Shown piece after piece: positions 1 to 34,839 of a DNA stretch of 34,839 nt. A program made the translations under genes and the position numbers. Below the pieces are notes generated by a model. The model did no database searches, was not told where the DNA came from, and was given only the letters and a program-made list of their open reading frames with translations. How positions within the stretch are numbered: position 1 is the stretch's first letter; every line of letters starts with the position of its first letter. The stretch is taken from NCBI GenBank assembly GCA_022729855.1, contig DZBG01000017.1, positions 1-34,839 on the forward strand, given 5' to 3'. This DNA is from Bdellovibrio sp. Its GTDB lineage: Bacteria; Bdellovibrionota; Bacteriovoracia; Bacteriovoracales; Bacteriovoracaceae.

Positions 1-101
1 GTGGATTTATATTATTTCAGTTGATTATGATTAAATGAGGACACGCCCTAGTTAAATCTGAAGAATCATCTTAAATAATCTTACATCTACACACCCATTG
101 A

Positions 102-131
102 TTGACTTATCTTTTGCCCAGTCGATATGCT
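102..131 (+). promoter_or_regulatory. Possible sigma-70 promoter of the small gene at 189
   Basis: TTGACT (102-107) and TATGCT (126-131) are separated by 18 bases, a fair match to a housekeeping promoter. The predicted start site would leave a leader of about 50 bases before the ATG at 189. The match is by eye only. Confidence 0.4.
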
Positions 132-188
132 TTTGAAAATCACCACTAAACGGATTTTAAGTGGGGAAACATTTCAAGGAGAACAGAA

Positions 189-404
189 ATGCACACAGAA
201 ACTCTAGCCACTACTGGTACAGAAATGAGAGCGAGTAAGATTAGCTTAAACACATTAGCTGAGATGACTGGCTTTCCTGCAGAGCTCATTCAGCAAGAGC
301 TTTTTTTATCTGAAGAGTCTGCCGAAGTTGAGGGCGTATCACTTGAGCAACTTCGTAAGGCGATGCTCTCTTATATTGATTCTGCTATCCTAGTTAACGA
401 ATAA
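189..404 (+). CDS. Small conserved-looking protein of unknown function, 71 aa
   Basis: I do not recognise a family. The ATG at 189 follows a good AAGGAGA ribosome binding site. The product is acidic and apparently cytosolic, with no signal peptide or membrane segment. Residues about 17-40 (ISLNTLAEMTGFP and on) read like a short helix-turn-helix-type stretch, and residues 50-66 form a second helix, so a small DNA-binding or adaptor protein is conceivable; this is inference. It stands alone: a possible promoter lies upstream (102-131) and a strong terminator downstream (434-465), so it is probably a single-gene transcript, separate from the motAB unit that follows. Confidence 0.7.
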   Translation: MHTETLATTGTEMRASKISLNTLAEMTGFPAELIQQELFLSEESAEVEGVSLEQLRKAMLSYIDSAILVNE

Positions 405-433
405 TTCATCCAAATAAATCATTTCTCTTAGGG

Positions 434-465
434 AAGCCCGAGTTTAAAACTCGGGCTTTTTCGTT
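434..465 (+). terminator. Rho-independent terminator after the small gene
   Basis: AAGCCCGAGTTT (434-445) and AAACTCGGGCTT (447-458) form a perfect 12-bp stem around a single central base; in RNA the innermost pairs would open into a loop. A T-rich tract (TTTTCGTTTT) follows. It separates the small gene from motAB. Confidence 0.9.
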
Positions 466-481
466 TTAAGCGCTTGAAACT

Positions 482-508
482 TAAAGTTCTGTTTTTAATT
501 TCCGATAG
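482..508 (+). promoter_or_regulatory. Sigma-28 (FliA-type) promoter of motAB
   Basis: TAAAGTTC (482-489), an 11-base spacer, then TCCGATAG (501-508). The enterobacterial FliA consensus is TAAAGTTT-N11-GCCGATAA, so this matches 7 of 8 and 6 of 8 positions at exactly the right spacing. The motA start codon lies about 38 bases downstream. It fits late-class flagellar control of stator genes. Confidence 0.85.
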
Positions 509-546
509 TTAATTCATATAAATGTTTTTCCATCAAGGGTTGGAAT

Positions 547-1314
547 ATGGATATAGCTACCATCGTCGGTTTTGTTCTCGCTATCGGATCAGTTTTGTAC
601 TCGATTGCTCTCGGAGGATCTTTCACAATTTTCGTGGATCTACCTTCAATCGTACTTATTGGTGGAGGGGTGATTGCAACAGTCTTTTTGAAGTGGCCAA
701 TGGAGCAGGTTAAAGCGGCCATGAAAATTTATATGAAATCTCTTTTTACAAAGCCCGCTGATTTAAAGGCGATGATTGATGAGATTCAGAGACTGGCCGA
801 GACTGCAAGACGTGAATCTGTTTTTGCTTTAGAGAAAATTCCTGTTGAAGATAAATTTTTAAAGAAAGCAGTGACATTAGCTGCAGATAACAGACCACCA
901 GAAGTCATCACATCTATTTTGGGTCTTGAAATTTCTGCCATGGAAGATCGTCACTCAAAAGGTGCGGACGTATTCGATCAAATGGGTGCAGATGGCCCGG
1001 CGATGGGAATGATTGGGACACTGATGGGTCTAGTGCAGATGCTTCAGAACATGTCGGATCCTTCAGCGATTGGGCCCGCCATGGCGGTTGCTCTCCTTAC
1101 AACATTTTATGGTGCGATTGTGGCCAACGTTTTTTGTCTTCCGATTGCAGCGAAACTTAAAATTCGTTCAAAAGAAGAAGCGGCCAAGATGAATATTATT
1201 GTGGCAGGAGTTCTCGGGATTGTGGCGGGAGAAAATCCACGAACAGTCAGAGAAAAGCTTGAATCATTTCTTGCTCCTTCTGAGAGAACACAAGCTGAAG
1301 AGAAAAAAGAATAG
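547..1314 (+). CDS. motA: Flagellar motor stator protein MotA/PomA
   Basis: This is the A subunit of the ion-driven flagellar stator in the inner membrane; with MotB it converts ion flow into torque on FliG. Four membrane segments are visible at about residues 4-23, 33-49, 151-168 and 179-201. A cytoplasmic domain lies between segments 2 and 3 and carries the RRESVFALE charged patch (residues 88-96), which corresponds to the FliG-contacting arginine/glutamate region. Conserved prolines sit in GPAMGMIGTL (P151) and near residue 177. The length of 255 aa fits the shorter PomA group rather than the roughly 295-aa E. coli MotA, and D31 in DLPSI matches PomA. It is first in a two-gene unit, nine bases before motB, behind a sigma-28-type promoter. 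Confidence 0.95.
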   Translation: MDIATIVGFVLAIGSVLYSIALGGSFTIFVDLPSIVLIGGGVIATVFLKWPMEQVKAAMKIYMKSLFTKPADLKAMIDEIQRLAETARRESVFALEKIPVEDKFLKKAVTLAADNRPPEVITSILGLEISAMEDRHSKGADVFDQMGADGPAMGMIGTLMGLVQMLQNMSDPSAIGPAMAVALLTTFYGAIVANVFCLPIAAKLKIRSKEEAAKMNIIVAGVLGIVAGENPRTVREKLESFLAPSERTQAEEKKE

Positions 1315-1323
1315 GAGAGTTTT

Positions 1324-2112
1324 ATGGCAGACGGTAAATGTCCTCCTTGTAAAGCTGGTGCCCCCGCGTGGATGGCCTCATTTGCAGATATGTGTACATT
1401 ACTTCTCACGTTTTTCGTTCTTCTTCTTTCATTTGCTAAAACAGAAACAGCAAAATACGAAGCAGCAATGGGATCAATCCGTAATGCTTTTGGTGGTAAC
1501 GTCCTTAAAGCGGGAGAGGTAGTTCAACTTGGTAAATCGCCAAGTGATGCATTAACAATGATGGATGCTGAGACTCCTGCTAGTCCGTTTCCTATTAATT
1601 TTTTAACTTCTGAAGGTCTATTAGATAAAAAAGAAATCAATCGTGAGTCAGATGCTCAGCTCAATCAGATCAAAAGTATGCTTAAAGATAATGAGTTGAC
1701 TGAAGATGTGAATGTTTATGAAATGCCTGAGACTATTTATGTTCGTCTCAAAGAAAAAATTCATTTTAAGCAAGGTTCAACAACGATTGAAGATATTAAT
1801 ATTCAAGTTTTCGAGCGCCTTGTAAAACTGATGAGAGAGAATACTTGGAATATTATGGTGGAAGGTCATGCTGAGAAGAATGAAACTTCGGCTGTAGGCG
1901 ATGCCTATAGCATTTCATCGGCAAGAGCGATGGCCCTCTCAAGAGCACTTATTGGTAGAGGTGTCTCAGCTGAGAGAATTACAACTATTTTTTATGGTGA
2001 TTCACGCCCTAATAAAACTGAATCAGGTGTTAAGTTTAGTAATAGAAGAGTAGAGTTCCTTATTCGCAAATCAGATTTGCGTACTGAAGGAAGGAAAGTT
2101 CAGGCCGAATAA
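1324..2112 (+). CDS. motB: Flagellar motor stator protein MotB/PomB
   Basis: This is the B subunit of the stator, which anchors the complex to peptidoglycan and carries the ion-binding residue. A single membrane helix spans residues about 20-38 and contains the essential aspartate D22 in the context FADMCTLL. Residues about 39-58 form the amphipathic plug (YEAAMGSIRNAFGG). The C-terminal OmpA-like peptidoglycan-binding domain covers about 140-248 and ends with the typical NRRVEF motif (240-245). The N-terminus with KCPPCK and GAPAWM resembles Vibrio PomB, so sodium use is possible but not shown. The gene follows motA closely, and its stop overlaps the next start by one base (TAATG). A terminator-like hairpin lies 40 bases past the stop. 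Confidence 0.95.
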   Translation: MADGKCPPCKAGAPAWMASFADMCTLLLTFFVLLLSFAKTETAKYEAAMGSIRNAFGGNVLKAGEVVQLGKSPSDALTMMDAETPASPFPINFLTSEGLLDKKEINRESDAQLNQIKSMLKDNELTEDVNVYEMPETIYVRLKEKIHFKQGSTTIEDINIQVFERLVKLMRENTWNIMVEGHAEKNETSAVGDAYSISSARAMALSRALIGRGVSAERITTIFYGDSRPNKTESGVKFSNRRVEFLIRKSDLRTEGRKVQAE

Positions 2113-3008
2113 TGTTGTCCCATGAAGTCGAATATTGTGTCCTAGATGAATTCCCCTCGCGCGACGAGGGGATTCGTTTTTTAACGGGCTGCTCTGGCTC
2201 ACAATTAAAAAAAGCGGGCTTTCCTAAAAAGTGGTTAGAACAAAAAAATCGAAAAGGTGAAACTTGGAGATTGCCACTTGATCTGGTGAACCATGGAAAA
2301 ATCGTTCCTGAATATGACGGGCCCCTTTCCCATATTATTTGTGAGTCGGAGAATTTTTTGGCCATTCACAAACCACCGTATATTCACTCTCATCCCCAAA
2401 GATATACAGACTCAAATACTGCTCTTAATGCTCTCTACGCTTTAGGCAGAGGTGAGCTTCTTGATATTAACTCTGCTCATTATGATCGCTCTCTTCTTTT
2501 TAGACTGGATTTTGAAACCTCAGGGGTTCTCATCTTTGCTAAATCAGAGAAGGCCTATCAAAGTGTGAGAGAAGATTTTAATTCAAAGGCCAAGGAGAAA
2601 TTCTATCTGGCAATTGTGAATGGGAAGTTTGATAAGGCCGGAGAGCACACTCATTACTTAAAGGCTTCTGGTGTCGGTGGGGAAAGACAAAAAGTTTTTG
2701 AAACTGGATCAGATCAGATGGCCCATTTGAGTGTGGAGCTTATAACATACTCTGAGAAAGATAATTTGAGTCTGCTTAAGGTCGGTCTTAAAACAGGATT
2801 GCGCCATCAGATACGTGCTCAGCTAGCTCATCTAGGTTTTCCACTCTTGGGAGATGAGTTGTATGGAGGAGAGAAGAGTGAGAGGCTTTATCTTCATGCT
2901 TACCAGTACACGTTAACGGCAATGAATGAAACTTTTAGCGTGAGAGACTCACAAGCCGATCTATTTGACCGTTTCTTTGACCTTCACAGTACTTTTAAGG
3001 TGCTCTAG
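2112..3008 (+). CDS. RluA-family RNA pseudouridine synthase
   Basis: It isomerises specific uridines to pseudouridine in rRNA or tRNA. Residues 131-138 read RLDFETSG, the family's catalytic loop with nucleophile D133 (usual form HRLDxxTSG; the leading His is Phe here). RHQIRAQLA (231-239) and GDELYGG (248-253) are the other conserved motifs. Residues 1-70 look like a weak S4-like RNA-binding domain. The total of 298 aa is normal for the family; the target base cannot be told. The ATG at 2112 overlaps the motB stop. The first codons encode a strong terminator-like hairpin (2148-2182), so motAB read-through would be reduced. The 3' end overlaps the convergent gene at 2961 by 48 bases. Confidence 0.85.
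   Translation: MLSHEVEYCVLDEFPSRDEGIRFLTGCSGSQLKKAGFPKKWLEQKNRKGETWRLPLDLVNHGKIVPEYDGPLSHIICESENFLAIHKPPYIHSHPQRYTDSNTALNALYALGRGELLDINSAHYDRSLLFRLDFETSGVLIFAKSEKAYQSVREDFNSKAKEKFYLAIVNGKFDKAGEHTHYLKASGVGGERQKVFETGSDQMAHLSVELITYSEKDNLSLLKVGLKTGLRHQIRAQLAHLGFPLLGDELYGGEKSERLYLHAYQYTLTAMNETFSVRDSQADLFDRFFDLHSTFKVL
2148..2182 (+). terminator. Terminator-like hairpin of motAB inside the next gene
   Basis: CCCCTCG (2153-2159), loop CGCGA, CGAGGGG (2165-2171). The stem is extended by GAAT (2148-2151) pairing with ATTC (2172-2175) around one bulged T, and is followed by G and six T (2177-2182). This has the form of an intrinsic terminator, yet it sits in codons 13-24 of the pseudouridine synthase. 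Confidence 0.6.
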
Positions 3009-3431
3009 AATGTATTTGTTATCTTTGATCGTCTTAAGCTTCACAATATAATTTCCCGTCGTCACAGCATTGATCTCGAGCTTATCGTGCATAATTTTGT
3101 AGCGTACGATATCAACCTTCTCAAGAATATCTACGGGCGAATTATTCACAGTAAAAATCATATGATTGGCGAGCTGGCGATAGAGAGCTGGTCTGAGTTG
3201 AGCATCACTTTTAATCTCTGTTTCATCATTAATCTCAATAGCGAGATTGTTTTTCTCACAATAAGCCTTCCAGTTCCCTGGAATGGCCTTATTCAGCTTA
3301 ATAATAGCGGCAGAGCAAGAGGTAGGGTTGAGCTTAGCATTGGAGAAGATACTCCACTTATTCTGCTGCATGGCCTGGTAGGAAACCAGTCCAAACATGA
3401 TAATTCCGATAGCTAACATTGGTTTTTTCAT
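2961..3431 (-). CDS. Unknown membrane-anchored protein
   Basis: I do not recognise a family. I prefer the start MKKPMLAIGIIMFGL at 3431 because it gives a typical basic-then-hydrophobic N-terminus; a start six codons earlier (3449) is also open, and neither has a convincing ribosome binding site. One membrane segment or uncleaved signal anchor covers residues about 4-20. The remaining 135 residues are charged, with two cysteines (in TSCSAAI and YCEKNN) that could pair in the periplasm. The 3' end overlaps the convergent pseudouridine synthase by 48 bases. It is divergent from the WYL regulator at 3547 across about 115 bases. Confidence 0.7.
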   Translation of the reverse strand: MKKPMLAIGIIMFGLVSYQAMQQNKWSIFSNAKLNPTSCSAAIIKLNKAIPGNWKAYCEKNNLAIEINDETEIKSDAQLRPALYRQLANHMIFTVNNSPVDILEKVDIVRYKIMHDKLEINAVTTGNYIVKLKTIKDNKYILEHLKSTVKVKETVK

Positions 3432-3484
3432 TAATGAATTCAATAGCATCCCCCTATTATCCCTCGAATCATGGAAAAAGATAC

Positions 3485-3512
3485 TAAAGAGTTTCGGCGG
3501 AGTAACCGATAA
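3485..3512 (+). promoter_or_regulatory. Possible sigma-28-like promoter before the WYL regulator
   Basis: TAAAGAGT (3485-3492), 12 bases, then ACCGATAA (3505-3512). The -10 box matches the FliA consensus at 7 of 8 positions and the -35 box at 6 of 8, but the spacer is one base long. The leader to the ATG at 3547 would be about 28 bases. It is weaker than the motA promoter and could be chance. Confidence 0.35.
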
Positions 3513-3546
3513 AACTAGTCAGAAAAGGTTCTCAAAAGGGAAAAAG

Positions 3547-4494
3547 ATGAGTCGAGTAAAGCAGTTGGAACAGAATACATTTTGGAAGCGTCTACATGCA
3601 CTATCTAAGCTATCGGAACCAATGACCGCCCAGAAGCTGGCAAGTGATTTTGGGGTAGGGGAAGATCAGATTAGAAATGACGTTTTAAAGGCCAGTGACT
3701 ACGGCCTCCATATGAAATTTGAACAAATTAATCATGATTTTTGGGTTATCCCATCACCTGAACATTCTGAGCAAATTGGGGTTCAATTAAGCGTGATCGA
3801 GTGGGCCCATTTAAATAATTTTTTTGAGATGGCGATTCAAAGAAGTGAGTTTAGTGAATTTCATCCTTTGCTACTTCAGATAAAACAGCAGTCAGAATTT
3901 CTTTCTGAATTTGATCAGCTGACATCTGCCAATAATCTTCCACTAGAACTAAGTACTTTAGATAATATCACTCTACAGAGACTTGAAGAGGGGATTGTGA
4001 TTAAGTCACTAGTTCAAATTGAGTTTGAGCAGACTAAGAAAAAAATAATTTATCCCATCAAGATTGTTCATTTAGAAGGTGAGCTCTCTTTAGTCGGCGA
4101 GGATTCTCATGATCATTGTTTGTTTGTGATGAATCTAAGCGATATGAATAAAGTCAAAGTTTTGGGGCAAACATATTCTCCCCAAGTAACACCTTTTGAA
4201 TTAGAAGAATTTATCTCTGCTATTCGTAATATGAATGAAAAAGAGGCGAGATTAATTTTAAAAATCCATGATCCAGAGTCAGTAAATCTTTTTCCCAATT
4301 ATCACTTCCTTGGGAAGCCATGCATGATTACGAACCCAAGCGGGGATTTAATCTGGGCCGCTTATGTTGAGCCTTGTGCAGATCTTTATGAATGGCTTAT
4401 TGAGCTTGGCGGCAAAGTAGAAATTCTGGACCCCGTTCAATTTAAATCCGAATATCTGAGTTATTGTGAAGAAAAGTTGCGTAAAATCGCCTAA
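3547..4494 (+). CDS. WYL-domain transcriptional regulator, 315 aa
   Basis: This is a likely DNA-binding regulator of the YafY/WYL type. The frame is open further upstream, but the ATG at 3547 is the sensible start: it follows AAAAGGG, and conserved-looking sequence begins there. Residues about 10-60 form a winged helix-turn-helix (MTAQKLASDFGVGEDQIRNDV). Residues about 145-208 resemble a WYL ligand-binding domain, with the equivalent of the name motif reading GELSLVGEDSHDH, followed by the hydrophobic run ending NKVKVLG. Residues about 232-312 fit the C-terminal WCX extension (GGKVEILDPVQFK). WYL domains bind nucleotides or nucleic acid in several systems; the ligand here is unknown. It heads a close run of plus-strand genes. 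Confidence 0.75.
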   Translation: MSRVKQLEQNTFWKRLHALSKLSEPMTAQKLASDFGVGEDQIRNDVLKASDYGLHMKFEQINHDFWVIPSPEHSEQIGVQLSVIEWAHLNNFFEMAIQRSEFSEFHPLLLQIKQQSEFLSEFDQLTSANNLPLELSTLDNITLQRLEEGIVIKSLVQIEFEQTKKKIIYPIKIVHLEGELSLVGEDSHDHCLFVMNLSDMNKVKVLGQTYSPQVTPFELEEFISAIRNMNEKEARLILKIHDPESVNLFPNYHFLGKPCMITNPSGDLIWAAYVEPCADLYEWLIELGGKVEILDPVQFKSEYLSYCEEKLRKIA

Positions 4495-4500
4495 AATTGG

Positions 4501-5070
4501 GTGATGAGAAAAGACAGCTTATCTTCTAAACAATTATTTTGGTTATCATTCCTACCAGCAATTGCTTACTGGTTGCTTGAAGAATATACCACTCTTGAAA
4601 TTGCACTCATGGGAGGCATGGCCCTCGCACTAATAGAGTGTATCATTGAAAAATATTTTTCAGGTCATTTGCACACAATGACTAAACTCAATGTCCTTTT
4701 GATTTTGGGGTTGGGTGGAGTTTCTTATTTTGCTAAAGATGGTGTGTGGTTTAGACTTCAACCATTTTTTACTGGTTATGTGATAGGTGGATTTCTTCTT
4801 TATAAAAAAATTCGCAATGAAAGTTTAATGATTGAAATGTTCTCTGACTGGGGAAAGGCACCTCCACTTCCTCCTGAAGTTTATAAAAAGATGGAATTAC
4901 ATTTGGCGATGTTCTTTATGCTCTTTTCGAGCTGGATGGCCTATGTAGCGATAAAATTAACAACGAAAGAATGGCTCTTTTGGAAAACCGGTGGGTTTTA
5001 TGGGGCCTTTATTGTATTTCTTATTGCAGATTTATTTGTGATGAGAATGACAGTGAGAAAAAAGGATTAA
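4501..5070 (+). CDS. YciB/IspZ-like integral membrane protein
   Basis: This is a multi-pass inner-membrane protein of 189 aa with about five hydrophobic segments. The stretch YFAKDGVWFRLQP, followed by a hydrophobic segment, then LPPEVYKKMELHLAMFF and a closing WLFWKTGGFYGAFIVFL segment, follows the pattern of the YciB (intracellular septation protein A) family, which is linked to cell-envelope synthesis and division. The family length is usually about 180 aa, which matches. The start is GTG 4501 or ATG 4504; there is no clear ribosome binding site, so coupling to the gene six bases upstream is likely. It is followed one base later by the LOG-type gene. Confidence 0.7.
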   Translation: MMRKDSLSSKQLFWLSFLPAIAYWLLEEYTTLEIALMGGMALALIECIIEKYFSGHLHTMTKLNVLLILGLGGVSYFAKDGVWFRLQPFFTGYVIGGFLLYKKIRNESLMIEMFSDWGKAPPLPPEVYKKMELHLAMFFMLFSSWMAYVAIKLTTKEWLFWKTGGFYGAFIVFLIADLFVMRMTVRKKD

Positions 5071-5071
5071 T

Positions 5072-5614
5072 ATGAAAATTTGTATATTTTGTGGATCAGC
5101 TTCAGGAGTGAATCCTAAGCATATAACAGCTTCTCAAGATTTGATGAAAATCTTTGCCGCCAAAAAAATTGATTTGGTTTATGGAGGAGCAGCGATTGGA
5201 GTCATGGGTGAGCTTGCAAATAATCTGATGAGTCTTGGTGGAAATGTTTATGGGGTTATCCCCCAGCGTTTGATGAAAAAAGAAGTGGCCCACGCCGGAC
5301 TGACTAAGATTCATGTAGTGAGTGATATGCATGAAAGAAAAAAAATGATGTACGATATCTCGGACGGTTTTTTGATTTATCCTGGCGGCCTTGGCACAAT
5401 GGATGAATTGTTTGAGATTATGACGTGGAGACAACTTGGGTATCACAGTAAACCAATCGCTTTGTATAATAGTGATGGATACTATGATCCACTTATCCAG
5501 TTTATTGATCATGCAGTAAAAGAAGGATTTGTAAGTCCTGCTCATAGAGAACTTCTTTTTGTGAGTGACTCATTGACAGAAGTGATGAACTATTTTGAAG
5601 AAAAGACTAAATAA
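5072..5614 (+). CDS. LOG-family nucleoside 5'-monophosphate phosphoribohydrolase
   Basis: This is a Rossmann-fold hydrolase of the TIGR00730/LOG family. Members release the base from nucleoside monophosphates, classically cytokinin ribotides and in bacteria often AMP. The diagnostic PGGLGTMDE motif is at residues 104-112 and the HERKKMM segment, with the conserved Arg-Lys, at 88-93. The N-terminus KICIFCGSASG and YGGAAIGVMG (37-46) form the nucleotide-binding loops. The length of 180 aa is typical. It starts one base after the YciB-like gene and its stop overlaps the acetyltransferase start (TAATG). The physiological substrate is not evident. Confidence 0.9.
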   Translation: MKICIFCGSASGVNPKHITASQDLMKIFAAKKIDLVYGGAAIGVMGELANNLMSLGGNVYGVIPQRLMKKEVAHAGLTKIHVVSDMHERKKMMYDISDGFLIYPGGLGTMDELFEIMTWRQLGYHSKPIALYNSDGYYDPLIQFIDHAVKEGFVSPAHRELLFVSDSLTEVMNYFEEKTK

Positions 5615-6060
5615 TGATTAAGCTCGTTCCGTACAATACTAAATCAAAACTTGAGGCCCAAGAAATTGTGGATATTGTTTTGAAGTACTATCCCAATACT
5701 GCTTATCCACCATCAGTAGAGAAAATCTTAGAGACTAAGATTTGTTATTTCCGTGCTATGGTTGGAAATGATCAGATCGGAATGACAGGTTATGATTTAA
5801 AAACAGCAACCCTTGCCGAAACGGTTAAGACCATTGTTTTTGATGAGTTCCGTGGAAAAGGTTACGGTTCAAAACTCTCTCAAGAAATTGAAGATGAGTG
5901 TAAGCGAGCTGGGATAAAAAAGGTTATGACAACAATCTATCATTTTAATCACGCCATGATTGCGATCAAATTAAAGCAAGGATATGTCATCGAAGGATAT
6001 CACCCAGATCATGAGGCCCCAGGGTTTCATGAATATAGTCTGGGGAAAAAACTTGTATGA
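5614..6060 (+). CDS. GNAT-family N-acetyltransferase
   Basis: This is a probable acetyl-CoA-dependent N-acetyltransferase of 148 aa. The acetyl-CoA pyrophosphate-binding motif A is RGKGYGSKL at residues 80-88, preceded by a strand (VKTIVFDEFRG). A typical motif B follows (HFNHAMIAIKLKQGYVIEGY, 112-131), where the family often has NxxAixlYekxGF. The substrate cannot be predicted. Its ATG overlaps the stop of the LOG-family gene, and its own stop overlaps the next start by four bases, so it is embedded in a translationally coupled run. Confidence 0.85.
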   Translation: MIKLVPYNTKSKLEAQEIVDIVLKYYPNTAYPPSVEKILETKICYFRAMVGNDQIGMTGYDLKTATLAETVKTIVFDEFRGKGYGSKLSQEIEDECKRAGIKKVMTTIYHFNHAMIAIKLKQGYVIEGYHPDHEAPGFHEYSLGKKLV

Positions 6061-6788
6061 TGGATATGATTAAAAAATGGTTTCACAAATCATCAAATTT
6101 CAAAGCAGAGCTTCTTAAAGTTCATCCTGAAGATTTCTCTTGGAGAGTCGTTAGTTTTAGTTTTGAAAACTCTGGTTATGATCACAGACATACTAAAATT
6201 CAATTACAAAATCTGAAAGGACATTGGGCCTTGCAGTTTCCTCATCTGAAAAAAAGTCGTTTCCCACTCTTAATCCAAGCAGCTGATAAAAAGAATTCAT
6301 GGCCCACAGATTCAATTCAACTTGAAGATGAGAAAGCTCTGAATCTTTTTTTACATGAAACCATCCGTGTCTCTATGGAAGAGATGCTCGATTTTATGCG
6401 AGCTCCAGTAACTGGTGTGACATCAGTGGATTATCAAAATGAAGCTCAGTATTTAAAATGGTTTGAAGTGAGCTTGACTGTTCTGACTAAGGCCTTAGAG
6501 CGATTTGAAAAAGATTCATCACTTGTCTTAACAGGATGTTTTTTTGCAGGCACGCGGCCTGAAAATAACGAGAGGATTGTGAGACTGATTATCTTCAATC
6601 TCGACATCTTTTTTTATCTCCGGCCCGATAACGCACTAAGGATTTTAATTTTCGATGATAAGGACAAAGGACATGGAGAGAATCAGACTCCCGTCTTCCA
6701 GCAAATAATCAAAGTGACAAAACCACAATTTTACGATCAAATGATTCTTATCTTGCAGAGAATCACTGAGTATGGAGAGTTTCATTGA
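6057..6788 (+). CDS. Unknown cytosolic protein, 243 aa
   Basis: I do not recognise a family. There is no signal peptide or membrane helix. The sequence is rich in aromatic and charged residues, and has alternating strand-like segments (for example KIQLQNLKGHWALQF and RIVRLIIFNLDIFFYL). The start ATG at 6057 overlaps the acetyltransferase stop (ATGA), and the CPBP protease start overlaps its stop, so it is produced within the same coupled run. The two methionines at the start (residues 1, 2) and M4 are alternative starts. Confidence 0.75.
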   Translation: MMDMIKKWFHKSSNFKAELLKVHPEDFSWRVVSFSFENSGYDHRHTKIQLQNLKGHWALQFPHLKKSRFPLLIQAADKKNSWPTDSIQLEDEKALNLFLHETIRVSMEEMLDFMRAPVTGVTSVDYQNEAQYLKWFEVSLTVLTKALERFEKDSSLVLTGCFFAGTRPENNERIVRLIIFNLDIFFYLRPDNALRILIFDDKDKGHGENQTPVFQQIIKVTKPQFYDQMILILQRITEYGEFH

Positions 6789-7387
6789 TTACGTTTTTGA
6801 TTATCGTTATTACTTATTTTTCGTTTTCATGGGGCCTTCCGTGGCACATGATTCCGTCTGAAATCTCGTTTTCATACCTGTTTGACCTGTTTTTTGCTCT
6901 TGGTGTTTGTTTTATTTTCCGTCTTCCGTGGAAATACAAGGTTCGTTTTAATCGTCATATCTTAATTTGTTTAGCTGAACTCATATGTCTAGGTGTGGCC
7001 GTGATTGGGGCCATTTGGTTTTTTGATATTGAGACTCCTTTCAGACTTGTTCAGGATCTCGAGTGGCATCTTGTGATTCTTGCTCCAATTTTAGAAGAAC
7101 TGGTATTTAGACAGACATTTCAGCGACTTCTCGTTCACTCTGTGGGCGGAAAGCGTGTGACTTCGATGCTTGTGGCGGCGATCTTTGCGTTCTCTCACCT
7201 GATCGCACTTAAAGTTCTCCCTGCTGAATATATTCCATTTATTGGTTTTCAGGTTTTCTACACATTTATTCTTGGCCTCTTATGCGGGCAGGCCCTCCTT
7301 CGTTTTGGCTCAATCTTGGTTCCTATTGCTATGCATTTTGTCTTTAACTTGATGTTCTATCTTGCTCTGAGTCTTGAGATCATTTAA
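6785..7387 (+). CDS. CPBP-family intramembrane metalloprotease
   Basis: This is an integral membrane protein of the CAAX protease and bacteriocin-processing (Abi/CPBP) family. The active-site motifs are present: EELVFR (EExxxR, residues 104-109), FAFSHL with H138, and HFVFN with H184 and N188. About six hydrophobic segments are visible. The TTG start at 6785 lies five bases after GGAGAG and overlaps the preceding stop. Members include prenyl-protein proteases, bacteriocin self-immunity proteins and membrane-stress factors; the substrate here is unknown. It is the last gene of the coupled run beginning at 3547. Confidence 0.85.
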   Translation: MITFLIIVITYFSFSWGLPWHMIPSEISFSYLFDLFFALGVCFIFRLPWKYKVRFNRHILICLAELICLGVAVIGAIWFFDIETPFRLVQDLEWHLVILAPILEELVFRQTFQRLLVHSVGGKRVTSMLVAAIFAFSHLIALKVLPAEYIPFIGFQVFYTFILGLLCGQALLRFGSILVPIAMHFVFNLMFYLALSLEII

Positions 7388-7436
7388 CTAGACGAAAATC
7401 CACCTCGTTGCTATATTGCACAAAAATTAACAGGCC

Positions 7437-7453
7437 TTCAGTCTTAGACTGAA
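7437..7453. repeat. Short palindrome upstream of miaB
   Basis: TTCAGTCT, one base, AGACTGAA: an 8-1-8 perfect inverted repeat about 25 bases before the miaB start. It could be an operator half-site pair or a leader hairpin. It is not followed by a T-tract, so it is not an obvious terminator. Confidence 0.5.
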
Positions 7454-7477
7454 TAACTAATGTTTTGAGGGCAGAAT

Positions 7478-8896
7478 ATGAGCAATGAAAAGACAACTTC
7501 TTTGAAAGTTGGAGAATTAGATTTTCCTCCGCGCAAAGTCTGGATGAAAACTTACGGCTGTCAGATGAATTATCATGATAGCGAGAGAATCCTCTCAAAT
7601 TTACAGAGTTTAAATTTTACAATGACGACTGATCAGCAAGAAGCGGATTTAGTTATCTTCAATACTTGTGCTGTTCGTGATTTAGCGAACCAGAAGTTCT
7701 ATTCGCACCTTGGTGAGACTAAACATCTTAAGGCCCATATTAATCCTGAAACAGGACTTAAAAACGATGTGATCGTGGCGGCTGGTGGTTGTATTGCTCA
7801 GACCGAAGGCAAAGAGCTTGTTAAAAAATTCAAGACTCTTGATTTTGCTTTCGGGACTGATGTTATCGATAATATCGGTGAGATGGTTTACCGCGCCTAT
7901 GCTGGAGAGAAAAAATTCTCAGTGACGTCATGGGATCGTTCAGAAAATTATTCAATTGAAACTAAGATCACTCAAGGCACTCCTCAGGCCTATGTGAATA
8001 TTATCAAAGGATGCGATAAGTTTTGTTCATACTGTATCGTTCCTTTTACACGTGGACGTGAGAAGTCTCGCAGGCTTCAAGAAGTGGTGACAGATATTAA
8101 ACGCCTTGTGGAATATTCTGGAATTCAGGAAGTGATGCTTCTTGGACAAAACGTGAATTCATTTGGAAAAGATAATAACGAATCATTAGCACAATTGATT
8201 ATGGAGCTAGATGGAGTCAATGGACTTGAGCGTCTTCGTTATACAACATCTCATCCATATGATGTGACTGATGAATTAGTAGCGGCCCATGCCTCGTCAA
8301 AAAAACTTGCGGACAGTCTTCACCTTCCTGTTCAGTCAGGATCAAATACTGTGCTTCAACGTATGCTGCGAGAATACACAATTGAGCATTACTTAACTCT
8401 TCTTGGAAAAATGCGTAAGGCCAACCCCAATATCGTTATTTCAACAGACATTATTGCAGGTTTCCCGAATGAAACAGAAGAGGAACATCAGGCAACAGTA
8501 AAACTTTTAGAACTAGCTCAGTACGATAATATTTTCTCTTATACTTATTCTGCACGAAGTGGCACTAAGTCTGCTCGAATGAAAGATGTCTTAACTGATG
8601 ATATACGCGGTAAGAGACTTCGTGAGATTCAGAACGCTCAGATGATTATCCAGGCCAAACTTCGCGGGCAGATGGTTGGAAAAACTTTCCGTGTGCTTGT
8701 TGAAGAGAAGGGGATAAGCAAAGGTGTGACTAAGTGGACAGGACGTACATCGTGTTTACGTATTGTGCATTTTGAACCAGAGACTCCTGAGCATGATTAT
8801 AAATGGCACTGGGTTGATGTTGAAATCATCTCAAGTACAGCTCTTTCAACTCAAGGGAAAATTGTCAAAGACCACGGTAAAAGACTTACTCACTAA
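7478..8896 (+). CDS. miaB: tRNA-2-methylthio-N6-dimethylallyladenosine synthase MiaB
   Basis: This radical-SAM methylthiotransferase converts i6A37 to ms2i6A37 in tRNAs reading UNN codons. The N-terminal domain begins VWMKTYGCQMNYHDSE, with cluster ligands C28, C64 (FNTCAVRD) and C105 (AAGGCIAQ). The radical-SAM CxxxCxxC is C179, C183, C186 (GCDKFCSYC). The rest includes the characteristic HLPVQSGSN and ends in a TRAM-like RNA-binding region, about residues 395-470. The length of 472 aa is normal. The start follows GAGGGCAG. The stop overlaps the DUF454 gene start by one base. MiaA is not in the window. Confidence 0.97.
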   Translation: MSNEKTTSLKVGELDFPPRKVWMKTYGCQMNYHDSERILSNLQSLNFTMTTDQQEADLVIFNTCAVRDLANQKFYSHLGETKHLKAHINPETGLKNDVIVAAGGCIAQTEGKELVKKFKTLDFAFGTDVIDNIGEMVYRAYAGEKKFSVTSWDRSENYSIETKITQGTPQAYVNIIKGCDKFCSYCIVPFTRGREKSRRLQEVVTDIKRLVEYSGIQEVMLLGQNVNSFGKDNNESLAQLIMELDGVNGLERLRYTTSHPYDVTDELVAAHASSKKLADSLHLPVQSGSNTVLQRMLREYTIEHYLTLLGKMRKANPNIVISTDIIAGFPNETEEEHQATVKLLELAQYDNIFSYTYSARSGTKSARMKDVLTDDIRGKRLREIQNAQMIIQAKLRGQMVGKTFRVLVEEKGISKGVTKWTGRTSCLRIVHFEPETPEHDYKWHWVDVEIISSTALSTQGKIVKDHGKRLTH

Positions 8897-9255
8897 TGAT
8901 TAAACCTCTACTTTTTGTCATTGCTTGGATTAGCTTTGCCTTAGGGATAATAGGGGCTTTTTTACCTATTCTACCGACGACTCCCTTTCTTATTCTGTCG
9001 GCCTTTCTTTTTTCTAAATCCTCTCCGCGCTTTCATGCCTGGATTTTAACTCTGCCAATTGCAGGGGATGGAATCCGTGATTGGCGAGATAACCGTGTTA
9101 TTAAAACGAGGGCCAAGGTTTTGGCCGTAAGTATGATGATTTTAAGTCTAGTGATGATCTGGAGTTCAAAGAAAATTGCACTTCCGATACAGGTTCTAGT
9201 GACATTGATTCTGGCCTCTGTCGGAACTTTTGTCGGAACAAGAAAAAGCAGGTAA
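8896..9255 (+). CDS. DUF454/YbaN-family small inner-membrane protein
   Basis: This 119-aa membrane protein has the YbaN/DUF454 signature: the N-terminal segment ending GIIGAFLPILPTTPFLILSA, a short charged part with SSPRFHAWIL, and a second hydrophobic region of about two helices from residue 74 on. The family has no established function. The ATG overlaps the miaB stop (TAATG), implying coupled translation, and the lipoprotein peptidase gene follows nine bases later. Confidence 0.8.
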   Translation: MIKPLLFVIAWISFALGIIGAFLPILPTTPFLILSAFLFSKSSPRFHAWILTLPIAGDGIRDWRDNRVIKTRAKVLAVSMMILSLVMIWSSKKIALPIQVLVTLILASVGTFVGTRKSR

Positions 9256-9264
9256 TCTTTTTTT

Positions 9265-10317
9265 ATGAAAGCACTTTCACTTCTTTTTATTCTCGTTTTT
9301 ATATCGTCTTGTGCCAAGGTGGGGTATCTCACAGAGCAAGGAGTAGGTCAGCTCAAGCTTCAGTGGAACGGGAAAGAAAATCAAAAGTTATTAGATGATC
9401 CTTCTGTTTCAGATGAGACAAAACAAAAAATACGTCTAGTAGAAACTTATAAAAAATATTTTTATGAATATTTTTCAGTGAAACAAACGGATATCTACTC
9501 AAAGACAACACTTTTAAAAGATGAAGCTGTTACTTATCTTGTGATTGCTTCTCCTCACCAAGAAATTAAGGCCCACGAATTTACTTTTCCCATCATGGGG
9601 GCCTTTCCTTATATTGGATTTTTCTCTGAGAACTCGGCCAAGGATTTTGCCAAGGATTTAGAGAAGGACGAAAATCTTGTGACTTGGGTTCGGCCTGTTT
9701 ATGCCTATTCAACTTTAGGCTATTTTCAAGACCGTATCTTAAGTTCATTTTTTCATTTTAATGATGTGGAGCTCGCTGAGCTTGTCTTTCATGAATTATT
9801 TCATACAGTCTTTTTTGTAAAAGATGATGTTGATCTTAACGAAAATCTTGCAAACTATTTTGCTTCAAAATTGATGCCCACTTATTTCGGTCCATCAGAA
9901 GAATTTCTAAAGTATCAACGAGTAGAGTTGATTAAACGAAAAATTTATCAGATGGCCGTTCATAAGATTAAGATCTTGAATCAAGAATTCGCCAAGCTAG
10001 GGAAGCAACTTACTGATAAGAAAGCCGATGAGATCACTCGTAACTTTTCATCTGAAGTCTTAATTCCAGCACTCAGACAAGTTTGCCTTGAAGAGGGACT
10101 AACTGAAACTGATTGTGAACTTAAAAAAGAATGGAATCAGGCCCGTCTTGCGGCCCTCATGACTTATGAAGAAGAGCAGAAGTTTATTGAAGAACTTCAA
10201 CTCAAGCTTCAAGTGAATAATATTGAATTTTTGAACTGGTTAAAAGTAAAATACAAAGACTATCAAGATCAATCGGAGAAGGATAATTTTACAGATTATC
10301 TAAAAACATATTTATGA
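9265..10317 (+). CDS. Putative lipoprotein aminopeptidase (COG4324, zinc metallopeptidase)
   Basis: The protein begins with a lipoprotein signal peptide ending LVFISSC (C16 as lipid anchor). It continues with the pattern of the COG4324 predicted aminopeptidase family: GQLKLQWNGK, TFPIMGAFPYIGFFSE, VYAYSTLGYFQD, then the zinc-binding HELFH at residues 176-180 and NENLANY, with E193 as likely third ligand. It is thus probably an envelope-anchored peptidase. The length of 350 aa fits the family. Its stop overlaps the next start by four bases (ATGA), coupling it to a GshB-like ligase, an unusual pairing that could link peptide turnover to peptide or glutathione synthesis; that link is speculative. 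Confidence 0.85.
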   Translation: MKALSLLFILVFISSCAKVGYLTEQGVGQLKLQWNGKENQKLLDDPSVSDETKQKIRLVETYKKYFYEYFSVKQTDIYSKTTLLKDEAVTYLVIASPHQEIKAHEFTFPIMGAFPYIGFFSENSAKDFAKDLEKDENLVTWVRPVYAYSTLGYFQDRILSSFFHFNDVELAELVFHELFHTVFFVKDDVDLNENLANYFASKLMPTYFGPSEEFLKYQRVELIKRKIYQMAVHKIKILNQEFAKLGKQLTDKKADEITRNFSSEVLIPALRQVCLEEGLTETDCELKKEWNQARLAALMTYEEEQKFIEELQLKLQVNNIEFLNWLKVKYKDYQDQSEKDNFTDYLKTYL

Positions 10318-11249
10318 GACAATTTTTATTCATAGACGATCTCTCAAAACTCAATCTCAAAAAAGATTCATCACTCATGCTGGCCCTGACTATGCAGAGA
10401 GAGGGGATTGAAACCTATATTTTTTTCGAAGATGATTTCGCCGTTCAGAATCAAACAGAACCTTATTTAAACTGCCACAGCTTTACTGGCTCACTTAAAG
10501 AAGATGACTGTTATGTGGCCGAGTTCAAGGTGACAGGAACAAAACACCTTAAGCTTGAAAAGCACGATATTATTCACATGAGGCTCGATCCACCTTTTGA
10601 TAGCCGCTACCTGCGCTATTTATGGATGCTCGATCATTTGGTGCAAGAAGGTTATCAAGTGATGAATGCACCTCGTGGGATTATGCTTTTTAACGAAAAG
10701 CTCTATGCCTATAGACAAGAGGGAGCCGTTCCTAGTTATGTGGGAAAAAGTTTAGCCCTCGCGACTCGCTTCATGGAAACTAGCTCGGCCCAAGAATTTA
10801 TCTTAAAACCTCTAGATCTTTTTTCAGGTATTGGTGTGGAGAAAATTTCAAGAGCAGACATGCTTAAAAGATTTGCGGCCAAAGTCTTAGAGCTTGAAGG
10901 ACCAGTGGTTATTCAGGATTTTATTGAAGGCGTATACCTTGGTGAAGTGCGTTCTTTGTATTTTAAAAATAAAGAGCTAGGAACAATTCTCAAGAAGCCT
11001 CTAGCAGGCGAATTCCTTACTAATATCGCTCAAGGGGCGACCTTTGCCCGTTATGACCTACCAGATGAGATAAGAGCTAAATGTGATGCCATTGCGCTTG
11101 AATTAGCTGCCTACGGTGTTGATTGGATTGCTTACGATATTTTAGGGGGAGTGATCACTGAAGTGAATATTACTTGTCCGGGTCTCTTGGTAGAGGTGAG
11201 TTACGCCTACCAAGAAAACCTAGCGAAGAAATTAATTAAGATGATTTAG
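10314..11249 (+). CDS. GshB-like ATP-grasp ligase
   Basis: This ATP-grasp enzyme is most like prokaryotic glutathione synthetase. Key pieces are RLDPPFDSRYL (90-100, the GshB RxDPPFD motif), NEKLY (127-131), the ATP-binding loop ILKPLDLFSGIGV (163-175), QDFIEG for the hinge, and metal ligands D275, E283 and N285 in AYDILGGVITEVNITCPG. The length of 311 aa matches GshB (about 315). GshB normally ends this last motif with S/T-P-T; here it reads CPGLLVE, so a different amino-acid substrate is possible. No gshA is visible. It is translationally coupled to the upstream metallopeptidase and has its stop interlocked with the convergent lipoprotein gene. Confidence 0.75.
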   Translation: MRQFLFIDDLSKLNLKKDSSLMLALTMQREGIETYIFFEDDFAVQNQTEPYLNCHSFTGSLKEDDCYVAEFKVTGTKHLKLEKHDIIHMRLDPPFDSRYLRYLWMLDHLVQEGYQVMNAPRGIMLFNEKLYAYRQEGAVPSYVGKSLALATRFMETSSAQEFILKPLDLFSGIGVEKISRADMLKRFAAKVLELEGPVVIQDFIEGVYLGEVRSLYFKNKELGTILKKPLAGEFLTNIAQGATFARYDLPDEIRAKCDAIALELAAYGVDWIAYDILGGVITEVNITCPGLLVEVSYAYQENLAKKLIKMI

Positions 11250-12169
11250 TAATTTGTATAATCTGTTTGGATTTGCATTTCAAATGAAGTACAGCTTGCA
11301 GCCCTAACAACAGTATTGTTTGGACATGAAACATGGCTTGTATTGCCTAAACCAGTTTGATAGCGACATTCATTATCTGAAGAAATTTCTTTTACGACAA
11401 TCACATAGTCTGCACCCGCCGTATGTGGAAGATCATACCACACAGAACATCTGCCAGATGAAATACCATTTGAACCATCATGAGTAATTGTTCTCATATA
11501 GTTTCCAAGATAGGGATTATTTCCGTTAAGATATTGCTGCCATACTGCTTTAGGCACAGCTCCTACTTGAAGTTTTAGTTTTGAGTAAGGACAATAGTCA
11601 GCATTCTGTCCTGTTGCACGTCCATAACAATATTCTTTTCCAACAGTTGGTTTTGGTTGAGCAAGCATTCTAAAACGCACACGAAGTTTTGTATCGGTTT
11701 GAGTGACTGCCACCATTTCATTTACAGTAGGGAAAACTCCCACTGAAACATTTCCAGATGGATTGAGCCCTGGTCCCCAAGTCTGTCCACCAGCGATAAT
11801 GATTGGATATGTAGGGATCGTGCTATAAACAGTATCAAAATCAGAACATGTCTCACCTGTTGTACTTAGATTGCTACAAACAATACTAGGAATTGGTTTG
11901 GTCTCAGGAGTATAGGTCCATGGCCAATAACCAGTTCCGCCAGTATTTATACCACCAGTCGTAGAACCAGAAGTCGTAGAACCAGAAGTTGTTGTTCCTG
12001 AAGTCGTAGTTCCTGATGTAGTAGTCCCAGAAGTTGTTCCACTTGTGGTTGTTCCGTTTGAAAAAGGATTATAAGTAGATGTATTGGTGCTCTTAGTAGT
12101 CTTCGTATTACATCCGACCGCCAAGAGGGCGAGGGTTAGTAAGAGAAGTGGAGTAGTTTTTTTCATCAT
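11246..12169 (-). CDS. Secreted lipoprotein with Thr/Ser/Gly repeat linker
   Basis: I do not recognise the family. The start chosen is the MMKK at 12169, after an AGGA ribosome binding site; the frame extends nine codons upstream. A lipoprotein signal ends LLAVGC, with the cysteine about 20 residues in. A flexible linker follows, built of GTTTS-type five-residue units encoded at 11954-12055, then a domain of about 230 residues rich in Tyr, Gly and Pro with about ten cysteines (for example CSNLSTTGETCSDFD, EYCYGRATG, DYCPYSK), suggesting disulfides in an exported domain. Surface display is plausible. An extended -10 box (TATAAT) lies on this strand at 12287-12282. Confidence 0.8.
   Translation of the reverse strand: MMKKTTPLLLLTLALLAVGCNTKTTKSTNTSTYNPFSNGTTTSGTTSGTTTSGTTTSGTTTSGSTTSGSTTGGINTGGTGYWPWTYTPETKPIPSIVCSNLSTTGETCSDFDTVYSTIPTYPIIIAGGQTWGPGLNPSGNVSVGVFPTVNEMVAVTQTDTKLRVRFRMLAQPKPTVGKEYCYGRATGQNADYCPYSKLKLQVGAVPKAVWQQYLNGNNPYLGNYMRTITHDGSNGISSGRCSVWYDLPHTAGADYVIVVKEISSDNECRYQTGLGNTSHVSCPNNTVVRAASCTSFEMQIQTDYTNY
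11954..12055 (-). repeat. 15-bp tandem repeats encoding a GTTTS linker
   Basis: About seven imperfect units of five codons encode GTTTS, GTTS, GTTTS, GTTTS, GTTTS, GSTTS and GSTTG. One unit is a codon short. Because units are multiples of three, copy-number change would alter linker length without shifting the frame. Confidence 0.85.
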
Positions 12170-12281
12170 AAATTTTTTCCTGTTAATCCAACTCAAGCTA
12201 CTTGTCGGATATTCCTAAGAAATCTTAACTTAATCTATCAATGAGGGATAACCCCTTGAAAAAATAGGCATACCTGAGCAA

Positions 12282-12289
12282 ATTATACC
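12282..12289 (-). promoter_or_regulatory. Extended -10 promoter element for the lipoprotein gene
   Basis: Read on the minus strand, TGG then TATAAT (TATAAT at 12287-12282) is an ideal extended -10 element. No good -35 box is visible at 16-18 bases. The leader to the start at 12169 would be about 105 bases. Confidence 0.5.
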
Positions 12290-12339
12290 ATGCTTTTTCC
12301 ACTTGTAGGGGCATGGCGCTCGTTGGTATGATAATGAAG

Positions 12340-12837
12340 ATGAAACGAACGGAACTAATCAATCTTCTCCTACCTCTTAACGAAAAACTCTATCAGATGG
12401 CCTACTGTCTCATACCTGATGATTTGCAAGCAGAGCAGTTAGTGATCGATGGTGTGAATGCTTTTCTTTTAAAAGAAGCGAAGTGGGTAGCGCAGTTTAC
12501 TGATGGTGAAGTTGATCCAAAGAAAGCGGCAGGTCTTCGTCGCCAATTATTAAAAAAGATTTTACGTTTTCAATTTGAAATAGGTCAGAAGAGATCGTTT
12601 CAATTAATAGAACAATATCGTACTGATATTCCTTCTGCTTTTAAAAAGTTTTATGATCTAGATGTTCGTGTAAGAGCAGTAATGACTCTTCGTTTTGATT
12701 TTCTGTTTCAGACAGAAGAGATCGAAGATATTTGTCAGATGCCTCGTTTTGAAGTGATCGAAAAACTTCACAACGGAAGATTCATGTTATCTAAAGATCT
12801 TAATACGAAAAATATCTCTCAGGAGAGTCACGCATGA
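12340..12837 (+). CDS. Sigma-factor-like protein of unknown function
   Basis: I prefer the start at MKRTELIN (12340); the frame is open to an ATG at 12313, and neither has a good ribosome binding site. The sequence weakly follows an ECF sigma factor layout. A region-2-like helix reads NEKLYQMAYCLIPDDLQAEQLVIDGVNAFLL, then comes a linker. A region-4-like segment follows near the C-terminus (VRAVMTLRFDFLFQTEEIEDICQMPRFEVIEKLHNGRFML): helices with a 'promoted by which residue blocks recur' pattern like RAVLLRFxxxxSxxEIAxxLxxxxxxVxxxLxRAR. The basic residues that recognise DNA are sparse, so it may be degenerate. The next gene overlaps by four bases and resembles an anti-sigma factor, which supports the reading. 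All of this is inference from pattern. Confidence 0.6.
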   Translation: MKRTELINLLLPLNEKLYQMAYCLIPDDLQAEQLVIDGVNAFLLKEAKWVAQFTDGEVDPKKAAGLRRQLLKKILRFQFEIGQKRSFQLIEQYRTDIPSAFKKFYDLDVRVRAVMTLRFDFLFQTEEIEDICQMPRFEVIEKLHNGRFMLSKDLNTKNISQESHA

Positions 12838-13142
12838 GTGAGGCCTTTAGTTACTTCAATAAAAATGTAACAGCTTTTATTGATGGGTCACTCGATACAA
12901 ATGCTGAAGGTGAGTTTGAAGCTTTCCTTAGAACGCACCCTGAGTACCTACCGGAAATTGAAGCGAAACAAGCTGAGCTCAATTATATCAAGAGTTTTAT
13001 TCCTAAAGTAGAACTTGATAAAGATATTAGAGAGGCCATCGCTTCAGAGCTAAAGCAATCTGTATTCCTTCTTGTTCGTCCTAAACATGCGACGATCCTA
13101 CAAAAAGCAAAAATGAAAATTGAAGAATGGGTTAATAGTTAG
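12834..13142 (+). CDS. Anti-sigma-factor-like small protein, 102 aa
   Basis: This small acidic protein starts ATGA across the stop of the sigma-like gene, after a strong AGGAGAG site. Residues about 8-60 (NVTAFIDGSLDTNAEGEFEAFLRTHPEYLPEIEAKQAELNYIKSFIP) match the layout of the anti-sigma-factor N-terminal domain (xxAYLDGELxxxExxxxExHLxxCxxCxxxl). The HxxxCxxC zinc ligands are absent (H35 is present, no Cys), as in some non-zinc members. No membrane helix is present, so it would act in the cytosol. The paired arrangement with the previous gene suggests a regulator and its inhibitor. Confidence 0.6.
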   Translation: MSEAFSYFNKNVTAFIDGSLDTNAEGEFEAFLRTHPEYLPEIEAKQAELNYIKSFIPKVELDKDIREAIASELKQSVFLLVRPKHATILQKAKMKIEEWVNS

Positions 13143-13223
13143 TTCACCCAGCTCGTGTTTCATTAAAGAACTTCTTATCCCTATATTTAAGTCTTAATAG
13201 AAGAATCATTACATAAAGATTAT

Positions 13224-13250
13224 TTTCTCCTGCCATTGATACAGGAGAAA
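13224..13250 (+). promoter_or_regulatory. Hairpin covering the ribosome binding site of the Rha-like gene
   Basis: TTTCTCCTG (13224-13232), a nine-base loop, then CAGGAGAAA (13242-13250): a perfect 9-bp stem whose 3' arm is the Shine-Dalgarno AGGAGA. The ATG follows at 13253. Such a structure would hide the ribosome binding site unless melted or bound. Confidence 0.65.
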
Positions 13251-13252
13251 GT

Positions 13253-13720
13253 ATGACTGATGATTTTAGAATTGAACTTCCATTTGAAACGAGACCACCT
13301 CGCCTAAAAGATCTTATTAATAATCATATTATGGGCGATGTTTGGGTAAGGGATACTCCATTTGGTCCAGTCACAGATTCACTAAGAATTGCTGAGAAAT
13401 TTGAAATGGATCATAAGCATGTTTTGCGAGCGATTAAGAAATGTATAGATGAGCTTTCTATTGAGCCCAAATTTGGGCTCAATAGAAACATTATAGAAAA
13501 CAGATACTTAGGAGGGGCTAAAGGTAAAGAACGCCAAAATCCCAAATACGATATTACTGAGTTTGGTCTGGCACTCTTACTACTTTATATCAACACACCT
13601 AAGGCCAGATTAATTTCCGCAGAAATCCTTTACCGTTTCTTTGTCCTTAAAACTTATTTGTCTGATATGAGTGAAAATCAAATAGGCGCGATTAAGGGAC
13701 ATTATCGAAAGAAGATCTAG
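13253..13720 (+). CDS. Rha-family-like regulator
   Basis: The product of 155 aa follows the phage Rha (pRha) domain pattern: GPVTDSLRIAEKFEMDHKHVLRAIKK (residues about 41-66, an AE-F-xxxHKxVLRxI DNA-binding-like helix pair), a variable segment, NPKYDITEFGLALLLL (about 98-113) for the family's PxYxLTRdGFxLL, then a helical end. Rha proteins are phage-encoded regulators that affect prophage growth. No integrase, repressor or structural phage gene lies nearby, so this is a domesticated copy or a solitary remnant. Two odd features occur: a hairpin that masks the ribosome binding site, and a perfect 34-bp palindrome inside codons 68-79. The stop interlocks with the convergent TonB-like gene. Confidence 0.75.
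   Translation: MTDDFRIELPFETRPPRLKDLINNHIMGDVWVRDTPFGPVTDSLRIAEKFEMDHKHVLRAIKKCIDELSIEPKFGLNRNIIENRYLGGAKGKERQNPKYDITEFGLALLLLYINTPKARLISAEILYRFFVLKTYLSDMSENQIGAIKGHYRKKI
13455..13488. repeat. Perfect 34-bp palindrome inside the Rha-like gene
   Basis: TTTCTATTGAGCCCAAA (13455-13471) is followed with no spacer by its exact reverse complement (13472-13488). The flanking bases (C at both 13454 and 13489) do not extend it. It encodes SIEPKFGLNR in frame, within the segment between the two conserved Rha blocks. It may form a cruciform in DNA or a long hairpin in mRNA, or serve as a dimer-binding operator. Confidence 0.95.
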
Positions 13721-14709
13721 AACTGATCTTGTGGATTCACAACAAGAGTAAAGAAAACTGTAAACTCGCCGTTCTTCTCCCAAAGGGTCTTGGGAGGATT
13801 TTGAATTGTATTCATGCCTTTAAGAACATCTAAAAAGAAGTCTTGAAGCTTTCCAACATTCGTCCAGCGAATCATTTTGATTTGTTTGATATTCCCTTGA
13901 GAGTCATATGTCAGTCTTCCAGTCATTGTTTGCTCAGAATCTGTCATCGGAAATTTAATCTGCGGATTAATTCTTTCAAAATGATTGTAGTTAGACATGA
14001 ATGAATTTACATAGGCGAGGGCCACACGGCGCTGGAAACTATAGAACATGAGCTCGTACTCATTTAGTTCATCAGGGCTTACACCCTCAGGAACTTCTAA
14101 GTTCACACCCACATTTGTATTTTGAAAACTCGAGATATTCTGACCACCAGAAACGTTATAATTCTTTTGATTCTGCCCTTGCTGGCCATTTGATTGAGAG
14201 AAGTCCTTAATACTGTCCCCGCGAAGAGTGATGGCCTGGATGGCCTTCTTCTGGGCCACCACTGGCATACGTCCCGGACGAGTCATCTTCTCAGCTTTAT
14301 TCGTTGTCTTCTCTGAAATCTTGTTTTGTTGAACAGCATTTGGAGTTGCAGCAAGATCACTCAGATCAACCTTACTTTTTCCTTCTCCACGTTTTTTTTG
14401 AGGCATGCCCTTAATTGAATTATTTGTTTCACCTTTCTGAGAAACGATCGGACTAATTTTTTTTGTAGGGCTCGGGCTTGATGAGAGATAAGTGGTATTT
14501 TGCTTTGAACCTTTTGCGTGTCCAATTCTTCGAATATTTAATGTACGAGGAGTTTGATCCTCTTCTGGTTGAACGGATTTTTTTGCAAACTGAGGGAGTG
14601 AGATGGGGCGCAGGAGAAAGAAGATAATATGCAATAGCGCCACGATTCCCAAAAATAATGGGAAGTTAAGCTTTATCTTGAATTCTATCGAACCTGTGGC
14701 ACCACTCAA
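13717..14709 (-). CDS. TonB-like energy transducer or envelope-spanning protein
   Basis: The TTG start at 14709 follows AAAGGAG at seven bases. The layout is that of TonB/TolA: a short cytosolic start, one membrane helix at about residues 16-33, then a long Lys/Gln/Asn/Ser-rich periplasmic spacer to about residue 200. A folded end covers about 215-330, with MTGRLTYDSQGNIKQIKMIRW resembling the TonB C-terminal strand (GxVxxxFxIxxdGxVxxvxVxxS). It ends in a strand-forming EFTVFFTLVV. No exbB/exbD lies next to it; the MotA/MotB pair in this window is the flagellar stator. It could be a TonB, a TolA or a specialised gliding or secretion adaptor; the family is not certain. Its stop overlaps the Rha-like gene by four bases. 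Confidence 0.65.
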   Translation of the reverse strand: MSGATGSIEFKIKLNFPLFLGIVALLHIIFFLLRPISLPQFAKKSVQPEEDQTPRTLNIRRIGHAKGSKQNTTYLSSSPSPTKKISPIVSQKGETNNSIKGMPQKKRGEGKSKVDLSDLAATPNAVQQNKISEKTTNKAEKMTRPGRMPVVAQKKAIQAITLRGDSIKDFSQSNGQQGQNQKNYNVSGGQNISSFQNTNVGVNLEVPEGVSPDELNEYELMFYSFQRRVALAYVNSFMSNYNHFERINPQIKFPMTDSEQTMTGRLTYDSQGNIKQIKMIRWTNVGKLQDFFLDVLKGMNTIQNPPKTLWEKNGEFTVFFTLVVNPQDQF

Positions 14710-14892
14710 AGGTGACTCCTTTACTCTTTTATATTCTGGCCCAGATTAGAAAATAAGGCCATATCAGAGAAGGAAAGTGAAATAATCGGATACTTTTTCC
14801 TTACTTGACGGCAATCACCAGGAATTGAGAGAATAGCTAAGTTATGAAAAGGCCATAGATGGGCCAAATGATTCGATAAGGAAGTTGAAATC

Positions 14893-16248
14893 ATGAAAAA
14901 ATTACTCAGTTTATCGCCTATTACATTTCTCATGATTGCTGTTGGTGGATTTGCACTTTCAGTGGGAGGGATGTGGCATCAGCACTCTACTCAAAAACAA
15001 CTCAAAGATTTTAATGTTTTAAATCAAGGAACAAGTACTTGTTTTAATCGTGTTTCTCAAACATTCACTGCGACTATGATTAAAGATTTTAAGTCTCCTT
15101 ATTTGAGTCGTTCATTTATGGCGATGTCAGATAAGTGCTTAAGCGAAGTCATTACTGAGATGAAGTCTTTTAAAAATGAACTGGGTAAAAGTCATAAGTC
15201 TCTTCAGCAATTAATTTCAGAAGTTCACTGGTTTCATGAGTCGGTTTTAAAAGTCATTACGCCAGCAATGGCAGGGCTTGATAAAACATATGACACAACA
15301 AGTGCCATCGATCGTTATAAGAAAATGGAAGAATATAAACTTGCGGTAAGTGATGAGATCGAAGCTGCTACAAATGCTATCGGTGCAGTGGTAACGAAGG
15401 ATCAGATTGCAATTACACTTGGTATCCTTGGAGTTTTTCTCTCGCTCGTGATTATGATGGGACAAGAGAATCAGAAAACTTCGGCACGAAAGCAAATTGA
15501 AGCGAGAGCACATTTTTTACTAGGAGCTTCGAAGTCTGAAAATAGTGCCATTATAGATCAGTTGATTGATGAGGCATTGGCCAATGAAGGGCTAGGGAAT
15601 ACTGCTCAATTATTTAGAGATTATAATGGTGAGAATTTAGAGAAGCAGACTTTTAAATATTCTAAAAAAGAAAATAAAGTAGAAGCCGCTTCAGATGAGA
15701 ATGAAGAAGTTCAAGATGAGATTCATGAAGAGGTTTCAACGGCAAGTACATCTCTTAAAGAGATTCTAGTCACTCTTCAAAGTATTCACGGAAAAGAAAC
15801 TATTAATGCTTCAGAGATAAGAGATGTCAGACTTGCTGTTGAATCAGAGGCTCTCGAGCAAGTGATGAATATGGCCATCACAAAATTAGTTGAGCACAAG
15901 TCTGGAAATAAGCGTGTTCAGATTTCTAATCAAGTTCACTCTGATAGAAGTGTTTTAAACTTCTTCTTAAAAGAGGCGACTTTTAATGTTTCTGAGCTTG
16001 AATTTGCCACGAGTGCCGGAGCTGAAACAACAGATCTTAATCTGATTCTTCTTCGCGAGTTATGTGCCGATAATAATATTCAGTGGTTTGCTGAAAATAA
16101 ATTATCTCGGACGGGTAGCATTGAAGGGATGAATATTAGAATGGTGATCAAGCGAGCACCGAAGTCGACAAAGAAAAATTTGGTATCTGTGGTCCGTGGT
16201 AAAAAACGTGATATTCAGTCATCAATGAGAAATGAATTAATGAATTAG
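14893..16248 (+). CDS. Two-TM sensor-like protein with degenerate kinase-like C-terminus
   Basis: The topology is like a sensor kinase or chemoreceptor: membrane helix at about 9-27, an extracytoplasmic helical domain at about 28-170 with two cysteines (C50, C82), a second helix at about 171-189, and a large cytosolic part. The cytosolic part has a helical segment to about 300, broken by an acidic stretch (residues 265-281). Residues about 310-421 then follow the outline of a histidine-kinase ATPase domain: DVRLAVESEALEQVMNM, KRVQISNQV, DLNLILLRELCADN and GMNIRMVIKRA in the places of the N-box helix, strand, G2 region and final strand. The N-box Asn, G1 and G2 glycines and an H-box His are not recognisable, so catalysis is unlikely. 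The fold assignment is inference. The stop interlocks with dtd. Confidence 0.7.
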   Translation: MKKLLSLSPITFLMIAVGGFALSVGGMWHQHSTQKQLKDFNVLNQGTSTCFNRVSQTFTATMIKDFKSPYLSRSFMAMSDKCLSEVITEMKSFKNELGKSHKSLQQLISEVHWFHESVLKVITPAMAGLDKTYDTTSAIDRYKKMEEYKLAVSDEIEAATNAIGAVVTKDQIAITLGILGVFLSLVIMMGQENQKTSARKQIEARAHFLLGASKSENSAIIDQLIDEALANEGLGNTAQLFRDYNGENLEKQTFKYSKKENKVEAASDENEEVQDEIHEEVSTASTSLKEILVTLQSIHGKETINASEIRDVRLAVESEALEQVMNMAITKLVEHKSGNKRVQISNQVHSDRSVLNFFLKEATFNVSELEFATSAGAETTDLNLILLRELCADNNIQWFAENKLSRTGSIEGMNIRMVIKRAPKSTKKNLVSVVRGKKRDIQSSMRNELMN

Positions 16249-16682
16249 TATTCGAGAAGGATCGTCACTGGGCCATCATTGGTCAGTGACACTTTCATAT
16301 AGGCCCCAAATCGCCCTTCTTTCACTATCAAGCCACGATCCCTTAGCCCCTTATTAAAAAGTGCGTATTTCAATCTGGCCTCGCCAGGTTTCATTGATTT
16401 CTCAAAGCTTGGTCTGTGCCCAGAAGAGCCATCCCAACTTAAAGTAAATTGGCTCACACTTAAAATCTCTCCTTCGATTTGAGAGATATTTAAATTGATC
16501 TTACCTTCTTCATCGTCAAATAATCTGAGATTAGCGACTTTCTCAATGGCCTTTTGAAGTTTTGAATCATCATCACCCTCCTCAAAACAGATAAGAATGA
16601 GAAGTCCGTGATTGATATCACCGATAACTTCTTGATCTACTGTTACTGAGGCTGAGGTTACACGCTGGATAACAAGTTTCAT
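16245..16682 (-). CDS. dtd: D-aminoacyl-tRNA deacylase
   Basis: This enzyme removes D-amino acids, and glycine mischarged on tRNA-Ala, from tRNA. Signature motifs are SVSQFTL (residues 75-81) and NDGPVT (135-140, the Gly-cisPro motif that rejects L-aminoacyl esters), plus HRPSF (89-93) and the start MKLVIQRVTSASVTV. The length of 145 aa is standard. Its ATG overlaps the stop of the 949-residue gene by four bases (ATGA), so the two are translationally coupled, and its stop interlocks with the convergent sensor-like gene. Confidence 0.95.
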   Translation of the reverse strand: MKLVIQRVTSASVTVDQEVIGDINHGLLILICFEEGDDDSKLQKAIEKVANLRLFDDEEGKINLNISQIEGEILSVSQFTLSWDGSSGHRPSFEKSMKPGEARLKYALFNKGLRDRGLIVKEGRFGAYMKVSLTNDGPVTILLEY

Positions 16683-19528
16683 ACGGGACGCTTAAGCATG
16701 ATTTGAATCTTAAAGCTCTCAGAAATTAAATATGAGATGCGAGACTCAATTTCGGTGTAAGTCGTTTTAAGCGACTGAGTGGTTTCAACGATTGTTTTTA
16801 ATCTTTCAAGTCTTGGTACTTGGATCGCGCGAAGAAGTTTTGAGAAAGGAACACCATTCGCGTGAGTTAAAAGAAATGAAATAAAGCACAGCATACATTC
16901 ATCTGAGTGTAGTCTGATAATGACTTCTTCATCGTGGATGAGTTCAAGAAAGTGAAGCTTTAATTCACCTTCATGAGAAGTCCTCTTTTTAAATGAAGTA
17001 ATAGGTAAATGAATCGCATCAGGACGAGAGCTTTCTACAAATTCAATATAAACATCTGGGCTACTTGGGTAGATGGGATGAGTTTCTGAATTCATCAGCT
17101 GCATTTTAATTAGTGGATTATTGAAATTTACCACAGAACCAAAGCGATTATCATTCATATGCCAAATCATTTGCTGAAGAGTTTGTTCAAAACGGGCAAG
17201 GCGAGAAAGAATCTCACAAGCAAATCTAGGGAACAAGCTTTGAAGAATTTGCTCTAAGTGAGCAAAACTCTTCTTAATCATCAGTGGATTGGCCTCAAGT
17301 AATTCATCCTGAGTCATATTTAAAATTTCAAAAGCAGATTTTGTATTTTCTGAAAGATGATCAGTCTGTTGTAAAAATCTTGGGACAAGAAGTTTTGAAA
17401 GATTCCCTTTCACCTTTTGTGTCCCACTAGTAAACGTGAGCTGAATCACTTGTTTTCCAATGGGAGACTTAAAGAAATGCCTAAGGATATTAGGATCAAT
17501 TCCTGAAAGCTTAGGAGTTAAAGAGAAGTATGAACAAAGTCCGGCACCATAATCATTATAAACAGAGCGGAAAGTGTTCATGGGATGAAGCTCAAGTTTT
17601 GGCTCATCTGTTTTAAAACTCACAACTAAAAAGTAAGAGAGATCTTGTTTTAATCCTAGATTTAATCCAGAAGTAAAATCTTGTCTGTCTTCAAGAGTCA
17701 GGGGCTTTATATCAAAAACTGTTTCAAGCGGAATGCATGAGTCCATCAGGCCTTTAAAAAAGCTTGGATGGGTAATATGTGAGGCATCCTCATTAGTAGA
17801 GTTAATGAGCATTCCGTTAACAATGGCTTCTTGAAAAAACTCAACTCTTTGATTATCAGGAAATTCCATTTGCGCCATTGCTGGAGCATCAGAGAGATGC
17901 TGAAGATAAAAAGATCGAATATGTTCAGAAAGAGAGCCAAATTCTTGGAATGAATTTAGTTCAGCACTTAAGCGGAAATAATAACAAATTTGTTGAGCCG
18001 TTTTAACTTGGGCCGTTTTCTTGAAAATATAAATATAATTTCCAAGCTCACCTTTGCCTTTCACATTTTCAAAATCATACACAGCTTCAATTTTAAGTTC
18101 TTTAAGAAGCTGCTCAACACGATCTCTTTGAGAAGGAATGAAAAGCTTCTTAGATGAAAGAACAAAAAGGTAGCCTTCATTTTTCACAAAACGAATTTGA
18201 TCATGAATTTGAGAGATCAAAAAGTGTTGAGGATTATTTTTGGGAAAATGAGAAAGATTAAGTACCACTCTATCATACGATGAAGAGTAGAACGGATTAT
18301 CTTGAGTCAGAAGAGAAGGCTGGTGAGAACCAGTATTTTTTCTATTCTTGAAATGGGCGCCAACCACTTTACTGATATATTCAATAGGGCGCTCATTTTG
18401 GTGCTCAGCTTTATCTGCTAAGAAAGTGAGAAATTGAAGTTCATTACAAATCTTAGTGAAAAGTCCTGATTCAAATTCAATACCTTTGAAGTCACTACAA
18501 AGAGTTTGTTCCCAGTGGAGGGCCTTGTTATTTTCTTGGGCCAACCAGTGAGACAATGAAAGTGATTCAATATAGTCACCGAAAAACTTACAGCTAATTG
18601 TTTCGTCTTTGTCTTGATCCCAAGGGATCGTTCCTTGAAGGACATCGAGCCAAAGAGGAAAGTTGATCAGTAGTGAGTTAAGGAATAATCCAAAATTCAC
18701 ATGAGATAATGAGTGTGAGTAGATTTTATCTTGTTCACTTTGAATCTGTGTCTTCTGAGAGAGAGTTTTAATAATCTCTGAGATCGTCACTTTCCGAGAG
18801 AGATTGATCATCTCACTCATTGATGACTTCATATCTTCTTGAGGACGGTACCAACTATAATAATTTGACTCGAGGGCGCGAGTCTTAAGCTCTGTTGATG
18901 AGCCTTTTTTGAAAATCCCTGTTAGAAATGAAGTTGGATAGAGTAGGGCCTTATCAGAAATATAAATTTCTGAGCGATCACAAAGTGTCGCCACAAAGCG
19001 AAGTTTATAATAAGTAACTGCTGCCACTCGGTGAAAATAAATATCCATAAAGCGTTCAATCGCTGGATGGGTTTCAGCTAAATCTTCTTTACGAATAAGA
19101 GTCCAGAATCTGCTTTGTTCATCTGCTTCTTCTGCATGGAGGCCTAAAGCTTCAGCATAAGAGAGAAACTCTTCATAGAGTCCTGACTTGATGGCACGGG
19201 TAAAGTCTGTGGCCTGATGAAATTGGCGACGAATATCTAGAACTGTAAGATTGATTATTTTTTGAAACTGAATCACGTTTTTTGAAATAAGAGATTCCCC
19301 AGTCCAGCCCGGAGTGAGGTGAGTCAGTGGGCAGAAGCCTTGAGATTCAACCAGAATATTTTGGTGTTTATCACGCAGATTTTTAAAACTTGGGAACAAG
19401 CTCTTCGATTTTACAAAATAGGAATCCTGCGATGAATGACTCGTCGCTGGTTCCGGAGTAAAATGTGTGGCCAGTGGTCCGCTTTCGCGTTTGAACCATT
19501 GTTCGGCCGAAAAGGGCTTCTTAGTCAA
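16679..19528 (-). CDS. Large protein resembling an inactivated N6-adenine DNA methyltransferase
   Basis: The TTG start at 19528 follows AAAGGA. No close family is recognised, but the layout matches the TaqI/HsdM class of gamma N6-MTases. It has a helical N-terminal part to about 280. A core follows in which GIEFESGLFTKICNELQFL (349-367) resembles the post-motif I acidic strand and helix (GIDIDPxAVxLAxxNLxL). YDRVVLNLSHFP (418-429) occupies the place of the catalytic NPPY motif, followed by HDQIRFVKNEGYLFVLSS (442-459), as in genuine MTases after motif IV. A target-recognition-like segment FFKSPIGKQVIQLTFTSG plus LSKLLVPRF lies at 685-718. The SAM-binding glycines (expected near 310-320, where ISCKFFGDYI stands) and the N-P-P-Y are missing. 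It is thus probably non-catalytic. It is coupled to dtd, and no restriction gene is adjacent. Confidence 0.65.
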   Translation of the reverse strand: MTKKPFSAEQWFKRESGPLATHFTPEPATSHSSQDSYFVKSKSLFPSFKNLRDKHQNILVESQGFCPLTHLTPGWTGESLISKNVIQFQKIINLTVLDIRRQFHQATDFTRAIKSGLYEEFLSYAEALGLHAEEADEQSRFWTLIRKEDLAETHPAIERFMDIYFHRVAAVTYYKLRFVATLCDRSEIYISDKALLYPTSFLTGIFKKGSSTELKTRALESNYYSWYRPQEDMKSSMSEMINLSRKVTISEIIKTLSQKTQIQSEQDKIYSHSLSHVNFGLFLNSLLINFPLWLDVLQGTIPWDQDKDETISCKFFGDYIESLSLSHWLAQENNKALHWEQTLCSDFKGIEFESGLFTKICNELQFLTFLADKAEHQNERPIEYISKVVGAHFKNRKNTGSHQPSLLTQDNPFYSSSYDRVVLNLSHFPKNNPQHFLISQIHDQIRFVKNEGYLFVLSSKKLFIPSQRDRVEQLLKELKIEAVYDFENVKGKGELGNYIYIFKKTAQVKTAQQICYYFRLSAELNSFQEFGSLSEHIRSFYLQHLSDAPAMAQMEFPDNQRVEFFQEAIVNGMLINSTNEDASHITHPSFFKGLMDSCIPLETVFDIKPLTLEDRQDFTSGLNLGLKQDLSYFLVVSFKTDEPKLELHPMNTFRSVYNDYGAGLCSYFSLTPKLSGIDPNILRHFFKSPIGKQVIQLTFTSGTQKVKGNLSKLLVPRFLQQTDHLSENTKSAFEILNMTQDELLEANPLMIKKSFAHLEQILQSLFPRFACEILSRLARFEQTLQQMIWHMNDNRFGSVVNFNNPLIKMQLMNSETHPIYPSSPDVYIEFVESSRPDAIHLPITSFKKRTSHEGELKLHFLELIHDEEVIIRLHSDECMLCFISFLLTHANGVPFSKLLRAIQVPRLERLKTIVETTQSLKTTYTEIESRISYLISESFKIQIMLKRPV

Positions 19529-19753
19529 AAAAATCCTTTCTCAATCCAAGTATTAAGGGTTTATCTATCCAAGTGTCAAAAAGGTGTCGCAAATTTTCAC
19601 CTATATCCCGACTAATGTCATCAAAAAAGAGACTCGAATTGGAAGGAAATAACTAAGGTACCCGCCAGTTTCTTCCGATAGAGGTGAAAGTTATTTAGAT
19701 GCTCTAAAATAGGGCCATGTGTTTAAATAAAAATACTTTGAATCGAGGGTTTT

Positions 19754-20149
19754 ATGGACAAGGGATTTAACGATCAAGAGCTAGCTGACATCATGAATGA
19801 GATTGAATCTCTGGAAAAAGAGTTTCAAGATCCTGATCATCAGGAAGCAACTCCTGTCATGGAAGCACTCGCTGAGATGGATGAGGAAGTGTCAGTTCCT
19901 GTGACAAATATTGTTCCTATGACGGCGAAAAAATCTACGCCAACACCATCTGCGACTTCAAAAACAGATAGTTCAACTTCAATGAGTTTTCACGTTGAAG
20001 GAAATATGAATCTACAACTCTCGTTCACTATTAATGGTGAAGAAGTGAAGCTCCACGTAACTGAGACAGGACTTAATATTGAAATGCAAAGTGGTGTTTC
20101 ATTAAACGTACCCGTAAAATCAGTTTCCGCTGTTAAAAAAGTCGCGTAA
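19754..20149 (+). CDS. Unknown small acidic protein, 131 aa
   Basis: I do not recognise a family. The ATG follows CGAGGG. Residues 1-50 are strongly acidic and helical (NDQELADIMNEIESLEKEF). A Thr/Ser/Pro linker follows (about 58-76). Residues about 77-122 alternate like a small beta-sheet domain (SFHVEGNMNLQLSFTINGEEVKLHV). There is no signal peptide. It begins a plus-strand group with rsmD, nine bases on, and coaD, and is divergent from the large MTase-like gene. A weak sigma-28-like -10 box, TCCGATAG, lies at 19674-19681 in the 225-base divergent region, identical to the motA box but with a poor -35. Confidence 0.7.
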   Translation: MDKGFNDQELADIMNEIESLEKEFQDPDHQEATPVMEALAEMDEEVSVPVTNIVPMTAKKSTPTPSATSKTDSSTSMSFHVEGNMNLQLSFTINGEEVKLHVTETGLNIEMQSGVSLNVPVKSVSAVKKVA

Positions 20150-20158
20150 TCTCATTTC

Positions 20159-20752
20159 ATGTCTATAAAAATTCTTGGCGGGTTTGCAGGTGGATTAAAT
20201 TTGCAAACTCCCAAGGGCGATCTTATTCGTCCTACTTCCGTTATGATTCGCAGAAAACTATTTGATTGGCGCCAACGTCTTGAAGGCTATGCTTTTGTAG
20301 ATCTCTGCGCAGGAACTGGTGCCATGGGGCTTGAAGCTTTCTCACGTGGGGCCGATGAGCTATGGGTGAGTGAACCCAACCGAATGGTGTACAAAGTTTT
20401 GGAATCAAATCTTAAAATTTTTGCTGATCGATATGGTGATTATTTTGAACAAGATATTGTCTGTCATCAAAAGCCAGTGGAGCTTTTCCTTAAAATATTT
20501 CTCGACTCTTATGCCGACTGGAGTGAGGAGCAAAAATCTCAAACGATTCTTTTTTTAGACCCACCTTACGGAAAAATAGAAATTTACGAGTTTGTTCTAA
20601 AAAATCTCAAAGAATCAGGATTCACGGGACAGTTATGGCTTGAGTCAGATGAGCTGAAAGGTATGAAATCAACGATTGCAAGAGAGCATTTTAGTAAGAT
20701 TCTAAAAATTGTTGAACAAGGAGATCATTATGTCCTTGTGGGTGAGATCTAA
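20159..20752 (+). CDS. rsmD: 16S rRNA (guanine(966)-N2)-methyltransferase RsmD
   Basis: This SAM-dependent enzyme methylates G966 of 16S rRNA in the 30S subunit. The N-terminus IKILGGFAGGLNLQTP with IRPTSVMIRRKLFDW follows the family pattern. The SAM-binding motif FVDLCAGTGAMGLEAFSRGA is at about residues 47-66, and the catalytic DPPYG at about 138-142. The length of 197 aa is typical. It precedes coaD by 59 bases, a pairing conserved widely in bacteria. Confidence 0.92.
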   Translation: MSIKILGGFAGGLNLQTPKGDLIRPTSVMIRRKLFDWRQRLEGYAFVDLCAGTGAMGLEAFSRGADELWVSEPNRMVYKVLESNLKIFADRYGDYFEQDIVCHQKPVELFLKIFLDSYADWSEEQKSQTILFLDPPYGKIEIYEFVLKNLKESGFTGQLWLESDELKGMKSTIAREHFSKILKIVEQGDHYVLVGEI

Positions 20753-20782
20753 CTAGCCGATAAGCTTGAATAAGCTTTAAAA

Positions 20783-20796
20783 TAGAGTTAACTCTA
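20783..20796. repeat. 14-bp palindrome upstream of coaD
   Basis: TAGAGTTAACTCTA is a perfect palindrome 16 bases before the coaD GTG. A second pair of AAGCTT sites (20762-20777) precedes it. It could be an operator; it has no terminator-like T-tract. Confidence 0.6.
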
Positions 20797-20811
20797 GCAA
20801 AGGATTTTACT

Positions 20812-21288
20812 GTGAGAAGGGCCGTCTACGCAGGAACATTCGATCCGTTTACCAATGGACACCTCGATATTGTCGAGCGTGCTTTAAAAATTTTCGATGA
20901 AGTCACAATTCTTGTGGCCGTTTCTCCTTCAAAAAAACCATTTCTCGAAAAAGATAAGAGAGTAGAACTTCTTGAAAGTCTTTTTAAAAATGAACAAAAA
21001 GTAAAAGTGGATTCTTGGGGAGGGCTTATTGTTGAGTATGCCCGCCAAAATAATATTAATTCCATTGTTCGTGGTTTGCGCCCAACCGGTGACTTTGAAA
21101 TTGAATTCCAGATGGCCTCGATGAATCGAAAAATTAATCACGATTGTGATACTGTGTTTTTAATGACCAGTGAAAAATTATATTATATTTCTTCATCCCT
21201 AGTTAAAGAAGTCTTTAACCATGGGGGAGATATTTCTCCCTTTGTTCCAACAATTGTTTTGGATGAAATGCTTAAGTCGAGAGGATAA
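20812..21288 (+). CDS. coaD: Phosphopantetheine adenylyltransferase
   Basis: This enzyme transfers an adenylyl group from ATP to 4'-phosphopantetheine, the penultimate step of coenzyme A synthesis. The nucleotidyltransferase motif GTFDPFTNGH is at residues 8-17, with H17 as the key histidine. IVRGLRPTGDFEIEFQMASMNR follows in the middle and ISSSLVKEV near the end. The length of 158 aa is typical. The start is GTG at 20812, after AAGGA at eight bases. The aminotransferase start lies immediately after the stop, so the two are probably coupled. Confidence 0.97.
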   Translation: MRRAVYAGTFDPFTNGHLDIVERALKIFDEVTILVAVSPSKKPFLEKDKRVELLESLFKNEQKVKVDSWGGLIVEYARQNNINSIVRGLRPTGDFEIEFQMASMNRKINHDCDTVFLMTSEKLYYISSSLVKEVFNHGGDISPFVPTIVLDEMLKSRG

Positions 21289-21294
21289 TTGATC

Positions 21295-22518
21295 ATGATG
21301 CTACTGAGTTCAAGAGTTAAGGGTATTCAAGATAGTATTACAATGAAACTTAATGAGAAGGCGATCGCTCTTGGTGAAGAGGGGAAGCCGGTTTATAATC
21401 TTTCAGGTGGTCAGCTTCCGATTAAACCACCAGCTGAATTCATGGAAAAAATTCACCACGAACTTAACTTCTTAAAAAGTTATCAGTACGCTCCTGTTGC
21501 AGGATTCCCTGTTCTTCGTAAAAAGTTTATGAAGCATATTGCCACTCAAAGAAAGATTTCTCTTGAACTTTTGGAGAGTGAGTTTGATTGTATTATTTCA
21601 AATGGATCAAAACATTCAATTTATAATTCACTTGGTGCCCTTCTTGATCCGGGTGATGAAGTTGTCCTCTTTGCCCCATATTGGGTCTCATATCCTGAGA
21701 TGATTAAGTTTTGGGGGGGGCAAGCAGTTGTTATTCGTTCAAATGTTTACGACGCTTTTGTTCCGGCCTTTGAAGATCTTGAAAGGGCCATGACCCCAAG
21801 AACGAAAGTGATTATTTTAAATTCTCCGAATAATCCAAGTGGTGTTCATTATTCAGATAAGTGGATGAAAGAGTTTGTAGAATTTCTTCACCGTCATCCA
21901 GATGTTATTGTGATTAGTGATGAAGTTTATTCAGAGTTAAATTATTTTGATCCTGCGCCCACATATTTTTATCAACATGATCAAGAACTTTTAAAACGTA
22001 CAGTGATTGTTCATTCCATTTCAAAATCTCTGGCCTCAACAGGTCTTCGTGTTGGTTACGCTATCGCTCCTAAAAATGCAGTGACGGCCATGAGTCGAAT
22101 TCAAGGGCAGACAACATCAGGGGCGAGCAGTTTAATTCAGCGCTCACTCATTGATGTAGATCTTCTTGCGACTGAACATTTTCTTACTCCAGTAAAAACA
22201 CATTTACGAAAAAATGCCTCTCTATTAAGAGAGAAATTTCGCGAAGGTAATCTTTCACACTGCTGGTACCAATCACTTTCGGCTTTTTATTTCTTATTAG
22301 ACTTTTCTCGGGCGCCAATGTTTGAGCGCTTCTCTCAGATCGAAGGGGATCACTCCGTAGCGATAACTGAAGAAATCCTTCAGATGGAGGGGATTGTGAT
22401 GGTTCCAGGAACTGACTTCGGTGTTCCTAATTCCGCACGTTTGACTCTGACCATTGAGGAAGTTCCTTTCGCAGAGGCCATCAGTAAACTGGTGAAGTAT
22501 CTTAATCGCTCTAAATAG
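21295..22518 (+). CDS. PLP-dependent class I/II aminotransferase
   Basis: This is an aspartate-aminotransferase-like enzyme of about 407 aa. Visible motifs, numbered from the ATG at 21295, are NSPNNPSG at 176-183, SDEVYSELNY with the PLP-ring Asp at about 209, SISKSLASTG with the Schiff-base lysine at about 244, and GLRVGY with the phosphate/carboxylate Arg at about 252. A C-terminal RLTL segment supplies the substrate carboxylate-binding Arg. I chose ATG 21295 because GAGG (21281-21284) is ten bases before it; TTG 21289 directly after coaD is an alternative. The family includes Asp, aromatic and prephenate transaminases, and the substrate cannot be decided here. Confidence 0.9.
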   Translation: MMLLSSRVKGIQDSITMKLNEKAIALGEEGKPVYNLSGGQLPIKPPAEFMEKIHHELNFLKSYQYAPVAGFPVLRKKFMKHIATQRKISLELLESEFDCIISNGSKHSIYNSLGALLDPGDEVVLFAPYWVSYPEMIKFWGGQAVVIRSNVYDAFVPAFEDLERAMTPRTKVIILNSPNNPSGVHYSDKWMKEFVEFLHRHPDVIVISDEVYSELNYFDPAPTYFYQHDQELLKRTVIVHSISKSLASTGLRVGYAIAPKNAVTAMSRIQGQTTSGASSLIQRSLIDVDLLATEHFLTPVKTHLRKNASLLREKFREGNLSHCWYQSLSAFYFLLDFSRAPMFERFSQIEGDHSVAITEEILQMEGIVMVPGTDFGVPNSARLTLTIEEVPFAEAISKLVKYLNRSK

Positions 22519-22546
22519 AATTTGCCCATCTAGGTAATTACTACTT

Positions 22547-22570
22547 CTCCTCTTAAAATATTTAGAGGAG
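22547..22570 (+). promoter_or_regulatory. Hairpin over the ribosome binding site of the lipoprotein gene at 22577
   Basis: CTCCTCT (22547-22553) pairs perfectly with AGAGGAG (22564-22570), with a ten-base AT-rich loop. The 3' arm is the Shine-Dalgarno of the next gene. It lacks a T-tract, so it reads as a translation-control element rather than a terminator. Confidence 0.55.
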
Positions 22571-22576
22571 GCCTAT

Positions 22577-23542
22577 GTGCGATACTTGAGTATCATTCTC
22601 AGCTTATTCATTTTTATCAGTTGTGCCAGAAAGTCTGATGAAGAGACTGCTGTTGCTATTGATAAAGCACAAGCCTATTTATCATCAAACAGATGCCAAG
22701 ACGCTATTGATGTTTTAGAAGAAGGTGGACTTGAAACTGATAATCCCATTTTCGTTCAAGTTTATGCCTCAGGTTACGCTTGTCTAAGTGGCTTTAGTGA
22801 AATTACTTTTTTTGCTGATGATATCTCTTTAGTTGATTCAAGCAGCAATACATCATTTTTTCAAAGTCTCACAAAATTTTCAACATCTGAAGAAACCTCA
22901 GTGGACTCAGCATCTTATACAAATTTATTACGAGCGATCAATATTGTTTTGAGTTCTGGTGGAGGAACTTCCCCTTCTCAAGTTGCGAGAACAAATTTAT
23001 ACGGGACAAGAAAAGCAGGAGATATCGGGACTCAGGGCCTGTATATGCTTATTGCTCAACTCGGAAAGTACCTTCATTTTTATGGCAACGTTGATAGCAC
23101 AGGAGTGAAGGGATCGGGGACGGCGGGGTCACAATGTTTTGTTCAGTATGATGATGCGACTGCGCAGACTGCAGTAGGTGCATTCCCAGGGACTAATGCC
23201 TGTGATGTTGGTGATGCTGGAAATCCGGAACTCTCACTTGTTGTGGCCAATCTGGCAAAAACAAAATCAAGAATGTGTGAAGGCCTGATGCTTATCACTA
23301 ATCTCTCAGACATCTTAGGAAATATTGTTTTAGCTGACAGTGATTCTTTAGGAGATTTGAAAGATGTAAAAACTCTCGTCAATAGTTTTACATCAAGTTT
23401 TAGTAGTTCACCTGATGCAGATTATACTGCTTTAATTGCAACTACTAAACAAAGTGTTTGTGAGAGTTATGTTTCCACACCCGCTAAATTTGCTAAGCTT
23501 CAGCAAATGTATGTGGCCCTTTTTGAAGCTAATCTCGAGTAG
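22577..23542 (+). CDS. Lipoprotein with TPR-like start, unknown function
   Basis: The start is GTG 22577, five bases after AGAGGAGG; the ATG two bases earlier is out of frame and stops at once. A lipoprotein signal ends LFIFISC, with C16 as lipid site. Residues about 26-70 (AIDKAQAYLSSNRCQDAIDVLEEGG) look like one tetratricopeptide-type helix pair. The rest is helical with long Ser/Thr/Gly stretches and six cysteines. It lies five bases upstream of an outer-membrane barrel gene, so the two are probably co-expressed and the lipoprotein may work with the barrel at the outer membrane. No closer family is recognised. Confidence 0.8.
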   Translation: MRYLSIILSLFIFISCARKSDEETAVAIDKAQAYLSSNRCQDAIDVLEEGGLETDNPIFVQVYASGYACLSGFSEITFFADDISLVDSSSNTSFFQSLTKFSTSEETSVDSASYTNLLRAINIVLSSGGGTSPSQVARTNLYGTRKAGDIGTQGLYMLIAQLGKYLHFYGNVDSTGVKGSGTAGSQCFVQYDDATAQTAVGAFPGTNACDVGDAGNPELSLVVANLAKTKSRMCEGLMLITNLSDILGNIVLADSDSLGDLKDVKTLVNSFTSSFSSSPDADYTALIATTKQSVCESYVSTPAKFAKLQQMYVALFEANLE

Positions 23543-23547
23543 GTGGA

Positions 23548-24666
23548 ATGGGGAAGTGGGTCTACCTTCTTATTCTTCTTGCCACTACTAGCTCTTGGGC
23601 AATCAGTAATCCTTATCTACTAAGATCTCCTCGTGGGTTATTAATGGGTGATGCCTTTACAGCTGTTAATGATGATGAATTTACTCTCGCTTATAATCCT
23701 GCCTCTCTTGGAAGACATAGAAGTGATTTTACAATTTATCCATTCAATCCAACGGTTTCTGCCACGAATGTTTTATCAGATTTGGATCGTTTTAAAGATT
23801 TTCCGAGCACTCCTGTTGGAGCGGCTGATGTCTTAATGAATTATCCAGTTCATGCGGGAGCTAATATCGCTCCCGGATTTAAGCTTTTTAATTTTGGAGT
23901 GACATTTTTAGCGAATGAACAAATTGATGCTGTCTTAAAAAATAAAACCCATCCCATGCTGGATCTCGATCTGAGACAAGACAAGGGAGTGATGGTGGGG
24001 GTTGCCATTCCACTTGGGACTTCTCGTATTAGTAAAAAAGCTTTCTCAGGATCTCAAACCTCCCTCGGGATCGGTGCAAAATATATTAAAAGAACGGGTG
24101 TCCTCGATTCTTATGCTCTTACTGGAACCACTGTTCTCGATGCTCTTGGACAAAATGATGTGAATGATCTCATGAGAAGTTTAGGTACCGTGAAAGGCCA
24201 AGCATGGGGCTTTGATGCAGGAATTGAGCATATGGAGCGATCTGGAAATTCGCAATTCGTTGTAGGTCTTGCCGCCTTGGATATCTCAGATACGACATTT
24301 AAAGTTGAGAGCAATCCGGAGAAAAGAAAAGTCGCAGATATTAAGTCTCAATTTAATCTTGGAATGTCATTTGGCCAAGATTACAAAGTTTTTCATTATA
24401 TCCTTTCGGCTGATGTAAGGGCACTTAACCAGCAGCAAGATTTTATGCAGCGAGTTCGCCTAGGGGCAGAGCTTGGTTTTAGAGTGTTCTCACTCATGGC
24501 CGGGATGAATAGTGGCTACTACAGTTATGGGGCAACAGTGAACCTTGGATTCATCAAGGTAACTGCTGGATTTTATGATCAAGAAATCGGTTCTAGCTAT
24601 AAACAGACCAAGTCTCGTCAAGCATTGCTTTATCTTAGCTTATTTGACTTTTCATTCGACGCCTAA
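23548..24666 (+). CDS. Outer-membrane beta-barrel protein (FadL/PorV-like)
   Basis: A signal peptide (MGKWVYLLILLATTSSWA) precedes a mature protein that opens with LRSPRGLLMGDAFTAVNDDEFTLAYNPASLGR. The GDAFTAVxDDxxxxxxNPAxL pattern is shared by PorV/PorQ, UPF0164 and FadL-related barrels. Alternating strands continue to a C-terminal ALLYLSLFDFSF, ending in aromatic residues suitable for BAM recognition. The length of 372 aa suits a barrel of about 14 strands. Such proteins carry hydrophobic ligands or help anchor secreted proteins; the role here is unknown. It follows the lipoprotein gene by five bases. Confidence 0.75.
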   Translation: MGKWVYLLILLATTSSWAISNPYLLRSPRGLLMGDAFTAVNDDEFTLAYNPASLGRHRSDFTIYPFNPTVSATNVLSDLDRFKDFPSTPVGAADVLMNYPVHAGANIAPGFKLFNFGVTFLANEQIDAVLKNKTHPMLDLDLRQDKGVMVGVAIPLGTSRISKKAFSGSQTSLGIGAKYIKRTGVLDSYALTGTTVLDALGQNDVNDLMRSLGTVKGQAWGFDAGIEHMERSGNSQFVVGLAALDISDTTFKVESNPEKRKVADIKSQFNLGMSFGQDYKVFHYILSADVRALNQQQDFMQRVRLGAELGFRVFSLMAGMNSGYYSYGATVNLGFIKVTAGFYDQEIGSSYKQTKSRQALLYLSLFDFSFDA

Positions 24667-24720
24667 TTTCCTATCCTAAATTTAACACTCACAAACTTTC
24701 CACGGACCGGAGGAGTTTCT

Positions 24721-26040
24721 TTGAACAAAACGTTTATTTTAGATACAAACGTCCTACTACTTGATCCTCTAGCGATTAACAAATTTGGCGCAGGCAACAA
24801 AGTCTTTTTACCTCTTACAGTTATTGAAGAACTTGATCGCTTCAAAAAAGATCAGAATGAGATCGGGAGAAATGCTCGTTATTTCTCAAGACTTATTGAT
24901 GAATTAAGAAGCCAAGGTTCTCTGTTTAAAGGTTTCAAGATGGAGAATGGATCAACACTTCAAGTAAGTGTTGTGAAAGAATACGTCGGAAAATCTGCTC
25001 AGGGATTAAACGTAAACCTTAATGATAATATCATTCTTGCTTCAGCTCTTTCTCTGAAAGATTCTGGTGAAAATGTCACTCTTATCACAAAGGATATTAA
25101 CCTTCGTCTGAAATCAGATGCGGTTGGTGTTCATGCTGAGGATTACGAAACAACAGATATGACTTCTGACGAGCTTTATACTGGTCAGAGAGTGATTGAA
25201 TTTGATCTTGAAAAGATCGAAGAATTTGAGCGCGAGCGTTTCTTAAAACTTCAACCAGGTGATATCAACGGAATCTATCCGAATGAGTACATGGTTCTAG
25301 TGGATAAAAACAATCCTTTCAAAAAAGTTCTTGGGCGCTTCCATGGTAAAAAAGGAGGAATTGTTCCTCTTATTAAGCCAAAAGAAGGCGTGTGGGGAAT
25401 TCACCCAAAAAATATTGAGCAGCAATTCGCTTTTGATGCACTTTTAAATAATGAGATCAGTCTTGTTTCTCTTGTTGGTAAAGCTGGTACAGGGAAGACC
25501 CTTCTTGCTATTGCTGCAGGACTTGAGTGTGCTATCACAAAGCAAAATTTCTCTCGTGTTCTCGTGTCTCGTCCAATCGTTCCTATGGGACGTGATCTAG
25601 GGTTTCTTCCTGGAGATATCTCTGAGAAGCTTGGCCCTTGGATGCAGCCGATTTTTGATAATATCGATTTTCTTTTTGGAAATCAGCGTGCTCGTAATGA
25701 AATGACAACTTGGGATGAGCTTATCAACCAAGGTCTTTTACATATTGAACCGCTTACGTATATTCGTGGTCGTTCTCTTCCTCAGCAGTTCATGATTGTG
25801 GATGAGTCTCAAAACCTTACTCCTCACGAGATTAAAACAATTATTACTCGTGCTGGTGAAGGGACTAAGATCATTCTTACAGGTGACTCTGAACAGATTG
25901 ATAACCCTTATCTTGATGCTATTAATAACGGTCTTGTTTATACAATTGACCGTCTAAAATCGGAAGAGATCGTCGCTCACGTTCGCCTTCAAGTTGGTGA
26001 GAGATCACCTCTATCTGAGATTGCTAGTAAGCTTCTATGA
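24721..26040 (+). CDS. PIN-PhoH family ATPase/ribonuclease
   Basis: This 439-aa protein fuses an N-terminal PIN nuclease domain (residues about 3-140) with a PhoH ATPase domain (about 230-425). The acidic site residues appear as D8 (FILDTNVLL), E37 region (VIEELDRFK), D102 (NDNIILA) and D125 (ITKDINLR). The ATPase has Walker A GKAGTGKT (253-260), Walker B FMIVDESQN (357-365) and LTGDSEQID (386-394). PhoH2/YlaK-type members unwind and cleave RNA. The start is TTG 24721, five bases after GGAGGAG. The stop overlaps the PilZ gene start by four bases. Confidence 0.92.
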   Translation: MNKTFILDTNVLLLDPLAINKFGAGNKVFLPLTVIEELDRFKKDQNEIGRNARYFSRLIDELRSQGSLFKGFKMENGSTLQVSVVKEYVGKSAQGLNVNLNDNIILASALSLKDSGENVTLITKDINLRLKSDAVGVHAEDYETTDMTSDELYTGQRVIEFDLEKIEEFERERFLKLQPGDINGIYPNEYMVLVDKNNPFKKVLGRFHGKKGGIVPLIKPKEGVWGIHPKNIEQQFAFDALLNNEISLVSLVGKAGTGKTLLAIAAGLECAITKQNFSRVLVSRPIVPMGRDLGFLPGDISEKLGPWMQPIFDNIDFLFGNQRARNEMTTWDELINQGLLHIEPLTYIRGRSLPQQFMIVDESQNLTPHEIKTIITRAGEGTKIILTGDSEQIDNPYLDAINNGLVYTIDRLKSEEIVAHVRLQVGERSPLSEIASKLL

Positions 26041-26612
26041 TTCCTACAAGTCGCAATTATCATCGAAAATATTTACGGGCCCCTTATAAAGGGCCCGTAT
26101 TATTTGCTGATCAAGACTTTGTTTTTAAGGCGAGTGCCATCAATATTTCTGAGGGTGGACTGCTATTAGATCAAATGCCTCATTTTCCGGGAGAAGGCGA
26201 AGTTTCACTTATGCTCTCTCTTCCTCAATTTCCATATTTTAAAAATTTCTCACTCTTAAAAATGCAAACTTTCTCTCATGATTTATTTGCCAAAAAAATT
26301 ATCAGAGTCAAAGCTGTGATGGTGAGACGAGAGCAAGCCGTTCAATCTATTGATAATATTTTTCGCTCAAAATTTGGATTGATGTTTGCTGATATTGATC
26401 CTAAAGATCAGAAAATTATTGATGAGTACGTCACAACATTTGCGAGTAATCTGGTTTATCTACAAACCATGATTGATAGCTTTAATACTGATGAAGAAAT
26501 GAAGTTTAAAACTCGCGCTCTGGCTACCATTCTAGGCTATAAAGACATCGAAAAAATCGCTCTTCTTCGCTCACTTGTCAGTCACGACTACCGCTCACTT
26601 CAGTGGTTGTAG
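26037..26612 (+). CDS. PilZ-domain protein, likely c-di-GMP binding
   Basis: The N-terminal half carries both halves of the PilZ c-di-GMP-binding signature: RKYLR (residues 10-14, for RxxxR) and NISEGG (36-41, for D/NxSxxG). The remainder is strand-rich to about 125, then helical; no output domain is recognised. Predatory and flagellated bacteria have many such single-domain effectors, which control motility or surface attachment. The gene starts ATGA across the phoH stop, so it is coupled to the PIN-PhoH ATPase. A GC-rich palindrome (26074-26099) lies in codons 13-21. The 3' end overlaps the convergent lipoprotein by 18 bases. Confidence 0.85.
   Translation: MIPTSRNYHRKYLRAPYKGPVLFADQDFVFKASAINISEGGLLLDQMPHFPGEGEVSLMLSLPQFPYFKNFSLLKMQTFSHDLFAKKIIRVKAVMVRREQAVQSIDNIFRSKFGLMFADIDPKDQKIIDEYVTTFASNLVYLQTMIDSFNTDEEMKFKTRALATILGYKDIEKIALLRSLVSHDYRSLQWL
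26074..26099. repeat. GC-rich 26-bp near-perfect palindrome in the PilZ gene
   Basis: TACGGGCCC (26074-26082) and GGGCCCGTA (26091-26099) pair perfectly. The eight bases between include a further three-pair core with one mismatch. In mRNA it would be a strong hairpin followed by ATTATTT, loosely terminator-like, 35 bases into the coding sequence. Confidence 0.7.
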
Positions 26613-27143
26613 GTCGGCCACTTTTAAATCTGCACATTCAGGTGTCATAGGAAGTCCTTCAAAGGCCACTGGTGTGAACTTTGAAACACGACATTCTTTT
26701 TTCTTATAGCGATTAATATTCACATTGATATAACTATCGTCACGAGCACCTTCACGTCCATGATCACAAACAACGATAACAGTGGCGAGATCGTTCTTTG
26801 TTTTTTTGTCACTAATCACAACTTCATATTCTTCACGGTAGTAAGACCAGTAGTCTCTCACAAATTTAGGAGTATTAAGTACAGTTGAAGTTAGTTTATT
26901 GGCCGTGGCCTTAATTGGTGCAGCATCAGGAAATCTTTGTTTAAGAAACTCTAGTGCTTCTTTGTTTCCATAAATACAAAGAGCTTCACGAGAAGTGTAG
27001 TTAAGGAATTGATCCACATCATTGCGTTCAATGGCTTCGTGGATATGCTCCAAGATTGCCACGGGATTGTTTTTAAAACCAAATCCATAAGGGTCACAAG
27101 CAGCAAATAAAAATAGGGTGATTAAAAGAACAATACTTTTCAC
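26595..27143 (-). CDS. Small lipoprotein of unknown function
   Basis: The start is GTG 27143, six bases after GGAGAG. The signal peptide ends LFLFAAC, giving a lipidated C16, followed by DPYGFGF; Asp at +2 would favour inner-membrane retention under the E. coli Lol rule, which may not hold here. The mature part of about 165 residues has three or four further cysteines. Its first helical segment (AILEHIHEAIERNDVDQFLNYTSREALCIYG) resembles NTF2-like or DUF4878-type starts, but this is weak. The gene converges on, and overlaps by 18 bases, the PilZ gene. Confidence 0.75.
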   Translation of the reverse strand: MKSIVLLITLFLFAACDPYGFGFKNNPVAILEHIHEAIERNDVDQFLNYTSREALCIYGNKEALEFLKQRFPDAAPIKATANKLTSTVLNTPKFVRDYWSYYREEYEVVISDKKTKNDLATVIVVCDHGREGARDDSYINVNINRYKKKECRVSKFTPVAFEGLPMTPECADLKVADLQPLK

Positions 27144-27238
27144 TTCATTCTCTCCAAGATTTTTTCTTGCCCATATTATGGGGAGAAAAGCCTTAGAGAG
27201 GGGAGAAATTGTAAAGAATACAGACCTAAAGTTAGGCC

Positions 27239-27538
27239 TTAGAAGATAGTTTCGATTTTAGAAGCAAGATTTTGCTCCATTTCAGTGATTTTACTGCTCC
27301 ATTCGCTATCTGTGCGTAAAGCAATTTCCTTGAGAACCATTTGGCCTTTAAGAAAATAGTCTTTTCCGTACTGATCATGTGAGTATTCTTCGAGAAGAAA
27401 GTTCACTTCGCTTTCGAGTTGAGAATGATTTAATCCACCCAAGTACTTCCCGTACTGATCTTGAGATTTTCTCATCCCAATATTCTCTCTGTACTGTCCA
27501 AGTGAGACTACATTCGTAGTCCGCAGCTCTTTCATCAT
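27239..27538 (-). CDS. Unknown small protein, 99 aa
   Basis: I do not recognise a family. The ATG at 27538 follows GAGGGGA. The product is hydrophilic and probably cytosolic, with a duplicated DQYGK motif at about residues 27-31 and 55-59 and two predicted helices. A 7-bp hairpin (27222-27239) overlaps the stop codon and may act as a weak terminator, though the following T-tract is poor. The gene stands between the lipoprotein at 27143 and the terminator of the peroxiredoxin gene. Confidence 0.65.
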   Translation of the reverse strand: MMKELRTTNVVSLGQYRENIGMRKSQDQYGKYLGGLNHSQLESEVNFLLEEYSHDQYGKDYFLKGQMVLKEIALRTDSEWSSKITEMEQNLASKIETIF

Positions 27539-27739
27539 AGTCCCCTCATTTTTTAAATGACCTTCAAATCCATTTTGTGGTCACTACCCCAGTTGTTAAT
27601 CGCAAATCTGTGGCCAATATAAAGAGGGGTAACCAGTTCGACAATAAAACTCTTTTAAAACTAAGGCTTATGTAAAGATTACTGATTATGCAGTGCTTTC
27701 GCGGGTGGTTTTTTACATTGTTTAGAGAGGAAACCGTGT

Positions 27740-27766
27740 AAAAAAGGGGGGCCAGATAGGCCCCCC
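27740..27766 (-). terminator. Rho-independent terminator of the peroxiredoxin gene
   Basis: GGGGGGCC and GGCCCCCC form a perfect 8-bp stem around a five-base loop (27746-27766). On the minus strand it is followed by six T (complement of 27740-27745). It lies 21 bases past the peroxiredoxin stop. Confidence 0.93.
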
Positions 27767-27786
27767 GCGGTGTCATTAAGAACGAA

Positions 27787-28371
27787 TTAGTTATGCTTTT
27801 TGAACCATGTCTTTGAACCAGTTGTATCTGGCTTCATTGAATCATCACCTTTTTTCCAGTTAGCTGGGCATACTTCACCAGACTTCGCTGTAAATTGGTA
27901 AGCTTCAACAAGACGAAGAGTTTCTTCAACATTACGACCTACTGAAAGATTATTGATTGTTGAATGTTGAACGATACCTTTATCGTCAATGATGAATAGA
28001 CCACGAAGAGCTACTGAATCATTAACAAGTACTTCAAAATCACGTGCGATTTTTTTATCAAGGTCAGCGATGATTGGGTACTTAACTTCACCTAATCCAC
28101 CATCATTACGAGGTTGTTTAGTCCAAGCAAGGTGAGAGTGAGCTGAATCAACTGAACAAGCAATAAGTTCAGCACCGATAGCTTTAAATTTTTCAGTTGC
28201 ATCAGAGTAAGCAACTAGTTCTGTAGGGCATACAAATGTGAAATCTAGAGGGTAAAAGAAAAGAACTTGCCATTTACCTTTGTAATCATCAGAAGAAATA
28301 GTTTTGAAAGCACCATTTACTAGAGCTTCAGCTTTAAAAAATGGAGCGGGGTTACCTACGATTCTTGCCAT
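27787..28371 (-). CDS. Typical 2-Cys peroxiredoxin (AhpC/Prx1 type)
   Basis: This enzyme reduces hydrogen peroxide and organic hydroperoxides with thiols. The peroxidatic cysteine is in FYPLDFTFVCPTE (about residues 40-52) and the resolving cysteine in GEVCPANW near residue 170, which makes it a typical two-cysteine dimeric enzyme. Residues GGLGEVKYPIIADLDKKIARDF are family-typical. The length of 194 aa is normal. The start ATG at 28371 follows AAGGAG. It is a single-gene unit: its own terminator downstream, and divergent from clpP across 231 bases. No reductase such as ahpF is adjacent. Confidence 0.95.
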   Translation of the reverse strand: MARIVGNPAPFFKAEALVNGAFKTISSDDYKGKWQVLFFYPLDFTFVCPTELVAYSDATEKFKAIGAELIACSVDSAHSHLAWTKQPRNDGGLGEVKYPIIADLDKKIARDFEVLVNDSVALRGLFIIDDKGIVQHSTINNLSVGRNVEETLRLVEAYQFTAKSGEVCPANWKKGDDSMKPDTTGSKTWFKKHN

Positions 28372-28424
28372 ACGAGACTCCTTATTGAGTGTTAAAAGGG
28401 CATGTTAATTAAATCAATGGGGAA

Positions 28425-28452
28425 ACATTACCTCAGAGTTATGAAATTTCAA
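28425..28452 (-). promoter_or_regulatory. Possible promoter of the peroxiredoxin gene
   Basis: On the minus strand, TTGAAA (28452-28447), 16 bases, then TAATGT (28430-28425). The match is moderate with a short spacer. The leader would be about 45 bases. Confidence 0.35.
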
Positions 28453-28465
28453 GTCTGGGAGTGTC

Positions 28466-28494
28466 TTGCCCTTGCTTTTTAGAAAGCATTGCCC
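28466..28494. repeat. Direct repeats TTGCCC flanking a small inverted repeat
   Basis: TTGCCC occurs at 28466-28471 and 28489-28494. Between them lies TGCTTT, four bases, AAAGCA (28473-28488). The arrangement sits midway in the divergent peroxiredoxin-clpP intergenic region and could be a regulator site for either gene. Confidence 0.5.
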
Positions 28495-28515
28495 ATCTTT
28501 TGTTTATAGCTATTT

Positions 28516-28532
28516 AGACTTAAATTAAGTCT
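28516..28532. repeat. Perfect 8-1-8 palindrome upstream of clpP
   Basis: AGACTTAA, A, TTAAGTCT. It is a candidate operator about 70 bases before the clpP start. It does not match the CIRCE heat-shock element or the PerR box as I know them. Confidence 0.55.
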
Positions 28533-28602
28533 CAAGATATCATTTTAAAAACCGATAAGGTTGAATAATTAGATCAACTATTGTCATCAAAAAGGATCGA
28601 GC

Positions 28603-29223
28603 ATGACTACGCCAATGGGCTATATCCCAAACCCAATTGTTATTGAACAGACAGCACGCGGTGAGCGCCAATATGATATTTACTCTAGGCTCTTGCTAGA
28701 TCGCATTATCTTCTTAGGAACAGAAGTGAATGACACTGTGGCCAACTTGCTTGTGGCACAGATGTTATTTTTGGAACAATCAGATCCTGAAGCTCCAATT
28801 CACTTTTATATTAATTCTCCAGGCGGTAGTGTTTATGCCGGTCTTGGGATCTACGATCTTATGCAACACGTGACTTGTCCCGTGTACACATATTGTGTGG
28901 GAATGGCCGCTTCAATGGGCTCACTCCTTCTTCAAGCAGGGGCTCCGGGACACAGATATGCCATGCCACACGCTCGTATTATGATTCACCAACCACTGGG
29001 TGGAGCGAGAGGGCAGGCCACTGATATTGAAATTCAAGCTCGCGAGATTTTAGATCTTAAGAAGCAGTTGAATAATATCTATGTTCACCATACTGGTAAA
29101 AAGTATGAGGAAATTGAGAAAGCATGTGATCGTGATAATTATCTCTCTCCAATCCAAGCGAAAGAATTTGGATTGATTGATGTGATTATTGAACCTAAAG
29201 GCAAAGTAGCTAAGAAAGACTAA
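28603..29223 (+). CDS. clpP: ATP-dependent Clp protease proteolytic subunit
   Basis: This serine protease forms the tetradecameric chamber that degrades proteins fed by ClpX or ClpA. The catalytic triad is visible: S104 in GMAASMGS, H129 in MIHQP and D178 in DRDNYLS. The N-terminal propeptide-like stretch [13 protein letters not shown] is typical, as is the handle region [14 protein letters not shown]. The length of 206 aa is standard. AAGGA precedes the start. clpX follows after 22 bases with its own ribosome binding site, so the two form an operon. The usual upstream trigger-factor gene is absent. Confidence 0.97.
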
Positions 29224-29245
29224 ATAGGAAAAAGGGCCAAATTCC

Positions 29246-30565
29246 ATGACAAAAGAAAAAATGGGCGGAACTTACGGTGCACTAAACTGTAATTTCTGTG
29301 GAAAATCTCAGAAAGAAGTAAAAAAACTGATCGCAGGGCCCGGTGTGTACATTTGTGATGAATGTATTGAACTGTGTAATGACATTATCTATGAAGATTC
29401 AGTGAAAGCAGTTTCAAAAGCTTCACTTGATAATGTTCCTAAGCCACAAGAAATTAAGGTTCATCTTGATCAATATGTAATTGGCCAAGATAGAGCGAAA
29501 AAAATTATTTCTGTAGCGGTTCACAATCACTATAAGCGTATTGCTCATAAACCTTCTGGACGTGAAGGGGATGAAGTAGAGCTAGCAAAATCGAATATTC
29601 TTCTTGCAGGACCTACTGGTTCAGGGAAGACATTGATTGCGCAATCTCTTGCTAAATATCTGAACGTACCATTTGCCATTTGTGATGCTACGACTCTGAC
29701 TGAAGCAGGTTACGTAGGGGAAGACGTTGAGAATGTTATTCTTTCACTTCTTCAAAATTGTGACTTCGATGTAGAGCGTGCTCAACGCGGAATTGTTTAC
29801 GTGGATGAGATTGATAAAGTTGCACGTAAGTCTGAGAACGCATCGATTACTCGAGACGTATCAGGTGAAGGTGTTCAACAGGCACTTCTAAAATTAGTTG
29901 AAGGCTCAGTTGCAAACGTTCCACCGAAAGGCGGACGTAAACATCCTCAACAAGAATATATCCAAGTAGATACTAGAAATATTCTTTTTATCTGTGCGGG
30001 TGCTTTTGTTGGTCTTGATAAGATTGTTGAAAAACGTCTCACAAAATCAAAATCTGTGGGATTAACTTCAAATAATACAGATAAAAAAGAATCAAAATCA
30101 CACTTAGAAACTTTAGGAGCAATTGAGCCTGAAGACTTAGTAAGATTTGGACTTATTCCAGAGTTCATCGGACGTCTTCCTATCACTGCGATGCTTGAAG
30201 AGTTAGATGAGGCAGCACTTGTTCAGATTTTAACTGAACCTAAGAATGCTGTGATTAAGCAGTATCAAAAACTTTTTGAGTTTGATGGTATTGATTTAGA
30301 ATTCACTAAAGATGCAATTATAGAAGTAGCACAAACAGCTCTCCGTCGTAAGACAGGTGCGCGTGGTCTTCGTGCCATTTTAGAACAAGTGATGCTTGAT
30401 GTGATGTACGAGCTTCCAGGGAACGATAAAGTTGTGAAGTGTACAATTACTAAAGATTCGATCACTGGTGTTGGCACTCCAATACTTGAGGAAGGGGACA
30501 AGGCCGCCAAAGCTGCTGCGAAAGCATCGGTTAAAGGTGCCAAAAAGATCGAAAACGCCTCTTAA
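29246..30565 (+). CDS. clpX: ATP-dependent Clp protease ATP-binding subunit ClpX
   Basis: This AAA+ unfoldase recognises substrates and feeds them to ClpP. The N-terminal zinc-binding domain has C15, C18, C37 and C40 (NCNFCGK and YICDEC). Walker A is GPTGSGKT (122-129), the pore loop GYVG (155-158) and Walker B VYVDEIDK (184-191). The sensor region [12 protein letters not shown] follows. The ClpP-docking tripeptide, IGF in E. coli, appears as VGL, which fits the [LIV]G[FL] pattern. The length of 439 aa is normal, with a lysine/alanine-rich C-terminal tail. A terminator follows at 30611-30650. Confidence 0.98.
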
Positions 30566-30610
30566 CTCCTTATAATTTCTGACATTCTGGGGCCAAAATG
30601 GCCATCCATA

Positions 30611-30650
30611 AAAAACGCTTAGGGAAAAAATAACCTAAGCGTTTTTTTTT
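30611..30650 (+). terminator. Rho-independent terminator after clpX
   Basis: AAAAACGCTTAGG (30611-30623) and CCTAAGCGTTTTT (30634-30646) form a 13-bp stem with a ten-base loop, ending in nine T (30642-30650). It separates clpPX from lon. Confidence 0.95.
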
Positions 30651-30741
30651 CTCGCAATCTCTCCGTCTCGTGGGATAATTAATAAAAGACCCTCAAAGTT
30701 TTGCTTAGAGGGGGGCAGAGGATTGTTGCGCAGGAGGTGCT

Positions 30742-33150
30742 ATGTCCGACAAGAAGTTAGAAGCAGTTAATTACCCGCTTCTCCCGTTACGTGATGTGAT
30801 TATCTTCCCTCACATGGTTGTTCCACTGTTCGTCGGACGTGAGAAATCCATTGCGGCCTTAGAGAAGGCAGCGAAAAATGGAAACGAACTCTTTCTCGTT
30901 ACACAGAAAGATGCTTCAGTCTTAAATCCAGAACGTGAAGATGTTTATGACATCGGAACAGTTGTAAATATCATCCAAATGCTTCGTCTTCCAGATAACA
31001 CTGTAAAAGTGCTTATCGAAGGAAAGCACAGAGCTAAAATCTCTTCATTTAAATGTGAAAACGATGGCTACTACGCAGACGTAGTAAGATGCCAAGACGT
31101 TATTGCAAGTGAAGTTGAGATTGAAGCCTCAATGAGAAGTGTGAAAAACATCTTCGAGCAATACGTAAAACTTAATAAGCGTATTCCACCTGAGTTACTA
31201 ATGAGTATCTCATCAATTACAGATCCATCTCGTCTTGCAGATATTATTGTTGCTCACCTCACGATGAAAATTCCTGAGAAGCAAGAAATCTTAGATGCAG
31301 TAGAAGTGGGAGCTCGTCTTGGACTTCTTCTTGAGAAGATGCAAGGTGAGATCGAAGTTATCAACGTTGAAAAACGTATCCGTTCTCGAGTGAAAGCTCA
31401 GATGGAAAAATCTCAGAAAGAGTACTATTTAAATGAGCAGATGAATGCCATTCAAAAAGAACTTGGTGGTTCAAAAGACGATAAGTCTGATGTTGCTGAG
31501 ATGGAAGAGAAACTTCGTGCTAAGAAAATGCCTGAAGAAGCTCGTGAAAAAACGGCAAAAGAGCTTCGTAAACTTAAATCAATGTCTCCAATGTCAGCTG
31601 AAGCTGCGGTTGTAAGAAACTATATCGATTGGATGCTTGCTCTTCCTTGGGATGAGTACACTAATGACGATAACTCTGTAGCACATGCAAGAGATATTCT
31701 TGATAACGATCACTACGGACTTAACGATGTTAAAGAACGTATTATTGAATATCTTGCGGTGAGATCACTTGTAAAAGACGACACTCGTGGAACTCTTTTA
31801 TGTCTTGCTGGTCCTCCAGGTGTTGGTAAAACATCTATTGCAAAATCACTTGCTGAGTCTTTAGGACGTAAGTTTGTTCGTATTTCACTTGGTGGGGTAC
31901 GTGATGAAGCTGAAATTCGCGGACACAGAAGAACATATGTTGGAGCGATGCCAGGTAAGATTATGACTGCTCTTAAAAAAGCAGGAACATCAAACCCAGT
32001 TATCCTTCTTGATGAGATCGATAAAATGAGTTCAGACTTTAAAGGAGATCCAGGAGCAGCGATGCTTGAGGTTCTAGATCCAGGTCAGAACAAAACTTTT
32101 GGTGATCATTATATCGAAACTGAGTATGACCTTTCTAAGGTAATGTTTGTGATGACGGCCAATGACCTTGGCGCGATTCCTGGTCCACTTCGTGACCGTA
32201 TGGAAATCATCCATATTGCAGGTTATACACCTGATGAGAAATTCAATATTGCGAAGAAGTACCTTCTTCCAAAATCGGTTGAATCTCACGGATTAAAAAA
32301 TTATCCAGTATCACTATCGGATAAGATTTTTATGCAAGTGGTTCGCGGTTATACAAAAGAAGCCGGTGTTCGTGAGCTTGAGCGTTTAATGAATACAATC
32401 AGTCGTAAAATTGCCACTGAAGTTGTAACTGAAGACGTGAAAGAGGGACGCAAGTTCATCGTAAATGAAAAAGCTCTTGAGAAATACTTAGGGCCTATGA
32501 AATACGAGAGAACAGATCGTGAAGATCAACCACAAGTTGGTCTTGTTAATGGTCTTGCTTGGACATCTGTAGGTGGTGAGCTTCTAAATATTGAAGTAGT
32601 GACAGTTCCAGGAAATGGGAAAATTCAGGTCACTGGGAACTTGAAAGATGTAATGAGAGAGTCTGCTTCGGCTGCTTTATCTTATATCCGCTCAATTTCT
32701 CCTCGTCTTGGAATTGATCATGATTGGTATGCTAAGAACGATATCCATATCCATGTACCAGATGGAGCGACTCCGAAAGACGGCCCTTCAGCAGGTATTA
32801 CAATGGCCACTGCTCTTTGTTCAGCTATCGCAAACATTCCTGTTCGTCAGGATGTAGCAATGACTGGTGAGATTTCTCTTCGTGGACGTGTCCTTCCAAT
32901 CGGTGGACTAAAGGAAAAAATCCTAGCGGCCAAACAAGCAGGGGTTACTTTAGTCATCATTCCTGAGAAGAATAAAAAGGATATCGCTAAGATTCCTGAA
33001 GAAATCAAAGGTGGAATTGAAATCCGTGCAGTTTCTGATGCGGAAGAAGTTCTACGAGCCGCTCTTCAACTTGCAAAACCTGAAGAGTTCCTTAGACGTC
33101 CAGCTTTCACTATTCTTGAAGGTGAAGGAAGCAGAGAAGTGGCGAACTAA
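30742..33150 (+). CDS. lon: ATP-dependent protease Lon
   Basis: This AAA+ serine protease degrades misfolded and short-lived regulatory proteins in the cytosol. The N-terminal substrate-binding LAN domain begins [21 protein letters not shown] coiled region with [18 protein letters not shown] follows. The AAA+ module has Walker A GPPGVGKT (357-364) and Walker B in VILLDEIDK. The C-terminal protease domain has S683 (PKDGPSAG) and K726 (GGLKEK), the Ser-Lys dyad. The length of 802 aa is typical. The start follows a strong AGGAGG. It sits alone between the clpX terminator and a bidirectional terminator; no heat-shock promoter could be assigned. Confidence 0.98.
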
Positions 33151-33167
33151 GAATTATTAAAAAACAC

Positions 33168-33203
33168 AAAAAAAAAGGGCCAGCTTAGCTGGCCCTTTTT
33201 TTT
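33168..33203. terminator. Bidirectional terminator between lon and the convergent gene
   Basis: GGGCCAGCT and AGCTGGCCC (33177-33195, one central base) are flanked by a run of A on the left and a run of T on the right. It thus works as an intrinsic terminator on both strands, ending lon from the left and the gene at 33206-34348 from the right. Confidence 0.95.
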
Positions 33204-33205
33204 AT

Positions 33206-34348
33206 TTATTTCAAAAGTTGTTCTACTAGAGTTTGAAGGATTTCTTTTACATTTTCCTTATTTTCTTTTTTACTTACGCCTTCAGCACGAAGACTCTTTA
33301 CAAATTTTCTTGTGGCAGAAGCCGCAATTTGAATTTTCTTTTTCACTACAGAGATTTTGATTGTGACTTCTTCTTTACCATTACGTCCAAGTTTAAATTT
33401 TGAACTGTATTTTGTGATCTTTGAATCAACAAGTGCAAGGTCCTCAGTTAAAACCAGAGATGTTGTAAGGATATCTTCAACTTTCTTAGCAAACTCTTCT
33501 TGTTGATCAACATCCAGAGCTGTTTTATGAGAAATATTTACTGGAGAGAAAAGAAGTCCAGGAAGAGAAACTGTCCATTTAAGACCTTGGAATACTGCAA
33601 GACCACCAGCAGCTACAACAGTAACCGTTGCAGCAGCAGTTGTTGAAACTGCCGAATAAGCTCCACCGATAACAATTGAAGCTGAATTAAAAACAAATCT
33701 AATTCCTACTTTCATTACTCGCCAAGCAACTTTTAAAGTTTGAAGAACAACAGCTGCAGGAACAGTAAGAACAGTGGCTGCTCCTTTAACTACAGTTGCA
33801 CCAATAGCAGCAGCTGTCACAACAGGAACTTCCACAACTAGGTAGTAGGCACCTTTAACATTGGCCCAAATAGCATGACCTGCATATTTTACTGCGCCAG
33901 TCACTTGAGAGTTTGAGTGGTAGTAAGAATCCTTAGCGTTATCAAATGAAACCTCATAAGATTTTTTCATTCTCTTAAGAGACTTCCATGGATAGTTCGC
34001 AATATCTTTTGCTGACTTGGCCGTAGATTTCGCCATTTCACCAGTCGCTTTTGCACCATCTTTTACAGCACCAATATAATCTTCATCATGACCTTCATCA
34101 TAGAATGCTTGTCCAACATCAACGAGCTCATCCATTTTTACTGAATTACGAGCAAGACTTTTAATATCTCTGATTGAATCTTTAAAACCGTAAACCATAA
34201 ATAATGATTTACCATCAATACTTCCTTTAACAAAAATTTCGCCGACAGCATCAGCTACATTTCCATCTCCATTTTCTGCCTGAGCGTTTGCATTGGCCGT
34301 TAGACCGGTAAGCAATAAAAAGGCGAGTGCAAGATTTAGCATCTTCAT
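33206..34348 (-). CDS. Secreted Ala/Val-rich protein of unknown function, 380 aa
   Basis: I chose ATG 34348 (MKMLNLALAF), seven bases after GAGAGG; the frame extends five codons to a TTG. A signal peptide ends near TANANAQA. Residues about 90-150 form Lys/Ala-rich amphipathic helices (VKDGAKATGEMAKSTAKSAKDIA). Residues about 155-275 are a long run of Ala/Val/Gly-rich hydrophobic or amphipathic segments (VVTAAAIGATVVKGAATVL and on). A charged, mixed domain ends with Lys-rich helices. No family is recognised. The middle could insert into membranes or form a helical bundle. It could be a periplasmic or secreted factor, but the role is open. Confidence 0.75.
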   Translation of the reverse strand: MKMLNLALAFLLLTGLTANANAQAENGDGNVADAVGEIFVKGSIDGKSLFMVYGFKDSIRDIKSLARNSVKMDELVDVGQAFYDEGHDEDYIGAVKDGAKATGEMAKSTAKSAKDIANYPWKSLKRMKKSYEVSFDNAKDSYYHSNSQVTGAVKYAGHAIWANVKGAYYLVVEVPVVTAAAIGATVVKGAATVLTVPAAVVLQTLKVAWRVMKVGIRFVFNSASIVIGGAYSAVSTTAAATVTVVAAGGLAVFQGLKWTVSLPGLLFSPVNISHKTALDVDQQEEFAKKVEDILTTSLVLTEDLALVDSKITKYSSKFKLGRNGKEEVTIKISVVKKKIQIAASATRKFVKSLRAEGVSKKENKENVKEILQTLVEQLLK

Positions 34349-34466
34349 AAAAAAACCTCTCAAAGTTTTAAAGTAACTGCCGCATCCTATAACAGCTGAG
34401 GGGTGTTTAAATTGACCTATGGTAAGATTTACAGGTTATTTTTGGTAAATATTGTGTTTTTTATGT

Positions 34467-34496
34467 TTGACAAAGGCCTGGAATCTCAAATAAGAT
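34467..34496 (+). promoter_or_regulatory. Sigma-70 promoter of the tRNA gene
   Basis: TTGACA (34467-34472), 18 bases, TAAGAT (34491-34496). The -35 is a perfect consensus match and the -10 matches at five of six. Transcription would start near 34503, about 16 bases before the tRNA. Confidence 0.85.
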
Positions 34497-34518
34497 GTGA
34501 CCTCATAATTATCAAGAT

Positions 34519-34594
34519 GGGCGTTTAGCTCAGCTGGGAGAGCGCTACCCTTACAAGGTAGATGTCGGCGGTTCGATCCCGTCAACGCCCACCA
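34519..34594 (+). tRNA. tRNA-Val (anticodon UAC)
   Basis: A complete cloverleaf is visible. The acceptor stem GGGCGTT pairs with AACGCCC, and the D arm is GCTC/GAGC. The anticodon stem CTACC/GGTAG encloses the loop CTTACAA (anticodon TAC at 34552-34554). The T arm is GGCGG/CCGTC with the loop TTCGATC. The discriminator A and CCA are encoded (34591-34594). A short T-run follows and may end transcription. Confidence 0.97.
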
Positions 34595-34679
34595 TCTTTT
34601 TAAATATTATAATATCAAAAAAAACTCTCAAACATTATCCATTAGATGCTTCTTATTTTATTAAGGAATATGAATCGTT

Positions 34680-34839
34680 ATGAACCCTGTTGAATTTTTT
34701 TTAGCAAGTACCGCCGCTCTCCTTCTACTTTGTGTTTTAGCAAGTAAAGCTTCAGGTAAGCTTGGTATTCCCACTCTTGTTGTTTCCTTTAAGAAAGCAA
34801 GTGACATTAGAATATTTTTCTCCCTGTCCCCCTTTACGG
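34680..34839 (+). CDS. Start of a CPA1-type cation/proton antiporter (partial)
   Basis: The ATG at 34680 follows AAGGA by 12 bases. The first residues, MNPVEFFLASTAALLLLCVLASKASGKLGIPTLVV, match the opening helix of NhaP2/CvrA-type potassium or sodium/proton antiporters, which usually continue with a second hydrophobic GMLAG segment. After about 34780 the frame continues as SFKKASDIRIFFSLSPFT, which does not fit the family, and no other frame restores the match. The gene is cut by the window end, so this may be a sequence-end artefact or a variant protein. Confidence 0.55.
   Translation, partial: MNPVEFFLASTAALLLLCVLASKASGKLGIPTLVVSFKKASDIRIFFSLSPFT

Follow-up and report, generated by a model that had tools for sequence, protein, structure and literature searches.

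A perfect 34-bp palindrome within a rha-like gene of Bdellovibrio sp. as the predicted binding site of the protein encoded around it

The window analysed here, a 34,839-nt stretch of Bdellovibrio sp. DNA, represents one contig of a 2.8-Mb genome, the closest relatives of which are Bacteriovorax/Bacteriovoracaceae MAGs. An ORF found at 13253–13720 (+) encodes a predicted winged-helix DNA-binding protein of 155 aa, which has relatives in the class, belongs to the Phage_pRha family (Pfam PF09669; E-value, 1.7 × 10⁻¹⁵; 57.8 bits, cut-off 29.9) and matches PHROG 518, "Rha-like transcriptional regulator" (5.5 × 10⁻¹²); its score for NCBIfam TIGR02681 (39.7 bits) lies under the cut-off of that model (45.95). 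Pfam, PHROGs and NCBIfam gave no sign of a nuclease or recombinase domain in this protein. A phage or prophage setting, which is typical of Phage_pRha without strictly defining it, was not observed: IMG/VR contains no relatives of the protein, phage records share only 31% identity with it, and the neighboring genes are chromosomal.

No PDB relatives of the rha-like protein were detected by sequence, and the Foldseek fold search returned no significant match (best E-value, 0.2). The AlphaFold2 model, which is of moderate confidence (pLDDT, 71.5), has helices at residues 43–49 and 54–68 and wing strands at residues 80–87 and 94–102; residues 54–56 open the second helix, and residue 89 is found in the loop of the two-stranded wing. 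The codons of the predicted recognition helix (residues 54–68; local pLDDT, ~90) occupy positions 13412–13456 (+), with H54 encoded at 13412–13414, K55 at 13415–13417 and H56 at 13418–13420, and those of the predicted wing occupy positions 13490–13558 (+), with A89 at 13517–13519. K55, H56 and residue 89 covary with the site described below.

A perfect palindrome of 34 bp is located at 13455–13488, and its 17-nt arms, TTTCTATTGAGCCCAAA and TTTGGGCTCAATAGAAA, are 100% complementary with a spacer of 0. The original prediction had reported mismatch-free, spacer-free 17-base arms at this position and a chance expectation of about 2 per million windows; the arm-complementarity check reproduced the coordinates and arms exactly, and the estimate agrees with 34,839 × 4⁻¹⁷, or about 2 × 10⁻⁶. 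With a score of 10 compared with 17, the runner-up among gapless palindromes in the window is far weaker, and none scoring at least 11 is present in 107 kb of the syntenic chromosomal region from relatives. Thus, the palindrome is real, and chance is excluded as its origin. It lies in frame between the two conserved Rha blocks, as originally noted, and encodes residues ~68–79, the linker predicted to join the recognition helix and the wing. The conserved 24-bp core, ATTGAGCCCAAA followed by TTTGGGCTCAAT (13460–13483), is the proposed dimer binding site. An inverted repeat elsewhere in the window (33169–33203), with 17-bp arms flanked by runs of A and T, is of the bidirectional terminator type.

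According to a protein search of the class, 49 of 129 genomes contain rha relatives, frequently in several copies per genome and with decayed fragments beside the intact ones. In total, 34 rha loci were drawn from the public genome collection, and 39 intact members were assembled. In 35 of them, a palindrome with 12-bp arms, perfect or slightly short of it, is centered exactly 20 codons past the start of the H-x-[H/N/Y] motif of the predicted recognition helix. This constant, indel-free placement contradicts the inserted palindromic element suggested earlier; a palindromic repeat of the RPE/REP type was rejected on the same grounds, the site being, in addition, essentially confined to rha genes. 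The palindrome is not a generic Rha feature either, since no internal palindromes were found in the one phage Rha gene and the 14 more distant Rha-like relatives tested.

The sequence of the palindrome varies among the members (e.g., ATTGAGCCCAAA, ATTCAGCTCAAA, ACAGAGTCCAAA, ATTCAATCCAAA and ACAGAACTCAAA, each followed by its complement), and compensatory changes occur in both arms, purely synonymous codon positions included. The number of paired positions per 12 is 11.2, compared with 7.2 (maximum 7.9 in 2000 draws) when the amino acids of each member were kept fixed and synonymous codons were sampled according to the pooled family usage. Counted from the center, bp 7 is formed by the third base of a Glu/Gln codon and the first base of a Leu codon in nearly all members, and is G:C in 23, A:T in 12 and T:A in one; since both arm positions are synonymous in nearly all cases, the DNA covaries here without a change in the protein. 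In the central AAATTT, the two-fold symmetry is exact, and the codons used are AAA TTT rather than AAG TTC; bp 1 and bp 3 are each kept in 35/36, where 24 and 26, respectively, were expected. A mispair at bp 6 was found in one member. Orthologues encoding the same residues without the palindrome, along with a protein that does not bind it, had been named as refuting evidence; what was found in the orthologues is the opposite, the palindrome being kept as the residues change.

Three residues encoded outside the palindrome track the identity of three base pairs. At position 56, His accompanies C:G at bp 5 in 19 members and Asn accompanies T:A in 15 (34/34; Fisher's test, 5 × 10⁻¹⁰, with kinship ignored). 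Lys, Arg or Gln at position 55 occurs with G:C at bp 7 in 23 members, and Phe, His, Asn, Ser or Tyr with A:T in 12, with exceptions in 0 of 35, a grouping picked after inspection of the data. In the wing, Ala or Gln at position 89 is found with T:A at bp 11, and Pro with C:G (33/34). With concordance at this level, the site matches the specificity of the protein across homologues. An unbiased scan, in which every protein column outside the palindrome was compared with every base pair, ranked residue 56 first for bp 5 (normalised mutual information, 0.88, compared with 0.24 for the runner-up), residue 55 first for bp 6 and bp 7, and residue 89 first for bp 10 and bp 11. The observed preferences of the helix agree with textbook recognition, in which Asn is paired with A, and Arg, His and Lys with G.

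On a tree built without the covarying columns, the inner branches of which have low support, residues and bases changed in step 9 times (residue 56 and bp 5), 7 times (residue 55 and bp 7) and 7–8 times (residue 89 and bp 11). All 9 changes of residue 56 coincide with the 9 changes of bp 5, giving 9 independent pairs when all branches are counted; well-supported branches alone leave 3 (bp 5), 2 (bp 7) and 2 (bp 11) pairs, which are concordant or nearly so and too few for a sign test. Two copies from one genome (L012 and L065), 94% identical outside the covarying columns, combine HKH with CCC..GGG and HKN with CTC..GAG, respectively. The sole member with Tyr56 (L031, genome G016) has unlike half-sites, CCC on one side and GAG on the other.

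The four intact members that lack the internal site are all N56, and each carries a similar, in part imperfect, palindrome with a T:A core upstream of the gene: at −37 (L036) and −159 (L076), both with perfect 14-bp arms, at −130 and −241 (L035), and, in a weak form, at −135 (L038). Since a T:A core is what N56 predicts, these exceptions support the residue–base rule. No upstream palindromes of this type were seen in the members with an internal site. A frameshifted member (L085) has a T:A-core palindrome immediately before its ribosome binding site, and in a genome from another family of the phylum (G179) residue 56 is Arg and the upstream palindrome has G at +5.

In the leader of the rha-like gene, the ribosome binding site is paired within a hairpin, TTTCTCCTG...CAGGAGAAA (13225–13252, +). 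This hairpin had been counted as a second self-complementary element of the gene, and as such is moderately supported in one clade, yet it is a feature separate from the palindrome. In 15 relatives, 84% of the cells are paired vs. 51–68% in slid controls, with modest covariation; the hairpin is partly conserved in freshwater relatives and not evident in marine ones. In the window (13158–13172) and in 14 relatives, the left edge of the conserved leader carries a conserved dyad, TTCA-N4-TGAAC, ~95 bp ahead of the ATG. Although similar to the N-type half-site, this dyad does not vary with residue 56.

A pattern search for the perfect 14-bp core, GCCCAAATTTGGGC, revealed a single occurrence in the genome, inside the rha-like gene, and a regulon of further perfect genomic sites was thus rejected. 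Matches to a generalised 24-bp pattern in the 129 genomes fall in rha genes or their remnants, with the exception of three AT-rich matches, which look like chance, and one orphan; a reversed control pattern gave 6 matches. The orphan site, ATCCAGCTCAAATTTGAGCTGAAT (L156, ~2195–2220), belongs to a genome (G119) with no detectable rha gene. At another locus (L052, ~5480–5514), a second perfect 34-bp palindrome, TTTCTACGCGGCTCAAATTTGAGCCGCGTAGAAA, directly follows the rha stop codon and has a core of the N type, in contrast to the H type of the gene; it may be a terminator or the remnant of a site.

Comparison with relatives shows that the gene was inserted alone. In about two dozen relatives, an anti-sigma-like gene and the gene downstream of it are adjacent and convergent, with no rha between them; in the window, rha and a 110-bp leader lie between them, the insertion extending over 13143–13716 (+) with a right edge defined to within ~25 bp. 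Similarly, a conserved convergent pair that adjoins in ~25 relatives is separated in one genome by 597 bp that include rha (L047, 4890–5480). Among 99 neighbor proteins from 25 loci, common flanks were found only for L051 and L060, besides two weak or rha-derived matches, and no transposase or recombinase was found within the ~0.6-kb unit. Since units of ~0.6 kb split convergent pairs that abut in relatives in two cases, and nearly every copy is differently flanked, the rha-like gene is, as judged from these comparisons, a solitary mobile gene of ~0.6 kb inserted where convergent genes meet. Four loci (L073, L084, L087 and L064) have rha copies of differing specificity in tandem or in clusters, with decayed fragments alongside. 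In the seven examined genomes with two intact internal-site copies, the sites differ in all seven pairs, which is not significant given the 21% sharing expected for random pairs; mutual avoidance of specificities by co-resident copies was therefore not accepted.

Very likely, as far as can be judged from sequence, the rha-like protein binds the palindrome within its own gene: across dozens of relatives, changes in the one are matched by changes in the other, the site covaries at synonymous positions, and it is relocated upstream where the internal copy is missing. Of the original proposal of an operator for autoregulation by the Rha-like protein, the predicted cognate site is thereby upheld, and autorepression appears to be the likeliest use of the site, a role held with somewhat better than even confidence. 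A Rha-family winged-helix protein would bind the 24-bp two-fold symmetric core as a dimer; in either half of it, bp 5–7 from the center would be read by K55 and H56 at the beginning of the recognition helix, and bp 10–11 by A89 in the wing. The site occupies the linker codons between helix and wing, a part of the protein tolerant of change, so that the operator and the specificity residues travel together. Once bound, the dimer would then stop RNA polymerase partway through the gene or, in the clade with upstream sites, at the promoter, resulting in negative autoregulation of a solitary mobile gene that has no other evident target in its own genome. Specificity switching would probably serve to avoid cross-talk among copies. 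This account as a whole, including own-site binding by a dimer, negative autoregulation and a solitary mobile gene, is considered likely. More tentatively, the gene may be a minimal one-gene selfish element, in which the only target of a Rha-type protein lies inside its own gene and is used either for spread or to keep out copies that share its specificity; specificity groups would then switch by paired changes, one or two helix residues together with the matching bases.

An operator 220 bp inside the gene would be unusual for autorepression, and this arrangement would suit an initiator and its origin as well. The main rival explanation, thought unlikely, is that the site of the cognate pair serves for initiation or mobilisation, with an initiator-like protein acting on it in cis, as lambda O at oriLambda or RepC at oriV. 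The spread of a single gene without a transposase would also be explained in this way; its insertion at two loci, the tandem and decayed copies, and a fast switching of specificity resembling plasmid incompatibility or phage replication specificity favor this reading, and differing sites in the seven two-copy genomes would fit too, although not significantly against random pairs. As in initiators of the intragenic-origin type (PMC4488673, PMC2783167), the site lies within its own gene in 35 of 39 members. However, it is a lone palindrome that has no iteron array and is accompanied by no obvious AT-rich unwinding element; among the genes next to it in the window, none was recognised as belonging to a replicon or encoding a recombinase; and in one clade the site precedes the gene, in the manner of an operator. 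The nuclease or recombinase target considered in the original prediction finds no counterpart in the domain content of the protein, and an intragenic nuclease target would be self-destructive.

Covarying arms are a classic sign of RNA structure, and a leader hairpin exists as well, so a conserved mRNA hairpin, bound by protein or acting on translation or mRNA decay, was also considered. This reading, which was among the original options, is highly improbable: it leaves unexplained why AAATTT, which would be the RNA loop, keeps two-fold symmetry and codon choice at bp 1 and bp 3, why particular bases go with particular residues in the wing and at the beginning of the recognition helix, and why sites also occur 130–240 bp upstream of the ATG. 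Only slightly less improbable is a role in immunity, with the protein aimed at phage or mobile-element DNA bearing the same site and using the copy within its gene for autoregulation. Quick turnover of specificity does resemble an arms race, and Rha proteins are phage regulators, but IMG/VR holds no relatives of the protein, and 56 viral stretches contain three core variants and no full family-type site. Quasipalindrome correction, a form of template switching, can make compensatory changes and perfect arms, and compensatory changes are indeed observed; as a neutral by-product without function, however, the palindrome would not be expected to survive, since long palindromes tend to be lost, to show the residue–base correspondence, or to have upstream counterparts of the fitting class in genes without an internal one, and this explanation is the least credible.

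Autorepressors with palindromic operators, such as those of the TetR and antitoxin types, and the ParB–parS system have dimer-type palindromes and specificity-setting helix residues that coevolve with the site. The predicted system resembles them in both respects and differs in that its operator lies inside the coding sequence, beside the codons of the specificity residues. By sequence, the protein belongs with Phage_pRha, Rha of phage phi80 and PHROG 518, from which it differs in its stand-alone chromosomal gene (155 aa), its absence from IMG/VR and a predicted internal cognate palindrome. The closest precedents are lambda O, a DNA-binding protein with specific sites in its own coding sequence, oriLambda being located inside gene O (PMC4488673), and the initiator RepC of repABC plasmids, which binds oriV within its own coding sequence (PMC2783167); a search of the literature on intragenic operators yielded repABC only. 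Both share with the rha-like gene a specific site inside the coding sequence of the protein. In contrast to the four 19-bp iterons, AT-rich element and partner P of lambda, a single palindrome and a solitary chromosomal gene of an unrelated sequence family are found here, and unlike RepC, which is part of a plasmid replication–partition operon, this protein is of the Rha family and has no replicon.

In the rha-like genes, a protein of the transcription-factor type and its site appear to have switched specificity together several times, leaving a natural record of the process. Since both partners are found in one gene, the rules of recognition can be read directly: at bp 5, His or Arg goes with G and Asn with A, bp 7 goes with residue 55, and bp 10–11 go with the wing. 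A function is thereby predicted for the poorly understood phage-related family Rha, and the results point to a solitary mobile gene of 0.6 kb in predatory Bacteriovorax-type bacteria.
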